Shown piece by piece: positions 1 to 64,000 of a stretch of DNA of 64,000 bases. The DNA comes from Dermatobacter hominis (GTDB lineage Bacteria; Actinomycetota; Acidimicrobiia; Acidimicrobiales; Microtrichaceae), in the NCBI RefSeq assembly GCF_020715685.1, contig NZ_CP085840.1:124001-188000 (forward strand), read 5' to 3'. Below the pieces are notes generated by a model that had not been told where the DNA came from, searched no databases, and saw nothing but the letters and a program-made list of their open reading frames with translations. A program made the position numbers and the translations under genes. The stretch's first letter is position 1; every line of letters begins with the position of its first letter.

Positions 1-417
1 GCGCACGACGACCGCGAGCTCCTCGGCGACGCGCCGCTCCACGCCGAGCCGTCCGGCCAGGCGGCCGAGCGGGCCGAAGGGCAGCTCGTAGGTGGCCGAC
101 ACGGTCAGTCGGGTGCGGCCGTCGTCGAGCTCCTCCAGGTCCTCGGCGAGCCGGTAGCCGGTGCCGGGCGCGATCGAGCCGTCGACGACGAGCCGGCGCG
201 GCTCGTCGAGCTCGAGGACCGTCCAGTCCGACGTCCAGCGCCGCCCGGCCAGGCGGACCGTCTGGCGGAACCGCTGGCCGACCTCTCGCAACGGGCCGTC
301 GACGACGACGTCGGTGGTGCTCTCGGACAGCTCGGGGAGCACCGAGACGTCGGCCAGGACCTCCCACACCGCAGCGATCGGGGCGTCGACCACGCGCGCC
401 TCGCGCAGGGTGCCCAT
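1..417 (-). CDS. SRPBCC (START/polyketide-cyclase-like) protein, cut by window edge
   Basis: Reading leftward from the ATG at 417, the product begins MGTLREARVVDAPIAAVW and continues through a pattern typical of SRPBCC ligand-binding proteins (an early 'APIAAVWEVLAD' segment, later 'VSATYELPFGPLG'). No stop is seen before base 1, so the last residues lie outside the window; 139 codons are present and the family is usually about 140-160 residues. The start overlaps the TGA of the upstream nitroreductase gene (ATGA at 416-419), so the two are probably translated together. The fold binds small hydrophobic ligands; the ligand here cannot be told from sequence. Confidence 0.75.
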   Translation of the reverse strand, partial: MGTLREARVVDAPIAAVWEVLADVSVLPELSESTTDVVVDGPLREVGQRFRQTVRLAGRRWTSDWTVLELDEPRRLVVDGSIAPGTGYRLAEDLEELDDGRTRLTVSATYELPFGPLGRLAGRLGVERRVAEELAVVVR

Positions 418-791
418 CAGCTCGTCGCCTCGCCGGGCCCCGTGGTGCGGAGCACCGCGATCGCGCCGAGCGGGTCGACGCGGTGCACGTCGGCCTCGAC
501 GAGGTCGGTCCCGCCGCGCCCGATCACGACCGGTGCGGGGTCGTCGTCCAGGTTGGCCACCCAGTCGGAGCGGCGCCGCACCGTGCCGACCACCATGTGG
601 CGGCCGGCCCGCAGAGTGAGGAGCGGCCGGAAGCTGCGCTCGCCGCTGCGGCGGCCCGTCGCGCCGAGGACGACCAGGCCTGCGCCGAGCGGTGCGGGGG
701 CCAGCCAGCCGCGTCGGACGACGGGCTCGACGACGGAGTTGAGAGCCTGGAAGGCCAGCGCGGCGCAACGGCGGATCGGTGGGGCGTCCAT
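417..791 (-). CDS. Deazaflavin(F420)-dependent nitroreductase family protein
   Basis: 124 residues. The central segment 'GLVVLGATGRRSGERSFRPL' followed by 'GRHMVVGTVRRRSDWVANLD' resembles the Ddn/nitroreductase-type deazaflavin-binding proteins of actinobacteria: a beta-barrel in which the TGRRSG stretch and the downstream W-x-x-N lie near the cofactor. Family members reduce nitro compounds, quinones or enones with F420H2; the substrate here is unknown. The gene is short for the family (often 130-150) but not obviously truncated. Its stop overlaps the start of the SRPBCC gene (ATGA), suggesting a two-gene transcript. F420 use is inferred from the family only. Confidence 0.72.
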   Translation of the reverse strand: MDAPPIRRCAALAFQALNSVVEPVVRRGWLAPAPLGAGLVVLGATGRRSGERSFRPLLTLRAGRHMVVGTVRRRSDWVANLDDDPAPVVIGRGGTDLVEADVHRVDPLGAIAVLRTTGPGEATS

Positions 792-868
792 GGGCGTTCC
801 ACTACCCGCTCACGCCCCGGGTGAACCCGACCCCGCCACCTGTCACCTCCGCGGCAGCGGCTCGGCCG

Positions 869-2524
869 TCAGCGGCGCCGGACCCGGCTCGCGACCGCTG
901 CGGTGGCCCCCGCCACGGCGGCCGCGGCCGCGATCCGGCGGCCGGTCCGGACGCGCACGCCGAGCAGCGCCGCCCGCGCCGCGTTGGCGCCGCACGCGCC
1001 GTGCACCGATCCGCCGGGGTGGGCCGACGCCGAGGCGAGGTACAGGCCGGTCACCGGCGTCTCGGGGCGAGCCAGGCCGGGCACGGGTCGGAAGACGAGC
1101 TGCTGGTGCAGCTGGGTGGTGCCGCCGCTGATGTCGCCGCCCACCAGGCTCGGGTCGTCCCGCTCGAGGTCCCTCGGACCCTGGACGTGGCGGGCGACGA
1201 CCGCCGATCGGAAGCCGGGGGCGTGCCGCTCGATCCGGTCCTCCATCCGGTCGACGAAGGCCTCGAGCGCCCGACCCGACAGGAGGCCGTCGCCGACCTC
1301 GATCCGGTCGGGCCCGGAGCGGGCGTCGTCGACGATCCGCTGGGGGACGTGGGTGTACATCCACAGCGACTCGGTGCCCGGCGGCGAGCGGCGGGGGTCG
1401 GCCGTGGTCGTCTGGCCGACCAGGAGGAACGGATCGGCGGGCAGCCTCGACGACGACAGCTGCGCAGCCGTCGCGGTCAGCTCGTCGAGGGAGTCGGCGA
1501 CGTGGACGGTCCCGGCGCCGTGGGCCTCGTCGTCGGACCACGGCACGGGGCGGGACAGCGCGTAGTTGACCTTCACCGTGCTGCTCGCCCGCTCGAACTG
1601 GCGCATCCGGGCGAGGAAGGCGGCGGGCAGGTCGTCGTGGTCGAGGAGCGAGCCGTAGAGGATCTGCGCGTCGCAGGCGGCCAGGACGGCCCGCCGCGCC
1701 TCGACCGTGCCCTGCGGGGTCGTGACGCCGACGGCACGCCCGCCCCGGACGACGATCCGTTCCACCGGTGCGTCGGTGCGCACCTCGCCGCCGGCGGCCC
1801 GGAGCCGGTGCAGCAGGGCGTCGGTGATGCCGCCGGCGCCACCGGCGGGCACCGGGAACCCGACGGTCTGGCCGAGGCCCACGAGCATCCACCCCAGGAA
1901 GGCGCTCGGCGCGGCCTCGGGCGTCACGTCGGCATGCAGGGCGTTGCCGGCGAGCAGCAGCGGCGCCCCGACCCCCTGGAACAGCTCCGCGCCCATCGTG
2001 CGCACCGGCAGGATCGCCCGGCGCGCCAGCTCCCACAGGTCGAGGCGGGCGGCGACCGCGAGCCGGGCCGCGGCGGTGACCGGGGGGAACGGCGACAGTA
2101 GGGCCGCCATCATCTGCTCGCCGAAGCGGTCCCACTCCGCGGCCAGCCGGCGCCACGCCTCGCCGTCGGCCGGGCACTCCGACTCGATCCCCGCCGCGGT
2201 CGCCTCGACGTCGCGGTGCAGCACTGCGGCGGGTCCGTCGGGACGGACGTGGGCGAGCACCTTGGGGGCGTGCACCCACTCCAGCCCGTGGTCCTCCAGG
2301 GCGAGCGAGCGGATCACCGGCGACGCCGCGGTCATCGGGTAGAAGGACGAGAACAGGTCGGTGGTGAACCCGGGCGCCAGGACCTCCGCGGACTGCACCG
2401 CGCCGCCCGGGCGGGGCGTCGCCTCGAGCACGACCACGTCCCACCCGCGGTCGGCGAGCAGGTTCGCCGCGACCAGGCCGTTGTGGCCCGCGCCGATGAC
2501 GACGGCGTCGCAGGCGGTGGTCAC
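869..2524 (-). CDS. FAD-dependent oxidoreductase of the phytoene desaturase (CrtI)/PYROXD2-like type
   Basis: 551 residues from a GTG at 2524. The N-terminus carries the dinucleotide-binding motif VVIGAGHNGLVAA with the acidic VVLEA at the end of strand beta2 and a following RPGG. The C-terminus ends with the FAD-contact segment 'GLYLASASAHPGGSVHGACG' found in CrtI-like enzymes. Such proteins oxidise or isomerise isoprenoid or other hydrophobic substrates; no carotenoid genes are next door, so the substrate is open. A stronger Shine-Dalgarno (AAGGTGG) lies before an ATG at 2550, but that frame ends after nine codons at a TGA overlapping the GTG at 2524. Translation may therefore start at 2550 and re-initiate at 2524. 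Confidence 0.85.
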   Translation of the reverse strand: MTTACDAVVIGAGHNGLVAANLLADRGWDVVVLEATPRPGGAVQSAEVLAPGFTTDLFSSFYPMTAASPVIRSLALEDHGLEWVHAPKVLAHVRPDGPAAVLHRDVEATAAGIESECPADGEAWRRLAAEWDRFGEQMMAALLSPFPPVTAAARLAVAARLDLWELARRAILPVRTMGAELFQGVGAPLLLAGNALHADVTPEAAPSAFLGWMLVGLGQTVGFPVPAGGAGGITDALLHRLRAAGGEVRTDAPVERIVVRGGRAVGVTTPQGTVEARRAVLAACDAQILYGSLLDHDDLPAAFLARMRQFERASSTVKVNYALSRPVPWSDDEAHGAGTVHVADSLDELTATAAQLSSSRLPADPFLLVGQTTTADPRRSPPGTESLWMYTHVPQRIVDDARSGPDRIEVGDGLLSGRALEAFVDRMEDRIERHAPGFRSAVVARHVQGPRDLERDDPSLVGGDISGGTTQLHQQLVFRPVPGLARPETPVTGLYLASASAHPGGSVHGACGANAARAALLGVRVRTGRRIAAAAAVAGATAAVASRVRRR

Positions 2525-2828
2525 GCGCGGATCCGACGGCGCTCGGTCATCGTGCTGCCACCTTCCCGCTCATGCACCGCTCACCTCCCCGTGCGCCCGG
2601 GCATCGATGCACGGCCCGGCGTCACGTCGGCGTCCCGGACCCGGACGCGACACGGCCGCCCGACCCGGTGGGTCGAGCGGCCGGCCGTGCCCCTTCGCCG
2701 CCCCCTCAGGAGATCGCTGCTCACCCCGCCCGCTGGCGGACCGTCGCCGGTCCTCCTCCCCATGGGCTGCCCGCAACGTAACAGATGTCACAGCGCGGTG
2801 TTGAACGGATGTTCACGGCAGCGGGGCG
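2525..2828. other. Intergenic region between malQ and the oxidoreductase
   Basis: About 300 bases with no convincing coding frame. It holds the hairpin at 2654-2682 and a stretch of lower GC around 2775-2810 (just past the malQ stop). A Shine-Dalgarno-like AAGGTGG lies near 2558-2564 on the minus strand. Promoter hexamers could not be assigned with confidence. Confidence 0.5.
2654..2682 (-). terminator. Strong hairpin after malQ
   Basis: GGCCGC (2654-2659) pairs with GCGGCC (2677-2682) and CGACCC (2661-2666) with GGGTCG (2670-2675); one C/A mismatch interrupts the stem and the loop is GGT. It lies about 150 bases past the malQ stop on the transcribed strand. No U-run follows, as is common for terminator-like hairpins in high-GC actinobacteria, so its role is inferred. 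Confidence 0.5.
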
Positions 2829-4754
2829 TCACCCCGCTGCGGGCCTGTCTGGGACCGGGTCCGGCCGCTGCTCTCGCATCCCGGCCGCCAGGTCCGCTGC
2901 GCCGGCGACGTCGAGCTCCTCCACCAGGGCGGGGAGGGGGATCCGCCAGTTCGGGTGCTCGTCGACCGTGCCGGGGAGGTTCGGGCGGGGCACCTGGCCG
3001 ACCGCGTCCTCGAGCGTCGCGATGACCAGGTCGCTGCCGGCGCCGGCCAGGGCCCGGTGGGCCGCCACCGAGACCGCGTGGGCGCCGGCCCGGTCGGGCG
3101 GCGCGCCTGCGGGGTCGTCGAGCCCGCCGATCGACGCGAGCCGCTCGAGCCGGGCCCGCAGCTCGGCGTCCTCCTCGGGCTGGTCGGGAAGACCGGCCTG
3201 GGCGCGGTCGGCGGCATCCGCGCCGGTCCAGAGGCCGGCCACGGTCGGCAGGTCGTGGGTCGTCAGCATCGCCACCGTCGTCGACGGCCACGACGCGGGC
3301 GGGTCGTCCTCGAACCAGCCGACCGAGTAGCCGTAGACGCCCCGCGAGCCCATCGCCTCGCGGACCTCGGGCTCGACCGTCCCGAGGTCCTCGCCGAGCA
3401 GGACCGCGCCGGCGCGGGCCGCCTCCATGCAGGCGAGGTCGAGCAGCTCGGTGCCGGACGCGTACACGTACGCGCCGCCGAGGGCGGCTGCGCCGGGCGG
3501 GATGCAGTACAGGCGGAACAGCCCCATCGCGTGGTCGATGCGGAGCAGGCCGGCGTGGCGGAAGATCCGCCGCAGCGTGTCGATCCACGGCCCGTAGGCC
3601 GCGGCCCGCAGCCGCCAGGGGACGTACGGCGGCAGGCCCCAGTCCTGGCCGAGCGGGCCGAGGTCGTCAGGGGGTGCGCCGATCCGGCACTCCAGCGCGA
3701 GGAGGTCCTGGTCGATCCAGGCGTCGGAGCCGTCGGGGTCGAACCCGACCGGGAGGTCGGCCATGAGCGCGGCGCCGGCCTGGGCCGCGGTGGCGAGCTG
3801 GCCGGCGGTGAGCAGCTGGATCCAGCGCCAGCGCTCGACGTCGTCGGCGAGCTCGGCGGTCGCCTCGGCCGCACCGGTGAGGCCGGGGTGGCGCGCCTCG
3901 GCGGGGAAGCTCGACCAACCGCCGCCGTAGCGCTCGGCCAGCGCGCAGAACCGGGCGTGGTCGCGGAGCGCGTCGTCGCCGTCGGCCGCGGCGAGCAGCG
4001 TCCTCGTCCCGTCGGCGTGGCGGACGCGCTCCCAGATCGCGCGCAGCGCGGCCGACTTCAGCGCCCACACCGAGTCGCGGTCGATCGTGCGCAGCGCGGT
4101 GAGCTCCCGCCCGGCGCGGGCGGCGGAGGTCAGCTCCTCGCCGAGCAGCTCGGAGCCGGGCACCTCCTCGATGCGCAGGTACAGCGGCGACCAGAAGCGG
4201 CGGGTCGACGCGTAGTAGGGCGACGGCTGCTGCGACTCGAGCGGGATCGGCGCCCCGAGCGGGTTGTGGGCCAGCACCGCGGCGCCGCGGTCGGCCGCCC
4301 ATCTCGCCAGCTCGCGGAGGTCGCCGAGGTCGCCGTGGCCCCAGCTGTCGGTCGAGCGGGTCTGGGGCAGCTGGACCGAGAAGCCCCACGACCGGTCGGC
4401 GGCCCGGCACCGGCTCGGCACCGAGAACACGTGGGTCACGTGGCCGCCCTCGGAGGTGAGGGTGTGGGCACCGAGCGGCAGGTCGTGGGGGAGCGCGTCC
4501 ACCACCTCGAGCTCGGCGCCGTCGTCGAGCTCCAGCAGGCCCGGCGACCACACCGACCGGTCGTCGCCCGGGCGCACGAACCACAGCGACGGGCCCTCGG
4601 GCGGTCCGTCGGGGTGCTCGTCGCCGCCGAGCGCGCGGCGCAGCGCGGCGCGCGACGCCGGGTCGGCCTCGTTCCATCGACCGTCGGTGCCCCACCAGCC
4701 GTCGGCGATGCCGAACGCGTCCCGCCCTGAGCTGTCACCCTGCGCCACTGCCAC
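2829..4754 (-). CDS. malQ: 4-alpha-glucanotransferase (amylomaltase)
   Basis: 641 residues, normal for actinobacterial MalQ (GH77), which transfers maltooligosaccharide segments between glucans in maltose/glycogen metabolism in the cytosol. The three catalytic regions are visible: the nucleophile Asp in LLRIDHAMGL (near residue 406), the acid/base Glu in VLLGEDLGTV (near 453) and the transition-state Asp in LTTHDLPTVAG (near 500). The N-terminal third is the extra beta-sandwich region of long MalQ forms. Only 17 bases separate its ATG at 4754 from the divergent gene at 4772, so the two share one compact promoter region. No glycogen genes are adjacent. Confidence 0.95.
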   Translation of the reverse strand: MAVAQGDSSGRDAFGIADGWWGTDGRWNEADPASRAALRRALGGDEHPDGPPEGPSLWFVRPGDDRSVWSPGLLELDDGAELEVVDALPHDLPLGAHTLTSEGGHVTHVFSVPSRCRAADRSWGFSVQLPQTRSTDSWGHGDLGDLRELARWAADRGAAVLAHNPLGAPIPLESQQPSPYYASTRRFWSPLYLRIEEVPGSELLGEELTSAARAGRELTALRTIDRDSVWALKSAALRAIWERVRHADGTRTLLAAADGDDALRDHARFCALAERYGGGWSSFPAEARHPGLTGAAEATAELADDVERWRWIQLLTAGQLATAAQAGAALMADLPVGFDPDGSDAWIDQDLLALECRIGAPPDDLGPLGQDWGLPPYVPWRLRAAAYGPWIDTLRRIFRHAGLLRIDHAMGLFRLYCIPPGAAALGGAYVYASGTELLDLACMEAARAGAVLLGEDLGTVEPEVREAMGSRGVYGYSVGWFEDDPPASWPSTTVAMLTTHDLPTVAGLWTGADAADRAQAGLPDQPEEDAELRARLERLASIGGLDDPAGAPPDRAGAHAVSVAAHRALAGAGSDLVIATLEDAVGQVPRPNLPGTVDEHPNWRIPLPALVEELDVAGAADLAAGMREQRPDPVPDRPAAG

Positions 4755-4759
4755 GTTTC

Positions 4760-4765
4760 TACACT
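4760..4765 (+). promoter_or_regulatory. -10 hexamer TACACT for a leaderless transcript
   Basis: TACACT ends six bases before the ATG at 4772, placing the transcription start at or next to the start codon. No good -35 is visible. The site lies inside the 17-base gap shared with malQ. Confidence 0.5.
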
Positions 4766-4771
4766 TCCCCC

Positions 4772-5050
4772 ATGCCGTTCCTGGTCGAGCGACGCCTCAG
4801 GGCCGTGGGTCGTCGGCTGGGCGCGCTCCGCGAGGAGCTGGCGATCGCGGACGAGCAGCTGGCGCACTTCGCGGACATCTCGGACGACTCACGTATCCGC
4901 TCGCTCGTCTCCGAGACCCCGCTCGCCGACCAGGAGCACCGGGACGCCGAGCGGACGACCGCCGCGATGGCCCGCCACCGCGCCGACCTGGTCGAGCAGA
5001 TCGCACGGCTGGAACGGGAACAGGACGAGCTGCTCGACCGCCTACACTGA
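4772..5050 (+). CDS. Small coiled-coil protein of unknown function
   Basis: 92 residues, no signal peptide or membrane segment. Nearly the whole length is heptad-like and charged (RLRAVGRRLGALREELAI at the start, then HRADLVEQIARLEREQDELL at the end), so two helices forming a coiled-coil hairpin are likely. I do not recognise a named family. It lies 72 bases before pdtaR in the same direction and may be cotranscribed with it. The start is fixed by the -10 at 4760-4765 and by the divergent malQ start. Confidence 0.75.
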   Translation: MPFLVERRLRAVGRRLGALREELAIADEQLAHFADISDDSRIRSLVSETPLADQEHRDAERTTAAMARHRADLVEQIARLEREQDELLDRLH

Positions 5051-5122
5051 CCCTCTCCCCGGCGACGTCGCACGGAGCAGGGGGACCCGGGACGGGCCCA
5101 GAGACGAGGACGGTGGGCAACG

Positions 5123-5710
5123 GTGCCAACCAAGGTCGTGGTCGCAGAGGACGAGGCCATCATCAGGATGGACCTGCGGGAGCTCCTCCAGGAGGAGGGC
5201 TACGAGGTCGTCGCGGAGTGCGGGCGGGGCGACGAGGCCGTGCGCCTGGTCCGGGAACTGCGGCCCGACGTCGCGCTGCTCGACATCAAGATGCCGGGGA
5301 TGGACGGCATCTCCGCCGCCCGCGAGATCTCGGTCGACCGGCTCGCCGCCGTCGTGCTCGTCACCGCCTTCTCCCAGCGTGAGCTCATCGAGGAGGCGAG
5401 CGACGCCGGCGTGCACGGCTACGTCGTCAAGCCGTTCGAGCGCCACGACCTGGTGCCCGCGATCGAGGTCGCCATCTCGCGGTTCCGGTCCGAGGCCATG
5501 CTCGTCGACCAGGTGGCGTCGGCCGAGGGCCGGCTCGAGGCCCGCAAGGTGATCGACCGGGCCAAGGGCATCCTCATGGACGCCCACGGCATGAGCGAGC
5601 AGGACTCCTACGGCTTCATCCAGAAGACGGCCATGAAGGACCGTCGCCAGATGCGCGACGTCGCCCAGGACGTCATCGACGGCGGGCTCGCCCCCGCCGA
5701 ATCCGCCTGA
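5123..5710 (+). CDS. pdtaR: ANTAR-domain response regulator (PdtaR type)
   Basis: 195 residues: a receiver domain (1-120) with the acidic pair E9/D10, phospho-acceptor D54 in VALLDIKMPG and the conserved Lys in YVVKPFE, followed by an ANTAR RNA-binding domain (about 125-185, RLEARKVIDRAKGILM). The family acts by antitermination on nascent RNA after phosphorylation by a cognate histidine kinase (PdtaS in mycobacteria); no kinase is in the window. GTG start at 5123. Position next to polA and rpsA matches the Mycobacterium order (Rv1626, Rv1629, Rv1630), which supports orthology rather than mere family membership. Confidence 0.9.
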   Translation: MPTKVVVAEDEAIIRMDLRELLQEEGYEVVAECGRGDEAVRLVRELRPDVALLDIKMPGMDGISAAREISVDRLAAVVLVTAFSQRELIEEASDAGVHGYVVKPFERHDLVPAIEVAISRFRSEAMLVDQVASAEGRLEARKVIDRAKGILMDAHGMSEQDSYGFIQKTAMKDRRQMRDVAQDVIDGGLAPAESA

Positions 5711-5721
5711 CACCCCGCCCT

Positions 5722-5776
5722 CCCCGTTTCTGACGCCACAGGGTGGGCCCTGTGACGCAGGATCGACACGAGAACC
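5722..5776 (+). repeat. 55-bp interspersed repeat, copy A (solo)
   Basis: Begins CCCCGTTTCTGACGCCAC and ends GATCGACACGAGAACC. It matches copy C (10524-10578, reverse strand) at 51 of 55 positions and copy B (9349-9403) a little less well. It lies between pdtaR and polA, about 40 bases before the polA promoter. It has no coding content. Confidence 0.9.
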
Positions 5777-5814
5777 CGACGGCGGGCCCTCCGGAGCTGT
5801 CACAGCCGTTGGCG

Positions 5815-5820
5815 TAGCCT
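5815..5820 (+). promoter_or_regulatory. -10 hexamer TAGCCT for leaderless polA
   Basis: TAGCCT ends six bases before the GTG at 5827, the spacing expected when transcription begins at the start codon. No Shine-Dalgarno sequence is seen, which fits. Confidence 0.5.
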
Positions 5821-5826
5821 CCGGTC

Positions 5827-8505
5827 GTGCCGACCGTGATGCTCGTCGACGGGAACTCGCTCACCTACCGGGCCTTCTTCGCCCTGCCGACCGACCTGGC
5901 CACCGCCTCGGGCCAGGTCACGAACGCGGTGTTCGGCTTCACGTCGATGCTGCTCAACCTGGTGCGCGACCACCGGCCCGACCAGGTCGTCATCACCTTC
6001 GACCGGCCCGAGCCCACCTTCCGCCACGAGCGGGTCGACACCTACAAGGCCAACCGGGAGTCCGCCCCCGACATCCTCCGGGAGCAGATGGGGCTCGTGC
6101 GCCAGGTCGTGTCGGTGCTGCAGCTGCCGGTCGTCGAGATCGCCGGCTGGGAGGCCGACGACGTGATCGCCACGCTCACCGACGCCGCGGCCGACCGCGG
6201 CGACGACGTCATCATCGTCACCGGCGACCGCGACAGCTACCAGCTGGTCAAGGACCCGCACGTCAAGGTCCTCTACAACCGCCGGGGCGTGTCGGACTAC
6301 GCGCTCTACGACGAGGCCGGCATCCTCGAGCGCACCGGCGTCCGCCCCGACCAGTACGTCTGGTACGCCGCCCTGCGCGGCGACCCGTCCGACAACCTGC
6401 CCGGCGTCCCCAAGGTCGGCGAGAAGACGGCGGCCAAGCTCGTGACCACCTACGGCGACCTCGACGGGATCTTCGCCCACACCGCGGACCAGACCCCTGC
6501 GCTGCGCAAGAACCTCGAGGAGAACGAGCAGCAGGCCCGCACCAACGCCGAGCTGATGGCGCTGGTCCACGACGTCCCGCTCGAGGTCGGCCTCGACGAC
6601 CTGGCCCGGGGCGACGTCGACGTCGACGAGGTGCTGCAGCTGTTCGGCCTGCTCGAGTTCCCGAGCCTGGTGCCACGCCTGGCCGAGGCCTGGCCCGACC
6701 TGTTCGGCGACGGCGCCGCGGTGGTGGCCGACGCCCCTGTCCTCGAGGCCGAGGTGACCGACGCCGCCGAGCCGACCGAGGCCGCGGCCGCGCTGCAGCG
6801 CCTCGCCGGGCTCGACTCGGTCGCGGTGGCGGCCGGCTGGGTCGGCGTGCCCGGGCGCACCGCCCTCACCGGGCTGGCCCTGGTCGCGGACGCGGAGTCG
6901 GGCGAGGTGATCTGGCTGCCCGCCGGCGTGCTGCACGAGGTCCCCGACAAGCTCGACGCCGTGCTGTGCGGCGCGCCGGGCATCGTCGGCCACGACGTGA
7001 AGCCGCTCATCCGGAGCCTGCTGGGCCTGGACCGCGACCTCACCCGGCTCGTTCTCGACACGAAGCTCGCGGCCTACCTGCTCGACCCGGCCGACACGGC
7101 GTACTCGCTGGCCGAGCTGCTGCGGCGCCACGCCGGGATGGAGCTCGCCACCGACGACGCGGCCTCGCAGGGCCAGCTCGACCTCGACGGCACCGGGGTC
7201 GAGGAGTCGCAGCTGATCGCGCGCCAGGCGCTCGCGGTGGCGAAGGTGGCCGGTCCGATCGCCGAGTCGATGGAGGCCCACGGGCTCACCGCGCTGAACG
7301 ACTCGATCGAGGTCCCGCTCGTGCGGGTGCTCGCGCACATGGAGCACGTCGGCGTCGGCGTCGACGTCGAGGTGCTGCGCAAGCTCAACGCCTCGCTGAC
7401 CGCCGAGTGCGAGTCCGAGCGCGCCGCGATCGTCGAGGCGGCGGGCGAGGAGTTCAACGTCAACTCGACGCCGCAGCTGCGGGCCGTGCTGTTCGACCAG
7501 CTCGGCCTCACGCCGCAGAAGAAGACGAAGACCGGCTACTCGACCGACCAGGCCACGCTCGAGAAGCTGCAGGGCGAGCACCCGATCATCGACCACCTGC
7601 TCCGCTACCGCGAGGTCGAGAAGCTCCGGTCCACCTACGGCGAGGGCCTGCTCTCCGAGGTCGGCCCGGACGGGCGCATCCACGCCACGTTCAACCAGAC
7701 CGTCGCCCGCACCGGCCGGTTGAGCTCCGACGCCCCGAACCTGCACAACATCCCCGTGCGGTCCGAGGAGGGGCGCCGGTTCCGGGAGGCGTTCGTGCCG
7801 GCGCCCGGCCACGAGCTGCTCGTCGCCGACTACAACCAGATCGAGCTGCGGGTGATCGCCCACCTCGCCGAGGACCCGGGCCTGATCGAGGCCTTCACCA
7901 CCGGCCAGGACATCCACAACACGACCGCGGCCCGGGTGTTCGGCGTCGAGCCGTCCGCCGTGACCGTCGAGCAGCGGTCGAAGTCGAAGATGGTCTCCTA
8001 CGGGCTCGCGTACGGCATGGAGGCCTACGGGCTGGGCCAGCGGCTCAACATCCCGACCTCGGAGGCCCAGGTCATCCTCGACGCCTACTTCGTGGCCTTC
8101 CCGAGCGTGAAGGCGTTCATGGAGCGCACGGTCGCCGAGGCACGCGACCGGGGCTACACCGAGACGGTCTTCGGCCGCCGCCGTCGGATCCCCGAGCTCA
8201 GCTCGAACCAGCGCAACGTGCGGATGGCAGGGGAGCGCCAGGCCATGAACGCCCCCATCCAGGGCCTGGCCGCCGACATCTTCAAGGTCGCGCTCGTCCG
8301 GCTCGACGCCGCGCTGGCCGACCGCGAGCTCGGCAGCCAGCTGATCCTGCAGGTGCACGACGAGGTGCTCGTCGAGGTGCCCGACGGCGAGCTCGACGCC
8401 GCGACCGATGCCGTCACCTACGCCATGTCGGGCGCGTTCGACCTGCGGGTGCCGCTGGAGGTGAACCTGTCGCACGGCACGAGCTGGGCGGCGGCCAAGG
8501 GATGA
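5827..8505 (+). CDS. polA: DNA polymerase I
   Basis: 892 residues. Residues 1-290 are the 5' nuclease: LVDGNSLTYRAFFAL, EADDVIATL, VTGDRDSYQLV and the helix-hairpin segment DPSDNLPGVPKVGEKTA. Residues about 310-500 correspond to the 3'-5' exonuclease fold, but the DxE and later Asp residues are missing (VAVAAGWVG in place of the FDTET-type motif), so proofreading is probably lost, as in other actinobacterial PolA. Residues 520-892 are the polymerase: motif A VADYNQIELRVIAH, O-helix KSKMVSYGLAYGM, motif C QVHDEVLVE. It acts in Okazaki-fragment processing and repair synthesis. The upstream 55-bp repeat separates it from pdtaR. Confidence 0.97.
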   Translation: MPTVMLVDGNSLTYRAFFALPTDLATASGQVTNAVFGFTSMLLNLVRDHRPDQVVITFDRPEPTFRHERVDTYKANRESAPDILREQMGLVRQVVSVLQLPVVEIAGWEADDVIATLTDAAADRGDDVIIVTGDRDSYQLVKDPHVKVLYNRRGVSDYALYDEAGILERTGVRPDQYVWYAALRGDPSDNLPGVPKVGEKTAAKLVTTYGDLDGIFAHTADQTPALRKNLEENEQQARTNAELMALVHDVPLEVGLDDLARGDVDVDEVLQLFGLLEFPSLVPRLAEAWPDLFGDGAAVVADAPVLEAEVTDAAEPTEAAAALQRLAGLDSVAVAAGWVGVPGRTALTGLALVADAESGEVIWLPAGVLHEVPDKLDAVLCGAPGIVGHDVKPLIRSLLGLDRDLTRLVLDTKLAAYLLDPADTAYSLAELLRRHAGMELATDDAASQGQLDLDGTGVEESQLIARQALAVAKVAGPIAESMEAHGLTALNDSIEVPLVRVLAHMEHVGVGVDVEVLRKLNASLTAECESERAAIVEAAGEEFNVNSTPQLRAVLFDQLGLTPQKKTKTGYSTDQATLEKLQGEHPIIDHLLRYREVEKLRSTYGEGLLSEVGPDGRIHATFNQTVARTGRLSSDAPNLHNIPVRSEEGRRFREAFVPAPGHELLVADYNQIELRVIAHLAEDPGLIEAFTTGQDIHNTTAARVFGVEPSAVTVEQRSKSKMVSYGLAYGMEAYGLGQRLNIPTSEAQVILDAYFVAFPSVKAFMERTVAEARDRGYTETVFGRRRRIPELSSNQRNVRMAGERQAMNAPIQGLAADIFKVALVRLDAALADRELGSQLILQVHDEVLVEVPDGELDAATDAVTYAMSGAFDLRVPLEVNLSHGTSWAAAKG

Positions 8506-8530
8506 GGGCGGGCGTCGTGGGGGCACGGCG

Positions 8531-9322
8531 GTGACCGAGCCCGACCGCCACTGGTTCGAGGACATCGCGGACCACGTCGGCCCGGCCTACCTCCGGTACT
8601 CGTTCACGATGGGCACCGAGCAGGAGGTCGCCTTCCTGGTCGAGCTGCTCGGGCTCGAACCCGGCATGCGGGTGCTCGACGTCGGCTGCGGGCCGGGTCG
8701 CCACGCGATGGCGCTGGCCCGGCGGGGGATCGAGGTCCTCGGCGTCGACATCAGCGAGCGCTTCGTCGAGGTGGCCGTCGAGGTCGCCGACCGGGAGGGC
8801 CTGTCCGACCTGGCGCGCTTCGAGCGGGCCGACGCCCGGGCCATGCAGGGCGACCCTCGGTTCGACGCCACGGTGACGGCGGAGCCCGGGTTCGATGCCG
8901 CCATCTCGCTCTGCCAGGGCGCCTTCGGGCTGGGCGGGCCGCCCGACGTCGGCGACCCGCAGAACCTCGGCGCCGACACCGCCGTGCTGGCCGGCATCGG
9001 GGCCGCGCTGCGGCCCGGCGGGCGCTGCGCCGTGTCGGCGTTCTCGTCGTACTTCCAGGTGCGCTGGCTCGAGGAGACCGACACGTTCGACGCCGCCGGC
9101 GGCGTGAACCACGAGCGGACCGAGCTGCTCGACAGCGAGGGCGCCCGGGCCGAGGCCGACCTGTGGACGACGTGCTACACGCCGCGGGAGCTGCGGATGG
9201 TGGCCGAGCGCTCGGGCCTCGTCGTCGACCACATCTGGTCGGTCACCCCGGGCGGCTACGACATGACCCCGCCGACGATCGACACGCACGAGTTCCTCCT
9301 CGTCGCCCGCACCCCCACCTGA
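8531..9322 (+). CDS. Class I SAM-dependent methyltransferase
   Basis: 263 residues with a Rossmann methyltransferase core: motif I VLDVGCGPGRHAMALA (about 51-66), the acidic loop EVLGVDISERF, and a C-terminal half without further recognisable domains. Substrate unknown. It starts with GTG at 8531, 25 bases after polA in the same direction, so it is probably read with polA. It is not part of the mycobacterial polA-rpsA neighbourhood and so is an accessory insertion here or a lineage-specific neighbour. Confidence 0.85.
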   Translation: MTEPDRHWFEDIADHVGPAYLRYSFTMGTEQEVAFLVELLGLEPGMRVLDVGCGPGRHAMALARRGIEVLGVDISERFVEVAVEVADREGLSDLARFERADARAMQGDPRFDATVTAEPGFDAAISLCQGAFGLGGPPDVGDPQNLGADTAVLAGIGAALRPGGRCAVSAFSSYFQVRWLEETDTFDAAGGVNHERTELLDSEGARAEADLWTTCYTPRELRMVAERSGLVVDHIWSVTPGGYDMTPPTIDTHEFLLVARTPT

Positions 9323-9348
9323 CCCCAAATCCGGTCTCCGACCCCGCA

Positions 9349-9403
9349 CCCGGTTTCTGACGCCATCAGGTGGGCGCGGTGACGCACGATCGACATGAGA
9401 ACC
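9349..9403 (+). repeat. 55-bp repeat, copy B (left inverted end of the DUF559 unit)
   Basis: Same element as copies A and C, seven differences from copy C. Its outer end (CCCGGTTTC) points away from the AbiEi/DUF559 gene; copy C at 10524-10578 is its mirror image on the other side. It lies 26 bases after the methyltransferase stop. Confidence 0.88.
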
Positions 9404-9500
9404 GGCGAGAAGGACCGCCCGGGCGGGCGCTGCCACGCGACGAGCCGGTGGAGCAACGGGGACCGGTCCCCGCTGACAGGGCCGGGCGCCGTCCGTCACC

Positions 9501-10487
9501 GTGCTCGACGTGGCGGACCGGAACCCGAGCACATCACCCGACCTCCGACCCGACGCAGCCGTCGCTCGCCTGGCGGCGACGCAACACGGCCTGATCACCC
9601 GTCGCCAGGTGACGACGCTCGGGATGACGCCCGACATGGTCCGGCGGCGGTTGGGCAACGGGCAGTGGGAGCGGCTGGCGACCGGCGTGTTCACGATCGT
9701 CGGCGTCCCCGACAGCCGGCCCCGCACGCTCTGGGCCTCGGTCCTCCACGCCGGGACGGGATGCGCGATCGCGAGCCACACGGCGGGACGGATCCACGCC
9801 TTCGAGGAGGCGCTCGAGCTCGATGAGGTGCACCTCAACGTCCGCGTCGGCCGCCGCCACCCACCGGAGGGCGTGGTCTGGCACCGGCAGGTCGACATGG
9901 TCGACGACGACGTCGTCACCATCGACGGGCTCCCGGTCACGTCGATCCCGCGCACGGCCTTCGACCTTGCCGGCGACCCCAGGGTCTCGAGGACCCGCCT
10001 GCGCCGCCTCGTCGAGTCCGCGATCGTCCACCGCGGGTTCGAGGCGGCGACGTTCGCCGTCGTGCTCGCCCGTGTCCGTCGCAGCGGCAAGCACGGCGTG
10101 CTCCTGATGGAGCAGGTGCTCGACGACGTCGGACCCGGGACCGATCTGCCGACGACGGAGCTGGAACGCCTCCTGGACGTCGTGATCGAGCTCGCCGGCC
10201 TGCCGGCCCCGGTCCACGAGCACCCGCTCCCCGGCGCCCGGGACCGGGCCGGCTACGTCGACCGGTGCTGGCCCGATGTCCGGCTGGTCGTCGAGGCGGA
10301 CGGACGTCGCTGGCACACCCGCCGCCAGCAGATCGCGATCGACCACGACCGCACGATCGACGCCCAGACCGTCGGCTACCAGACGACCCGGTTCCTCTGG
10401 GAGCACCTGCAGGGCGACCCGGAGGGCTCGGCCCGCCGGCTCCGAGCGATCTACGAGCAGCGCCTCCGGGAGACGGCTGAGCGGTGA
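9501..10487 (+). CDS. AbiEi-type wHTH plus DUF559 (Vsr-like nuclease fold) protein
   Basis: 328 residues. The N-terminus (about 20-75) resembles the winged-helix domain of AbiEi-family antitoxins (AATQHGLITRRQVTTLGM, then WERLATGVFTIVG). The C-terminus (about 235-325) resembles DUF559, a Vsr/PD-(D/E)xK-like fold, with D...VVEADGRRWH as the possible acidic core. Such proteins are common orphan genes in actinobacteria; no AbiEii-like toxin lies beside it. The start is uncertain: GTG 9501 or GTG 9510. The gene fills a unit bounded by inverted 55-bp repeats and splits the polA-rpsA neighbourhood, which suggests it was inserted. Function is not known; a nuclease role is only suggested by the fold. 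Confidence 0.8.
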   Translation: MLDVADRNPSTSPDLRPDAAVARLAATQHGLITRRQVTTLGMTPDMVRRRLGNGQWERLATGVFTIVGVPDSRPRTLWASVLHAGTGCAIASHTAGRIHAFEEALELDEVHLNVRVGRRHPPEGVVWHRQVDMVDDDVVTIDGLPVTSIPRTAFDLAGDPRVSRTRLRRLVESAIVHRGFEAATFAVVLARVRRSGKHGVLLMEQVLDDVGPGTDLPTTELERLLDVVIELAGLPAPVHEHPLPGARDRAGYVDRCWPDVRLVVEADGRRWHTRRQQIAIDHDRTIDAQTVGYQTTRFLWEHLQGDPEGSARRLRAIYEQRLRETAER

Positions 10488-10523
10488 ACCGGCCGACCCG
10501 GCGTCGACGCCGGCGCCGACCCA

Positions 10524-10578
10524 GGTTCTCGTGTCGATCCTGCGTCACACAGCCCACCTGGTGGCGTCAGAAACGGGG
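10524..10578 (-). repeat. 55-bp repeat, copy C (right inverted end of the DUF559 unit)
   Basis: Read on the minus strand it begins CCCCGTTTCTGACGCCAC and ends GATCGACACGAGAACC, like copy A; four of 55 bases differ from copy A. It ends about 45 bases before the rpsA -10 hexamer. Confidence 0.9.
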
Positions 10579-10622
10579 TGGGGGAGCCAGGCGGGGCCTT
10601 TCGGCCGGGGGCGTGGGTCGGG

Positions 10623-10628
10623 TAGGGT
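10623..10628 (+). promoter_or_regulatory. Likely rpsA -10 hexamer TAGGGT
   Basis: TAGGGT precedes the rpsA GTG (10680) by 52 bases, leaving a leader of about 45 bases. The inverted 55-bp repeat ends just upstream, so rpsA has its own promoter separate from polA. Confidence 0.4.
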
Positions 10629-10679
10629 GGCACGTTCCATCCCTGGGCGCGTCGCGCCCCCGATCAGAAGCAGTCTCAC

Positions 10680-12020
10680 GTGTCCGACACCACCATCGCC
10701 GACTACACACCCCGCCAGATCATCGAGGACGACCTCGGTGGCATGTCCTTGGACGACGCCATGGCCGCGACCATGGTCGACGTCGAGGACGGCCAGCTGG
10801 TGACCGGGACGGTGGTGAAGGTCGACCGGGACGAGGTCCTCCTCGACATCGGCTACAAGTCCGAGGGCGTCATCCCCAACCGGGAGCTCTCGATCCGCAA
10901 CGAGGTCGACCCCAACGAGGTCGTCTCGATCGGCGACGAGGTCGAGGCCCTGGTCCTCCAGAAGGAGGACAAGGAGGGCCGCCTGATCCTGTCCAAGAAG
11001 CGGGCCCAGTACGAGCGGGCCTGGGGCACGATCGAGAAGATCAAGGAGGAGGAGGGCGTCGTCTCCGGCCCTGTCATCGAGGTCGTCAAGGGCGGCCTGA
11101 TCCTCGACATCGGCCTCCGCGGCTTCCTCCCCGCCTCGCTCGTCGAGCTCCGCCGGGTCCGCGACCTGCAGCCCTACGTCGGCCGCAGCCTCGAGGCCAA
11201 GATCATCGAGCTCGACAAGAACCGCAACAACGTCGTCCTGTCCCGCCGTGCGTGGCTCGAGGAGACGCAGAAGGAGCAGCGCGAGGACTTCCTCGCCAAC
11301 CTCAAGCCGGGCGAGCGCCGCAAGGGCGTCGTGTCGAGCGTCGTCAACTTCGGCGCCTTCGTCGACCTGGGCGGCATGGACGGCCTCATCCACGTCTCCG
11401 AGCTGTCCTGGAAGCACGTCGACCACCCGGGCTCGGTCGTCGCCGTCGGCGACGAGGTCGAGGTCGAGGTGCTCGAGGTCGACCTGGACCGGGAGCGCAT
11501 CTCCCTGTCGCTCAAGGCCACCCAGCAGGACCCGTGGCAGGAGTTCGCCTCCAACCACCAGGTCGGCGAGCTGGTCTACGGCCGTGTCACCAAGCTGGTG
11601 CCCTTCGGTGCGTTCATCCAGGTGGGCGACGGCATCGAGGGCCTGGTGCACATCTCCGAGATGTCCGCGCACCACGTGGACCTGCCCGAGCAGGTCGTCA
11701 CGCCGGGTGAGGAGCTCTGGGTCAAGATCATCGACCTCGACCTCGACCGTCGCCGGATCAGCCTGTCGATCAAGCAGGCCGCCGAGGGCGGCATCGTCGC
11801 CGCCGAGTACCAGGAGCACTTCGGCGAGCAGAACTACGACGCCGAGGGCAACTACATCGGTGCGCCGGTGGGCGACGAGACCACCGAGGGCCAGGAGGCG
11901 TGGGAGCAGTACTACGCCGAGCAGGGCTTCGGCACCCCCGAGTCCGACGCCGAGGGTGCGATCGAGGCCGCGGCCGCCGAGGACGGCCCCGTGGCCGAGG
12001 GCGGCGACCCCGAGGGCTGA
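10680..12020 (+). CDS. rpsA: 30S ribosomal protein S1
   Basis: 446 residues with four S1 (OB-fold) repeats at about 36-105, 122-188, 209-277 and 294-363; each has the V.S.V...GAF.....G..G..H.SE-like pattern, clearest in KGVVSSVVNFGAFVDLGG and YGRVTKLVPFGAFIQVGD. The acidic C-tail (TEGQEAWEQYYAEQG) is usual for actinobacterial S1. It binds mRNA on the small subunit and helps initiation. It starts at GTG 10680 and is followed by a strong terminator at 12052-12073. Position after polA is conserved in actinobacteria. Confidence 0.96.
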   Translation: MSDTTIADYTPRQIIEDDLGGMSLDDAMAATMVDVEDGQLVTGTVVKVDRDEVLLDIGYKSEGVIPNRELSIRNEVDPNEVVSIGDEVEALVLQKEDKEGRLILSKKRAQYERAWGTIEKIKEEEGVVSGPVIEVVKGGLILDIGLRGFLPASLVELRRVRDLQPYVGRSLEAKIIELDKNRNNVVLSRRAWLEETQKEQREDFLANLKPGERRKGVVSSVVNFGAFVDLGGMDGLIHVSELSWKHVDHPGSVVAVGDEVEVEVLEVDLDRERISLSLKATQQDPWQEFASNHQVGELVYGRVTKLVPFGAFIQVGDGIEGLVHISEMSAHHVDLPEQVVTPGEELWVKIIDLDLDRRRISLSIKQAAEGGIVAAEYQEHFGEQNYDAEGNYIGAPVGDETTEGQEAWEQYYAEQGFGTPESDAEGAIEAAAAEDGPVAEGGDPEG

Positions 12021-12051
12021 GCCCCGCCCGCACCAGCAGGATCGATCACGG

Positions 12052-12073
12052 ACGGCCCCCGAGAGGGGGCCGT
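12052..12073 (+). terminator. rpsA terminator
   Basis: ACGGCCCCC (12052-12060), loop GAGA, GGGGGCCGT (12065-12073): a perfect nine-pair stem with a tetraloop, followed by TTCC. It lies 31 bases after the rpsA stop. Confidence 0.85.
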
Positions 12074-12284
12074 TCCGCGTCCCGGGCCGGGCCGTCCGGC
12101 ACCCCCGAGGGACCCCGGACCCAACGAAATGGTCCAAAAGATTCAGGCCCGTCCGCTTTCGGCCGAGTGAAGAACCAGCGGATGCTGCGCCCGGGGGTGC
12201 TGCGGAGTCCGGGTCTCGGCCCGGGGAAGGAACCCCCGACCGCCGTGTCCGAGCGTTGTCCCTACGCGCACGGAGCGGAGACCA

Positions 12285-13172
12285 GTGAGTTCACGCAGAA
12301 CGTTGATCCTCATCGGAGCGGTGGTCATCGGGGCGCTGGCCGCCTTCCTGACCCTGAGCTACGTGCGAGGGGTCGAGAACCGCTCGGACGAGGCGGCACA
12401 GATGGTCGAGGTCGTCGTCGCGGCCGGACCGATCGCCAAGGGTTCGAGCAGCGATGCCGCCATCGAAGGCCAGCAGCTGGTGATGGAGAAGCGCCGCCAG
12501 GACGAGCTCCCCGCGAGCCCCGTCCGTCGCTTCGCCGACATCCAGGGCCAGGTCGCCGCCGTCGACCTGGGCGGCGGCGAGGTCATCACGGCCTCGATGT
12601 TCGTCCCGGCGACGGCGCTCAACGGCTCCAAGTCCGCCAACCTGGACAAGGGCAACGTGGCCATCACGATCACGGTCGACGAGGCCGCCGGCGTGGCCGG
12701 TCTGGTCCAGCCCGGCGACAACATCAACATCCTCGCCAACTACTGCAGCGTCACCACCGGCGGTGCGTCCGGTGGCACCGAGGGCGGCGACGCCTGCGCC
12801 CTGCAGCGCAACGGTGCGGCCGGCTCGGGTGCGGTCACCCTCGGCGAGCCCTCGAGCTACCTGTTCCAGGGCGTCAAGGTCCTGGCCGTCGGCCAGTCGC
12901 TCGGCCAGCCGGTCGCAGCGGCCCCGGCCGCCGAGGGCGCCGACCCCGCCACGGCCACCACGGCGCCTCCCGCCGCCTCGCCGCTCATCACCGTGCAGCT
13001 GCCGCCCGACCAGGCCCAGCTGCTGGCGTCGCTGCGCTCGGCGAGCCTCTACCTGACGCTCAACCGGCCCGACTACACGCCGGTGCCGATCCCGTTCACC
13101 AACTCGCTGCCGGCGCTGCCCGGTGAGCTCGGCACCTCGCCGTACCCGGCACAGGCGGCGAGCGGACAGTGA
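12285..13172 (+). CDS. cpaB: Flp/Tad pilus assembly protein CpaB (RcpC)
   Basis: 295 residues. An N-terminal membrane segment (LILIGAVVIGALAAFLTLSY, about 7-26) is followed by a SAF-type domain (VVVAAGPIAKGS...) and the RcpC/CpaB region (VAITITVDEAAGVAGLVQPG). CpaB is a periplasmic-side, membrane-anchored part of Tad pilus machines. GTG start at 12285; the stop overlaps the cpaE start (GTGA at 13169-13172). The region before it (12105-12170) holds an AT-richer patch that probably carries the locus promoter, but I could not assign hexamers. Confidence 0.88.
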   Translation: MSSRRTLILIGAVVIGALAAFLTLSYVRGVENRSDEAAQMVEVVVAAGPIAKGSSSDAAIEGQQLVMEKRRQDELPASPVRRFADIQGQVAAVDLGGGEVITASMFVPATALNGSKSANLDKGNVAITITVDEAAGVAGLVQPGDNINILANYCSVTTGGASGGTEGGDACALQRNGAAGSGAVTLGEPSSYLFQGVKVLAVGQSLGQPVAAAPAAEGADPATATTAPPAASPLITVQLPPDQAQLLASLRSASLYLTLNRPDYTPVPIPFTNSLPALPGELGTSPYPAQAASGQ

Positions 13173-14395
13173 CCGACTTCGCCGTGACCTCCGAGGCGCC
13201 GCAACCGACCATCAGGGTGTCGGTGGCCGTCGTCGAGTCCCACGTCCCCACCCGCGAGCGGATCATGGGGCTGCTGGGCGACGGCGTCACCCCCTTCAGC
13301 ACCGTCGAGGAGCTGGCCGCACGCCTCACCGGCGCCGTGCCGGTGGTGGCCGTGCTCGGCCCGTCCTGCAGCGACGAGGCGACCCTCGCGGTCAGCGAGC
13401 GCGTCCAGCGGGAGTACCCGCTCATGGCCACCATCCTGGTGGTCGACGAGCTGAGCACCCAGCTCCTCCAGACGGCCCTGCGAGCCGGCGTCCGCGACGT
13501 GCTCGCCCTCACCGGCGAGTCCGGTGCGCTGGCGCAGGCCGTGCAGCGGGTCGCGATCTCGCTCGACCAGGCGCCCCGCAGCGCGGTGATGCCCGTCCCG
13601 GCGACCCCGACCCCCGAGGACGCCGAGCCGCTGCCGTCGGTCGACGGCCAGGTCATCACCGTGTTCTCGACCAAGGGCGGCGCCGGCAAGTCGATGCTGT
13701 CGACCTCGCTCGCCGTCGAGCTGGCCCGCCGTTCGGACCAGCCGGTCTGCCTGGTCGACGCCGACCTGCAGTTCGGTGACGTGGCGGTGATGCTCAAGCT
13801 GACGCCGCACCACACGATCGTCGACGCCGTGTCCGTGCTCGACCGCATGGACCCGCCGCTGCTCGAGAGCCTGCTCGTCACCCACGAGCCGTCGGGCCTC
13901 CGTGTGATGCCCGCCCCGCTGGAGCCGGCGTTCGCCGACCAGGTCGGGGCGACAGAGATGGTCTCGATCGTCGAGATGCTGCGGTCCTTCTGCGCCTACG
14001 TCATCGTCGACACGCCGGCCTACTTCAACGACGTGGTCCTCGGCCTCGTCGAGGCCTCGGACCGGGTGCTGCTCGTCGCCGGCATGGACATCCCGAACAT
14101 CAAGAACGTGAAGATCGGGCTCCAGACCCTGCGCCTGCTCAACACGCCGATGGAGAAGCTCCTGCTCGTCCTGAACCGGGCGAACAGCAAGGTGAAGCTC
14201 GACGTCGGCGAGGTCGAGCGCACGCTCCAGGTGAAGGCCGACGTCCTCATCCCCAGCGACATCTGCGTCCCGCAGGCGGTGAACAAGGGCGAACCGGTGG
14301 TGATGCACGCACCGAAGTCCGGCGTCAGCCGGGCGATCCAGCAGCTCGCCGACCAGTTCGTGCCCGCCGACGTCGCCGCCCGCCGTCGCCGCTGA
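13169..14395 (+). CDS. cpaE: Tad pilus localisation ATPase CpaE/TadZ
   Basis: 408 residues. Residues 15-135 look like the atypical receiver domain of CpaE/TadZ (no clear phospho-acceptor set). Residues 160-400 are a MinD/ParA-type ATPase with deviant Walker A FSTKGGAGKSM, VDADLQFGDV and VIVDTPAYF. TadZ proteins position the pilus machine at the pole or membrane. Translationally coupled to cpaB by a GTGA overlap and followed by a 119-base gap before cpaF. Confidence 0.88.
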   Translation: MTDFAVTSEAPQPTIRVSVAVVESHVPTRERIMGLLGDGVTPFSTVEELAARLTGAVPVVAVLGPSCSDEATLAVSERVQREYPLMATILVVDELSTQLLQTALRAGVRDVLALTGESGALAQAVQRVAISLDQAPRSAVMPVPATPTPEDAEPLPSVDGQVITVFSTKGGAGKSMLSTSLAVELARRSDQPVCLVDADLQFGDVAVMLKLTPHHTIVDAVSVLDRMDPPLLESLLVTHEPSGLRVMPAPLEPAFADQVGATEMVSIVEMLRSFCAYVIVDTPAYFNDVVLGLVEASDRVLLVAGMDIPNIKNVKIGLQTLRLLNTPMEKLLLVLNRANSKVKLDVGEVERTLQVKADVLIPSDICVPQAVNKGEPVVMHAPKSGVSRAIQQLADQFVPADVAARRRR

Positions 14396-14414
14396 CGGCG
14401 CCGGCACACAGCAC

Positions 14415-14475
14415 CACCTCACCCCGCACCACCCCCCCGCCCCACCTCACCCCGCACCACCCCCCGCCCCACCCA
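14415..14475 (+). repeat. C-rich 28-bp tandem duplication before cpaF
   Basis: A unit beginning CACCTCACCCCGCACCACC occurs at 14415 and again at 14443, the second copy one C shorter in its C-run. The strand is almost free of G. It fills most of the cpaE-cpaF gap and makes an unstructured leader, so it may separate translation of the two genes. Confidence 0.85.
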
Positions 14476-14514
14476 AGCCACCGCACCCGCCGACGACACA
14501 GAGGGAGTCCCACG

Positions 14515-16008
14515 GTGTCCCTGTACCAGCGCATCAACGAGCAGCAGGGCGGTCAGCCGAACCAGCCCAAGCAGCCCGGCCAGCCCGCCCAGGGCCAGCC
14601 CGGGCCCGGCGGCGCGGGCGGGACCGGTGGCGCGGGCGGTGCCGGCGGCACCGGCGGTCCGAACCAGCCGCGCCCCCCGGCCCAGCCGGCGCCGCAGGTG
14701 CCCCGCCGTGACCCGGCCCTGAACGAGCTGCGCCACCGCGTCCACCAGCAGCTGATCGACGAGCTCGGCCCGATCCTGTTCGACCGCCGGCTGTCCGAGC
14801 AGGACCTCCGCCGCCGGGTGCACGAGCAGCTGCACTCCGCGATCGCCGCCGAGCGGGTGCCGCTGTCGGCCGCCGACAAGGCGCAGCTGATCCAGGACGT
14901 CAGCGACGACATCCTCGGCTACGGCCCGATCGACAAGCTCCTCCGCGACGAGGACGTCACCGAGGTCATGGTCAACGGCCCGGACATGGTCTTCGTCGAG
15001 CGCAGCGGCAAGCTGACGCGCGACGAGACGATCCGCTTCATCGACTCCGACCACGTCCGCCGGGTGATCGACAAGATCGTCTCCGAGGTCGGCCGTCGCA
15101 TCGACGAGTCGACCCCGATGGTGGACGCCCGCCTGCCCGACGGCTCCCGCGTCAACGCGGTGATCTCGCCGCTGTCGATCGGCGGCCCGTTCCTCACCAT
15201 CCGGAAGTTCTCGACCGACCCGCTGCAGATCGACGACCTGATCCGCTTCGGCTCGGTCAACGCCCAGGCCGCCCGCTTCCTGCAGGCCTGCATCGTCGGC
15301 AAGCTCAACGTGATCGTCGCCGGCGGTACCGGCACCGGCAAGACGACGATGCTCAACGTGCTCTCGTCGTTCATCCCGGAGGACGAGCGCATCATCACCG
15401 TCGAGGACGCCAAGGAGCTCCAGCTCCACCAGGACCACGTGCTCTGCATGGAGTCCCGTCCGCCGAACGTCGAGGGCCGCGGCGAGGTCACGATCCGCGA
15501 CCTCGTCAAGAACTGCCTCCGCATGCGCCCCGACCGCATCGTCGTCGGCGAGTGCCGTTCCGGCGAGGCGCTCGACATGCTCCAGGCGATGAACACGGGC
15601 CACGACGGCTCGCTGACCACGGTCCACGCCAACAGCCCTCGTGACACGCTCGCCCGTCTCGAGACGCTGGTCCTCATGGCCGGCTTCGACCTGCCGGTGC
15701 GGGCCATCCGCGAGCAGATGGCGTCGGCCATCGACGTGATCGTCCAGCTGTCCCGCCTCCGGGACGGCACCCGCCGCGTCACCCACATCACCGAGGTGCA
15801 GGGCATGGAGGGCGACGTGATCACGCTCCAGGACGTGTTCCTCTTCGACTTCGGCGCCGGCGTCGACGAGTCCGGCCGCTACCGGGGCCAGCTGCAGGCG
15901 ACGGGCGTGCGCCCGAAGTTCGCCGAGAAGCTGGCCGACCAGGGCATCCGGCTCGGCCCGGAGGTCTTCTCCCGCGACGGTGGTCGCAAGGCGGTCACCG
16001 GCCGGTGA
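14515..16008 (+). CDS. cpaF: Tad pilus assembly ATPase CpaF/TadA
   Basis: 497 residues. A Gln/Gly/Pro-rich disordered head (1-65) precedes the type II/IV secretion ATPase: Walker A VIVAGGTGTGKTTMLN, Asp box ITVEDAKELQ, Walker B RPDRIVVGECRSGEALDM and His box GHDGSLTTVHANS. It powers Tad pilus assembly from the cytoplasmic face. GTG start at 14515 after GAGGGAG; the stop overlaps tadB (GTGA at 16005-16008). The low-complexity head is longer than usual for CpaF. Confidence 0.93.
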   Translation: MSLYQRINEQQGGQPNQPKQPGQPAQGQPGPGGAGGTGGAGGAGGTGGPNQPRPPAQPAPQVPRRDPALNELRHRVHQQLIDELGPILFDRRLSEQDLRRRVHEQLHSAIAAERVPLSAADKAQLIQDVSDDILGYGPIDKLLRDEDVTEVMVNGPDMVFVERSGKLTRDETIRFIDSDHVRRVIDKIVSEVGRRIDESTPMVDARLPDGSRVNAVISPLSIGGPFLTIRKFSTDPLQIDDLIRFGSVNAQAARFLQACIVGKLNVIVAGGTGTGKTTMLNVLSSFIPEDERIITVEDAKELQLHQDHVLCMESRPPNVEGRGEVTIRDLVKNCLRMRPDRIVVGECRSGEALDMLQAMNTGHDGSLTTVHANSPRDTLARLETLVLMAGFDLPVRAIREQMASAIDVIVQLSRLRDGTRRVTHITEVQGMEGDVITLQDVFLFDFGAGVDESGRYRGQLQATGVRPKFAEKLADQGIRLGPEVFSRDGGRKAVTGR

Positions 16009-17966
16009 CCGCTCGACCCAACCGTCGAAGGGCCCTCAACTCTCGGAGAGCCCGCTCGCTCACCGTCGGGCTCGCGGCCGCCGCGTGCCTCCTGGGCGCG
16101 ATCGGCATCGTCGCGCCCGCCGGCGCCGCCGACGACCCGGCCCCGTCGCTCGTCGTCCAGAGCGTCAACGCCCGCGGACCGCAGGTCCAGGTGCAGGGCA
16201 ACCTCGTCGGGTCCGATCCGTCGGACCTCGCGGCGTCGGTCAAGGGCACCGAGGTGGACAGCAAGGTCACCGCGGGGCCGGACCTGCCGCTCGACGCCGT
16301 GGTGGTGCTCGACAACTCGGCGTCGCTCGGCAACGCCACCGTGCAGCTCGCCAAGCAGGCGCTCGAGCCGCTGCTGCCGGGCAACGGGATCACCCGGTCG
16401 CTCGGCCTCGTGACCACCGGCGGCGGCGCCGCGGTGGAGATCGGCGGCACGACCTCCGCCCAGGCGTTCCAGGACGCTCTCGACGAGGTCGAGCCCGTCG
16501 GCGCCTCGGTCACGTGGGACGGCCTCGTCCGCGGCGCGGACCTGCTCAGCGAGGGCGGCATCGCCCAGCGCAGCATCATCCTCTTCTCGGCCTCGGCGCC
16601 CACCAGCGGGACGGCGACCGCCACCACCGCGCAGGGTGCGCTGGCGCAGGCCGGTGCCCAGCTCAACGCCGTCGTCATGCCCCGGGGGGCCGACGTCGAG
16701 GCGATCGACAACATGGTCGGCGGCCTCGGCGGCTCGGTCGTCCCGGCCGCGGACGAGAACGCCCTCGCCGGTGCCTTCGACTCCATGGCCGTCCAGCTCG
16801 GCGGTCGGTACCTGCTCCAGTTCGACAGCCCGGCCGGTGCGTCGGGCAGCACCCAGCTGACGGTCTCGGCCGGCAAGCTGACCTCGACGGTGGCCTACGT
16901 GCCCGGCACGACCAAGACGGGCTCCGTCAACCTCGCCCCGCCGGTGGTGGAGAGCGAGTCGATCGTCGAGCGGATCCTCGGCAACCCCCTGGGCCTGATC
17001 TTCGTCGTGCTCGTCGGCTTCGCGGCGATCGCGCTGTTCCTCTGGACCCTGATGAACATGGTCCTGCCGGGGTCCGACAACCTGAGCCGCCGGCTCAAGG
17101 TGTACGAGGACCCGTACGGCGACGAGGCCGGCGAGGAGGAGATCCCTGACGGCTCGCACACCACGGTGCCGATCATCCAGCGGGCCGTCGAGTTCACCGG
17201 CGACGTCGCCGACCGCCGCGGCGTCCTGCAGAAGCTCGAGGGCGACCTCGAGCGCGCCGGCCTGCCGCTCCGCGGCGCCGAGGCGCTCTTCTTCCTCGCC
17301 GCCGGCGTGGTCCTGGTGACGCTGCTCGTCTTCGCCCTGACCCGCAACATCCTGTTGACGCTGATCGTCGCCGGCCTCGGGATCCTGGTGCCGCAGGGCG
17401 CCCTCAGCTTCGCGGTGCGGCGCCGCTGCAAGGCGTTCGAGCAGCAGCTGCCCGACACGCTCACGCTCCTGGCCGGCACGCTGCGCGCCGGCTACTCGAT
17501 CGGCCAGGGCTTCGAGGCCGTCTCGACCGAGATCGACGACCCGATGGGCCGTGAGCTCCGACGGGTCGTGACCGAGACGCGGCTGGGTCGTCCCCTCGAC
17601 GAGTCGCTCGAAGCGGTCGCCGAGCGCATGAAGAGCGACGACTTCAGCTGGGCCGTGATGGCCATCCGGATCCAGCGGGAGGTCGGCGGCAACCTGGCCG
17701 AGCTCCTGGTCACCGTGGCCGACACGATGACCCAGCGCGAGCGCCTGCGCCGCGACGTCGCCACGCTCACCGCAGAGGGCCGCATGAGCGCCATCGTGCT
17801 CGGCCTGCTCCCGCCCGGCCTGGGCGCGGTCATGTGGGCGATCAACGGCGAGTACATGTCCAAGCTCCTGACCCCGGGTCTGGGCTACATCCTGTTGGGC
17901 CTGGGCCTCGTCTCGATGCTCATCGGGTTCGCCTGGATGAAGAAGATCATCACGATCGAGGTGTGA
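16005..17966 (+). CDS. tadB: TadB with an N-terminal secreted VWA-like domain
   Basis: 653 residues, about twice the usual TadB. Residues 1-42 look like a signal peptide (LTVGLAAAACLLGAIGIVAP, then AGA). Residues about 95-270 form a von Willebrand A-like domain with an intact MIDAS start D103-N-S105-A-S107 (VVVLDNSAS). A membrane segment follows (about 322-350, LIFVVLVGFAAIALFLW). Residues 400-653 are the T2SSF/TadB platform with several membrane helices (LPDTLTLLAGTLRAGYSIGQ). The layout puts the VWA domain outside the membrane. Coupled to cpaF by GTGA and four bases before tadC. The T2SSF part assigns it to the Tad platform; the role of the VWA part is inferred. Confidence 0.9.
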   Translation: MTARPNRRRALNSRRARSLTVGLAAAACLLGAIGIVAPAGAADDPAPSLVVQSVNARGPQVQVQGNLVGSDPSDLAASVKGTEVDSKVTAGPDLPLDAVVVLDNSASLGNATVQLAKQALEPLLPGNGITRSLGLVTTGGGAAVEIGGTTSAQAFQDALDEVEPVGASVTWDGLVRGADLLSEGGIAQRSIILFSASAPTSGTATATTAQGALAQAGAQLNAVVMPRGADVEAIDNMVGGLGGSVVPAADENALAGAFDSMAVQLGGRYLLQFDSPAGASGSTQLTVSAGKLTSTVAYVPGTTKTGSVNLAPPVVESESIVERILGNPLGLIFVVLVGFAAIALFLWTLMNMVLPGSDNLSRRLKVYEDPYGDEAGEEEIPDGSHTTVPIIQRAVEFTGDVADRRGVLQKLEGDLERAGLPLRGAEALFFLAAGVVLVTLLVFALTRNILLTLIVAGLGILVPQGALSFAVRRRCKAFEQQLPDTLTLLAGTLRAGYSIGQGFEAVSTEIDDPMGRELRRVVTETRLGRPLDESLEAVAERMKSDDFSWAVMAIRIQREVGGNLAELLVTVADTMTQRERLRRDVATLTAEGRMSAIVLGLLPPGLGAVMWAINGEYMSKLLTPGLGYILLGLGLVSMLIGFAWMKKIITIEV

Positions 17967-17970
17967 CCTG

Positions 17971-18897
17971 ATGTCCCCGATCCTCCTGCTCTCCGTGCTG
18001 CTCCTCGCCGCCGCCATCGGCGCGGCGGTGTGGGCGGTGCTCAGCCAGCTCGACGAGCGCCAGGTCGTGCGCGAGTCGCTGCGTCAGCTCGACGGCTACG
18101 AGGTCGAGAACCAGCGCGACCAGGAGATGCTGGCGCCGCTCAAGGACCGTGCCCTCGGGCCGCTGGTCGACGGCGTCACCGACCTGGGCAAGCGGTTCAC
18201 CCCGGTGGGCTACGTCGAGAAGGTCAAGCAGAAGCTCGTCTACGCCGGCATGCCCGACCAGTCGGCGGTCGACCGCTTCCTCGGCGTCCGCGTCATCGGC
18301 ATCGGCATCGCCGCGCTGGTCTTCCTGCTGCTCTTCGTCATCAACCTGCTGGGGCTGAGCGGCAACATGCGCCTGGCCGTGCCCGGGATCATCATGCTCG
18401 TGCTCGTCCTGTACCCGGACATGTGGCTCAACCGGAAGGTGGAGGCCCGCCAGCACGAGATCCAGATCACGCTGCCCGACGTCATGGACCTCCTCGTCAT
18501 CTCGGTCGAGGCCGGCCTCGGCTTCGAGCAGGCGATCGACCGGGTGGTGAACTCGGTGCCGGGTCCGCTGTCGGACGAGTTCTCCCGCATGCTCGGCGAG
18601 ACCCGCGCCGGCGCCTCCCGCTCGGACGCCATGCGGGCGATGGACGACCGCTGCAACGTGCCGGAGCTCCGGTCGTTCGTGATGGCGATCATCCAGGCCG
18701 ACCAGTTCGGCGTGTCGATCGGCCGCGTGCTGCGGGCCCAGGCCGACGAGATGCGCATCAAGCGCCGCCAGCTCGCCCAGGAGCGGGCCCAGAAGGCCCC
18801 GGTGAAGATGCTGATCCCGATGGTGTTCTGCATCTTCCCGGCCCTGTTCGTCGTCGTGATCGGCCCGGCCATCATGAACATCCGCGAGAGCCTGTGA
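17971..18897 (+). CDS. tadC: Tad pilus platform protein TadC
   Basis: 308 residues: N-terminal membrane helix (ILLLSVLLLAAAIGAAVWAV), a paired hydrophobic stretch near 105-150, the T2SSF core ITLPDVMDLLVISVEAGLGF and a C-terminal helix. TadC pairs with TadB in the inner-membrane platform. Its stop overlaps the next start (GTGA at 18894-18897). No flp pilin, prepilin peptidase or TadE/F is in the window, so the locus is either split or continues elsewhere. Confidence 0.9.
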   Translation: MSPILLLSVLLLAAAIGAAVWAVLSQLDERQVVRESLRQLDGYEVENQRDQEMLAPLKDRALGPLVDGVTDLGKRFTPVGYVEKVKQKLVYAGMPDQSAVDRFLGVRVIGIGIAALVFLLLFVINLLGLSGNMRLAVPGIIMLVLVLYPDMWLNRKVEARQHEIQITLPDVMDLLVISVEAGLGFEQAIDRVVNSVPGPLSDEFSRMLGETRAGASRSDAMRAMDDRCNVPELRSFVMAIIQADQFGVSIGRVLRAQADEMRIKRRQLAQERAQKAPVKMLIPMVFCIFPALFVVVIGPAIMNIRESL

Positions 18898-20411
18898 GGA
18901 CGATCGACCGGGTCGGTCCCGGAGGGATCGACCCGCGGCCGGTCGAGCCGCCGCCCCCGACCGAGCCGACGGCGCGGTCGCGCCGCTGGCCCGACGCCGG
19001 CATTGGCGTCCTCGTCGCCGGCTTCCTGGCGTTCATCGCCGCCCGGCCGCTGGCCGACAACAGCTTCCTGACGCACCTGGCCACCGGCCGGCTGATGCTG
19101 TCCGACGGCATCCCGGCGACGAACCCGTTCCTCTACTCGTCGACCGACTTCCCGGTCCCGAGCTGGTTCTGGTCGTCGATCCTCGGCGTCGTCGACCTCG
19201 CTGGCGGCGGAACCGGCATCCGGATCCTCACCGCGGCGATGGCCGGGGCGCTCGGCCTGCTGGTCGTGCGACTCACCCGGCCCGACGGCGACCCCGTCGA
19301 CGGGACCGCGCCGGACCGGACGCTGCTGTCGATCGTGCTGCCGGCGGTGTGCGTCGTCATCACGCTGATGCCGTTCGTGAACGCCCGGCCGCAGCTGCCC
19401 GGCTACATGCTGCTGGCGCTGACCGTCCTGGTGGTCAAGGAGCGGCGCGCCGCCTGGTGGCTGGTGCCCGTCTTCGGCCTCTGGGTCAACGTGCACGGCA
19501 CCTGGTTCTACGGGCTGGCCGTGCTCGGTCTGGTGCTCGTCGCGCAGGCGATCGACGACCGCCGCGTCGAGCTCCGCGAGGTGCTGTGCGTCGCGTGGGC
19601 GCTCGCCGGCGTCGTGCTCGGCGGGCTCGCGCAGCCCGAGCCGTTCCAGACGGTCCTCCTCCCGCTCAGCCAGTTCGGCGACGAGCGGTCCCGCGAGGCC
19701 CTGTCGTCCTACGTCGAGTGGCAGCCCGCCGGCTTCGACCACCCGCTCACGTGGCTGCTGATCGCCGTGGGGCTCGTCGCCGTCTACGGCGCCCTGGTCG
19801 CGCGTCCCGGAGGGGCGCGCCGGTGGGGCGTGCTCGTGGGCTCGGTCGGCCTGGTGGCGATGGGCCTGTCGGCCGGTCGGCTGCTGCCGCTCGCTGCGAT
19901 CACGCTCGTGCCCTGGGTGGCCTCGGGGATCGGTGGGCTCGAGGGCCTCGGCATGCCCAGCCGACGGATCCAGCAGGCGTTCGTGGCGATCGGCTCGACG
20001 ATGGCGTTCGTCGCGCTGCTGTGGATCGTGGCCACCCCGGCCTACGACCTGAGCCGCTACCCGGTGACGGCGGTGGACTGGCTCGAGGAGCACGGCCTGG
20101 CCGGGCAGAGCGACGTGAAGGTCGTGTCCCACGACTACGTCGGCAACTACCTGGACTGGCGCTACGAGGACCGGGCCAACACGTTCGTCGACGACCGCGC
20201 CGGCGCCGACGCGCTGATCGACTACTCGGCGCTGCTCGACCTGTCCGACGGCTGGCAGGGCGCGCTGGAGCGCTCGGACGCGGACGTGGTGCTGTGGAGC
20301 ACCGAGGAGCCGCTGACCGACGAGCTCGACGCGCCCGACTGGTACGACGCCGGCGAGTTCGGCGACTTCACGGTCTTCTGCCGGAGCTCCATCGCCGATC
20401 GCTGTCGCTGA
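18894..20411 (+). CDS. Polytopic membrane protein, possibly GT-C-like
   Basis: 505 residues with about ten or more hydrophobic helices (for example AGIGVLVAGFLAFIAARP, LGLVLVAQA, VGLVAVYGALVA) and a soluble C-terminal domain (about 415-505). The loop after helix 1 (DNSFLTHLATGRLMLSDG, then NPFLYSSTDFPVPSWFWSS) resembles first-loop regions of GT-C glycosyltransferase-like proteins, but I cannot identify catalytic residues with confidence. GTG start coupled to tadC by GTGA, so it is the last gene of the Tad transcript and could modify pilus components. The 3' end overlaps the convergent PlsC gene by 44 bases. Confidence 0.7.
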   Translation: MRTIDRVGPGGIDPRPVEPPPPTEPTARSRRWPDAGIGVLVAGFLAFIAARPLADNSFLTHLATGRLMLSDGIPATNPFLYSSTDFPVPSWFWSSILGVVDLAGGGTGIRILTAAMAGALGLLVVRLTRPDGDPVDGTAPDRTLLSIVLPAVCVVITLMPFVNARPQLPGYMLLALTVLVVKERRAAWWLVPVFGLWVNVHGTWFYGLAVLGLVLVAQAIDDRRVELREVLCVAWALAGVVLGGLAQPEPFQTVLLPLSQFGDERSREALSSYVEWQPAGFDHPLTWLLIAVGLVAVYGALVARPGGARRWGVLVGSVGLVAMGLSAGRLLPLAAITLVPWVASGIGGLEGLGMPSRRIQQAFVAIGSTMAFVALLWIVATPAYDLSRYPVTAVDWLEEHGLAGQSDVKVVSHDYVGNYLDWRYEDRANTFVDDRAGADALIDYSALLDLSDGWQGALERSDADVVLWSTEEPLTDELDAPDWYDAGEFGDFTVFCRSSIADRCR

Positions 20412-21291
20412 CGCGCGGCACCCGGTCGGGGGAGCGCCAGTCGCGGATCCAGCTGTCTTCGGGGCCCTGGAGCCCCGGCGTGCCGCCCCCGTGGGCGCGC
20501 AGCCGGGCGGACCACCAGTCGGTCTCGGTCTCGTCGGCCAGCTCGGCGACCGCCTTCTCCAGGCGGGCGGCGAAGCGCCGGGCGTCCTCGTCCTCGCGGG
20601 CCCGGAGGGGCGTGCCGATGTTGACGTCGACGGCCCCCGGGCGCGGCGCGCTGGAGCCCTTCGGCAGGATCCGGCCGGTGCCGTCGAGGTGCACGGGGAC
20701 GACCGGCACGCCGCAGCGAACCGCCAGGTAGGCGGCACCGCCCTTGTGGGGCTGGCCCCAGCCGTCGGGGCTGCGGCCGCCCTCGGGGAAGATCAGCAGC
20801 GACCAGCCGTCGTCGATCAGGCGGGCCGAGGTCTCGGCGGAGCGCCGGCTGACCTTCTTGCGCTCCATCGGGATGGCGCCATAGGCCCACGAGATCAGCG
20901 CGGCCTTCGGCTTCGTGTCGAAGAAGTGGTCGGCGGCCGCCGCCACCACCATCTCGTCGCGCCAGGGCCGCGGGAGGTGGGTGAGCAGCACCGGCGTGTC
21001 GAGGTGGCTGTGGTGGTTGGCGACGAAGATGGCGTTGCCGTCGAGGTCCTCGAGCCGGTCGAGGTTGCGGACCGTCGGACGGGCCAGCACGGCGGTGCCG
21101 ATGCGCCCGACCGTGGCGAGCGAGGCTCGCCGTGTCGCTCGGGCCACGGGTCGGCGGGCCCAGTCGGTGTCGTAGCGGTCGCCGAGCTCGTCGGGCTCGA
21201 CCGGCGGCTCGACCCCGGGCGGCGTCGGCGCCGCGGTGAACGGGAAGCCCAGCCGCCTGGCGAGCGCGGTCGGGTCGAGGCGGACCGCCAT
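20368..21291 (-). CDS. PlsC-type lysophospholipid acyltransferase
   Basis: 307 residues. The acyltransferase motif HHSHLD (HX4D, in IFVANHHSHLDTPV) and block III LLIFPEGGRSPDG identify the PlsC/LPLAT family, which acylates lysophosphatidic acid or related alcohols at the membrane. The start at 21291 overlaps the upstream LarA-like stop (ATGA). It is the last gene of a four-gene operon with acyl-CoA reductase/HAD, alcohol dehydrogenase and LarA-like protein, so its acceptor may be a product of that pathway rather than standard phosphatidate. The C-terminal 50 residues are poorly conserved-looking. Confidence 0.85.
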   Translation of the reverse strand: MAVRLDPTALARRLGFPFTAAPTPPGVEPPVEPDELGDRYDTDWARRPVARATRRASLATVGRIGTAVLARPTVRNLDRLEDLDGNAIFVANHHSHLDTPVLLTHLPRPWRDEMVVAAAADHFFDTKPKAALISWAYGAIPMERKKVSRRSAETSARLIDDGWSLLIFPEGGRSPDGWGQPHKGGAAYLAVRCGVPVVPVHLDGTGRILPKGSSAPRPGAVDVNIGTPLRAREDEDARRFAARLEKAVAELADETETDWWSARLRAHGGGTPGLQGPEDSWIRDWRSPDRVPRVSDSDRRWSSGRRP

Positions 21292-22949
21292 CAGGTCACG
21301 TCCGCCATGGAGATCGGCGGGTTCTTGAAGTAGGTGATCGTGGGCTGGCGCCCGACGACGTCGGAGGCCATCTCGAGCGCGTCGGCCATCGTGGACGCGG
21401 GGCGGAACCCGAGCCGCCGCACGGTGGCGGGGTCGCCGCCGACGACGATCACGCCGCCGAGGTGCTCGAGGGCGTGGCTGCCCCAGTACCACATGTAGAA
21501 GGGGTGGACGCCGTGGTAGGCGTTGCTCGTCCGGTAGAGGTGGCGGTACCAGTCGTCGGTGGCGAAGCGCTCCTCGAACTGCGCCTCCATCACCTCGGGG
21601 TCCGTCGTCTCGGCGAGCACCTCCTCGAAGAAGTCGATGTAGCTCGGGTGGTGCACCGGGTGGAACTCGGGCGTCGTCGGGTGGCTCATGATGAGCACGC
21701 CGCCCTCGCGGACGAGCGGCCGGCCCTTGTAGAGGTTGAAGAAGTAGCCGAGCCCGAGGCACATCACGAGGATCGGGTTCATGATCGAGTTCACGTTGTA
21801 CGGGCAGATGTACGGGAGCCCCAGGGCGAGGATGTCGGTCTGGCCCTGCACCGGCACGAGCTGCTGGTCGTACACGTGCTGGGTCGTGACCTTGTGGACC
21901 GCCTCGACCTCGCCGGCCTGCACCGACGTCATGGCGTAGGGGGCGCGCCAGCCGTGGAGGATCTTGCGGCGGTTGGCGGGGGAGAGGCGGTCGAGGCCGA
22001 CCTTGGCCGCCATGAACGTCGCCCGGTCACGGGCGTTCCACTCCCACTCCCGCTTGGCGAGGACCTGCATCGGTCCGTCGCCGTAGAGGTCGTTGTTGAC
22101 CGTCGTCTCGATCTGGAAGACCTTGATGCCCGCGTCCCGCAGGACCTCGCCCTGGCGCCAGTTGCGGGTGTGGAGCTCGGAGTTCTCCTGGTCCATGAAG
22201 CTGCGCGACCGGCGCATGGTGTGGACGTTGTGGTGGTGGCGGAGCGCCTGGTAGCCGGAGAGGCCGGTGGCGGTGGACTTCCAGCCGCCGTCCATCGCGA
22301 CCAGGTTGATGTTGACGTAGACGATCAGGTCCGACTCGGCCGCCCGCGTGGAGATCTGCACCTCCTCGCCGTGGCGGGTCGTGCCGATCAGCGTCATGCC
22401 GTCCGGGTCCTCGGCGTCGTGGTTGTAGAGCTGTCCCCGCGGTGCGAACGCGTCGTAGACCCGGTCGCCGACGGCGTGGCGCAGCTCGGCCTCGGTCATG
22501 CGCCGGTGCAGCGCGAGCGCGGCGATCAGGTGGACGTCGGTGACGCCGGCCTCGGCAGCCAGGTCGAGCACGGCCTCGATCACGCGCTGGCGGATGTCGG
22601 GTCGGCGCATCTGCGGCAGCGGCAGCGAGATGTCGTCGAACGCGATCGTCAGCTTCATGTCGGGGAACAGCAGCGCGGAGAGCGGCTCGGAGTCGATCGG
22701 CTCCTCGAGCGCGTGGCGGATCGCCTCGTCGGGGCGCGCCAGGCCCGGTAGCGGCTCGGGCGGGTAGATGATCCGGCTCCGGTCGGCCGGCAGCTTCTCC
22801 AGTCGCAGCTGCTCTCCGTGGTGGAACAGCACGGGCGGCGTCGAGCGGTCGACGTCGAGCACGAGCCCCGGCCGGGGCGCGGGCTTGGAGCGGTCGCGCA
22901 GGGCGTGGGCCCGGGTCGTGCGTGCAGAGGTCGGTCGTTGGACGGGCAC
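21291..22949 (-). CDS. LarA-like (DUF2088) nickel-pincer racemase family protein
   Basis: 552 residues, longer than lactate racemase LarA (about 425). The segment LIAALALHRRMTEAELRHAV followed by a distant NHDAED matches the LarA N-domain pattern around the nickel-pincer site; later GLPYICPYNVNSIMNP and the many His residues near 440-500 are unlike classical LarA. The family racemises or epimerises 2-hydroxy acids with a nickel-pincer cofactor made by LarB, LarC and LarE, none of which is in the window. GTG start, five bases from the dehydrogenase stop; ATGA coupling to PlsC. The substrate is unknown and lactate should not be assumed. Confidence 0.75.
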   Translation of the reverse strand: MPVQRPTSARTTRAHALRDRSKPAPRPGLVLDVDRSTPPVLFHHGEQLRLEKLPADRSRIIYPPEPLPGLARPDEAIRHALEEPIDSEPLSALLFPDMKLTIAFDDISLPLPQMRRPDIRQRVIEAVLDLAAEAGVTDVHLIAALALHRRMTEAELRHAVGDRVYDAFAPRGQLYNHDAEDPDGMTLIGTTRHGEEVQISTRAAESDLIVYVNINLVAMDGGWKSTATGLSGYQALRHHHNVHTMRRSRSFMDQENSELHTRNWRQGEVLRDAGIKVFQIETTVNNDLYGDGPMQVLAKREWEWNARDRATFMAAKVGLDRLSPANRRKILHGWRAPYAMTSVQAGEVEAVHKVTTQHVYDQQLVPVQGQTDILALGLPYICPYNVNSIMNPILVMCLGLGYFFNLYKGRPLVREGGVLIMSHPTTPEFHPVHHPSYIDFFEEVLAETTDPEVMEAQFEERFATDDWYRHLYRTSNAYHGVHPFYMWYWGSHALEHLGGVIVVGGDPATVRRLGFRPASTMADALEMASDVVGRQPTITYFKNPPISMADVT

Positions 22950-22953
22950 GGGG

Positions 22954-24167
22954 TCAGGTCCTCAGGTCGAAGGCGATCTTGACGGCGCCGCGGCTGCCGG
23001 CCGAGGCGGCGTGGGCGATGGCGTCGTCGGCCCGCTGCAGCGGGTACGTGGCGGTCACGAGGCGGCCGAGGTCCAGGTCCCGGACGAGGGCCATCGCCAG
23101 GTCGAAGGTGCGGGCGGTGCCGCCGCCGGGCAGCTGCTCGGTGCCGTAGGCGTACGCGCCGACGAGCTCGATCTCGCGCTGCCACAGCGGCGTGAGGTCG
23201 GCCTTCACGACGCCGGGCATGCCGACCATGACGACGCGGCCGGTCGGTCGGGTGACGGCCAGCGCGGTGGCGAGGCTCTCGGCCGAGCCGACGCAGTCGA
23301 TCGTGACGTCGGCGCCGCCGGTGAGGCGCCCGGTGCCGCGCGGCCCCCCTCCAGGCGCGCCGCCGAGGACCTGCGTGCCGGTGGCGCGGCGCACCGCCCG
23401 CGCCAGCTCCCCGGGCTCGCACACCACGGTGGCGCCGAGCTCGCGGGCGAGCTCGCGCTGGTGCGGGTGCTTGGCGCCGATGATCGCCGCGCCGCCCTGG
23501 GCCGGGTCGACGGGCGTGAGCGCCTGCAGCGCCGCCAGCGTGAGGAGGCCGAGCGTGCCGGCGCCGATGAGGGCGACGGTGTCGCCCGGTCGAACCCGGG
23601 CCCGCAGCGCGCCGTGCACCGCGCAGGCGGTCGGCTCGACGAGGACGGCGGCCTCGTCGGACATCTCCGCCGGGACGTCGTGCAGCTGGCTCGGTGGGCC
23701 ACCATCTCGGTGGACCAGCCCCCGCCGGTGTCGCAGCAGTACCCGGTCTGCAGCCCCGCGTCGAGGCACCCGTGGTCGAGCAGCTCGCAGTTCCCGAGCC
23801 TGCCCTCGGCGCAGGCCCGGCACGTCGGGCTGATGCCCCGGGTGACGCACCCGAGCACCGGCTCCACGACGACGCGCCCGCCGTCGGGGAGGACGTCGGC
23901 GACGACCTCGTGGCCGGGCACGAACGGGAACGACACGATCGGCTCGAACCACCGCGACGACCGGCCGTCGACGGTCGCCAGGTCCGACCCGCAGATCCCG
24001 GCGAGGCGGGGCCGCAACCGGACCCACTCGGGCCCGGGCAGGTCGGGGGCGTCGTCGTCGACGAGCTCGAGCGGCCCGTAGCGCGAGCCCGAGCCGGGCC
24101 GCAGGCCCGAGGCCACTCGGGCGACGCCGAAGCGGACGACGTCGCGCTCGAAGCGCAGGGCCCTCAC
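22954..24167 (-). pseudogene. Zinc-type alcohol dehydrogenase, frameshifted in this sequence
   Basis: Two frames together make one MDR alcohol dehydrogenase of about 404 residues. The first runs from the GTG at 24167 with the catalytic zinc region (RLAGICGSDLATVDG, then FVPGHEVVADV) and a structural-zinc-like Cys set (GISPTCRACAEGRLGNC). The second holds the rest (SDEAAVLVEPTACAVHGAL, the NAD motif VALIGAGTLGLLTLAAL, ending near 22956). The frames join if one base is added near 23691-23694, giving MVAHRSQLHDVPAEM. The start overlaps the stop of the reductase/HAD gene (GTGA at 24164-24167). It could be a real decayed gene or a one-base sequence error; the intact codons on both sides favour an error or a very recent event. 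Confidence 0.8.
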
Positions 24168-26523
24168 AGCTCCACCCTGACGGGACCGCTCCCGGTCCGT
24201 CGCTCCCGCCACGAGGGCGCGAGCGGCAGGACCTTGTGCGGGAACTCGGAGCCGAAGTCCTCGACGAGCCAGCCCCGCTTGCGGGCGATCGACGCCAGCC
24301 GGGGCTCGGGTTCACCGCCACGGGGAAGCCGACCGCCTCGAGCATCGGCAGGTCCGACGACGAGTCCGCGTACGCCACCGCCTGTCGGGGGTCGTGGCCG
24401 AGCTCGGCGCAGAGGTCGGTGAGGATGCGGGCGCGGGCCTCGGCCGTCGGCGGCACCTCCTCCAGGTGGCCGGTCAGCACCTCGACGCCGTCCTCGTCGA
24501 CGCGCGTGCCGAGCCGGGCGCACACGACGTGGTCGAACAGCGGCCTGAGCGGCTCGATCACCACGTCGAGCGCACCGGTGATCAGGACGGTCGTGTGGCC
24601 GAGCTCCCGGTGGCGGCGGACGCGGCGGACGGCGTCGGGGAACGAGCGCGTGAGGAGCAGGTCGCTGAAGTGCTCGAGCGCGTCCTCGCGGAGCTCGTCG
24701 AGCGGCGCGCCCTCGTAGCGTCGGTAGAACGACCGCAGGAAGTCCGAGCGGTCCTTGCGATCCTGGGCCAGGAGGCTGGGGGCCTCCATGAGCGTGCGGC
24801 CGACGAACCGCACGCGCTCCGCGGTGCCGAGGCGCCGGGTGGCGAGCCACGAGTAGGTCGCCACCACGTTCGAGGCGATGATCGTGTTCTCGAGGTCGAA
24901 CGCCGCGAGCTGGCGCTCGGGGGCCAGCACCTGGGCGCGCAGGCGGTCGGTCCGCGCCGTGCCGGACCGCTTGGTGGGCGACGAGCGGGCCCGGCCGTGC
25001 GCCACCACCGACGGCAGGTGCACCTCGGTGATGTAGCGGTCCCAGTCGATGGCGCGCGGGTCGAGCGTGAAGCGCTCGTGGTCCTCGTCCGAGAGGCGGT
25101 CGTCGAGGGCGAGCAGGTGCTCGACCCCGTAGACCGCCTCGCACTCGGTGTAGGCGCCGTACAGCTCGACGTAGGAGAGCGCCCGGCGCGCCTGCTCGCG
25201 CTTCTCCTCGACGCTGGCGCCCCACTGCGCTGCCTTGCCCCGGAGGGGGAGCGAGGCGACGACCTTCTCGGTCCGCTCCAGCAGCGAGGTGGCCCGGCGC
25301 AGCTGGCCCTCGACCCGGCCCCGGCCCGGGAACGACCAGTCGGGCACGACGATCGGCTGCCCGTTGCGGTCGTACAGCGGCCGCTCGGTGAACCACTCCC
25401 GCACCCGGTCGACGAGCTGCTGGTACTTCAGCGGGTTGGCGTCGCCGGTCGCGACCTGCACGATGCCGGCGTCGCCGGACGCCGCGGCGGCGATGATCGC
25501 CGCGACCACCAGGTCGACCGGGATCACGTCGACCACGCCCTCGGGCACGCCGGGGAACTCCTTCAGCAGGCCCCGGGCGTAGCTGAGGATGATCGGTTCG
25601 GCCATGCGGAACCCGCGGATCCAGCCGGGTCGGGGCTCGGCGATCGCGGACTCGATGATCGACGGTCGCACGATCGTGCAGCTGATCGGGACGTCGCCGG
25701 CCGCGATCGTCTGCCCCAGCGCCACCTCGCCCAGCGCCTTCGTGAACGCATACGCGTCGGGCCAGCCCACCGACGCGGCCCGGGCCCGGCCGAACGTGAC
25801 CATGCGGTCGTGGACCCAGTCGCGCCGAAGGCTCTCGGTGCGCTCGGCCAGCAGCGGGCCACCGGCCGGGCCGAGCTCGGAGCGGGCGTCGGCCCGGAAC
25901 CGCTCGAGACGCTCGGGCGTCCGGCTCTCGGCGTCGACGTCGGCCCGGGTGCGCCGGGCGGCGTGCACCTCGGCGCGCCAGTCGAGGTCGGCGAAGAACG
26001 GGTTCGACGTGACGGGCTCCTCGGGCGCCGCACCGCGGCGGTTGCCCGCGACGTAGCAGGTGCTGACGGCGACGAGGTGGGGCGAGGCGCCGAGCTCCTG
26101 GAGCGTCTCGGCGATGCGCACCGGGCCCATCAGGTTGATCTCGACCGCCCGGTCGAGCGGCGAGTCGAACGCGACGGTGGCCGCGGAGTGGATGACGACG
26201 TCGGCGGCCGCCAGCGCGGCCCGGCCGTTGTCGTCGAGGCCGAGCCCGTCGGAGCCGACGTCACCGCTGACCGCGGTGACCCGGGCCGCGGCCTCGACGA
26301 AGCCGTCCTCGCCGAGCTCCTCCCGGAGCCGGTCGAAGCAGTCGTTGCGCAGGACCTCGCGCTCGAGGCGGCGCTGGGCGCTCGACCGGCGGCCGTCGCG
26401 GATCAGCAGCGTGATGGTCACGTCGGGCACGCAGCGCAGCAGCCGCTCGACCAGCGCCGTGCCGACGAAGCCGGTGGCGCCGGTCACGAACACGCGCTTG
26501 CCGGCCAGACCGTCGGTGATCAC
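24164..26523 (-). pseudogene. Fatty acyl-CoA reductase-like SDR fused to HAD-IB phosphatase, frameshifted near its end
   Basis: From a GTG at 26523. Residues 1-380 are an extended SDR of the FAR/male-sterility type (VFVTGATGFVGTALVERLL, catalytic YAFTK with Lys), followed by a 60-100-residue linker. The last 250 are a HAD-IB phosphatase with QLAAFDLENTIIASN (motif I, first Asp; the second is replaced by Glu), VLITGAL and AYADSSSDLPML. In the same frame the end is lost after VAVNPSPGW; one added base near 24306-24310 restores VAVNPEPRLASIARKRGW and a normal stop at 24164-24166. FAR-type SDRs reduce acyl-CoA to aldehyde or alcohol. First gene of the operon; the natural product is unknown. Confidence 0.8.
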
Positions 26524-26601
26524 GGGGGTAGTCCCTATCAGATCCTGGGTGCGGGGCAGACCTGAGCGCGGTTCAGCTCGGGCATGGTGCGGCGGCCCGC
26601 C

Positions 26602-27693
26602 TCAGGCCTGGAACCGGCTGCGGCGCTGGTGGCGCTCCAGGGCCAGGCGGACGAGCTCGTCGATCAGGTGCGGGTAGTCGATGCCGGACGCGTGCCACAG
26701 CTTCGGGAACATCGAGATCGGCGTGAAGCCGGGGAGCGTGTTGATCTCGTTGACCAGGACGCGGTCGACCGACGGGCCCGGGGTCGGCGCAAGGAACACG
26801 TCGACCCTGGCCATGCCCTCGGCGCGCAGCGCCCGGAACGTGCGGATGGCCAGGCTGCGGACGTGCTCGGACACCTCGTCGTCGAGCTCGGCCGGGATGA
26901 CGGTCCGGGCGGCGCCGTCGTGGTACTTGTCGTCGTAGTCGTAGAACTCGGCGGCGGGGATGACCTCGCCGACGACCGAGGCCTGGGGCGACAGGTTGCC
27001 GAGCACGCCGCACTCGAGCTCCCGGACGGGCTCGTCGGGGGTCCCGACGCCCTGCTCGACCACGAGCCGCTCGTCGTAGCGGGCCGCCTCCTCGAGCCCG
27101 GCGAGGACCCCGTCGACGTCGGTGGCGCGGGAGACGCCGATCGAGGACCCCATGTTGGCCGGCTTCACGAACACCACCGGCCCGAGGTCCTCGAGCAGCT
27201 CCTCGGCGAGGCCGGGTCGCGAGAGGTCCGAGGTGAGCAGCTGACGCCACCGGGGCTGCGGGATCCCGTGGGCGTCGAGCACCGTCTTGGCCATCGCCTT
27301 GTCCATCGCGACCGACGACCCGAGCACCCCGGCACCCACGTAGGCCACGCCCGCGAGCTCGAGCATCCCCTGCACCGTGCCGTCCTCGCCGTTGGGGCCG
27401 TGGAGCACGGGGATCACGACCGTGGGCAGGTCGCCGGCGAGGGCGAGCGGATCGGTCTGCGGTCCCTCGACGTCGACCGACGCCGGCAGCGCCCGGCGGG
27501 CGCCGAGCAGCTCCGCCGCCGCCTCGGCCAGCTGCCAGCGGCCGTCGCGCGTGATGCCCACCGGGACGACCTCGTAGCGATCGGGGTCGATCGCGGAGAG
27601 CACGTGGCTGGCCGACGCCCGGCTGACGTCGTGCTCGGCGGACCGGCCGCCGAACAGCACGACCAGGCGGATCCGTTCGGGAGGAGACGTCAC
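26602..27693 (-). CDS. ddl: D-alanine--D-alanine ligase
   Basis: 363 residues from a GTG at 27693. ATP-grasp ligase with the N-terminal VVLFGGRSAEHDVS, substrate loop PVLHGPNGEDGTVQG, PANMGSSIGVS, the metal-binding LVNEINTLPGFT and the EGMARVD strand. It makes D-Ala-D-Ala for peptidoglycan in the cytosol. Only 70 bases separate it from the divergent murF, which uses its product, so the two share one regulatory region. The loop residue after KYHDG is the ordinary Tyr-type form, so a D-Ala-D-lactate (vancomycin-type) specificity is not indicated. Confidence 0.94.
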   Translation of the reverse strand: MTSPPERIRLVVLFGGRSAEHDVSRASASHVLSAIDPDRYEVVPVGITRDGRWQLAEAAAELLGARRALPASVDVEGPQTDPLALAGDLPTVVIPVLHGPNGEDGTVQGMLELAGVAYVGAGVLGSSVAMDKAMAKTVLDAHGIPQPRWRQLLTSDLSRPGLAEELLEDLGPVVFVKPANMGSSIGVSRATDVDGVLAGLEEAARYDERLVVEQGVGTPDEPVRELECGVLGNLSPQASVVGEVIPAAEFYDYDDKYHDGAARTVIPAELDDEVSEHVRSLAIRTFRALRAEGMARVDVFLAPTPGPSVDRVLVNEINTLPGFTPISMFPKLWHASGIDYPHLIDELVRLALERHQRRSRFQA

Positions 27694-27749
27694 GGGAGCC
27701 GAGTCTGGCACGGGCCGACCACGTCCACGGGCGGGGTGGAACCGCCCCC

Positions 27750-27755
27750 TAGCAT
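27750..27755 (+). promoter_or_regulatory. -10 hexamer TAGCAT for murF
   Basis: TAGCAT ends eight bases before the GTG at 27764, so the leader is zero to three bases. It lies in the 70-base gap between divergent ddl and murF. Confidence 0.45.
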
Positions 27756-27763
27756 CCGCCGCT

Positions 27764-29116
27764 GTGGAGATCGACGCCGCCGATCTGGCCCGCCGTCTGG
27801 GCGGCACGCTGCACGCGCCGGCTCGCGCCGAGGGGCTGGTACTCGACGGGCTGGCGGTCGACGGGCTGGCGATCGACTCGCGCCTGGTACGGCCCGGTCA
27901 GGTGTTCGCGGCCCTCGTCGCCGAGCGCGACGGCCACGACTTCGTGCCCGCCGCCTTCGACGCCGGTGCGGCGCTGGCCCTGGTGGAGCGGGTCGACGCC
28001 GCCTGGGACGGACCGTCGCTCGAGGTGCCGTCCGTGACCGACGCGCTCGCCGAGCTGGCGCAGGTGGCGCGCGACCGGTTGCCCGACCGGGTCGTGGGGG
28101 TCACCGGTTCGGTCGGCAAGACGACGACGAAGGACCTGCTGGCCAACGTCGCCGGGAGGGCCTTCGCCACCGTCGCGTCGGAGAAGTCGTTCAACAACGA
28201 GCTCGGCGTGCCGCTGACGCTGGCCAACGCGCCGGCCGGCACCGAGGCCGCGGTCATCGAGATGGGGGCCCGGGGCGTCGGCCACATCCGGTTGCTGTGC
28301 GAGCTGGCCCGCCCGACCGTCGGCGTCGTCACCGTCGTCGAGGGCGTCCACACCGAGGTCATGGGGTCGATCGAGCAGATCGCCGTGGCCAAGCGCGAGC
28401 TGGTGGAGCACCTGCCGGCCGAGGGCGCGGCGGTCCTCAACGCCGGCGACCCGAACGTGTCGGCGATGGCGGCCCACACGGTGGCGTCGGTGGTGACCTT
28501 CGGCGACGGGGGCGAGGTGCACGCGACCGACGTGTCGGTCGACGACGAGCTGCGCGCCCGCTTCACGCTGCGTTCGCCGTGGGGCGACGCGCCGGTGCAG
28601 CTCGCCGTGCGGGGCGCCCACAACGTGACCAACGCCCTCGCCGCGGCTGCGGCCGGCCTGTGGCTCGGCGTTGCGGTCGACGGCGTGGTGGCCGGGCTGG
28701 CCGAACCGCCCGCCTCGCCGTGGCGGATGGAGCTCGTCCGGGTGCCCGGCGGGCCGACGGTGCTGAACGACGCCTACAACGCCGGACCCGCCTCGATGGC
28801 GGCTGCGCTCCAGGCCCTGGCGGCGCTGGCCGTGGCGCCCGGCGGCCGGCGCCTGGCCGTCCTCGGCGTGATGGCCGAGCTCGGTCCCGAGGGCCCCGAC
28901 GAGCACCGGCGGATCGCCGCCCTGGCGGGAGAGCTCGGCATCGAGGTGCTCGCCGTGGGCACCGACCTCTACGGGGTGACCGACGTGGTCGCCGGTGCCG
29001 AGGACGTGGCCGGTGCCGTCGGGGAGCTGGGTCCCGACGACGCCGTGCTGGTCAAGGGGAGTCGGGTCGCAGGCCTGGAGCGGGCGGCGGCGGCGTTGAC
29101 TCGTCGAGGTCGATGA
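27764..29116 (+). CDS. murF: UDP-N-acetylmuramoyl-tripeptide--D-alanyl-D-alanine ligase
   Basis: 450 residues: N-terminal substrate domain (RLGGTLHAPARAEG), Mur ligase ATP motif GVTGSVGKTTTKDLL (about residues 111-125), SFNNELGVPLTLAN and EMGARGVGHI typical of MurF, and the C-terminal domain with VLNDAYNAGPASM. It adds D-Ala-D-Ala to UDP-MurNAc-tripeptide. GTG start set by the -10 at 27750-27755. Its 3' end overlaps the convergent MFS gene by 65 bases. No mraY or murD follows, so it stands apart from the usual dcw cluster. Confidence 0.94.
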   Translation: MEIDAADLARRLGGTLHAPARAEGLVLDGLAVDGLAIDSRLVRPGQVFAALVAERDGHDFVPAAFDAGAALALVERVDAAWDGPSLEVPSVTDALAELAQVARDRLPDRVVGVTGSVGKTTTKDLLANVAGRAFATVASEKSFNNELGVPLTLANAPAGTEAAVIEMGARGVGHIRLLCELARPTVGVVTVVEGVHTEVMGSIEQIAVAKRELVEHLPAEGAAVLNAGDPNVSAMAAHTVASVVTFGDGGEVHATDVSVDDELRARFTLRSPWGDAPVQLAVRGAHNVTNALAAAAAGLWLGVAVDGVVAGLAEPPASPWRMELVRVPGGPTVLNDAYNAGPASMAAALQALAALAVAPGGRRLAVLGVMAELGPEGPDEHRRIAALAGELGIEVLAVGTDLYGVTDVVAGAEDVAGAVGELGPDDAVLVKGSRVAGLERAAAALTRRGR

Positions 29117-30335
29117 GGAAGCCGAGCGCCGCGGCGACCGCAGCGCCGAACAGCAGGACCGGGACCTCGCCGATGGCGTCGATGATCGGCCCGGCGATGA
29201 GCCCGCCGACGGGCACCAGCCCGGCCCAGCCCATCATCCAGAGGCCCATGACACGGCCCCGGACGGCGTCGGGCACGCGCAGCTGCAGCGTGGTCGACAG
29301 GGCCGTGACGAGGATGAAGTAGGCCCCGCCGGTGACGAACACGGCGGGGTAGGCGACCCACGGCGAGGTCGTGATCCCGAACACGGCCAGCGCAGCGGCG
29401 AACACGTAGATGCTGCCGGTCGACATGCGGGAGCGGGGCAGCTCGGAGAAGACGGTGCCCATCGAGATGGCCCCCAGCGCCGCGCCGAGGGCGAACGAGG
29501 CGAACAGCAGCGTGTAGGCGATGCCCTCGATGCCCAGCCGCTGCTCGGCGATGAGGGGCATCTGGTAGATGAACACGAGCGAGCACAGCGAGAAGACGGA
29601 GATCGTCACCAGGATGCGGGTGACGACGCCGTCGGCCCGGGCGGCGTCGAACCCCTCGCGCAGCTGCTGCCACGGCGTCGCCCCGCCGTGGCCCTTGGGC
29701 GAGAAGTCGGCGTGGACCGTCGCGACCGCCCAGATCACGAACAGGTACGTCAGGCCGTTGATGGCGAACACGAGCGACGGGCCGCCGAGCTCGGCGGTGA
29801 GGCCGCCGAGGATGGGACCGACGACGCGGCTGGTGTTCATGGCGGCCGAGTTGAGGGCGACGGCGCCCTGCAGGTCCTTGCGGCCGACGAGGGTCGGCAG
29901 CATGGCCGAGAAGGTGGGCCCGTTGACCGCGTTGCCGAGCCCGATGCAGAACACGATCAGCACCAGGGCGACGCGGTTGGGCTGGTCGGCCAGGGCGACC
30001 ACGGCCAGGACCATGGACAGCACCGTCTGCATCAGGGCGATGCCGATCATCAGCCGGCGGCGGTCCACCCGGTCGGCGACGGCGCCGCCGATGGGCGACA
30101 CCAGGAGCATCGGGCCGAGCTGGGCGAACGTGATGACGCCGATGAACCACGCCTCGCCGGTGAGCTGGTAGGCCAGCACGCCGAGGGTGATGTTCTGCAT
30201 CCACGTGCCGATGTTGGACGCGAGGTTGCCCGACCAGATGCGCCGGAAGGCGGGCTGGGCGAACGCGGCCGCGAGGGTTCCCGGCTGCTTCGAGGGCCCT
30301 CCGCCCGAATCCTTCGCCTCCCGAACTATCGACAC
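29052..30335 (-). CDS. MFS exporter (EntS/MFS_3-like)
   Basis: 427 residues, about 12 membrane helices. The start AFAQPAFRRIWSGNLASNIG plus TWMQNITLGVLAYQLTG and PIGGAVADRVDRRRLMIG are characteristic of the MFS_3/EntS-type drug or siderophore exporters. GTG start at 30335 is fixed by a perfectly placed -10 (30342-30347). The substrate cannot be inferred; no biosynthetic genes are adjacent. The tail is Pro-rich and overlaps the murF tail. Confidence 0.85.
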   Translation of the reverse strand: MSIVREAKDSGGGPSKQPGTLAAAFAQPAFRRIWSGNLASNIGTWMQNITLGVLAYQLTGEAWFIGVITFAQLGPMLLVSPIGGAVADRVDRRRLMIGIALMQTVLSMVLAVVALADQPNRVALVLIVFCIGLGNAVNGPTFSAMLPTLVGRKDLQGAVALNSAAMNTSRVVGPILGGLTAELGGPSLVFAINGLTYLFVIWAVATVHADFSPKGHGGATPWQQLREGFDAARADGVVTRILVTISVFSLCSLVFIYQMPLIAEQRLGIEGIAYTLLFASFALGAALGAISMGTVFSELPRSRMSTGSIYVFAAALAVFGITTSPWVAYPAVFVTGGAYFILVTALSTTLQLRVPDAVRGRVMGLWMMGWAGLVPVGGLIAGPIIDAIGEVPVLLFGAAVAAALGFLIDLDESTPPPPAPGLRPDSP

Positions 30336-30341
30336 GTGATC

Positions 30342-30347
30342 AGGATA
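30342..30347 (-). promoter_or_regulatory. -10 hexamer TATCCT for the MFS gene
   Basis: On the minus strand TATCCT ends six bases before the GTG at 30335, the leaderless spacing. It is among the best-fitting -10 sites in the window. Confidence 0.5.
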
Positions 30348-30421
30348 GCGACGGGCGCGGCAGAGGTGGAACGGAGTATGCGGCGGGGCCACCGGCGGCC
30401 AGCGGGGTAGCAATGTGGGGC

Positions 30422-31123
30422 GTGGTGGATCGGACCCATTACCAAGTCCTGGGGGTGCGTCCCTCGGCGCCGACCCCGGAGATCCGCCGCGCCTACCGGG
30501 CCTTGGCGTACCGACTGCACCCCGACCGCCAGGCCGGGACCACGCCGGCCGAGCAGCGCCTCGCCGAGCGTCGGATGCGGGAGGTCAACGCGGCCTGGAC
30601 GACGCTGTCGGACCCGCTCAAGCGGGCCGACTACGACCGTTCCCTGGCCCGCACGTCCTCGGCCACGTCGTCGGCGGGCTCGACCAGCACGGCGACGACG
30701 ACCGCCGCATCGCCGGCCCCCTCGGGCGAGTGGTGGGACAGCGACGACCCCGATGCGGCGCTGGCCCGGGCCCGGTCGTCGCAGCTCGACCCCGACGAGC
30801 CCGAGCTCTCGGGCGCGCAGTTCTGGCTGCTCCGGCGGGGGCCGATCGTGATCATGGTGATCGTGGGCCTCGTGATCTTCGTGGCCTCTGCCTACGCCGG
30901 TCGCGGCGCGACCGATCCGACCGCCACCTCGGCGCCGCCGGCCGTCGTCGCCGAGTCGAACTGCGTGAAGCTCATGCCGAACAACATGGCGTACACGGTG
31001 TCGTGCGAGGGTGGCTTCGACGCCCGGATCGTGCGCGAGGAGCCCGACGTCCGCGCCTGCATGGACGAAGGGCTCGGATACGCGGTCGTCGGCTCCAGGT
31101 CGGTTTGCCTCGACGAGGAGTAG
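30422..31123 (+). CDS. Membrane-anchored J-domain protein
   Basis: About 233 residues from GTG 30422, or 236 from ATG 30413. Residues 3-70 form a J-domain with the HPD tripeptide (ALAYRLHPDRQAG), which stimulates DnaK ATPase. A Ser/Thr-rich linker follows, then one membrane helix (PIVIMVIVGLVIFVASAYAG, near 140) and a small outer domain with three Cys (SNCVKLMPNN, TVSCEGG, RACMDEG). The J-domain is cytosolic if the helix is a single pass. A likely -10 (TAGCAA, 30408-30413) favours the GTG at 30422. The three tandem 19-base units cover its stop. Confidence 0.85.
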   Translation: MVDRTHYQVLGVRPSAPTPEIRRAYRALAYRLHPDRQAGTTPAEQRLAERRMREVNAAWTTLSDPLKRADYDRSLARTSSATSSAGSTSTATTTAASPAPSGEWWDSDDPDAALARARSSQLDPDEPELSGAQFWLLRRGPIVIMVIVGLVIFVASAYAGRGATDPTATSAPPAVVAESNCVKLMPNNMAYTVSCEGGFDARIVREEPDVRACMDEGLGYAVVGSRSVCLDEE

Positions 31124-31164
31124 ACCGCTCGACGAGGAGTAGATGGCTCGACCAGAAGTCGGGG
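31109..31164 (+). repeat. 19-bp tandem repeat across the J-domain gene stop
   Basis: CTCGACGAGGAGTAGA occurs at 31109 and 31128, followed by CTCGACCAGAAGT at 31147. The first copy carries the stop codon (TAG 31121-31123). The third is degenerate. It looks like slippage at the gene end and lies between the J-domain and HNH genes. Confidence 0.85.
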
Positions 31165-31209
31165 CGCGCCCGGGCGCGAGCTCTCGATCGGATCCGGGGG
31201 CGGGCGCGT

Positions 31210-32487
31210 TCAGGCCGCGAGCGGGAGCGTCCTGCCGTTTCGCTGTGAGCCGAGGACGGCGCCGCTCGGCGTGGTGATCTCGAACCACTGGTGGTCGACG
31301 GCCCGCATGGACCAGCCCGTGCGATGCACGACGCCGTGGTGGTGCCGGCACAGGCAGGCGAGGTTCACCATGTCGGACGGACCGCCGTCCGCCCAGTGCG
31401 TCACGTGGTGCAGGTCGGTGTGCGATGCGGGTGCGCCGCACCCGGGGAAGACGCACCCGCCATCTCGTGCATGTGCAGCCCGACGCTGTTCGCGATTGGC
31501 GAAGCGTGCCGTCCGTCCGACGTCCAGCGGCGCCCCGAACCGGTCCATGACGACTGCGTGGAAGGCGCCGTCGCAGCAGGCGACCTGCGCCGTGTGCCGG
31601 TCGACCCGCTCGCCGTCGGGCGTCCGGACCGTGCCGGGATCGTCGGAGTGGACGACGTAGGAGACATCCGCCGCCGTACCTGCACCCTTGTGGCCGGCGT
31701 CGGCGGCCAACCGGCACGCCTCCGCGAGCGCCAGCGCCAGGAGCGCCGCCCGGTGCGGGATCTCGCAGTCGTCGGGCGCCTGGGCGGCGTCGTCGGCGAA
31801 GCGGTGGAAGAGCTGGTCGGCGATCTGGTTGAGGACGTGGTCGACCACGTGACGCGTCTCGCCCACGAGGGTGCCCGTCAGCCGGGCGGACCCGTCGAAC
31901 TGACCCCCGAGGTGGAGCGAGTTGTGCTCTGGACGAGGTTCGGGACCGTCCTCGTCGGCCAGGCGGAGCATGTCGACGACGTGTGCGGCCCACGCACGGA
32001 ACAGCACGAAGTCGGACGTGAGGTCGATCAGGTGCTGCTGGAGCTGGACGACGAGGTCGATGTTGCGCACGTTCGTGGCGTTCGCGATCACGACGGCGTG
32101 GTCGAACGACACCCTGCCGTCGGCCAAGGCCACGGCCAGCACAGGACAGCACCGCAGGAGTCGGGCCACCTTGACCCGACGAGACCCTTCGGCGGACGGC
32201 AGCTGGTGCGCGGCGCCGATCCAGGTCCGGGTGGCGTGGCCGTGGCGGCGATCCGTGGCACCGCGAGCATCGAGCTCGCCGACGACGTGCGCAGTGGCGG
32301 CGTCGATCGCACGCCTCGCCTGCTCGAGGGTCGACGTGAGCGCTTCGAGCTCGCCATCGCCCAGCTCGCAGTCGTCGAGACCTGCGACGAGCGACCTGAT
32401 CTCGTGCACGACCTCCGTCGCCGACAGCGGCGGACACGTCGGCGGTGGGGGTGACCCGCCCTCGGGCGGTGGTTCGTCCATCTCCAT
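31210..32487 (-). CDS. DUF222/HNH endonuclease (13E12-type)
   Basis: 425 residues from the ATG at 32487 (AGGAAGG seven bases before it). The long N-terminal DUF222 helical domain (about 25-290) is followed by an HNH nuclease with Cys pair C(V)FPGC, HHVTHWADGGPSDMVNLACLCRHHH (about 365-395). Members of this family are multi-copy and often mobile in actinobacteria; the REP13E12 genes of M. tuberculosis are relatives. It lies next to tRNA-Val and the island but is outside the direct repeats. A perfect LexA-type box overlaps the start region (32510-32531), so it is probably SOS-induced. Confidence 0.88.
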   Translation of the reverse strand: MEMDEPPPEGGSPPPPTCPPLSATEVVHEIRSLVAGLDDCELGDGELEALTSTLEQARRAIDAATAHVVGELDARGATDRRHGHATRTWIGAAHQLPSAEGSRRVKVARLLRCCPVLAVALADGRVSFDHAVVIANATNVRNIDLVVQLQQHLIDLTSDFVLFRAWAAHVVDMLRLADEDGPEPRPEHNSLHLGGQFDGSARLTGTLVGETRHVVDHVLNQIADQLFHRFADDAAQAPDDCEIPHRAALLALALAEACRLAADAGHKGAGTAADVSYVVHSDDPGTVRTPDGERVDRHTAQVACCDGAFHAVVMDRFGAPLDVGRTARFANREQRRAAHARDGGCVFPGCGAPASHTDLHHVTHWADGGPSDMVNLACLCRHHHGVVHRTGWSMRAVDHQWFEITTPSGAVLGSQRNGRTLPLAA

Positions 32488-32509
32488 CTCCCAGCCTTCC
32501 TGTGCGTCA

Positions 32510-32531
32510 TGATCGAACTGGTGTTCGATCA
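32510..32531 (-). promoter_or_regulatory. LexA (SOS) box upstream of the DUF222/HNH gene
   Basis: TCGAAC-TGGT-GTTCGA (32513-32528) matches the actinobacterial SOS box (CGAAC, N4, GTTCG); the dyad extends to nine bases per side (32510-32518 and 32523-32531). It lies 23 bases before the ATG, where it would block transcription. LexA binding is inferred from this match. Confidence 0.85.
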
Positions 32532-32659
32532 CGACGACCAACCTACGCAGGCGGTGTGACAGCGACCGCCCAGCCGGCGGGCTCGCGGCCGGGAGGGCGC
32601 CGGCACGGGCATCGGTCGGTTCCGGGTGCACGGGACGCCCGGCTACAGTGTCCCGGCCC

Positions 32660-32733
32660 GGGCGTATGGCTCAGTTGGTTAGAGCGCTGCCTTCACACGG
32701 CAGAGGTCACAGGTTCGAGTCCTGTTACGCCCA
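32660..32733 (+). tRNA. tRNA-Val (anticodon CAC)
   Basis: 74 bases. Acceptor GGGCGTA pairs with TACGCCC (32726-32732), discriminator A at 32733. D-arm GCTC...GAGC, anticodon arm CTGCC-TTCACAC-GGCAG (anticodon CAC), T-arm ACAGG-TTCGAGT-CCTGT. The 3' CC is encoded but the final A is not. A rich terminator follows. The last few acceptor bases and the terminator are duplicated 6.4 kb away. Confidence 0.95.
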
Positions 32734-32775
32734 CCGCACGAGACCCCTGCACTGCAGGGGTCTCGTCGCGTCCGG
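32729..32775 (+). repeat. Direct repeat, left copy (tRNA-Val 3' end plus terminator)
   Basis: 47 bases starting GCCCACCGCACGAGAC in the tRNA acceptor stem. The copy at 39091-39137 matches at 46 of 47 positions (C at 32745, T at 39107). Duplicated tRNA 3' ends of this kind are the usual footprint of site-specific integration. Confidence 0.9.
32739..32765 (+). terminator. Palindromic terminator of tRNA-Val
   Basis: CGAGACCCCTGCA, C, TGCAGGGGTCTCG: a perfect 13-base dyad around 32752. Starts six bases after the tRNA. No U-run follows. It is part of the 47-base direct repeat. Confidence 0.8.
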
Positions 32776-32804
32776 CGTTCCGCGTCGAGCTCCTCATTCC
32801 GCGG

Positions 32805-32912
32805 CTGCGGATTGGCATCGTCGAGGACGTCATCGTCTGGGCAGGCGCGTGCGGGTGTTCTCCGGTGGCGCTCGGATGCCTTGGACCGACGCCCAACGCT
32901 TTCGCCGAATAG
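32805..32912 (+). pseudogene. C-terminal remnant of a gene related to 33735-34154
   Basis: Reading frame ending at TAG 32910-32912 gives RIGIVEDVIVWAGACGCSP, then LGCLGPT. The C-terminus of the intact gene downstream reads RIEVVDGGVVWAGDCGCSP, then LGRLGPT. DNA similarity runs through the stop and the following 'GCCGGGCACTA' boundary motif. No upstream part is present; it begins about 30 bases after the direct repeat, so the rest was lost or never arrived. Not expected to be expressed. Confidence 0.75.
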
Positions 32913-32926
32913 CCGGGCACTAGTCG
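32911..32926. repeat. Boundary motif GCCGGGCACTAGTCG (site 1)
   Basis: Similar short sequences recur at gene boundaries through the island: GTAGCCGGCACCAAG (33667), GTAGCCGGCACTACGTC (34151), TGCCGGCATTACTC (34949), ATCCGGCACTAGTCG (36934), ATCCGGTACTACTCG (38496). Consensus CCGGCACTA(C/G)TCG. Sites 1 and 3 also share the homologous gene tails before them; the others have different neighbours. Function unknown. Confidence 0.5.
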
Positions 32927-33228
32927 TCGTCTGGGATGGGCTCTGGCTCGAGCGTCGCTACTTCGGCGAGGGCGCGTTCGTAGTCGTCGCGGTCGAACGT
33001 GAACTTCAAGTCGGCCGGAATGTCAGGCCGGCCACGTGCGAAGAAGTTGGACCACACGACCGTTCGTTCGTTGATGCTGACGCGAGCCATCACTCCGCAA
33101 CATCCGGCGACCAGGCACCCTCCATCGAGGATCACCGGTAGACCGTTCTCGACGTAGGTCGGTGTGCCGAGGAGGTGTCTCGACGGTGGCGCAACAGCCC
33201 GGGCGTACGAGAGCAGGCCGAAACACAC
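32920..33228 (-). CDS. Hypothetical protein with a DGGCLVAGCCGV segment
   Basis: 102 residues if the GTG at 33228 is used; an ATG at 33282 and a GTG at 33135 are alternatives. The conserved-looking core is VILDGGCLVAGCCGVMARV followed by WSNFFARGRPDIP and FTFDRDDYERAL. No signal peptide; the paired Cys suggest a metal or structural site. I do not recognise the family. It is divergent from the gene at 33266; starting at 33282 would overlap that gene's start, so the shorter form is preferred. Its stop lies in boundary motif site 1. Confidence 0.6.
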   Translation of the reverse strand: MCFGLLSYARAVAPPSRHLLGTPTYVENGLPVILDGGCLVAGCCGVMARVSINERTVVWSNFFARGRPDIPADLKFTFDRDDYERALAEVATLEPEPIPDDD

Positions 33229-33253
33229 CGCGGGTCCTGGGGCGAGTCGACCG

Positions 33254-33259
33254 TACGAT
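33254..33259 (+). promoter_or_regulatory. -10 hexamer TACGAT for the gene at 33266
   Basis: Ends six bases before the GTG at 33266; leaderless spacing. It lies in the divergent gap with the minus-strand gene. Confidence 0.5.
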
Positions 33260-33265
33260 CCGCTC

Positions 33266-33637
33266 GTGGAGGAGAAGGCCATCCTGGTGATGTGGGACTA
33301 CTCGGCGTATCCGCTGTGGTCGACCGGTCCGATGCAGGCGAACCTCTTCCCGGGGAGGCTTCCGCTGTCGGATGCGCTGCGAGGCGATCTCAACGAGTGG
33401 GCGGCGGACATGGAGCGCCTCATGGCGCCCGGCGCTCGACAGAAGCCGAAGTGGGAACCGGACCCGCAGGAGCTGGACGACCTGAACCGGCGGGGACAGG
33501 CACTCGCGCAGCGCGTGAAGGACGAACTCGGCACCGAATGGTCGGTGAGCTACCACGATGAGTCCACCGGGGAACGCGTCGACATGCGTGGCTCCACGAC
33601 CTCGACTTGGTCGACGCATGGTCGACGCCGGCGGTGA
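33266..33637 (+). CDS. Hypothetical island protein
   Basis: 123 residues, soluble. It begins VEEKAILVMWDYSAYPLW and has a clear body rich in charged helix-like stretches (PDPQELDDLNRRGQALAQ, LGTEWSVSYHDE). The C-terminal 20 residues (TTSTWSTHGRRRR) look unlike protein and may follow a sequence error or a truncation. No family recognised; the layout (small, single-domain, island-borne) is the kind seen for toxin immunity proteins, but I have no specific evidence for that. The boundary motif (33667) follows its stop. Confidence 0.55.
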   Translation: MEEKAILVMWDYSAYPLWSTGPMQANLFPGRLPLSDALRGDLNEWAADMERLMAPGARQKPKWEPDPQELDDLNRRGQALAQRVKDELGTEWSVSYHDESTGERVDMRGSTTSTWSTHGRRRR

Positions 33638-33734
33638 TCCTGCTGCTGCCATACCGGCCGCACGAGGTAGCCGGCACCAAGCCCCGCGCTGCGGTCAGCG
33701 CGACGATGATCCGGCTGCCTGGCTCGGAGGGACC

Positions 33735-34154
33735 GTGGAGACGCTTGGGGATCTGATCGAGGCGCTGAACCAAGACCTCATGGAGGTCGCAGTCCACAGC
33801 TATCTGGACCGCTTCTACAGCTCCGGCAATCGCGTCTACGGCGTGCTCGCCGTCGCCGTTCACCATCACGGTGAGGACGGCTCTGGCTTCGGGCGCGTCA
33901 TACCGCCCGACAACCTCTTCAACCCCCGCCGACCCGCGGGCTTCTTTAACGTCGAGGATCTCGCGTTGGTCGCCGACGGTGTGCAGGATGAGACGATGCA
34001 GGAGCGTCGTGAGTGGTGGCCGGACTGCACGCCGCATGCAGCCCACCTACGGATTGAAGTCGTCGACGGCGGCGTCGTCTGGGCGGGCGACTGCGGATGT
34101 TCCCCGATCCCGCTTGGGCGCCTCGGACCGACGCGACAAACCCACGGCAGGTAG
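33735..34154 (+). CDS. Hypothetical island protein with C-terminal WAGDCGCSP motif
   Basis: 139 residues from GTG 33735. Begins METLGDLIEALNQDLM; contains YLDRFYSSGNRVYGVLAVAV and the C-terminal VVWAGDCGCSPIPLGRLGPT. A truncated relative of the C-terminus lies at 32805-32912, so this gene was copied at least once in the island. No signal peptide. Possible Shine-Dalgarno GGAGGG lies four bases before the GTG. Family not recognised. Confidence 0.6.
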   Translation: METLGDLIEALNQDLMEVAVHSYLDRFYSSGNRVYGVLAVAVHHHGEDGSGFGRVIPPDNLFNPRRPAGFFNVEDLALVADGVQDETMQERREWWPDCTPHAAHLRIEVVDGGVVWAGDCGCSPIPLGRLGPTRQTHGR

Positions 34155-34253
34155 CCGGCACTACGTCACGCTTTCGGAGCTTCCACCCTTCGATCTCCTG
34201 GCGTACCGTCGAGTGGAGTCAGAGCTGACATCCCGACCGGAGGAAGGGCAGCG

Positions 34254-34877
34254 ATGCCGCCGTTCAGCGTGACCCCCGTGCGGGCGTGTGTCGCCGACGA
34301 AGGCGAGCGATCTTCTCGGGCCGGTCGATCGACCACGCCACTCGGGGTGGCCGGCGTGGTTGCTTGTGGTGCCCTCTGGCTTTGGTGGACCAGCGTGCCG
34401 TCGAGGTCGGTCATCCCGCTCGGGCCGGAGTTCGATGGCGCCGCAGCCGTGGCAAGCGCTGCTGGCCTGGTGTGGCTCCTGTGGCCGTGGCGCCATGGAT
34501 TCGATCGAGGACGGCTCGTGGCTGTCATCGTGATTGCAGTAGCCGTCGGCGGTGTCGTGACAGTCGCCTACCTCGGGCTGAACGTAGAGGCGCGCTTCGA
34601 ATCGCATCGCTCAGAGTTCGAAGCAGCGTTGGAAGCCGCTGATACTGGAGGCACGTCGCCGCAGGTCATCGACGTGCCGTCGTACCCGCCCATGGAGGTG
34701 CGAACGGTTCCGGGCGGACAGGCACTCATCGTCGGTGGCCACTCGGCGATGCAGGGATTTCTTCATGTAGACGACCCCGAGTTGTTCGCAGTTCAGGGAG
34801 CTTCCGAGTTCCCGGGGTCTCTCGTGGACCTCGGTGATGGATGGTTCTCGACCGGCTGGTCCGTCGGAGGTGCGTGA
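34254..34877 (+). CDS. Three-helix membrane protein with soluble C-terminal domain
   Basis: 207 residues. Hydrophobic segments near 33-48 (VAGVVACGALWLWW), 64-80 (VASAAGLVWLLWPW) and 88-105 (LVAVIVIAVAVGGVVTVAYL) are followed by about 90 soluble residues (PMEVRTVPGGQALIVGG, GWFSTGWS). Excellent Shine-Dalgarno (GGAGGAAGG, six bases before the ATG). Unknown family. Lower GC than the flanking chromosome; island gene. Confidence 0.65.
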   Translation: MPPFSVTPVRACVADEGERSSRAGRSTTPLGVAGVVACGALWLWWTSVPSRSVIPLGPEFDGAAAVASAAGLVWLLWPWRHGFDRGRLVAVIVIAVAVGGVVTVAYLGLNVEARFESHRSEFEAALEAADTGGTSPQVIDVPSYPPMEVRTVPGGQALIVGGHSAMQGFLHVDDPELFAVQGASEFPGSLVDLGDGWFSTGWSVGGA

Positions 34878-35019
34878 ACGCCCTGAACTCGGTGCCTCTC
34901 GTCGCCGCGCGGTGCACCCGAACCTGAACCAGCGCATACGGGGCGCACTGCCGGCATTACTCACCACCCATTCGATCGCACGCCGCTGTGCGACTGACCA
35001 AGGTCGACCGATGTTTCGG

Positions 35020-35025
35020 TACGCT
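35020..35025 (+). promoter_or_regulatory. -10 hexamer TACGCT for the gene at 35033
   Basis: Ends seven bases before the ATG at 35033, so that ATG is preferred over the upstream in-frame one at 34988. Confidence 0.45.
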
Positions 35026-35032
35026 CCCGCTC

Positions 35033-35395
35033 ATGGCGGCGTCGTTCGTGTTCGAGTGCGGACACCGCAGGGCCGTGTCCGCCCCCCTCCGCTGGGCGGC
35101 CCTGATCGCATCCGTGGCCGCCACCTTCTACTTGTCGCTTCCGGTGTCGGCGTACTGGCTGTGGGTTGCAGACAGCGCCTTCCGAGGTATCCGTGAGGCT
35201 GCGGACCCTTCCCTGGTAGTCGTGGCGGTGGCGATGGCGCTCCTGCCGCTCGTCGGTGGAGTCGGTAGCTGGTTCTGGTGCAACCGGACACGTAGCTGGT
35301 CCCGTGTGACGCGCTCGGCCGTGTCGTTCTGCGCCGTGGTTGCGACCTCCGTTGTCACGGCCTTTGCCGCAGCGTTCGTGCAACTGCCGTTCTGA
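35033..35395 (+). CDS. Small membrane protein
   Basis: 120 residues with three hydrophobic segments (ALIASVAATFYLSLPVSAYW, SLVVVAVAMALLPLVGG and AVSFCAVVATSVVTAFAAAF). N-terminus MAASFVFECGHRRAVSAPLR. No family recognised. Leaderless start. Island gene. Confidence 0.6.
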   Translation: MAASFVFECGHRRAVSAPLRWAALIASVAATFYLSLPVSAYWLWVADSAFRGIREAADPSLVVVAVAMALLPLVGGVGSWFWCNRTRSWSRVTRSAVSFCAVVATSVVTAFAAAFVQLPF

Positions 35396-35705
35396 TCGCC
35401 TACAGGCGCACCAGATCCGCGGCCACGTCACTCGGTGGAGATCCGGCATTTCATCCCGCCCGGTCCAGCGCTATCGCTCACGGAACCGCGGCAGGTTCCC
35501 AGCCATGGATCGCAGTGACGTCAGTGAGGTGCTCAACGACGACAGCACATCACACATGCGCGCCAGCGCCGTGGCGATCGGAGGACCCTTCTTCGTGACG
35601 TCGGGGGTCGAGCGGCGCGCCAGCGCCGGTACCGTCAGGACGGGAGTCGTTGTCGCCGTATGGAGGCGGCACCGAGGGGGAGGTCGGTACGTGCACAGTA
35701 GGACC

Positions 35706-36815
35706 ATGTCGTTAGCTCTCGTGGCAGCAGGTCTGGCGGTGGTTGCCGCTGGCTGCTCTGACAGCGGAACCTCGGTCGAGGCCGGGGCACCAGAGCCGGC
35801 GAAGTCCGCCATCTCTACGCGGCCACCGGGGACCGCGTCCGCCGTCGCCGCCAGCGACGAGAGCCTCGTCGTGGCCGGCGGCTTCAACGTCGTCGGTGCC
35901 GACGCCACGATCAGCGCCGACGCCTGGCGCTGGCAGAAGGCGTCGAAGCAGTGGGCGGCGCTCCCGCAGCTGCCGACCAACGTCCTTGCCGTGGGTGCTG
36001 CGACGGTCCAAGGGCGGCTGTTCGTCGTGGGGCGGGACTGCAATGGGTTCAAGGATGTCGGCCGCCCGACCGAGGACTGCGCCAAGTCGGTGCTGCTCGA
36101 GCTGGTCGACGACGAGGGCTGGACGGTCACGGACATACCGACCGAGGTCTTGGACGCCTCCTTCACCTTGGGCAACGTCGGCGCACTCGACGACCGGTAC
36201 CTGCTGGTAGGACCTGAGGGCTCACCTGACATCTCGTTCGTCGCGCTCGACGTTCGCGAGGGGCGCTGGAGCACCGTTCCACAGCCGAAACTGGCCGCCA
36301 ACACGATGCTGGTCGGCAGCTGCTTCACGAACGGGACGTTCCTCGGGTACGCCAACGGAACGATCTCGTCGTCGGCCGGGAGGGCCGACACGCTGACCTT
36401 CGTCGAGCTCCACTCAGACCTGGAGTGGTCCGAGCCGGTGAGCGTTCGTGACATCAAGTTCCCGCAGAACAACAGCGCTGCGTTGTGCACGAACGGCGCG
36501 CTCACGACCGAGACGAACGCAGGTGTGTCGAGCATCGCACGCTCGCAGGACTCGGGACCGCCGACGGTAGAACAGGTGCCGGCACCATCGGCCCCCGTCG
36601 CCGGTCTGGAGGCACGCGGTCTCTCTTCGCTCGGAGTCGTCGGCGACCAGCTCGTCGCAGCGTCGGCCGCGAAGGGGGCCGCCGTCCAAGGCATCGGACC
36701 GGCTCCCACAGGTCAGGTTTCCCTGGCCGTCGTCAGCGGATCCACCGGCTACCTGGCCTACGAGGGGCCGCCGGGTGAGCTTCCGTCCGTTGAGACGGTG
36801 GAGGTGCCGGCATGA
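35706..36815 (+). CDS. Kelch-like beta-propeller lipoprotein
   Basis: 369 residues. Signal peptide with lipobox (LAVVAAGC, Cys about 17), then a long outer domain with repeated blade-like units (SLVVAGGFNVVGADA, WRWQKASKQWAALPQLP, GRLFVVGRDCNG, ALDVREGRWSTVPQP) of the Kelch/galactose-oxidase type. Exported and lipid-anchored. ATG at 35706 is chosen because it puts the lipobox at the N-terminus; the longer open frame upstream lacks coding character. An ATG at 36812 overlapping its stop begins a frame of only ten codons. Confidence 0.72.
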   Translation: MSLALVAAGLAVVAAGCSDSGTSVEAGAPEPAKSAISTRPPGTASAVAASDESLVVAGGFNVVGADATISADAWRWQKASKQWAALPQLPTNVLAVGAATVQGRLFVVGRDCNGFKDVGRPTEDCAKSVLLELVDDEGWTVTDIPTEVLDASFTLGNVGALDDRYLLVGPEGSPDISFVALDVREGRWSTVPQPKLAANTMLVGSCFTNGTFLGYANGTISSSAGRADTLTFVELHSDLEWSEPVSVRDIKFPQNNSAALCTNGALTTETNAGVSSIARSQDSGPPTVEQVPAPSAPVAGLEARGLSSLGVVGDQLVAASAAKGAAVQGIGPAPTGQVSLAVVSGSTGYLAYEGPPGELPSVETVEVPA

Positions 36816-36996
36816 AGCCCATCGCAGCCACTCTCGCGACGTAGGGACAGGTCAACACGTCGCCCCGAAGACAGCTGATCAGTGGCCGAACCTTGGCCAG
36901 CGCGCACCGGGTGCGTCGCCGCCACTGCGTCACATCCGGCACTAGTCGTACGGCGTGATGGTGTCCCGAGACCCAGGACTGACCGGTGGGCAGCCG

Positions 36997-37470
36997 TCAG
37001 AGCTGGCGAGGTCGATCGTCGGACTCCGCTTGTGCCTTCAGATACTCGCTGCGCTTCACGATGAGCTTCTTGAGGTAGCGACCCAGGACCAGATGCTCGA
37101 CGAGATCGCCGACCGGGCCGAGGGGCGCGTCAAAGCGGACGCGATCGACCATCACGGTGACACGTCGGTCTCTGGCGAACTCGTGAGTGTGGTGGAAGCG
37201 CCGGAACGGGCCCTTCACCTGCTCGTCGACGAACCTGTTGGGACGCTCGAGCTCGGTGACCTTGCTGGTCATGGTGAACGGAACGCCGAAGTGAGTTGCC
37301 TTCCAGGTGACCTGTTCACCGAGCCCGATCTGCCCGGTCGTGACCCCGTCAACGGCTCGCTCGCCGGAAGCAGACATCGATTCGAGATGAGCATCGATGC
37401 TGGGCGACAGATCGAAGACGACCTCCACCGGTGCCTCGATCCTGGTTCGATGCTCGAACTCGACCGTCAC
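36997..37470 (-). CDS. SRPBCC family protein (island)
   Basis: 157 residues from GTG 37470. Pattern FEHRTRIEAPVEVVFDLSPS, WKATHFGVPFTMTSKVTELE, PFRRFHHTHEFAR and the final FDAPLGPVGDLVEHLVLGRY is that of SRPBCC/COG4276-type ligand-binding proteins. Soluble; ligand unknown. It is downstream of the phosphotransferase gene in the same direction, 64 bases apart, and may be cotranscribed. Different subfamily from the SRPBCC gene at 1-417. Confidence 0.75.
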   Translation of the reverse strand: MTVEFEHRTRIEAPVEVVFDLSPSIDAHLESMSASGERAVDGVTTGQIGLGEQVTWKATHFGVPFTMTSKVTELERPNRFVDEQVKGPFRRFHHTHEFARDRRVTVMVDRVRFDAPLGPVGDLVEHLVLGRYLKKLIVKRSEYLKAQAESDDRPRQL

Positions 37471-37534
37471 GCACCGATCCTCTCGGACGACGCGCTCACC
37501 TGGAGGGCATCGAGCACGGCGTGCGGCCGGCACT

Positions 37535-38427
37535 TCATGTCGGGCAGAAGCGTTCGGCGTCGGCCAGCTGCCGGTCGCCGTGGGGCTGGAAGTCGATCAG
37601 CCGACACCAGAGTCCGGACATCACTCGCTCAGCGGTTCCCCACTCCCAGATGGCAGTGCGGTCGCATCCAGTCGCAGAGGCAAGCCAGTCAGCCCGGTCG
37701 TGAAGGTCGTCCTCGCCCGGTGCGTTACGCATGATGACGCCGAGATCGAACTCGCGCTCGGCGACCACGCTCTCCGGATCGATGAGCTTGAACGAGCCGT
37801 CGTCGGCCTGCAGAGCGTTCAGTTCATGGAGGTCACCGTGGCACAGGACTGCGCGTTCGTCGTCGTGGGCTGCAGCTCGTCGCTCAGCGCAACCGACGGC
37901 GTCGCGGAGCACGCGTTCGGTATATGCGCGACCGGACTGGATCCAGAGCTGCTCGAGCCGAGCCGCCATCCAGCGGGCTCTCTGAGCGCCGTGCTGTAGG
38001 GGGACGGCTGGGTCGACAGGTCGCCACACGAGCGCCGCAGCGTCGAGGAGGAGTTCGTGACGTCTTCGGCGGGGCACGTCGAGGTCGTACATCGACGGCC
38101 CGAGCCGTTCGAGCAAGAGGGCTCTGCGCTCCAGGTCGGCGTCGAAGAGACGCACACAGCCCTCGCCATCGGCGAGCCGCAGCGCGACTGCTTCGTGGGT
38201 GAGGTCCGCGTGGTCGCTGGGGGTGCGATCTTGAGGACCACGGCGACACCGTCGCTTGTTGTGGCCTCGACGACGAGGGCGTTCACCCCCAAACCGTCGA
38301 GTGAGCGGCCGGTGGTGAGCGACCACTGCGATGCCATCTCGCCGACGAGGTCGGGCAACGCGTCGAGCCAGTCGGTCTCCCCCGCAACCGTCCGGGCTTT
38401 CCGCAGCGTCGCCGGGATCTCGATCAC
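37535..38427 (-). pseudogene. APH-family phosphotransferase, frameshifted
   Basis: From the GTG at 38427 the first frame encodes VIEIPATLRKARTVAGETDW to VVLKIAPP; the second frame continues SDHADLTHEAVALRLADGEG and ends at 37535. The Brenner loop is intact in the second part (VLCHGDLHELNAL) and is followed by LIDPE, the metal site. They join if the five-G run at 38219-38223 were six. APH enzymes phosphorylate antibiotics or small metabolites; the substrate cannot be inferred. Whether the gene is dead or the run is miscounted cannot be decided here. Confidence 0.8.
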
Positions 38428-38533
38428 GACGGGATGTGTATCGCCCCACGTCTCGAGGCAGCGAACGACTTGATCAGCGCAGATGCACGTCTCGCATCCG
38501 GTACTACTCGACCCGGCGGATACCGTCCGGCAC

Positions 38534-38986
38534 CTACCAGGTGATCGTGAAGGTGAACGGCAGGCCCTGGCGGTCAATGTAGTTGCTGGTATAGATGCCC
38601 ACGTCAGCGCACTCGCCGACCTCGAGCGGGCGGTCCGTCTCGAGGTGGGTGTCGGCCGCGACGTCACCCAGGTACCCCTTCGAGAGGATGATGCCGTATT
38701 CGGTGTTCGGATCGAAGAGGTTGGAGCGGGCCGTGACGGTCAGCGTCGAGTAGTACCCGGTCGGGTCGTCGAAGTGGACGTCGATTGCGACCGGACCGCC
38801 GGTCACCGAGCACACCCGGACCTTCGCCACCTGGGACCCGGACCCCAGCACGTCGGGCACCGACGAGCTGTGGTACGGCGACGACAACGCCACGGTCGGC
38901 GGCATGATCGGACTGGTCCCGCACGCGGACAGCCCGAGCACCACCAGGGCACCGAGCGCGGACACGGCAACACGGCGCAGCGCCAT
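38534..38986 (-). CDS. Small lipoprotein at the island's right end
   Basis: 150 residues from ATG 38986 after GAGGAGGGTG. Signal peptide MALRRVAVSALGALVVLG with lipobox LSAC (Cys near 21). The outer part (VCSVTGGPVAIDVHFDDP, ... GYYSTLTVTARSNLF, GLPFTFTITW) looks like a compact beta-sandwich. Not a recognised family. It begins about 100 bases inside the right direct repeat. Confidence 0.72.
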   Translation of the reverse strand: MALRRVAVSALGALVVLGLSACGTSPIMPPTVALSSPYHSSSVPDVLGSGSQVAKVRVCSVTGGPVAIDVHFDDPTGYYSTLTVTARSNLFDPNTEYGIILSKGYLGDVAADTHLETDRPLEVGECADVGIYTSNYIDRQGLPFTFTITW

Positions 38987-39090
38987 GGTCACCCTCCTCA
39001 GATCGCCTTCGACGTCGAACCTAAGACGGGGCGCAGCAGCCGTCGATGGGGACGACTCCCCGCTGTCCAGTTGCCGACGGCGCCCGCCCT

Positions 39091-39137
39091 GCCCACCGCA
39101 CGAGACTCCTGCACTGCAGGGGTCTCGTCGCGTCCGG
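39091..39137 (+). repeat. Direct repeat, right copy (tRNA-Val 3' end remnant)
   Basis: 46 of 47 bases identical to 32729-32775. The acceptor-stem piece GCCCACC is present but the rest of the tRNA is not. The palindrome inside (39101-39127) has one mismatch at 39107. It is the expected second attachment site of a tRNA-Val integration. Confidence 0.9.
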
Positions 39138-39169
39138 TCGCCCGCGGCGGACTGCCGAACGACCACGGG

Positions 39170-39478
39170 TCAGTTGGCGCCGAGGGCTCGTCTGACCAGC
39201 TCCGGGCGAGGGTTGGTGTGTGGCGTGCCGTGGATGACCACGGTCGGCACCGTCTCGTCGCCGTCGTTGACGCTCGCGACGTAGGCGCGGCCCGCGTCGT
39301 CGTCCCAGATGTTGACCCACGCGATGTCGTCGCGGTGCGTGCGCACGGCCAACCGCAGCCGGCTGCAGAACGGGCAGCCGGGACGCCAATAGATCGACAC
39401 GCCGTGCTCGGCGTGGGCGAGTGCCTCCTGGTGGGGCGTGGATGGCGGGTGACCGGCGAACAGGTCGGCGAGTCCCAT
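39170..39478 (-). CDS. Glutaredoxin/mycoredoxin-like protein
   Basis: 102 residues. Thioredoxin-fold core with CPFC redox motif (YWRPGCPFCSRL), VNIWDDDAGRAYVASVNDG and VPTVVIHG (cis-Pro). Actinobacterial proteins of this shape use mycothiol to reduce mixed disulfides. The reductant is inferred from the phylum. Start ATG 39478. Stands alone between the island and a lipoprotein gene. Confidence 0.85.
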   Translation of the reverse strand: MGLADLFAGHPPSTPHQEALAHAEHGVSIYWRPGCPFCSRLRLAVRTHRDDIAWVNIWDDDAGRAYVASVNDGDETVPTVVIHGTPHTNPRPELVRRALGAN

Positions 39479-39541
39479 CGACCGAGCGTAGGTCGGGGAT
39501 GCTCTGACGACGGGCGGTCCGTTCCTCGTCGATCGTGAGCG

Positions 39542-40162
39542 TCAGAGGTGGGACGCGACCCGCTGCGCGATCGCCGTGGTGACCTGCTCCGTGCGCGGCG
39601 CCTGCAGCGGGCCGGGCACGTTCGCCCACGTGTCAGGTCCTTCTGCGTCGTTCGAGACCGACACGATGACGATGCGGTCGCCGACGAAGATCTGCGCCTG
39701 ACCTCCGTAGCGACCGCCACGCTGCAGCCCGACGACGAGCCCGCTCGGGAGGGCGACGCCCGGCACCGGCGGCATCCGTTCCCCGTCGACGTGCGAACCG
39801 GGCGGCAGCGGCGGGATCCCGGTGACGCGCGCCGACATCGACCACTCGCCGCTGCGGAACGCACACGGCGGATCGTCGGGCCGGTCCGGGTCCACGATCG
39901 GCTCGACCTCGGCGAGGTCGACCTCGAGCACCGTGGCGACGTCGGCCGCGGTCAGCGGACCGCACGTGATGGGGATCGTCGTGGTCGTCGTCACCGTCGG
40001 CGGAAGGGTCAGCGTGGTCGCCATCGAGAACGCGGTGGTGGTCGGGCCGGACGAGCTCGCGCCTTCGTCGACATGTGTGGCACACGCCCCGAGCCCGGTG
40101 AGGACGACCGCCATCCCTCCCACCACCAAGCGCACGCGACTCGAGAGGGCGATCGACCTCAC
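39542..40162 (-). CDS. DUF3558-like lipoprotein
   Basis: 206 residues from a GTG. Signal peptide with lipobox VLTGLGAC (Cys about 27), a Thr-rich linker (TTLTLPPTVTTTTTIP) and a C-terminal domain of about 135 residues (CGPLTAADVATVLEVDLAEV, GIPPLPPG, FVGDRIVIVSV) that resembles the DUF3558 lipoproteins of actinobacteria. Function unknown; surface-exposed. Confidence 0.65.
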   Translation of the reverse strand: MRSIALSSRVRLVVGGMAVVLTGLGACATHVDEGASSSGPTTTAFSMATTLTLPPTVTTTTTIPITCGPLTAADVATVLEVDLAEVEPIVDPDRPDDPPCAFRSGEWSMSARVTGIPPLPPGSHVDGERMPPVPGVALPSGLVVGLQRGGRYGGQAQIFVGDRIVIVSVSNDAEGPDTWANVPGPLQAPRTEQVTTAIAQRVASHL

Positions 40163-40226
40163 CAGCGAGCCCCTCGCGTCGGTCCACCGAGCGGCGTCGG
40201 TCCGACGGCGGCGGGCGATGGCGGCG

Positions 40227-42947
40227 TCAACGACCGAACCGTTCGACGGCGAGCTCCGTACGGGAACGGACGCCCAGCTTCCGGTACACGCTCGAGAGGT
40301 GGTGCTCGACCGTCTTGGCGCTGATGAAGAGCGCGGCGGCGGCCTCGGCGTTCGTCATGCCGCTCGCCACCAACTCGGCGACGCGGGTCTCCTGAGGGGT
40401 GAGCGGATCGTTGCGGCCGGTGTGGGACCGGCGGTTCGTCTCGCCGCTGGCTGCGAGCTCCTCCACGCAACGCTGCTCCCACAGCGTCAGCCCCATCGCG
40501 TCGAACGCGTCGCGAGCCGCGTTGAGCTGGTCCCTGGCGAGTCGGCGATGACGGGCCAGTCGCAGGGAGGTGCCGAACAGCAGCCGGGTGCGGGCCGTCT
40601 CGAACGGCTCGTCGAACGCTTCGTCGTGAGCGGCGCACGCAGCCTCGAAGAGCGCCACCGAGGCCGGATCGTCCCCTGCTGCGAGCGCCTGGCAGCGCAG
40701 TGCGAGCGCCGCCCGCTTCGGATCGAGGTCGGGCAGCGCCGCGAAGCGATCGGCGAGCTCGGCCGCGGCGCGCTCGTCGCCGGTCCGGCAGTAGCCCTCG
40801 ACCAGCAGCGGAGCGATCCCGAGCAGCTCACCACGGGCGCCGCGCCCACCGTCGACGTCCAGCCAGGGTTCCAGCGTCGCCACCACCGCAGCGACATCGT
40901 TGCGGCACAGGGCGCAGTACGCCGCGGTGAGCGCGAAGTGCACGGCGACGCCGATGGTGCCCGCCCGCTCGACGAGGGATCGTGCGTGACGCAGGTGGCG
41001 TTCGGCGCCGGCGTGGTCGCCTCGAGAGGCGCACTGCCACGCCAGCAGCTCGACGGCCGGTGCGGCATCGCAGACGAAGCTCAACTCCTCGGCGAGCGAG
41101 ACCGCTTCGGTCGCATCGGCGAACGCCCCGGCGTGGTCGCCGAGCCACATGCGGCCGTGGGCGGTCATGGAGAGGGTCGGGACGAGCGCGCCCAGCGCGC
41201 CGAGCCGCCGAGCGTTGTCGACGGCCGCCTCGATCAGCGCCACGAGATCCGGATCGAGACCGACCCACGACGCGACGAACACGACGGTCACGAGCAGCGA
41301 GGGGTCCTGGCGCAGGGACGGTTCATCCGCGAAGCGATCGAGCGCCCTTTGCAGGAGGGTCACGCCGGCGTCGCGGTCTTCGTCCATCATGGCGATCAGC
41401 CCGGAGTAGCACTCCACGGCGAAGAGGTCCTGTGGCCGCTGCGGGTCTGCGACCTCCTCCAGCCGAGCGGCGACCTTCCGCATGTGGTCGAGTCGGCCCA
41501 GCCGGTGCAGGGTCATCCACAGCTCGGACAGCGCGGCGACGAGTCGGTGGCCCTCGACCTGCTCGGCGGCGTCGGACAGCAGCTCGGCAGCTCGTCGGAG
41601 CGTGCCGCTGTACCGCTCGAGCAGGCCGAGGGCGAGCAGCGCTCGAGCCCGTGTCGACGGCTCCGGTTCGAAGCGGTCGAGCGCATCCAGGAGGTGCCGC
41701 GCTCGGTCGACGTCGCCGACCACGGCGGCGGCCTCGATCGCACCGACGAGCCTCCGAGCGGCGGCCGATCCGTCGGTGCTGAGATCGGCGGCGCGCTGGT
41801 ACCCCGCCGATGCTGCGGCGAAGCAGCCGCGCTCCTCGTCGTCGATGGCGATGCGTTCGAGGTCGCCGGCCAACTGCTCGTCTGCCTCGATGCTGGCGGC
41901 AGCCAGGTGCCAGGTCCGGGACCGATGTGAGAGAGGCAGCGCGGCGGCGATCGCTGCGTGGGCCGTCCGGCGCTCCTCGGGAGTCGCGTCGAGCCACACG
42001 GCGGTCTTGACCAGGGGATGGACGAACCGAGCTGCGCCGGGGTCGATCACCACCACCTCGCGCGCTTCGAGCTCCTCGAGGAGGCGAGGTCGCAATGCCA
42101 GTCCCGACATCGCTGCGAGCTGGATCGACGCGTTGGCGTCGTCGCCGGCAGCGACGACCTGGGCCGCGCGCCGCAGCTCCGGCGGCAGCGATGACACGAC
42201 GGGCCGGTAGATCGCATCGAGCTGGTCCGACAGCGGCAGCGTCGACGGCAGCGGGGCGGCCCCGAGGCGCTGTGCCGGCGTCAGGAGCGCCGACACGTGG
42301 GTGAGGGCGAGCGGGTTGCCGCCGACCGCATCGGTCAGCCGGCGAGCGACGTCGTTCGCCGTGGCCGGCGGCAGCACCCGCTGGGCATCGCCGATCGCCA
42401 AGCCCGTCAACGTCAGGCGGTCGATGCCATCGAGCGTGGTCGGTGCCGGCGCACCGTTCCTGGTCGCCATGATCGTCACGACCCGGTCGTGGGTGAGCCG
42501 ACGAGCGCTGAACAGGATCGCCGCCGCCGACTCCGGGTCCATCCACTGCAGATCGTCGATCAGCGCGATCACCACTCCCGGCTCTGCCGCTGCAGCCAGG
42601 AGCGACAAGGTCGCCGCTGCGACCAGGAACTGGCTGTCAGGGTCAGGCTTCCGGTGGCCGAGCACCGCCTCGAGTGCCCGCCGTTGGTGCGCCGGTACCT
42701 CGTCGAGCTGGTCGAGCACGGGGCGCAGGAGCTGCAGCAGACCTCCGTACGGGAGCGGCGATTCCGCTTCGAACCCCTCTACTCGGAGCACCGTTCCGTC
42801 CGCGGAGGAAGCGACCTCGTCGAGCAACGTCGACTTGCCCATGCCCGGGTCTCCGACGATCGCAACGGCGCCGGCCCGCCCGGCTCGCGCCTGCTCGAGC
42901 ATCGATCGCAGGAGGGCGAGCTCCTCGTCACGACCGTAGATCGACAC
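40227..42947 (-). CDS. LuxR-family LAL/MalT-like transcriptional regulator
   Basis: 906 residues, typical of the large ATP-binding LuxR (LAL) regulators. N-terminal STAND/AAA ATPase: Walker A IVGDPGMGKSTLLDEV and Walker B VVIALIDDLQWMDPES. A long helical middle (about 300-830) of tetratricopeptide-like repeats follows. The C-terminal LuxR HTH (DPLTPQETRVAELVASG, ISAKTVEHHLSSVYRKLG) binds DNA. Ligand and targets are unknown; no target genes are adjacent with a clear logic. Ends 64 bases before the lipoprotein gene. Confidence 0.9.
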   Translation of the reverse strand: MSIYGRDEELALLRSMLEQARAGRAGAVAIVGDPGMGKSTLLDEVASSADGTVLRVEGFEAESPLPYGGLLQLLRPVLDQLDEVPAHQRRALEAVLGHRKPDPDSQFLVAAATLSLLAAAAEPGVVIALIDDLQWMDPESAAAILFSARRLTHDRVVTIMATRNGAPAPTTLDGIDRLTLTGLAIGDAQRVLPPATANDVARRLTDAVGGNPLALTHVSALLTPAQRLGAAPLPSTLPLSDQLDAIYRPVVSSLPPELRRAAQVVAAGDDANASIQLAAMSGLALRPRLLEELEAREVVVIDPGAARFVHPLVKTAVWLDATPEERRTAHAAIAAALPLSHRSRTWHLAAASIEADEQLAGDLERIAIDDEERGCFAAASAGYQRAADLSTDGSAAARRLVGAIEAAAVVGDVDRARHLLDALDRFEPEPSTRARALLALGLLERYSGTLRRAAELLSDAAEQVEGHRLVAALSELWMTLHRLGRLDHMRKVAARLEEVADPQRPQDLFAVECYSGLIAMMDEDRDAGVTLLQRALDRFADEPSLRQDPSLLVTVVFVASWVGLDPDLVALIEAAVDNARRLGALGALVPTLSMTAHGRMWLGDHAGAFADATEAVSLAEELSFVCDAAPAVELLAWQCASRGDHAGAERHLRHARSLVERAGTIGVAVHFALTAAYCALCRNDVAAVVATLEPWLDVDGGRGARGELLGIAPLLVEGYCRTGDERAAAELADRFAALPDLDPKRAALALRCQALAAGDDPASVALFEAACAAHDEAFDEPFETARTRLLFGTSLRLARHRRLARDQLNAARDAFDAMGLTLWEQRCVEELAASGETNRRSHTGRNDPLTPQETRVAELVASGMTNAEAAAALFISAKTVEHHLSSVYRKLGVRSRTELAVERFGR

Positions 42948-43300
42948 CTCAGACCGGCCGAATGGGGGGTTCCCCCGAAGCGACGAAGCGCCTCGCCGTA
43001 CGACGGTGAGCTGATGGCACAGACCCCCACCTCAGCGCTGTCCACCGCATGGAACGCGATCGTAACGGCGGCCGCGCTCACGTGGAGCGTGAGCCCCGCC
43101 TTCCGGTTCATGTGCGGTCAGTGGCGACCGCCCCGCCCTCGCCGACAGACTCCCGAGCGCTCCGGGCGTGCCTCGGACGGGCCGGGTGCGCCTGGTCGTG
43201 GGGACGGGTGAGGAGGGCGGAACGTCCGCCCTCAAGGTCGGACTCCGTGCCCGGGTCGTGCACCTCGTCTCCGCAGTGGTCGATCGCCTGCCTCGATGAC
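42948..43300. other. Intergenic region upstream of the LuxR gene
   Basis: About 350 bases. No convincing coding frame on either strand; predicted frames are Arg/Pro/Ser-rich shadows. It must carry the LuxR promoter on the minus strand. The terminator at 43301-43320 closes the DUF4326 gene on the far side. Confidence 0.5.
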
Positions 43301-43320
43301 GCGCCCGACTCGTCGGGCGC
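43301..43320 (-). terminator. Terminator of the DUF4326 gene
   Basis: GCGCCCGA (43301-43308), loop CTCG, TCGGGCGC (43313-43320): a perfect eight-base dyad directly after the stop codon (43321-43323). Confidence 0.75.
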
Positions 43321-43698
43321 CTAGCTGCTCGACATCGCGATGCGGTCGTCGGACTGGGGGTTGGCCAGCTTCAGGAGCACGTCGGCGTGGCAGGGCTGAT
43401 CCAGCGGGCACCAGCAGGCGAGGTCGTGGCCGCCGAGCAGCTCCTGGACGAAGTCGACGGAGCACCGGAGGTCCCCGTTGAGCAGTGCCTCCTCGTACAG
43501 CGCGGCGGCCAGGGCGCGTGCGTCGCGCTCGCTGAGCGCGCCTGTCAGGTTCCGGCCGCTCCGTCGGACGGTCCAGCCGCCGTTCAGCAGCTCCACCACC
43601 TTCCAGGGGTTGCCCCACTTCGACGGGCGCGCCACCACGAGCGCTCCTGCGGGCTTGCGCCATCCCTTGGCCCGGCGCAGTTGGATGCGTTCCGCCAT
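43321..43698 (-). CDS. DUF4326 domain protein
   Basis: 125 residues from ATG 43698 after CAGGGAGAC. Carries the family signature RRAKGWRKPAGALVVARP followed by SKWGNPW and the later HDLACWCPLDQPCHADVLL, with Cys/His suggesting a small metal or substrate site. Family proteins are usually found in phages and actinobacteria with no assigned activity. The longer frame upstream lacks coding character. Confidence 0.8.
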   Translation of the reverse strand: MAERIQLRRAKGWRKPAGALVVARPSKWGNPWKVVELLNGGWTVRRSGRNLTGALSERDARALAAALYEEALLNGDLRCSVDFVQELLGGHDLACWCPLDQPCHADVLLKLANPQSDDRIAMSSS

Positions 43699-44435
43699 CG
43701 CGAGTCTCCCTGTGACAGATCGTTCGACGCGTCGGTCGTGTTGCACGGTGCGAGCAGCGGGTCGAGGACGCAGGGGACACGTCCGGCTGGTCGGTCGTCG
43801 ACGCCGGCGCGACGGAGGTATCCGTCACGATCGTGGGCCCTGGGATGACCTCGCAGGTCTCTCACCGCAGCGTGGAAGCGTGTTGCTCGCAGCCTTTCTT
43901 CCCGGTCATGACCTGGCTCAGACCACACCGAATTCTCGGAAATGGCTTAAGGGTCGACCCGCCCTGAACGGCGTCCATGAAGCTGCCGAGATGCCCGGAC
44001 GAGAGCCCGCACGCCGCCAACCGCATGCATTCGACTCCATCGAGGACCGTCGACATGGGGCGCGCCCACGGCGGGCGATGTGCATCGTTCCGCCACCCGG
44101 TTTCGTTACACCTTTCCCCGCTTCCTGCCGCGATTTCCCCCGGTCATAGAGCCCTTCGCCGCGGGTAGATCTGCCGCGTGCGTCGAGCGGGCCGAGGCCC
44201 GTGGAGAGCCGCCCATCACCGTGTTCGGACCCAGGAGCCGAGCGGGGCGTTGCGGTGGAGGGAAGCGCACGCCGGGCCGCTCGCCGTCCCTGGACTGCGA
44301 GCGGCCCATCAGACCGGACAGGACCGAGTCGACGTCGATCCAGGTGGGCTGTCGGGCGAGGGGAGTCGAGTGGCGAGATCAGCACAACGTGCGCTCGGGA
44401 CACGGAGTGGGGTCGACCGCATCTCGCCGGCCGTG
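43699..44435. other. Long intergenic region
   Basis: About 740 bases without a supported gene. The open frames present overlap in several phases and translate to Arg/Ser/Pro-rich sequence with poor codon-position bias. A patch of lower GC lies near 43905-43960 (CGAATTCTCGGAAATGGC) and another near 44095-44140 (GGTTTCGTTACACC), the kind of sequence seen at promoters. Nothing I recognise as a riboswitch or ncRNA. Confidence 0.4.
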
Positions 44436-44999
44436 ATGCGACGACGAGTCGCTGCGATGGATCCGATGGCGGCTGCGGCACTCATCTCGGTCGTGCTCGA
44501 TCAGGTGCACGCCATGAGCTGGGCCGTGGCGGCGGCGGAGCGCGGGCCCGCTGAGCTGTGGGACGGGCTGGTCATCGGCGGCGTCGGCGCGTGGCAGGTC
44601 ACGGCGACGTGGTGCGACGAGCGCCGACTCGCCGTGCGGCCCAGCTGGTCCGCCGTCCGCCCGGGTGCAGCGGTCATCGACGGGGTCAGCGAGCTGAGCC
44701 GGAGGGCGATCAGCTGCGGGCGGGCGCTCGAGCTCACATGGCCGGCGGAGCTGTGCGCCGCCGCAGGCGCCGAGCTCGACGAGCTGGCGTCACGGCTGCC
44801 ACGCCGATGCCGCACGGCACTCGAGTCGGATCCCGTCGGCTGGACCGCAGCGCTGACCTCCGTTCGACGGGTCGGAGTGGGCCTCGCGCTGCTGGAACGG
44901 ACCGCCGGCGAGCAGTTCCCGGGAGTCGGCCACGCACAGATCAGCCCCATGGACGGGCCGGCCGACCGCCGTGTCCCCGCCCCGACCGTGTCGACGTGA
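44436..44999 (+). CDS. Hypothetical protein upstream of the EEP gene
   Basis: 187 residues from ATG 44436, or shorter from 44457 or 44466. Begins MRRRVAAMDPMAAAALIS and continues with helix-like coding sequence (VLDQVHAMSWAVAAAERG, WDGLVIGGVGAWQVTATW, ISCGRALELTWPAELC). The open frame extends 5' to 44178 but that part lacks GC bias at third positions. The TGA is one base before the ATG of the EEP gene, so the two are probably one transcript. Family not recognised. Confidence 0.55.
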   Translation: MRRRVAAMDPMAAAALISVVLDQVHAMSWAVAAAERGPAELWDGLVIGGVGAWQVTATWCDERRLAVRPSWSAVRPGAAVIDGVSELSRRAISCGRALELTWPAELCAAAGAELDELASRLPRRCRTALESDPVGWTAALTSVRRVGVGLALLERTAGEQFPGVGHAQISPMDGPADRRVPAPTVST

Positions 45000-45000
45000 C

Positions 45001-46050
45001 ATGGGTCCGTCGACCGAGCTCCACCGCACCGCCGCGTCCCGGGCGACTCCCGAGCGCCGGTCGTGGCCGTGGGGCCGAGCGGGGATGGCCCTCGTCTGGG
45101 CAGCCCTCGTCGGCATCGCCGTCACCACGGCGTGCCGCTTCTGGACCTGGCTCCAGGAGCTCGGGACGTCGACCCTCACCCTGGCTGGCCTGTCCGGCCC
45201 GGTGACGGCCGTGGGCGCGGCACTCGTCCTCGCCGGAGCTGCGTGGGCACGGCACTTCGGAACCCGCTGGGCCGCGTGGTGGGCGCTCGCCGCGATCGTG
45301 CCGGTCCTGCTGGTCGCCCAGTACGCCCGCCCGACCTACGCGGGTCTCGCCAGCGCCGACGGCCCCAGCTCAGGGGTCCACCTGACCGTCCTGGCGCAGA
45401 ACCTCTGGTACCACAGCCGCGAGCCGGAGGAGCAGGTCCAGATGCTCCTGGGCGAGGACGCTGACGTGTACGTGCTCAGCGAGTTCACGCCGTCGGTGCT
45501 CGCGGAGCTCCGGGACCACGACGTCGAGCGCCGCTACCCGTTCAGCGTGATCCGACCTCGGCCCGGTCGTCTCGGGATGGCGGTGCTGAGCCGGATCCCG
45601 CTCCAGGTCCGCAACGTGACGAAGTTCCGGATCACGGTGGACCTCGAACCCGTCGGCGCAGTGCCGCTCCGCCTCATCGCGACGCACTCGCCGGCTCCGT
45701 CGAGCGTCGGCATCGAGTCGTGGCACCGCGAGCTCGACCAGCTGTCACGCTCGGCGGAAGAGGCTGGTCCCGACGTCGTCGTCGCCGGGGACCTCAATGC
45801 GACGTCAGCACACGTCGCCTTCCGTGAGCTGGCGGAGGACGCCGACCTGACCGACGCCCAGGACGCGGGTGGCGGTGGTTTCGAAGGGACCTGGAACCTG
45901 CTGGCACGGGTGCCGCCGATGCAGCGCCTCGACCACATCCTCGTCGGCAGGGACGTCGGCATCCACCGCTTCCGCTTCGCCGACCGGATCGGCTCGGACC
46001 ACCGCGGCATCGTCGCCGAGATCGTCGCCCGACCGGCCGAGGATCGCTGA
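45001..46050 (+). CDS. Membrane endonuclease/exonuclease/phosphatase (EEP) family protein
   Basis: 349 residues. Three N-terminal membrane helices (about 30-115: MALVWAALVGIAVTTACRFW, AVGAALVLAGAAW, WWALAAIVPVLLVAQYA), then an EEP domain with VLAQNLWYHS, SEFTPSVL, VVVAGDLNATSAH, QRLDHILVG and IGSDHRGIVAEI, which hold the metal and catalytic Asp/His residues. The layout matches YafD-like and lipid-phosphatase-like proteins, with the active site outside the membrane. Substrate unknown. Coupled to the preceding gene by one base. Confidence 0.85.
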   Translation: MGPSTELHRTAASRATPERRSWPWGRAGMALVWAALVGIAVTTACRFWTWLQELGTSTLTLAGLSGPVTAVGAALVLAGAAWARHFGTRWAAWWALAAIVPVLLVAQYARPTYAGLASADGPSSGVHLTVLAQNLWYHSREPEEQVQMLLGEDADVYVLSEFTPSVLAELRDHDVERRYPFSVIRPRPGRLGMAVLSRIPLQVRNVTKFRITVDLEPVGAVPLRLIATHSPAPSSVGIESWHRELDQLSRSAEEAGPDVVVAGDLNATSAHVAFRELAEDADLTDAQDAGGGGFEGTWNLLARVPPMQRLDHILVGRDVGIHRFRFADRIGSDHRGIVAEIVARPAEDR

Positions 46051-46161
46051 CGCGTCCGCACGAGTCGAGCTGCGGACGGTTCACCATCACCTGGCCGCAT
46101 GATTGAGGCGCACGTCGACCGGGTAGTCAGTCGGCACTCACCCGTCACAGGAGGTCACTTC

Positions 46162-46314
46162 ATGACCATCGGAGCTGCGTTGCTGGTCGTCGTCGTGGGC
46201 GTGCTCATCGCACTGTTCGCGAGCCCCACCATCGGATGGATCGTGGCAGCGGTCGGCCTGGTCGGCCTCATCGTCGCTGCCGTCACGGGTTCGAGCCGCC
46301 GAGCCGGGATCTGA
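46162..46314 (+). CDS. Two-helix mini membrane protein
   Basis: 50 residues: MTIGAALLVVVVGVLIALF, then TIGWIVAAVGLVGLIVAAV and a basic tail SSRRAGI. The ATG is chosen because an ideal Shine-Dalgarno (AGGAGGT) lies six bases before it; the longer frame from 46099 lacks one. Similar to small DUF6131-like proteins of unknown role. A strong terminator follows at 46326-46353. Confidence 0.75.
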   Translation: MTIGAALLVVVVGVLIALFASPTIGWIVAAVGLVGLIVAAVTGSSRRAGI

Positions 46315-46325
46315 GCCTGCGACCT

Positions 46326-46353
46326 GGCCCTCGGACGAGTCGGTCCGAGGGCC
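46326..46353 (+). terminator. Terminator after the mini membrane protein
   Basis: GGCCCTCGGAC (46326-46336), loop GAGTCG, GTCCGAGGGCC (46343-46353): an eleven-base perfect stem 11 bases after the stop codon. Confidence 0.85.
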
Positions 46354-46534
46354 GGCCGCCGCCCCTCCCGACGACCCTCGAGGTCCGGAGGAGACGTCAT
46401 GAGCACGTCTCGTCCCCGGACCGGGGTCATGGATCGATCGGGTGCCGAGGCCTCGACGGCGGCACCCACGCGATGGCGGTTCGGCGCCGGCACCCGCACG
46501 CCCGACACCGACGACCGCGGGCTCCGCTCGCGGC

Positions 46535-48133
46535 TCAACCCGGGGCCGGGTCGCCCGTCGGCCGATCCGCCTCCTGCACCCCCGGAAGGCTGTCGAGCCT
46601 CGCGGCGACGACGCAGATGTCGTCCTCGGACGAATCTGCGCCCAGCGCCGTGCGGAGCCGCTCGGCCAGCCCGCTCAGGGAGCCGGTCTCCGACGCGAGT
46701 GCCGTGGTGAGCCGGGCGAAGCCGACATCGAGCACCTCGCCTCTGCGCTCGACCAGGCCGTCGGTGTACATGACCAACGTCGCGCCCGGGCTCAACGGCA
46801 GTTCGTTCACCGGGTAGTCCTCCTGGTGCGCGTATCCGATCGGTGGACGGCCGGGCGCCTCGAGCAGTCGAGGACCGGACGTGTCGCACAGCGCCGGGGG
46901 CGGGTGCCCGGCGTGGGCCCAGCGGAGCACCTGGCGCCCTGGGTCGATGACGGCGTAGAGGACGGTGGCGAGCACGTCGAGGTCCGAGTGGGTCGCGTAG
47001 TGGTTGAGGAGCGCGAGCGCGTCTCCCGGGCCGTCCGACGTGAACGCGCTGAGTCGCAGCGCGTTGCGCAGGTGGGCCATCGACGCCGCAGCCGAGATGC
47101 CGTGGCCGGCGACGTCGCCGACGACGAGACCGACCTCGCCCGACGGCAGCCGGAACGCGTCGTACCAATCGCCACCGACGCCGCCCGGACCCGTCGCGGG
47201 GAAGTAGCTGGCTTCGATCGTGAACCCGGGGAAGTGCGCCAGGTCTGGGAGGATGGCCGCCTGCAGCTCCGCGACCAGGTGACCCTGCTCCTGAAGGCGT
47301 GATTCGGCGAGATCCAGCGCCCGCTCGGCCTCGCGGAGCGCGCTGACGTCCTGGGCGGTGCCCCACAACCGGATCGCCTGGCCGTCCTCGATGACCACGT
47401 CGCCGTGGACCAGCAGATCCCGCACCTCGCCGTCGGCGCGCCGGATGCGCGTCTCGAAGCGGACCGGTGCCAGCTGGGCCTCCATGCGCTCCTGGGCGTC
47501 GTCGACGGTCGTCCGGTGCTCGTCGGGGAAGAACATCGTGACCAGGCGATCCCGATCCGGCAGCGGGGCATCGTCGTCGATGCCGAAGAGACGTCGGAGC
47601 TCGGCGGAGAACACCACCTCGTTGGTCGCGAGGTCGAGCGTCCACACGCCGATGTTCGCCAGGCGCTGGGCTGCCTCGAACTGGTCGACGGTCTCCGACA
47701 GCCGCCGATGGATGCGGCGCTGCTCGGTCACGTCCCGCGACACGACGATGAGTCCGTCCCCGAACTTCGATGCGTGGAGCGCGTAGTAACCGGAGACGAC
47801 CTGCTCGTCGATCTGGTCGGTGTACGGGAGCTCGTCGATCACGAGCGGCCGTCCGGTCTCCACGACGTCCACGTAGCGGGGGAGCAGGGGCGCGATCGCC
47901 GGGTAGAGCTCGAGCAGGCGGCCCCCGATGAGCTCGTCCCGGGTCCGTCCGGCGACGTCGATGTCCACTGAGTTCATGTGGACGATGACGAAGTCGACGA
48001 TCGTGCCGTCGGGGTCCCGGACGGCCCGCTGGATCACGACGAGGTCCAACATCGCGTCGAACGCCGCACGCAGCCACGCAGGCTCGCTGGGGTCCGTCAC
48101 CGGCGGTTCGTCAGGCGGCTCGTCGTCGTCCAT
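46535..48133 (-). CDS. PAS-PAS-SpoIIE (PP2C) phosphatase
   Basis: 532 residues. Two PAS domains (about 25-145 and 150-275; the first ends SRDVTEQRRIHRRLSETVDQ and the second GTAQDVSALREAERALDLAE) are joined to a SpoIIE phosphatase (about 295-515) with GGDWYDAF, VVGDVAGHGISAAASM, YTDGLVERRG and EDDICVVAARL. The Asp residues bind two metals. Family proteins dephosphorylate anti-sigma-factor antagonists in partner-switching. No anti-sigma factor or antagonist is in the window. Confidence 0.9.
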   Translation of the reverse strand: MDDDEPPDEPPVTDPSEPAWLRAAFDAMLDLVVIQRAVRDPDGTIVDFVIVHMNSVDIDVAGRTRDELIGGRLLELYPAIAPLLPRYVDVVETGRPLVIDELPYTDQIDEQVVSGYYALHASKFGDGLIVVSRDVTEQRRIHRRLSETVDQFEAAQRLANIGVWTLDLATNEVVFSAELRRLFGIDDDAPLPDRDRLVTMFFPDEHRTTVDDAQERMEAQLAPVRFETRIRRADGEVRDLLVHGDVVIEDGQAIRLWGTAQDVSALREAERALDLAESRLQEQGHLVAELQAAILPDLAHFPGFTIEASYFPATGPGGVGGDWYDAFRLPSGEVGLVVGDVAGHGISAAASMAHLRNALRLSAFTSDGPGDALALLNHYATHSDLDVLATVLYAVIDPGRQVLRWAHAGHPPPALCDTSGPRLLEAPGRPPIGYAHQEDYPVNELPLSPGATLVMYTDGLVERRGEVLDVGFARLTTALASETGSLSGLAERLRTALGADSSEDDICVVAARLDSLPGVQEADRPTGDPAPG

Positions 48134-48247
48134 CGCGCCCCTCTCCCGGGCCGAAACCTACTCCTCCGGAGCGTCGCCGCAGATCGGATCGGACGGCGGG
48201 ATCACGTCACGTCGTCGCGGTGGCGGGCCGAACGCCGGCCGATCAGG

Positions 48248-48574
48248 TCAGTTCGAGCAGGCGACGCAGCGCACCGCGTCGGGGACCGCGGCCAGCCGTT
48301 CGGCCGGGATCTGCTCACCGCACGACTCGCACCGTCCGTAGGTGCCGGCGCCGACGCGGCGGAGCGCCTCCTCGGCCGTCTCGAAAGCGGAGCGGGCGGT
48401 GCTCAGGAGCAGCGCGGCAGCGTCGCGGTCCTCCTGGATGACGTCGGGGTCCGCGAGCAGCTCCTCGTACTCGGCCTGCAGCTCGTCGACGCGGGCACGG
48501 GCCGCGTCGACCTCCGCCCGGAGGCCGGCGGCCGCATCGTCGTCGGTCTCGTGGTCGATCGATCGGTTCGGCAT
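48248..48574 (-). CDS. TraR/DksA-type C4 zinc finger protein
   Basis: 108 residues. A helical N-terminal coiled coil (AAGLRAEVDAARARVDEL, RDAAALLLSTARSAFETA) is followed by the four-Cys zinc finger YGRCESCGEQIP ... VRCVACSN. DksA/TraR proteins enter the RNA polymerase secondary channel; the actinobacterial members (RbpA-like or CarD-independent) are less studied, so the role is inferred. It lies 114 bases upstream of the SpoIIE gene on the same strand. Confidence 0.85.
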   Translation of the reverse strand: MPNRSIDHETDDDAAAGLRAEVDAARARVDELQAEYEELLADPDVIQEDRDAAALLLSTARSAFETAEEALRRVGAGTYGRCESCGEQIPAERLAAVPDAVRCVACSN

Positions 48575-48796
48575 CGGAGTGCACCTCGTGGGTTCGGCCT
48601 GCGGCGTCGGTGCGCGCGCGACGGCTGCGACTGCACCGGGGGATTCTTTGACCCTAGGCGGCGAGGCCGCCGACGGCGACGCGAGTTGTCGTTCCGACGA
48701 TCGAGGCCGGCTCGAGGGACTTCGGCGGGGGCAGCAGCGACGGGGCTGCCGAGCGGCCGGCCGTGAAGGGTGCTCAGCGGTCGCTGATGAGGGTCA

Positions 48797-48816
48797 CCTA
48801 ACAGACTCTGATTAGG
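48797..48816 (+). promoter_or_regulatory. Dyad overlapping the -10 of the AMP-ligase gene
   Basis: CCTAA-CAGA-C-TCTG-A-TTAGG: nine paired bases per side with one bulged A. The likely -10 TAGGAT (48813-48818) overlaps its right arm and ends six bases before the GTG at 48825, so a protein bound here would block a leaderless start. The protein is not known. Confidence 0.5.
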
Positions 48817-48824
48817 ATCGTTGT

Positions 48825-51479
48825 GTGGGTGTTGGGCATCTCACATCGGCGCTCGACGCGGACGAGGAACCCAGCCGGCGCAGCGGCCGTGCGGTCGCCG
48901 CGCCGGCGTTCTGGGAGGCGCCGCTCCGGTCGTCGCTGTTCGTCGGTGGTCGGGAGATCACCGCCGACCACCTCGACGCGCTCGTGGCCAGCCGGGCCGA
49001 GGAGATCGGGCCAGGTCGGCTCGTCCTCCTCCAGGGCGCCAACGACGTCGAGTTCGTCGTCAGCCTCCTTGCGTGCCTCCGCGCCGGCTCTCCGGTGATC
49101 GTGTCCGGTTCGGCCGGTTCGACGGCTCCGCTCGTCGAGAAGTTCGACCCCGACGTGGTCGTCGATCCGATGTCCGACGGGCCGAGGGTCCAGCACCGTC
49201 GCACCGATGCCGCGCACGACCTGCACCCCGACCTCGCACTGCTGCTCAGTACGTCGGGCTCGACCGGATCACCCAGGCTGGTGCGCTTGTCGCGTCAGAA
49301 CGTCGCGACGAACGCCGTGGCGATCGCGGAGTACCTCCGTCTCGGTCCCGAGGACCGGGCGGTCACGTCGCTGCCGCTGCACTACTGCTACGGCCTCTCG
49401 GTGCTCACGTCGCACCTCGTCGCCGGCGCGGCAGTCGTGCTCACCGACCTCTCGGTCGTGGACCGGTGCTTCTGGTCGCTCGTCGAGGGGATGGGCGTCA
49501 CCACCATCGCCGGGGTGCCGTACACGTTCGACCTCCTCGATCGCACCGGCTTCGCCGAGTCCCCTCCGCCGTCGTTGCGCCGCCTCACCCAAGCCGGGGG
49601 CGCGATGGCGCCGGACACCGTCCGTCGATACGCCCGACTGGGACGTGAGCACGGGTTCGACCTGTACGTGATGTACGGGCAGACCGAGGCGACGGCGCGC
49701 ATGGCGTACCTGCCTCCCGAGTTGGCGGAGGAGCACCCCACCTCGGTCGGCGTCGCCATCCCCGGTGGCGAGCTGCGGATCGACCCACTCCCCTCGGAGG
49801 AGGCGACCGGCTGGCCGCGCCGGAGCGGCGAGGTGGTCTACCGAGGGCCCAACGTCATGATGGGCTACGCATCCTCCGCCGCTGAGCTCGCCGGCGGACC
49901 GCAGCTCACCGAGCTCCGCACCGGCGACATCGGCCACCTCGACGGCGAGGGCCTCCTGCACCTCGAAGGCCGTCGCTCCCGGTTCGCGAAGATCTGCGGG
50001 CTCCGGATCGACCTCGACCATGTGGAGCGGACGCTCGCAGCCCGCGGCGTCCATGCGCTGTGCGTCGGCGACGACGAGCGCCTCGTCGTCGGCGTCGTCG
50101 CCGGCTCGGACGGCGTCGACGCCGCCGCCGGTGCGGCGGTGCGGGAGGTCGTGGACCTCCCGCTGCGTCGGCTCGCAGTGGTCGCGCTCGACCAGGAGCC
50201 GAGGCTGCCGTCGGGGAAGGTCGACCGGTCAGCGGTCCTGGCCGCGGCGACGGAGATGGACACGCCGTCGGCTGCGTCGAGCGTCGGAGCGGTCCTCGCT
50301 GCCGCGACCGGCGCGCGCTCGGTGGGTCCGACCGACACCTTCGTCTCCCTCGGCGGGGACTCCCTCTCCTACGTCGAGGCCTCGGTCATGCTCGAGGAGC
50401 ACGTCCACCCGCTGCCCGAATCGTGGCACCTGATGACCGTCGCAGACCTCGAGGCCGTCGCGGCCTCCGGTCGGCGGTCGTCGCGGCGTTGGGTCCACCT
50501 GGACACCGGGCTGGTGCTCCGGGCTGCGGCCGTGGTGCTGATCGTCGGCAACCACATGGACGTGTTCACCATCCTCGGAAGCGCCCACGTGCTGCTCGCC
50601 GCCGCGGGCTTCAACATGTCGCGATTCCTCCTGTCGGATCCCGTGGGCGACCACCACGTCCGCAGATGGGGCACGGCCGTCGGCAGGGTCGCGCTCCCGG
50701 CCGTGCTCTGGATCGGCATCGGCCTCTTCTTCCTCGACCGGTACACGACCGGCGCGCTGCTCCAGGTGAACAACTGGATCGGCGAGCCGACGCCGGAGCG
50801 CATGGCATGGCGGTACTGGTTCATCGAGGTGCTGGTCCAGTGCCTGGTGATCGCCGGCATCGTCTTCGCAGTGCCCGCCGTCCGGCGACTGGAACGCAGG
50901 TACCCCTTCGCGTTCGCGCTGTCCGTGTCGGTCGCGCTGACCCTCGTCCGCTTCGCGCCGTTCGAACCGGATCGCCTCTACTGGTACCGGACCGGCAGGG
51001 TCGCGTGGGTCTTCGCCCTCGGCTGGGCAGCCCACCGGGCCCGCACGGTGCCGCAGCGGCTGGTCGTCACCGCGCTCGCCGCCGTTGGAAGCTGGGGGTT
51101 CTTCAGCATCGAGCTCCGAAACGCCATCCTCCTCGGCGGGATCGTGCTGCTCGTGTGGGTCGGCACCGTCCCGGTCCCTAGCGCGTCCCGGCGACTCGTG
51201 GGGGCGATGGCCGCGTCGTCGCTCGCGATCTACCTGATCCACGGCGACGTGTACCCCGTCGTCCAGCGCTACGTCCCGGTCCCGCCGGTCGCACTGCTCG
51301 TCACCCTCGCGCTCTGCCTGGCGATCGCCCGGACATCGTCCGCGGCGTGGCGTCACTCGGTCGCCTTCGTCGGCGCGCGGGGCGATCAGCTGTCGGTCGA
51401 CGGTCTGGGGATGAAGGCGGCGGCGGCCGTCGCGGTGACCCGGACGCGGGTCCCGGGGGTCAGGCACTCCAGGTCCTGA
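48825..51479 (+). CDS. AMP-ligase/acyl carrier/acyltransferase-3 fusion protein
   Basis: 884 residues. Residues 1-455 are an acyl/aminoacyl adenylating enzyme (P-loop LLSTSGSTGSPRLVR, VMYGQTEATARM, GDIGHLDGEGLLHLEGRRS, Lys in LPSGKVDRS). Residues about 470-540 form a carrier domain with the phosphopantetheine Ser in SLGGDSLSYVEASV. Residues about 560-850 are an acyltransferase-3-like set of eight or more membrane helices (LRAAAVVLIVGNHMDVFTIL, MAWRYWFIEVLVQCL, ASSLAIYLIHGDVYPVV). All three steps of activation, tethering and transfer to an outer acceptor could be done by one protein. The acyl group and the acceptor are unknown. The last 94 bases overlap the convergent ABC ATPase gene. Confidence 0.85.
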   Translation: MGVGHLTSALDADEEPSRRSGRAVAAPAFWEAPLRSSLFVGGREITADHLDALVASRAEEIGPGRLVLLQGANDVEFVVSLLACLRAGSPVIVSGSAGSTAPLVEKFDPDVVVDPMSDGPRVQHRRTDAAHDLHPDLALLLSTSGSTGSPRLVRLSRQNVATNAVAIAEYLRLGPEDRAVTSLPLHYCYGLSVLTSHLVAGAAVVLTDLSVVDRCFWSLVEGMGVTTIAGVPYTFDLLDRTGFAESPPPSLRRLTQAGGAMAPDTVRRYARLGREHGFDLYVMYGQTEATARMAYLPPELAEEHPTSVGVAIPGGELRIDPLPSEEATGWPRRSGEVVYRGPNVMMGYASSAAELAGGPQLTELRTGDIGHLDGEGLLHLEGRRSRFAKICGLRIDLDHVERTLAARGVHALCVGDDERLVVGVVAGSDGVDAAAGAAVREVVDLPLRRLAVVALDQEPRLPSGKVDRSAVLAAATEMDTPSAASSVGAVLAAATGARSVGPTDTFVSLGGDSLSYVEASVMLEEHVHPLPESWHLMTVADLEAVAASGRRSSRRWVHLDTGLVLRAAAVVLIVGNHMDVFTILGSAHVLLAAAGFNMSRFLLSDPVGDHHVRRWGTAVGRVALPAVLWIGIGLFFLDRYTTGALLQVNNWIGEPTPERMAWRYWFIEVLVQCLVIAGIVFAVPAVRRLERRYPFAFALSVSVALTLVRFAPFEPDRLYWYRTGRVAWVFALGWAAHRARTVPQRLVVTALAAVGSWGFFSIELRNAILLGGIVLLVWVGTVPVPSASRRLVGAMAASSLAIYLIHGDVYPVVQRYVPVPPVALLVTLALCLAIARTSSAAWRHSVAFVGARGDQLSVDGLGMKAAAAVAVTRTRVPGVRHSRS

Positions 51480-52444
51480 GCGGTCCGACCCGTGCACAGG
51501 TCGACCGGCTCGCCGGCGATCCGCACGGTGGCCCAGAGGGTGTCGGTGTCCGGCCGCACGGCGATGACCTCGACATCGCCTGCGTCGTCGGGGGCGATGT
51601 GCAGCTGTGACGGCCGCAGCACGACGACGCCGGTCGACGTGTCGGCGACGTGGCCGACCCGATCGACAGGGATCGCGCCGATCGGGGTGTTCACGACCTC
51701 AGCGCTCCGATGCCCGGCGACGACGCAGGTCGTCCCTGCGGCGTACGCGGCACGGAGGTCGGTCGGCCGTTCGTAGAGGTCGCTCGGCGATCCCACCTGC
51801 ACCAGCTGCCCTCCGTCGAGGAAGGCGACGCGGTCTGCGGTGCGGAATGCCTCGGAGGCATCGTGGGTGATGAGGAGCGCCGTGGCGCCTGCGTCGCGGA
51901 GCGCGGTCGCCACCTGTTCGCTGACGGCCCGTCGCAGCGACGCGTCGAGACCCGAGAACGGCTCGTCGAGCACGACCAGTCGCGGTGCGGGCGCGAGCGC
52001 CCGGGCCACGGCGACCCGTTGCTGCTGCCCGCCCGACAGCTCGTTGGGCCGCCGAGCCCCGAACCCGGCGAGCCCGACGAGCTGCAGGCACGCCTCGGTG
52101 CGGTCGGCCCGGTCCGCCGTGCGCGACAGCCCAAAGGCGACGTTGCCGGCGACCGAGAGATGCGGGAAGAGGGCGCCTTCCTGCGGCACCACGCCCACGC
52201 CACGCCGCTCCGGGGCCACGTAGGCGCCCTCGCCGGCCACCGTGCGACCGTCGAGGGCGACGATGCCGGCGTCGGGCGCGAGGAACCCGGCCACGATCCG
52301 TCCGAGCGTCGTCTTCCCGCTGCCCGACTCGCCCATGAGCGCGACGACCTCACCGGGTGCGATCTCGAGGTCGATGCCGTCGAGCACCCGGGTGGCGCCG
52401 AAGCGGTGACGGATGCCGCAGAGCGAGAGCCGGGGCGGGGTCAC
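51386..52444 (-). CDS. Fe(III)-type ABC transporter ATPase
   Basis: 352 residues from a GTG. Walker A VALMGESGSGKTTLGRI, Q-loop VVPQEGALFPHLSV, signature NELSGGQQQRVAVARALA, Walker B PRLVVLDEPFSGLD and H-switch LLITHDASEAF, then a TOBE-like C-terminal domain (VVVLRPSQLHI). This is the FbpC-type importer ATPase. The start overlaps the permease stop (GTGA at 52441-52444). It ends inside the 3' end of the AMP-ligase gene on the other strand. Confidence 0.9.
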   Translation of the reverse strand: MTPPRLSLCGIRHRFGATRVLDGIDLEIAPGEVVALMGESGSGKTTLGRIVAGFLAPDAGIVALDGRTVAGEGAYVAPERRGVGVVPQEGALFPHLSVAGNVAFGLSRTADRADRTEACLQLVGLAGFGARRPNELSGGQQQRVAVARALAPAPRLVVLDEPFSGLDASLRRAVSEQVATALRDAGATALLITHDASEAFRTADRVAFLDGGQLVQVGSPSDLYERPTDLRAAYAAGTTCVVAGHRSAEVVNTPIGAIPVDRVGHVADTSTGVVVLRPSQLHIAPDDAGDVEVIAVRPDTDTLWATVRIAGEPVDLCTGRTAQDLECLTPGTRVRVTATAAAAFIPRPSTDS

Positions 52445-53982
52445 ACCACGTCCCGACGGTCCGCTCGGCCACCGCCGATCCGTGCGGCGATCACGGCCGG
52501 GAAGATCGAGAACAGCACCAGCGTCAACGCGTACGGAGCGACAGAGGCGCTGTCGGACACGCCCGCCCACACCCAGAGTCGGGTGGAGAGCGTGTCGGAC
52601 CCCGCCGGCCGCAGCAGCAGCACGGTGGGGAGCTCCTTCGCCGACGTGAGCGCGATCACCGCGGCGGTGGCCGCGATCGCCGGCAGCACTGCGGGCATGG
52701 TCACTCGTACGAACACCCAGGTACGGGATCTTCCGCAGGCCCGGCCCACGTCTGTGAGCGCCTGCGGTTGCTGTTCGAACGCGGCTCGCAGCCCTCCGAT
52801 GGCGAGCGACAACGTGAGGGCCATCAGCGCCAGCACGACGATCGGCCAGCGTTGGTAGATGGGCTGCAGCACGCGGACACCCACGTAGACGAACGACAGG
52901 GCGACGACGATGCCTGGCAGGCTGTGGGCCAGCATCACGGCGCGCTCGGCACCCACGCCGAGGCGGGTCCGGAACCGGGCGATCAGCCAGGCCAGCGGCA
53001 CGGCGACTGCGACCGTGGCGGCGGCGACCACCGCGCCGAGCAGCAGCGTGGTGGTCAGTGCACCGACGAACTCCGACACCGCCACCTCGCTGACGCCCGT
53101 CGACCACCAGTACGCATAGGACGCGACCGGGAACCCCACCGACGCGGCCGCCAGCGACGTCAGCGCCGCCACGGCAGCCCATCGCCATCGGCCGAGCGAC
53201 ACGCGAGTCGGCGCCCGGACGACGCCGGTGCTGACGCTCGCGGCGGCCGACCGCCCTCGCACCAACGCCTCGCCGAGGACGAAGACGGTCGACAGCACGA
53301 CCAGGGCCCCGGCCAGGACGGCGGCCCTGCTGGGATCGAAGCCGGCCCGGTAGGCGCCCAGGATGACCCACGTGAAGACCGGGACCCGCATGATGGCGAC
53401 CGCACCGAAGTCCGCCAGCACGTACAGCGACGCCAGCAGCACGCCGGCTGCGATCCCGCGTCGGGCCTGCGGGAGGGTGAGACGGAGGAAGACCTCCCTC
53501 GGGCCCTTCCCCAGCGACCGGGCGACCTCTTCCTGCGTTCCGTCGAGGCCGCGGAAGATGGCGCTCACGTACAGGTGGATGATCGGCACGGTCGAGAAGG
53601 TGAGGACCGCGACCGCGCCCCAGAAGGAGGCGGTCGCCGGCCACCACGAGACCCACGAGTAGGCCGCCACGTACGACGGGACGGCGAGCGGCATGACGAC
53701 GACGACATGCCAGATCGCGTGGTGGGGCAGGTCCGAACGCTCAACCAGCCACGCGGTGGTGGTGCCGACGGCCCCGGCCAGGACCCCGACGCTCAGGGAG
53801 AGGCCGAGGCTCCTGATCGCGAGCTGGGCGACATCGGCCCGGAACAGGATCTCGGCGACGTGATCCCAACCCGCATCACCGATCTGCAGCGCCAGGTAGA
53901 CGAGCGGGACGACCGCCAGCGCCGTCGCCGCGAGGGCGATGACCGAGGCGGACCGGGGCGCAGCGAGCGAGGTCGGCCGCAC
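52441..53982 (-). CDS. Fe(III)-type ABC transporter permease (double-domain)
   Basis: 513 residues, about 12 membrane helices in two halves, as in FbpB. Two EAA loops are visible: one in SLGKGPREVFLRLTLPQARR and one in VGRACGRSRTWVFVRVTMPA. It forms the membrane pore of the importer. Its ATG is four bases downstream of the binding-protein stop (53987), and its stop overlaps the ATPase start. Confidence 0.9.
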   Translation of the reverse strand: MRPTSLAAPRSASVIALAATALAVVPLVYLALQIGDAGWDHVAEILFRADVAQLAIRSLGLSLSVGVLAGAVGTTTAWLVERSDLPHHAIWHVVVVMPLAVPSYVAAYSWVSWWPATASFWGAVAVLTFSTVPIIHLYVSAIFRGLDGTQEEVARSLGKGPREVFLRLTLPQARRGIAAGVLLASLYVLADFGAVAIMRVPVFTWVILGAYRAGFDPSRAAVLAGALVVLSTVFVLGEALVRGRSAAASVSTGVVRAPTRVSLGRWRWAAVAALTSLAAASVGFPVASYAYWWSTGVSEVAVSEFVGALTTTLLLGAVVAAATVAVAVPLAWLIARFRTRLGVGAERAVMLAHSLPGIVVALSFVYVGVRVLQPIYQRWPIVVLALMALTLSLAIGGLRAAFEQQPQALTDVGRACGRSRTWVFVRVTMPAVLPAIAATAAVIALTSAKELPTVLLLRPAGSDTLSTRLWVWAGVSDSASVAPYALTLVLFSIFPAVIAARIGGGRADRRDVV

Positions 53983-53986
53983 CGTC

Positions 53987-55042
53987 TCAGCGCTGCAGCA
54001 GTCCGACCTCGGCGAGCATCTCCTGGGTCGCCTCGATCGTGTCGAGCTGGGCGAGGTCGACCTGCGGCGGATCGAGCTCCGCCAGCGGCGGCAGCTCGGC
54101 CGAGGCGGGGACGCCCGCAGCGAGGGGGTACTCGAAGGTCGTCGTCGCGAAGTACTCCTGCGCGTCGGGACCGATGAGGAACCGCACGAACTTCTCGGCG
54201 GCCTCGGGGTTGTCCGACGACTTCAGGATCCCGGCGCCGGCGACGTTGATGAGCCCACCCGGGTCGCCGCCCCGGAGGAACTGGTTCCGGGCCTTCACCG
54301 CGTCGGCACCGACCTCGGCGATCTTCTCGTACAGGTAGTAGTGGTTGACGAGGCCGATCTCGATCTCGCCGGCGTCGACTGCGTCCCGGACGGCCACGTT
54401 GTTCTCGTACGCCTCGGGCTCGAGGGCCGCGAACTTCTGGAGCCACTGGCGGGCTCCGTCGTCGCCCCGCAGCACCCGGAGGCCGGTCACGAACGACTGG
54501 AAGGACGCGTTCGAGGGAGCGAAGCCCACCTTGCTGCGCCAGCGCTCGTCGAGAACGGCGTCGATCGACGTCGGGGGCTCGGACACGAGCTCCGAGTTGT
54601 AGATGATGACCCGCGAGCGGCCGCTGGTCCCCACCCAGGTGCCGTCGACGGCGCGGAACTGGTCGGGAACCGATGTGAGGACCTCCTCGTCGAGCTGCTC
54701 CAGCAGGCCCGCCTCGGCGAGTGCGCCGAGTGCTCCGCCGTCCTGGGAGAAGAACACGTCGGCGGGGGAGGCGTCGCCCTCGGTGATGAGCTGGGCGGCG
54801 AGCTCGCCGCTGTCGCCGCCGCGGAACTCGACGTCGATGCCGGTCTCCTCGGTGAACTGATCGATGAGCTCGCCCACGAGCGCCTCGCTGCGACCCGAGT
54901 ACACCGTGATCGTGCCGGCGTCGGACCCGGTCGCTTCCCCGGCCTCGCCGTCGTCGCCGCCGCACCCCGCGACGAGCAGGAGGGTCGCGGCGCCGGCCGC
55001 CACGAGGAGCCGGCGGCGCAGGTCGCGTGTCGAGGTCGGCAC
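53987..55042 (-). CDS. Fe(III)-type ABC transporter binding lipoprotein
   Basis: 351 residues from the GTG at 55042; a GTG at 55051 is possible, but GGGGTGA at the right distance favours 55042. Signal peptide with lipobox LLLVAGC (Cys about 26), then the FbpA-like binding domain ([31 protein letters not shown] with a Tyr pair expected at the metal site, [14 protein letters not shown]). It captures ferric iron or a similar ligand outside the membrane and gives it to the permease. First gene of the three-gene operon; the palindrome at 55078-55090 lies 36 bases upstream. Confidence 0.9.
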
Positions 55043-55077
55043 GGATGTCACCCCTTTCGAGGACGATGAGCCGGTGT

Positions 55078-55090
55078 TAAGGACTCCTTA
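55078..55090 (-). promoter_or_regulatory. Palindrome upstream of the iron ABC operon
   Basis: TAAGGA-C-TCCTTA, a six-base perfect dyad, extending to GTG(T)TAAGGA...TCCTTACAC with one bulge. It overlaps the likely promoter of the binding-protein gene. An iron-sensing repressor is a natural guess, but the site is not a close match to the IdeR/DtxR consensus. Confidence 0.5.
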
Positions 55091-55219
55091 CACTTCACTC
55101 TCGAAAGTAATCGACGCCGCACTCGGGTGTCCATCCGTGGAGGGCGCGGCCTGCTCCCCGCCGGGCGACGCTGAGGAGGACGGAAACCCGCGTCGCCGTA
55201 CGAGCCCGAAGGGCACTGT

Positions 55220-55234
55220 CTGACAATCGGTCAG
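55220..55234 (+). promoter_or_regulatory. CTGAC-N5-GTCAG dyad upstream of the sugar ABC operon
   Basis: CTGAC AATCG GTCAG, 15 bases. It lies about 136 bases before the binding-protein ATG and close to a possible -35 region. The kind of short dyad bound by TetR or GntR regulators; none is adjacent. Confidence 0.4.
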
Positions 55235-55275
55235 TCGTGCGTGCTCGGAGGTGCACCCAGGGGGTAGGTTCCACT

Positions 55276-55303
55276 CGATCGCTTCGGGGGATCGCAGCGA
55301 TCG
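55276..55303 (+). promoter_or_regulatory. CGATCGCT dyad near the start of the sugar ABC transcript
   Basis: CGATCGCT (55276-55283) and AGCGATCG (55296-55303), loop of 12. A -10 TAGGTT at 55265-55270 puts the transcription start at the left arm. It could be an operator over +1 or a leader hairpin. Confidence 0.45.
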
Positions 55304-55355
55304 CTAGTGCGGATCCAGTCCGAGCTGGAGCTCGGGCTGACGGAAGGGGGACGTC

Positions 55356-56573
55356 ATGTCCGGTCCACTGAAGCGCGCAGCACTCGCCATCGTCGCCCTC
55401 GCGATGCTCGGCCTGGTCGCCTGCGGGGACGACGACGACTCCTCGTCGTCGACGACGACGGAGGGCGGTGGCTCGTCCGGGTCGTCCGCCGAGCTCACGC
55501 CGACGTCGTTCACCTCGGACTTCTCCGCCATGGAGCAGCTCAAGGACCTGGCTGCGAAGGGCAAGGGCAAGATCGGCGTGCTCCTCCCCGACACGACGTC
55601 GTCGGCGCGCTACGAGTCCTTCGACCGCCCGTACCTGGAGCAGGCCTTCGAGGCGGCCGGCCTGTCCAAGGACGACTACACGATCGACAACGCCCAGGGC
55701 AGCGCCAGCACCATGCAGACGCAGGCCGAGGCGGCGATCACCGACGGTGCGAGCGTGCTGCTCGTCGACGCCATCGACTCCGGCAGCGGCGCGGCGATCG
55801 AGGCCAACGCCGAGTCCAAGGGCGTCAAGGTCATCGACTACGACCGCCTGGTGAAGGGCGGCACGTCCGACCGGGTCTACGTCAGCTTCGACAACGTCAA
55901 CGTCGGCAAGCAGATCGGCGACGGGGCGGTCGAGTGCATCACGAAGTGGAAGGTGCAGAGCCCGAACGTCCTGGTGATGTCGGGCGATCCGACCGACAAC
56001 AACGCCAAGCTGTTCGCCGAGGGCTACAACGGCGTCCTCAAGAAGTACTTCGACGACGGGTCGTACACGAACGCCGGTGAGCCGGCGGGCACGTGGACCC
56101 CGTCCGAGGCGGCCACCACCTTCGAGCAGGCCTACACCGACGACCCGAAGATCAACGCGGCGATCACGCCGAACGACGACAACGCCAACGCCGTGATCGC
56201 CCAGCTGCAGGCCAAGAACATCCCGGCGAACACCTTCCCGACGACCGGTCAGGATGCGTCGCTGGTCGGTCTCCAGAACATCCTGAAGGGCTACCAGTGC
56301 GGCACGGTGTACAAGCCGATCTACCTCGAGGCCCAGGCCGCGGCGGCGATCGCGCTCTACATGCGGGCGGGTGAGGACCCGCCGAGCAGCCTGGTGAACG
56401 GCACGACCAAGGACGACGAGGCCGACGCCGACGTCGACTCCGTCCTCCTGGGCCCGACGTGGGTGACCACCGAGAACATGGCGGACACCGTGGTGAAGGA
56501 CGGGGCGGTCAAGGTCGAGGAGCTCTGCATCCCCGCCCTGCAGGCCGCGTGCCAGGCGGCGGGCATCAGCTGA
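55356..56573 (+). CDS. Xylose-type sugar ABC transporter binding lipoprotein
   Basis: 405 residues. Lipobox MLGLVAC (Cys about 23), Asp/Ser/Thr-rich linker, then a periplasmic binding protein type 1 domain (KIGVLLPDTTSSARYESFDR, VLLVDAIDSGSGAAIEANAE, ITPNDDNANAVIAQL). The order and spacing of the pattern match XylF-like proteins. Excellent Shine-Dalgarno (GAAGGGGG). First gene of a three-gene importer; the sugar is inferred, not shown. Confidence 0.88.
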   Translation: MSGPLKRAALAIVALAMLGLVACGDDDDSSSSTTTEGGGSSGSSAELTPTSFTSDFSAMEQLKDLAAKGKGKIGVLLPDTTSSARYESFDRPYLEQAFEAAGLSKDDYTIDNAQGSASTMQTQAEAAITDGASVLLVDAIDSGSGAAIEANAESKGVKVIDYDRLVKGGTSDRVYVSFDNVNVGKQIGDGAVECITKWKVQSPNVLVMSGDPTDNNAKLFAEGYNGVLKKYFDDGSYTNAGEPAGTWTPSEAATTFEQAYTDDPKINAAITPNDDNANAVIAQLQAKNIPANTFPTTGQDASLVGLQNILKGYQCGTVYKPIYLEAQAAAAIALYMRAGEDPPSSLVNGTTKDDEADADVDSVLLGPTWVTTENMADTVVKDGAVKVEELCIPALQAACQAAGIS

Positions 56574-56590
56574 GCGCCACCGACGCCACC

Positions 56591-57427
56591 GTGCCCGATC
56601 CGGCACCTTCCGACCCAGGGAGCAGCGGTGCGCCCGACACGGGCGAACCGCTGGTCTCCCTGCGGTCCGTCGGCAAGCACTTCGGCGCCGTCCAGGCGCT
56701 GACGTCGGTCGACCTCGACATCCGCAGCGGCGAGGTGCTCGCGCTCGCCGGCGACAACGGCGCCGGCAAGTCGGTGCTCATCAAGTGCATCGCCGGCATC
56801 CACCACATCGACGGCGGTGAGATCCGCTTCGACGGCCGTCAGGTGAACATCCGGACGCCGCGCGAAGCGTCAGCGCTCGGCATCGAGACCGTCCACCAGG
56901 ACCTGGCCCTCGCTGACAACCTCGACATCGTCCAGAACATGTTCCTGGGCCGGGAGCGGGCCCGACACCTGCTCCTCGACGAGGACGCCATGGAGCAGGC
57001 GGCGAACGAGACGCTGAAGAGCCTCGCCGTCAGCACCGTGCGCTCGGTCCGCCAGCAGGTGGCGTCGCTGTCGGGCGGTCAGCGCCAGTCGGTGGCGATC
57101 GCCAAGGCGGTCCTGTGGAACTCGAAGCTCGTCATCATGGACGAGCCCACCGCGGCGCTCGGCGTGGCGCAGACGACGATGGTCCTCGAGCTCGTGCGGC
57201 GGCTCGCCGACCGCGGCCTGGCCGTGATGATCGTGTCGCACAACATGAACGACGTCTTCCAGGTGGCGGACCGCATCGCCGTCCTCTACCTGGGTCGCAT
57301 GGTGGCCGTGCGGCCTGCCGCCGATCTCGACCGCCAGATCGTCGTCGACCTGATGACGACCGGTCGCTCCGACCGCATCGACGTCGATGTCGACGTCGAC
57401 GCGTCGCTCACCGGGGGTGGCGCATGA
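56591..57427 (+). CDS. Sugar ABC transporter ATPase (single-domain XylG-like)
   Basis: 278 residues from GTG 56591; no other good start (a CTG overlaps the previous stop). Walker A ALAGDNGAGKSVLIKC, signature SLSGGQRQSVAIAKAV, Walker B SKLVIMDEPTAALGV and VMIVSHNMNDVFQVADRI. Only one ATPase domain, unlike the two in RbsA/XylG of proteobacteria, as is common in actinobacterial sugar importers of this class, so it must act as a homodimer. Stop overlaps the permease start (ATGA). Confidence 0.9.
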   Translation: MPDPAPSDPGSSGAPDTGEPLVSLRSVGKHFGAVQALTSVDLDIRSGEVLALAGDNGAGKSVLIKCIAGIHHIDGGEIRFDGRQVNIRTPREASALGIETVHQDLALADNLDIVQNMFLGRERARHLLLDEDAMEQAANETLKSLAVSTVRSVRQQVASLSGGQRQSVAIAKAVLWNSKLVIMDEPTAALGVAQTTMVLELVRRLADRGLAVMIVSHNMNDVFQVADRIAVLYLGRMVAVRPAADLDRQIVVDLMTTGRSDRIDVDVDVDASLTGGGA

Positions 57428-58788
57428 CGTCCTACGAGCAGCGACCCCGCCAGCGCCGGTCCGTCGGCGGCGCCGACCCGGCCGCGACCGGCCCGCTCAC
57501 CGATCCGGCGCGGGAGGCGCCGCTCGACGAGGACCCGACGAGCGCCGACGCCATCCACCGCGCCGAGCTCGCCGTGTCGCCCGAGGTGCTGTCGACGTCG
57601 CTGAGCGAGTACGTGCGGGCGTCGCTCGCCCGCATCCGTGGCGGCGAGGCCGGTCTGCTGCCCGTGATCGCCGGCCTCTTCCTGATCTCGATCCTGTTCC
57701 AGTCGCTGAACTCGAACTTCCTGACCGCGGGCAACCTGGTGAACCTCCTCATCCAGGGCGCGGCGTACATGCTGCTCGCGCTCGGCGAGACCTACGCCCT
57801 GCTGCTCGGCGAGATCGACCTGTCGATCGGCTTCGTCAGCGGCATCGGCGGCATCATCACCGCCGAGCTGGTGCGGGACTCGACCGGGTGGCCCTGGTGG
57901 GCGGCCGTGCTGGTCGCGCTGATCGCCTGCGCGGGGATCGGCATCCTCCAGGGCTCGATCATCACCAGACTCGGGGTGCCGTCGTTCGTTGTCACGCTCG
58001 CGGGCTTGTTGGGGTGGCAAGGCGTCATGCTGCTCATGCTCGGTGAGGGCGGCGCGATCCCGATCAACAACGACGTCATCAACGGGATCTCGAGCGGCAC
58101 CCTGACGCCGTTGGCCAGCTGGATCGTGATGCTCGTGATCGTCGCGGCGTTCGCGCTGCTCACGTGGCGACGCGAGGCCCGCCGCCGGACGACCGGGCTC
58201 GTCAGCCCGCCCTGGAGCGTGACGATCATCAAGGTGGCCGCCGCGCTCGTGGCGGGCATCATCGTCGTCCTGATCTGCAACACCAACCGCGGCGTGCTGG
58301 TGCCGATCGAGGGCGTCCCGTGGGTCGTGCTCGTCGTCCTCGCGGTGCTGGCGGCGTGGTCGGTGCTGCTCGGGCGGACGAAGTTCGGGCGCTACATCTA
58401 CGCGATCGGCGGCAACGCCGAGGCGGCCCGCCGAGCCGGCGTGAACCTGGCGAACATCCGCACGCTCGCCTTCATGCTCGGATCGTTCACCGCCGGCATC
58501 GCCGGCGTCGTCTACGCCTCGCGCCTGCGGTCCGTGTCGACTGCACTCGACGGCGGCACCCTCGTGCTCTACGCCGTGGCGGCGGCGGTCATCGGCGGCA
58601 CCAGCCTGTTCGGAGGCCGGGGCCGGGCGATCAACGCCGTGCTCGGCGGCCTGGTCATCGCCGCCATCGACAACGGCATGGGACTGCAGGGCTACAGCGC
58701 TGCGGCCAAGTACGTCGTCACGGCGCTGGTGCTGCTGGCGGCCGTCACGATCGACGCGGTCTCCCGCCGAGGTCGCGTCGCCCGCTGA
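57424..58788 (+). CDS. Sugar ABC transporter permease (XylH-like)
   Basis: 454 residues. A long polar N-terminal tail (about 1-75) precedes ten or more membrane helices with the conserved segments LALGETYALLLGEIDLSIGF, RYIYAIGGNAEAARRAGVN and GTSLFGGRGRAINAVLGGLV of the BPD-2/XylH family. It forms the pore with the ATPase and binding protein. Translationally coupled to the ATPase. Confidence 0.9.
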   Translation: MTSYEQRPRQRRSVGGADPAATGPLTDPAREAPLDEDPTSADAIHRAELAVSPEVLSTSLSEYVRASLARIRGGEAGLLPVIAGLFLISILFQSLNSNFLTAGNLVNLLIQGAAYMLLALGETYALLLGEIDLSIGFVSGIGGIITAELVRDSTGWPWWAAVLVALIACAGIGILQGSIITRLGVPSFVVTLAGLLGWQGVMLLMLGEGGAIPINNDVINGISSGTLTPLASWIVMLVIVAAFALLTWRREARRRTTGLVSPPWSVTIIKVAAALVAGIIVVLICNTNRGVLVPIEGVPWVVLVVLAVLAAWSVLLGRTKFGRYIYAIGGNAEAARRAGVNLANIRTLAFMLGSFTAGIAGVVYASRLRSVSTALDGGTLVLYAVAAAVIGGTSLFGGRGRAINAVLGGLVIAAIDNGMGLQGYSAAAKYVVTALVLLAAVTIDAVSRRGRVAR

Positions 58789-58809
58789 GGCGCCGTCCGC
58801 CGGCCTGGG

Positions 58810-59289
58810 TCACGGTCGTCCCTGCAGCGGGAGCGGCAGCTCCATCCACCGCGTGGTGTCGGTGAAGCCCTCGGCCTCGTAGAGGGGGCGCCCGGCGGCG
58901 GTGGGGTGGAGGCGCAGCGACCGTGCCCCGGCATCGCGGGCACCGTCGGTGCACACGGACATCAGCTCACGGCCCAGACCGTGGCGGCGGGCCCCGGGCG
59001 TGACGTACATGTTGATGACGTAGCCCTCGAACGATCGAGGGTCCTCGGGGAGCGGCGGACGCGGCCAGAGCAGCAACGACACCACCCCGACCGGCTCCTC
59101 GCCGTTGAACGCCAGCCAGGTCAGGAGCCGGCCGGCGCGGACCTCGCGCTCGACGAACGAGCGCGTCTGGACCAGGCACTCGGCCGACAGGTCCAGGTCC
59201 CCGCCGCGGACCTCGCGCAGGAACTCGATCCGGAGTGCCACCACCAGGTCGAGGTCGGCCTCGACCGCGGGGCGGACCGCGACCGTCAC
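58810..59289 (-). CDS. GNAT acetyltransferase
   Basis: 159 residues from GTG 59289. GNAT fold with VGVVSLLLWPRPP, MYVTPGARRHGLGRELMSV (acetyl-CoA binding loop) and GARSLRLHPTAAGRPLYEAEGF. Substrate unknown. Coupled to the upstream SnoaL gene by a GTGA overlap. Confidence 0.88.
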   Translation of the reverse strand: MTVAVRPAVEADLDLVVALRIEFLREVRGGDLDLSAECLVQTRSFVEREVRAGRLLTWLAFNGEEPVGVVSLLLWPRPPLPEDPRSFEGYVINMYVTPGARRHGLGRELMSVCTDGARDAGARSLRLHPTAAGRPLYEAEGFTDTTRWMELPLPLQGRP

Positions 59290-59699
59290 TGGATGAGGCC
59301 GAGGCCCTTCTGGCAGTGCGGGCCGCCCCAGTGCTCCACGATCTTCCCGTCGCGGATCCGCAGGATCGCGGTGCCGTTGATCTCGACGGGCTCCCCGGTG
59401 GGCTCGACGTCGAAGAACGCCGTGCCGGTGTGCGTGCCGCGCACGGTCCAGTTGGACACGACCAGGTCGTCGGACTCGATGAGCAGCCCCACCGTGAACT
59501 CCATGTCGGGGAACGCGGAGCGGACCTGGTCCCACCAGATCTGCTCCTCGCCGCGGACGTCGGTGCCGACCTTCTCGGGGCTGACGCGCTCCGTCACGTG
59601 GCTGACGAACTCGGGTGCCCAGAAGTCGTAGACCGCTTCCGTGTCGCCGTCGAACATCGCGTTCGAGTACTCGGCCAGCATCTTGAGGTTCTCGGACAT
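59286..59699 (-). CDS. SnoaL-like (NTF2-fold) protein
   Basis: 137 residues: MLAEYSNAMFDGDTEAVYDF, WWDQVRSAFPDMEFTVG, NWTVRGTHTGTAFFDVEP and ILRIRDGKIVEHWGGPH, all typical of the SnoaL-like cone-fold family with a hydrophobic cavity. May be an isomerase or ligand-binding protein; the catalytic residues vary widely in this family so a reaction is not assigned. Confidence 0.85.
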   Translation of the reverse strand: MSENLKMLAEYSNAMFDGDTEAVYDFWAPEFVSHVTERVSPEKVGTDVRGEEQIWWDQVRSAFPDMEFTVGLLIESDDLVVSNWTVRGTHTGTAFFDVEPTGEPVEINGTAILRIRDGKIVEHWGGPHCQKGLGLIQ

Positions 59700-59796
59700 G
59701 CGGCGACGCTACCGAGCCGGCCCCGCCGATGCGCCCGGAAACGACCGCCCGACCGGCACGCCGCTCGAACACGACGGCGGGTGCGAGACTGTCGGC

Positions 59797-60189
59797 GTGA
59801 GCGAGCAGCAGCCAGCGGTCAGGGTCACCGGCATGGACCACGTCGTCCTGGTCGTCGAGGACGTCGAGCGGTCCGTCGCCTGGTACCGCGACGAGCTCGG
59901 CATCCCGACCGAGCGGTTGGAGGAGTGGCGCGCCGGCGAGGTGCTGTTCCCGTCGCTCCGGCTCGATGCCACGACGCTGATCGACCTCCTGCCGGGGACC
60001 CCCGCCGGCCGCAACGTCGACCACGTCGCGCTCACCGTCGACGACGTCGACCTCGAGGCCGTCGCCGCATCGGGGCGCTTCGACGTGGTCGCCGGGCCCG
60101 CCGACCTGTTCGGGGCCAGGGGTCAGGGGATCGGGCTCTACGTCCGCGACCCCGACGGCCACGTCGTCGAGCTGCGCACCTACGCCTGA
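59797..60189 (+). CDS. VOC (glyoxalase/dioxygenase-fold) protein
   Basis: 130 residues from GTG 59797. Single VOC domain: VTGMDHVVLVVEDVERSVAW, WYRDELGIPTERLEEW, GRNVDHVALTVDDVDLE and LYVRDPDGHVVELRTY. The His/Glu at strand ends form the usual metal site. Reaction unknown. Divergent from the SnoaL gene, 97 bases apart. Confidence 0.88.
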   Translation: MSEQQPAVRVTGMDHVVLVVEDVERSVAWYRDELGIPTERLEEWRAGEVLFPSLRLDATTLIDLLPGTPAGRNVDHVALTVDDVDLEAVAASGRFDVVAGPADLFGARGQGIGLYVRDPDGHVVELRTYA

Positions 60190-60191
60190 GC

Positions 60192-60554
60192 TCAGCCGAG
60201 CGGTTCGCCGTCGACCGTGATGGTGACCCGCTCCGGGTAGAAGGACAGGTGTCCGGCGATGTCGGTCGCGGCCTCGATCGGTTCCTCGTAGGCCCACACG
60301 ATCCCGTCGTGCACCTCGCCGTCGACGGTGGCGGACCAGTACGAGGCCTCGCCCTTGAACGGGCACGTCGTGTGGAACGACGTCGGGGTGAGGAGGTCCA
60401 TCCGGACGTCCTCCCGGGGCAGGTAGTAGCGACGGGGGAGGCCGGTCTCGTCGAGCAGCTTCGGTCGGTCGGAGGAGGCAAGGACCTGGTCGCCGAGGGT
60501 GACCTCGACGTGCTCGGTGCCGGGGGTGATCGTGACGGTGTGGCCGCTGGTCAT
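60192..60554 (-). CDS. DUF427 protein
   Basis: 120 residues. DUF427 pattern: VEVTLGDQVLASSDRPKLLD, RYYLPREDVRMDLL, TTCPFKGEASYWSATVDGEV and DGIVWAYEEPI. Function of the family is unknown. Its stop is three bases past the convergent VOC stop. Confidence 0.88.
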   Translation of the reverse strand: MTSGHTVTITPGTEHVEVTLGDQVLASSDRPKLLDETGLPRRYYLPREDVRMDLLTPTSFHTTCPFKGEASYWSATVDGEVHDGIVWAYEEPIEAATDIAGHLSFYPERVTITVDGEPLG

Positions 60555-60642
60555 GCCGGGTGCAACGCCGGGACGCCGAGCACGATTCCGAGGGGCACGG
60601 CCCCGGCACCCCGGCGACCAGGTGACGGCCGCTCGCCGGTGG

Positions 60643-61488
60643 TCAGCCCGGTGCGTCGGTGGGGCGGCTCGGATCGGGACCCTCGGCGCTCCGGGCGGCG
60701 GTGAGCACCTCGACCTGCTGCCGCAGGGACGCCACCTCGGCGGTGAGGTCGCGGAGGGCGGCCGCCACCCCGGTCTCGTCGACGGGTGTGGCGGATCCGG
60801 CATCGGGCTGCGGCGCGCTCCCCGGCGGCGTCAGCCGGAAGAAGCCGGCGAGCGAGCCGGCCAGGACGCCGAGCACGCCGACGCCGGTGAACATCACGGC
60901 GAACGCCGCCCACCGACCGGTCGTCGTGATCGGCACGACGTCGCCGTAGCCGACGGTGGTGAGCGTGACGACGGCCCACCAGAGGGAGTCGCCGAACGTG
61001 GCGAACTCGGGGTTCACGGGCTTCTCGGCGTGGAACGCGACGACGGCGCCGAGGAAGACGACGCCGGCGGCCACGACCGCCACCCTGCCGAGGCGCGACA
61101 GGAGCTGCTGGGACCCCTTCGTCGCGGCCACGAGCCGGACGAGCCGTGTGAGCCGCAGGGCGACGACGAAGCGGCCGGACTGCGCGAACGGCAACAGGAA
61201 CCACGGTGCGGTCAGGACCACCACGATCAGGTCGAAGCGACCCCACCCCGTCCGGGAGTAGTGCACCCGGTGGCGGGCCTGCACGACGTAGTCGACGAGG
61301 AAGACCAGCCAGCTGACGATCCCGATCGTGACGCCCAGCGCGCTGCCCGAAACCGGTTCGATGAGCAGCGGCAGGATCGCCGACGCGATGATCGGGATCT
61401 GCATGATCCGCTGGAACCGATGCAGGAACGCGGCGTCCGCATCGGTGCGCGGCGCGCCGCGGCGAGGCGTCGATCCGTCGGGCTCCAC
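60643..61488 (-). CDS. Voltage-gated-type potassium channel
   Basis: 281 residues from GTG 61488. Six membrane segments: S1-S4-like part with basic S4 (RFVVALRLTRLVRLVAATKG), pore loop SLWWAVVTLTTVGYGDVVP with the TVGYGD selectivity filter, S6 (FAVMFTGVGVLGVLAGSLAG). A C-terminal coiled coil follows (AAALRDLTAEVASLRQQVEV). Potassium selectivity follows from the filter. The upstream frame is Pro/Arg-rich shadow. Confidence 0.9.
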   Translation of the reverse strand: MEPDGSTPRRGAPRTDADAAFLHRFQRIMQIPIIASAILPLLIEPVSGSALGVTIGIVSWLVFLVDYVVQARHRVHYSRTGWGRFDLIVVVLTAPWFLLPFAQSGRFVVALRLTRLVRLVAATKGSQQLLSRLGRVAVVAAGVVFLGAVVAFHAEKPVNPEFATFGDSLWWAVVTLTTVGYGDVVPITTTGRWAAFAVMFTGVGVLGVLAGSLAGFFRLTPPGSAPQPDAGSATPVDETGVAAALRDLTAEVASLRQQVEVLTAARSAEGPDPSRPTDAPG

Positions 61489-61549
61489 CGCCCGATGATG
61501 GCCCGTGGCCGCTCCGCTGCCGTGGACCGTGCTGCGGCCGGCGGGCGGT

Positions 61550-62734
61550 TCAGCCGAGCTGCTCGGACTCGATGCCGAAGTGGTCCTGGTACTCGCGGGT
61601 CCGCTCCCGCATCTCGCCCTCGTCGAGTCCGGTCTGCTCCCACGTGTAGCGCCGGAGGCTGTTCTGCGCGTCGCCGGGGTGGGCGTCGAGGAACGCCTTC
61701 TGCCGGGCGGCGGCCTCGTCGGTGAGCTCGATGCCAAGCGCGTCGTAGAGGCGCGCGACGGTGCCGAGCAGGTCCTTGCGGAAGTCCTGGTAGAGGACGT
61801 CGATCACCTGGCCCTCGGGGAAGATGCCGTCCTTGCGCTGCGCGAGGGCGCGGTCGAGCCCGAAGGTCAGGTCCTCGCCGTACTGCGCGGCGAGCGTGCG
61901 GACGTCGAAGGAGTCGGTCGTCATCTCCCGCAGCGAGGCACCGAGCGCGCTGATCGACGCCATCACCTTCAGCGGGTCCCGGTGGTTCTGGATGACGATC
62001 GCATCGGGGTACTCGGCGATCAGGTCGGCGAAGTTCCAGAGGTGCGCCGGCGACTTGAGCAACCACCGTTCGGCCATGTGCTCGGACTGCAGGTGCTGGA
62101 GGAACCGCCGGTGCCACCGGTACGCGGGCGCCATGTCGGCCTTGTGCAGCAGCCACTCGTTGTAGGCGGGCACCTCGAACTGGAGCGAGAAGATCATCGA
62201 GCGGAACTCGCTCGTCCAGATGCGGACGTCCTCCTGGGCGAGCGTGGCGCCGAGCTCGTGGAACTCGGTGAAGCCGGGGATGATCGAGTCGACGAGGTCG
62301 AACTGGGCCTGGGCGACGGCGATGCGCGGATCGGTGTCGAAGGTCGCGGTCCGCGGCGCCGGCACCGGTCGCTCGACCTCCCAGCTGAGCGGGGCGCGCA
62401 TCGCCGGGTCCTGGGCCATGAGGTCGTGGAGGATCGAGGTCCCGGTGCGGGGGAGACCCACGATGATGATCGGGCGGACGATCTCCTGCTCGGCGACGGC
62501 GGGGTGGTCGTTGCGCCACTGCACGAGCTGCAGCCGGTTGGAGAGGTCGGCGACGATGCCGTCGGCGGCGACGCCCAGACCGATCTCGTTGAGCTCGGCC
62601 GTCTCGTTGAGCGACTCGGCGAAGAGCTCCATGCCCTCGCGCCACGTCGGCTCGCCGAAGTCGTCGAGCCCGGTCTCCTGGATCGCCCGCTCGACGAGCT
62701 CGTCCGGCCCCGGGATGGTCCCTGCTGCGGTCAT
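61550..62734 (-). CDS. Sulfotransferase-family protein
   Basis: 394 residues from ATG 62734 after AGGGGGA. PAPS-binding 5'-phosphosulfate loop PIIIVGLPRTGTSILHDLM (about 88-106) and 3'-phosphate region AIVIQNHRDPLKVMASISAL. This matches the large actinobacterial sulfotransferase-like family. Substrate unknown. Located just downstream of a TetR gene in the same direction, 58 bases apart, and so likely under its control. Confidence 0.87.
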   Translation of the reverse strand: MTAAGTIPGPDELVERAIQETGLDDFGEPTWREGMELFAESLNETAELNEIGLGVAADGIVADLSNRLQLVQWRNDHPAVAEQEIVRPIIIVGLPRTGTSILHDLMAQDPAMRAPLSWEVERPVPAPRTATFDTDPRIAVAQAQFDLVDSIIPGFTEFHELGATLAQEDVRIWTSEFRSMIFSLQFEVPAYNEWLLHKADMAPAYRWHRRFLQHLQSEHMAERWLLKSPAHLWNFADLIAEYPDAIVIQNHRDPLKVMASISALGASLREMTTDSFDVRTLAAQYGEDLTFGLDRALAQRKDGIFPEGQVIDVLYQDFRKDLLGTVARLYDALGIELTDEAAARQKAFLDAHPGDAQNSLRRYTWEQTGLDEGEMRERTREYQDHFGIESEQLG

Positions 62735-62792
62735 CGTTCCCCCTGTGTGGTGTCTGGCTGACGTGCTCGCCGGCGGGCCGGTCCCGGTCCGA

Positions 62793-63401
62793 TCAGGGCG
62801 AGCCCAGCTCGAGCCCCGCGAGCTGGCGTTCCACGAGGGCCGGCAGGTCGCCGCTGCCCTCGGACTCGAGCCACCGGTCGCAGGCGAGGCGAGCGGCGGC
62901 CATGGACATGGCCCCGACGAGGCGCGGTCGAGGGTCGTCGTCGGCGAGGTCCTCGCCGAAGCGGGACCGGACCGCCTCGGCGATCGCGATCTCCCAGTCG
63001 ACGTAGAGGTGCAGCGTCCACGCCAGCATCGCCGCCGAGGACCGGCACAGCAGCGCCTGCTCCAGGTACATCTCGCGCCGCTCCTCGAAGTCGACCGCCA
63101 GCGCGCGGTGCGCGGCGCGCACCGCCTCGAGCGGTCCGAGCTCCGGAGGGAGGTCGCGGAGGGTCGCGACCAGCACGAAGATCGCGACGTCCGACAGGCC
63201 CGTCGCAATCGCGAGCTCCTTCGACTCGAAGTAGCGGAAGAAGGTCGCCCGTCCGACGCCGGCTCGCTCGACGATCTGCTCGACGGTCGTCTCGACGATG
63301 CCCTGGGCGCTGGCCAGCTCCGCGGCGGCGTCCGCGATGCGTCGACGGGTCTCGTCGCGCTTGCGCTCCCGGAGGCCTCGCTGGGCGACCTCGACCGACA
63401 T
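62793..63401 (-). CDS. TetR-family regulator
   Basis: 202 residues. N-terminal HTH (KRDETRRRIADAAAELASAQ, TTVEQIVERAGVGRATFFRY, FESKELAIATGLSD) and a longer C-terminal ligand domain. The perfect dyad at 63449-63463, 48 bases upstream of its start, is the probable operator, shared with the divergent dehydrogenase gene. Start ATG 63401 after GAGGGGGAACGG. Confidence 0.92.
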   Translation of the reverse strand: MSVEVAQRGLRERKRDETRRRIADAAAELASAQGIVETTVEQIVERAGVGRATFFRYFESKELAIATGLSDVAIFVLVATLRDLPPELGPLEAVRAAHRALAVDFEERREMYLEQALLCRSSAAMLAWTLHLYVDWEIAIAEAVRSRFGEDLADDDPRPRLVGAMSMAAARLACDRWLESEGSGDLPALVERQLAGLELGSP

Positions 63402-63448
63402 CCGTTCCCCCTCGGTCCCACCCGCCGACCGCAGGGGGCCGAACAGAG

Positions 63449-63463
63449 TGAGACGACGTCTCA
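63449..63463 (+). promoter_or_regulatory. Likely TetR operator
   Basis: TGAGAC-GAC-GTCTCA, a six-base perfect dyad in the 149-base divergent gap. An imperfect dyad GATG(G)TATT...GTATCATC follows at 63465-63483. The position fits a repressor that controls both directions. Confidence 0.65.
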
Positions 63464-63550
63464 GATGGTATTGAGTATCATCCGGCTGCGCAACGGGTCA
63501 CGGGACAGGACCCGCGCGCCGGACGGGCAGCGGCCCGGCGAGGGGGACGG

Positions 63551-64000
63551 ATGCGAGCACTGCAGGTCACGCGCCACGGCGAGCCCGAGGACGTCCTCGC
63601 CGTCGTCGACGTCGAGCCCGAGCGACCCGGTCCGGGCGAGGTCCGGATCCGGGCGGCGGCCGCAGCCCTCAACCACAACGACATCGCCCGGTGCCGAGGG
63701 ACGCTCGTGTCGGTCGCCAAGGACCCCCCGTTCACGATCGGGATGGACCTCTGCGGGACCGTCGACGCCGTCGGGCCGGGGGCCGAGGAGTGGCTGGGCC
63801 GTCGCGTGGTCGCCATCGCCAAGGACGCCCTCGGCGGCATCGCCGAGCAGGTCGTCGCCCCTGCCGCAGGCGTCTTCGACGCTCCCGCGGGGCTCGACGA
63901 CGTGCAGGCGGCGGCGTTCCTCATCCCGTTCCACACCACGCACCTCGCGCTCTTCCGACGCGGCGGGCTCGCCGACGGCGACACGCTGCTCGTGACCGCC
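63551..64000 (+). CDS. Zinc-independent quinone-reductase/MDR dehydrogenase, cut by window edge
   Basis: 150 residues seen, 3' end missing. Start MRALQVTRHGEPEDVLAVVD, then EVRIRAAAAALNHNDIARCR and IGMDLCGTVDAVGPGAEEWL: the NADPH:quinone reductase type of the medium-chain dehydrogenase family (no zinc-binding Cys/His set in the shown part). Shine-Dalgarno AGGGGG before the ATG. Divergent from TetR. The cofactor domain lies past base 64000, so assignment is partial. Confidence 0.8.
   Translation, partial: MRALQVTRHGEPEDVLAVVDVEPERPGPGEVRIRAAAAALNHNDIARCRGTLVSVAKDPPFTIGMDLCGTVDAVGPGAEEWLGRRVVAIAKDALGGIAEQVVAPAAGVFDAPAGLDDVQAAAFLIPFHTTHLALFRRGGLADGDTLLVTA

Follow-up and report, generated by a model that had tools for sequence, protein, structure and literature searches.

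Neither the origin of bacterial palindromic repeats nor the agent that spreads them is settled, and RAYT/REP is the pair with a named enzyme. REPs are reported beside stop codons, often between convergent genes; some classes of palindromic repeat have been reported without a dedicated enzyme, and CGTC-tagged REPs are dispersed palindromes reported without a dedicated transposase (PMC3733652). Inverted repeats are also the means by which the AbiEi protein of AbiE systems is autoregulated (PMC3985639, PMC7319586). DUF559 is a widespread domain of unknown role. The Caulobacter DUF559 protein VsrA has been tied to DNA damage and the DNA-damage response in vivo and damages DNA in the absence of a methyltransferase (PMC12907096), and in Legionella DUF559 segments are recombination hotspots (PMC12308824).

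The window analysed here is a stretch of 64,000 nucleotides from the genome of Dermatobacter hominis. The initial annotation described in it three copies of one 55-bp sequence, two of them mirror images set around a single gene with the same end outward and the third standing alone, and this description agrees with the coordinates (Table 1) and with the complementarity of the repeat pairs (92% and 87%). When aligned, the three copies extend over about 5718-5776 (+), 9343-9403 (+) and 10524-10584 (-). Around the gene both copies have their GTTTCTGACGCC ends outside and GAGAACC facing the gene. The inverted repeat between the 250-nt flanks of this gene scores 37, while the flanks of 163 other called genes of the genome, treated alike, have a median score of 9 and none above 14, and chance origin of the inverted pair is excluded. 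As a separate observation, degenerate tandem units of 19-20 nt (TGACCCCNNACCCGGTTTC), with a stop codon on one side and the repeat on the other, occur at window positions 9321-9360 and again at genome positions 3248385-3248440, as though stepwise duplication of the repeat's outer end had produced them.

Table 1. The repeat-bracketed gene and neighbouring features, in window coordinates
Feature	Position	Strand	Remarks
Solo copy of 55-bp repeat	5722..5776	+	Between ANTAR response-regulator gene and polA
Methyltransferase gene	8531-9322		Part of conserved polA-methyltransferase-rpsA order
Whole module, repeat-gene-repeat	9323..10583		Approximate extent of block absent from same-genus relative G001
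Left copy of 55-bp repeat	9349..9403	+	GTTTCTGACGCC end outward; right behind methyltransferase stop codon
Palindrome GGGGACCGGTCCCC	9458..9471		Candidate operator/promoter element
AbiEi_4 winged-helix + DUF559/MTES_1575 (Vsr-like PD-(D/E)XK) nuclease gene	9501..10487	+	328 aa
Right copy of 55-bp repeat	10524..10578	-	Inverted

Three copies is the correct count for the window; the family is far larger. A search of the 4.66-Mb single contig with the 55-mer, which the initial annotation had proposed, finds the repeat widespread, at 19 intergenic places that together hold 25 near-complete units. The 12-mer GTTTCTGACGCC occurs 25 times in the genome, every time at one of these 19 places, and its reversed (not complemented) control does not occur at all. 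At six places two units form an inverted doublet that measures 111-113 bp between its outer ends, or 123 bp in one case; the doublets give long hairpins of -63 to -82 kcal/mol. Strong folding is confined to the doublets, a single unit being a poor hairpin (z +1). Among the 16 sites outside the window, 8 lie between convergent, 6 between tandem and 2 between divergent genes, and the flanking stop codon is at a median distance of 9 bp; the genes behind these placement statistics were called with our own codon-usage caller. No match to the repeat was found in Rfam, nor were T-tract terminators or sigma-70 promoters found.

The family appears private to this genome. It is missing from 60 relatives, and searches of 84,980 species genomes and of viral contigs returned 10 unrelated single matches and 1 match, respectively, each about the number expected by chance. 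An association of the window repeat with other DUF559 genes was rejected, as none of its 16 other places is near one (the nearest is about 10 kb away). The initial annotation had inferred that the gene mobilises or maintains the repeat and had held that a repeat widespread without association with DUF559 genes would refute this. Taken literally, that is what we find for the window repeat; REPs around a single RAYT behave alike.

The genome carries ten full-length AbiEi/DUF559 genes, the nine others being 25-48% identical to the window gene. All ten are closely surrounded by an inverted repeat pair whose sequence differs from gene to gene, with flank scores of 37, 18, 16, 26, 34, 30, 44, 44, 34 and 48, all above the maximum for the 163 other genes. 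Each of these genes is single-copy in the genome while its own repeat is multicopy, and most of the repeats are self-complementary. One-to-one association of gene and repeat is a matter of observation for ten paralogues. For the nine other repeats, 40 of 221 candidate matches were scored, so the counts of places are lower bounds. At least seven of the ten genes have dispersed families: besides the window repeat, the repeat belonging to the gene at 230.7 kb occupies at least 12 places away from its gene, that of the gene at 2233.6 kb at least 8, and four more have at least 1 to 3 extra places each. In two paralogue families the copies are close to stop codons, at median distances of 1 and 19 bp, and most of them are between convergent genes. 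Dispersal and placement at gene ends are seen directly. The three remaining paralogues showed no distant copies among the candidates scored: one has only the pair, for one only the left copy is reported, and one has a local cluster. This cluster, at genome positions 1591064-1591293, is a tandem array of four units upstream of the gene and is not dispersed. We also note a copy of the 2233-kb family (2238123-2238176) inside a called gene, 2236706-2238593 on the - strand, where it is possibly an in-frame or a disrupting insertion.

The arrangement recurs in other genomes. Among 112 usable homologues from this genome and its relatives, 64 have an inverted flank pair above the 99th percentile of a null in which left and right flanks of different loci were paired; about 1 was expected. 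Repeats shared among near relatives make this null a conservative one. Hairpin z-scores were below -2 for 50 of 64 arms. For the 48 homologues with no pair above the null, possible causes are decay, a misplaced gene start, a contig end or a genuine lack of the pair. A complete genome of the same order was sampled over 400 kb: 3 of its 6 own families had dispersed copies there (E<=1e-8), whereas 0 of 59 families belonging to other genomes did. The same gene-repeat arrangement is found in the Actinomycetes with Tsukamurella tyrosinosolvens (WP_068740572.1), whose repeat recurs at three places of its own record and in two other strain records. The analogy to REP/RAYT systems drawn in the initial annotation gains support from these results, with each of ten genes having its own flanking repeat and the pattern recurring in relatives and in Tsukamurella. 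Similarity between repeats tracks similarity between proteins only above about 70% protein identity, with no correlation below, and co-evolution of repeat and protein is therefore not shown. An AGAAC/GTTCT end tag, recurrent by eye, was rejected because it exceeds shuffles by a factor of only about two (14 versus 7.8), and no common end tag of the GTAG kind is established.

In Proteobacteria and other phyla, inverted palindromes of the CCTCTCCCC..GGGGAGAGG..GTGAGGGG type often flank the short stand-alone DUF559 genes (loci L187-L198 and L199-L227), in Proteobacteria a part of them. This is possibly a parallel system. Since similar repeats in many genomes blur the null for the proteobacterial genes, we treat it as a lead.

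The palindrome upstream of the window gene belongs to a longer motif, GGGGANCGGTCCCCGNTG, which among 300 fetched loci is confined to those carrying AbiEi/DUF559 genes (window 9458-9471; L031-L036, L039, L041-L044, L047-L049, L066). It stands upstream of eight of the ten genes in this genome and of one in G001. Judged by sequence alone it is likely a shared operator or promoter, perhaps bound by the winged helix, which is our inference.

We think it probable that the block at 9323-10583 is a unit of gene plus cognate repeat, resembling a REPtron in its workings and built on an unrelated Vsr-like PD-(D/E)XK nuclease. Its mode of action is inferred throughout. The protein would recognise its own flanking repeat, usually a hairpin-forming palindrome, and would nick or cleave it, the substrate probably being extruded or single-stranded DNA. 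New copies of the repeat would thereby arise in other intergenic positions, for the most part shortly after stop codons. Through the GGGGAYCGGTCCCC operator the gene would probably regulate itself. Every paralogue would serve a separate repeat family, with a complete change of repeat sequence as the proteins diverge. That the protein recognises and spreads its own repeat is the simplest reading of the one-to-one association in ten paralogues; there is no biochemical or genetic evidence for it.

The history of the locus bears on whether the block is instead an IS-like transposon, in which the repeats would be terminal inverted repeats, DUF559 the transposase or part of it, the 112-bp doublets MITEs formed by internal deletion and the solo copies relics. 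The polA, methyltransferase and rpsA genes are consecutive in most of 29 relatives whose flanks were read. The gene had been described as splitting a conserved polA-rpsA neighbourhood; this holds for the repeat-gene-repeat block and fails for the methyltransferase gene, which is part of the conserved order. A DUF559 gene between methyltransferase and rpsA occurs only in the source genome and in one of these relatives, G015. In G001, of the same genus, homology ends where the methyltransferase gene stops, at about 9322, and restarts near 10583, so the comparison of this junction suggested in the initial annotation came out positive: at this one locus the block is absent in its entirety, with an uncertainty of about 25 bp. 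The solo copy before polA is missing from the same intergenic place in both G001 and G015. Such an empty site for the whole block, the inverted pair around the gene and the 111-113-bp doublets with the same outer ends are what a transposon would leave. Target-site duplications, however, are not detectable beyond chance: copies of the window and L046 families share no more flank k-mers than chance would give, and those of the L048 family, on 7 copies, slightly more. The single-copy genes with their multicopy repeats also count against a transposon, as does the near absence of homologues from plasmids (1 of 72,556) and phages (0 of 50,697); no viral homologues of the window protein were found. 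Finally, the orthologue of G015 at the same site, 51% identical and flanked by a different hairpin repeat, suggests an old insertion with loss in G001 and repeat turnover, which is inheritance rather than frequent transposition, although independent insertion in the two genomes is not excluded. We rate the transposon as unlikely.

The protein itself matches the AbiEi_4 profile (residues 21-66), MTES_1575 and DUF559, the PF04480 match being just over the cut-off (20.9 bits against 20.6), and several PADLOC AbiEi profiles. Residues E219, D251, E262, D264, H269, D278 and R281 are conserved in 88-98% of 118 aligned homologues, as expected of a working PD-(D/E)XK nuclease, with cutting itself inferred. 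The closest solved chain is the endonuclease-like protein 3hrl, by weak profile similarity (E=0.006), followed by a weaker resemblance to the mobile-intron protein 3r3p (E=1); a single-sequence AlphaFold model (pLDDT 35) was too poor for structure search. The winged helix and Vsr/PD-(D/E)xK-like domain assigned at first sight are borne out as domains by the profile matches and the conserved active site; for the fold itself there is no more than the weak 3hrl match. A homing-like or guardian nuclease would take the repeats as target or protected sites. The state of the repeat would govern its cutting of chromosomes or invading DNA; the repeats would spread by break repair or be kept because their loss is toxic. 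The likeness to 3hrl and 3r3p and the action of VsrA without a methyltransferase (PMC12907096) fit this. Yet those E-values are weak, and the gene, whose neighbours are the methyltransferase gene and rpsA, has no DNA methyltransferase beside it: the neighbouring enzyme is of the general class I type, and AbiEi/DUF559 genes sit alone. We find this nuclease quite improbable.

There are two further explanations. Selection for transcription termination, insulation or mRNA stability around a potentially toxic gene could have placed the repeats there, with something else dispersing them, as their strong hairpins and placement at gene 3' ends would allow; but terminators have no need to be alike in sequence left and right of a gene, or to differ between paralogues while being shared with distant places, the search for T-tracts was negative and the 163 other genes lack such pairs, which makes this very doubtful. 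A type IV toxin-antitoxin system, in which the protein would be the AbiEi antitoxin and the repeats its operator sites, is scarcely credible, for despite the AbiEi domain and PADLOC matches the protein ends in a DUF559 nuclease, no AbiEii nucleotidyltransferase toxin gene adjoins its gene and the same repeats stand at many unrelated gene ends.

A common uncharacterised nuclease family lying, gene by gene, between copies of its own repeat is a second candidate for a spreading enzyme, and if the gene-plus-cognate-repeat reading is right DUF559 would gain a function. Put more broadly, DUF559/Vsr-like nucleases may be a second, HUH-independent enzyme class that creates and maintains dispersed palindromic repeats in bacteria, fused to AbiEi in Actinomycetota and short and stand-alone with CCTCTCCCC-type repeats in Proteobacteria; we would give this wider proposal an even chance, and if true it could explain part of the palindromic repeats without a known transposase. 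One genome offers ten enzyme/repeat pairs, hence specificity is directly testable. We found no open-access report linking DUF559 to palindromic repeats, and novelty is provisional, with most subscription literature outside the search.

Several known systems share parts of this design. AbiE type IV toxin-antitoxin systems (PMC3985639, PMC7319586) have the N-terminal AbiEi winged helix, while the module has a nuclease C-terminus and no toxin gene. Vsr-like DUF559 endonucleases such as Caulobacter VsrA (PMC12907096) share the nuclease domain and active-site pattern; the module adds the AbiEi winged helix and palindromic repeat partners, and lacks a neighbouring cytosine methyltransferase. Like MITEs and IS elements with terminal inverted repeats, it has inverted end repeats, short non-coding derivatives and, at the G001 empty site, presence or absence as a unit, which is observed at one locus only; it differs in having no target-site duplication and in that the repeat is multicopy and the gene is not. 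CGTC-tagged REPs resemble it as dispersed palindromes without a RAYT, but any palindromes beside the alphaproteobacterial DUF559 genes examined are of the CCTCTCCCC/GGGGAGAGG type and not CGTC repeats, and no link was found by that route. The closest likeness is to REPtrons and TIRtrons (PMC3733652, PMC8266576). There too a single gene is flanked by inverted palindromic repeats that are also scattered over that genome, singly and as inverted dimers, for the most part downstream of genes and between convergent genes; the systems are chromosomal, with several gene-specific families per genome. The module has the bracketing inverted copies, the intergenic dispersal beside gene 3' ends and the inverted dimers. 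Its repeats, at 45-60 bp, lack the GTAG tag of REPtrons (no GTAG/CTAC tetranucleotide at the hairpin foot in the three window repeats), and its enzyme joins an AbiEi winged helix to a Vsr-like PD-(D/E)XK domain in place of an HUH tyrosine transposase. A RAYT partner for the repeats was rejected, with no match to Y1_Tnp (PF01797) in the genome. Since the defining enzyme is absent, the module works like a REPtron but is not a member of that class.
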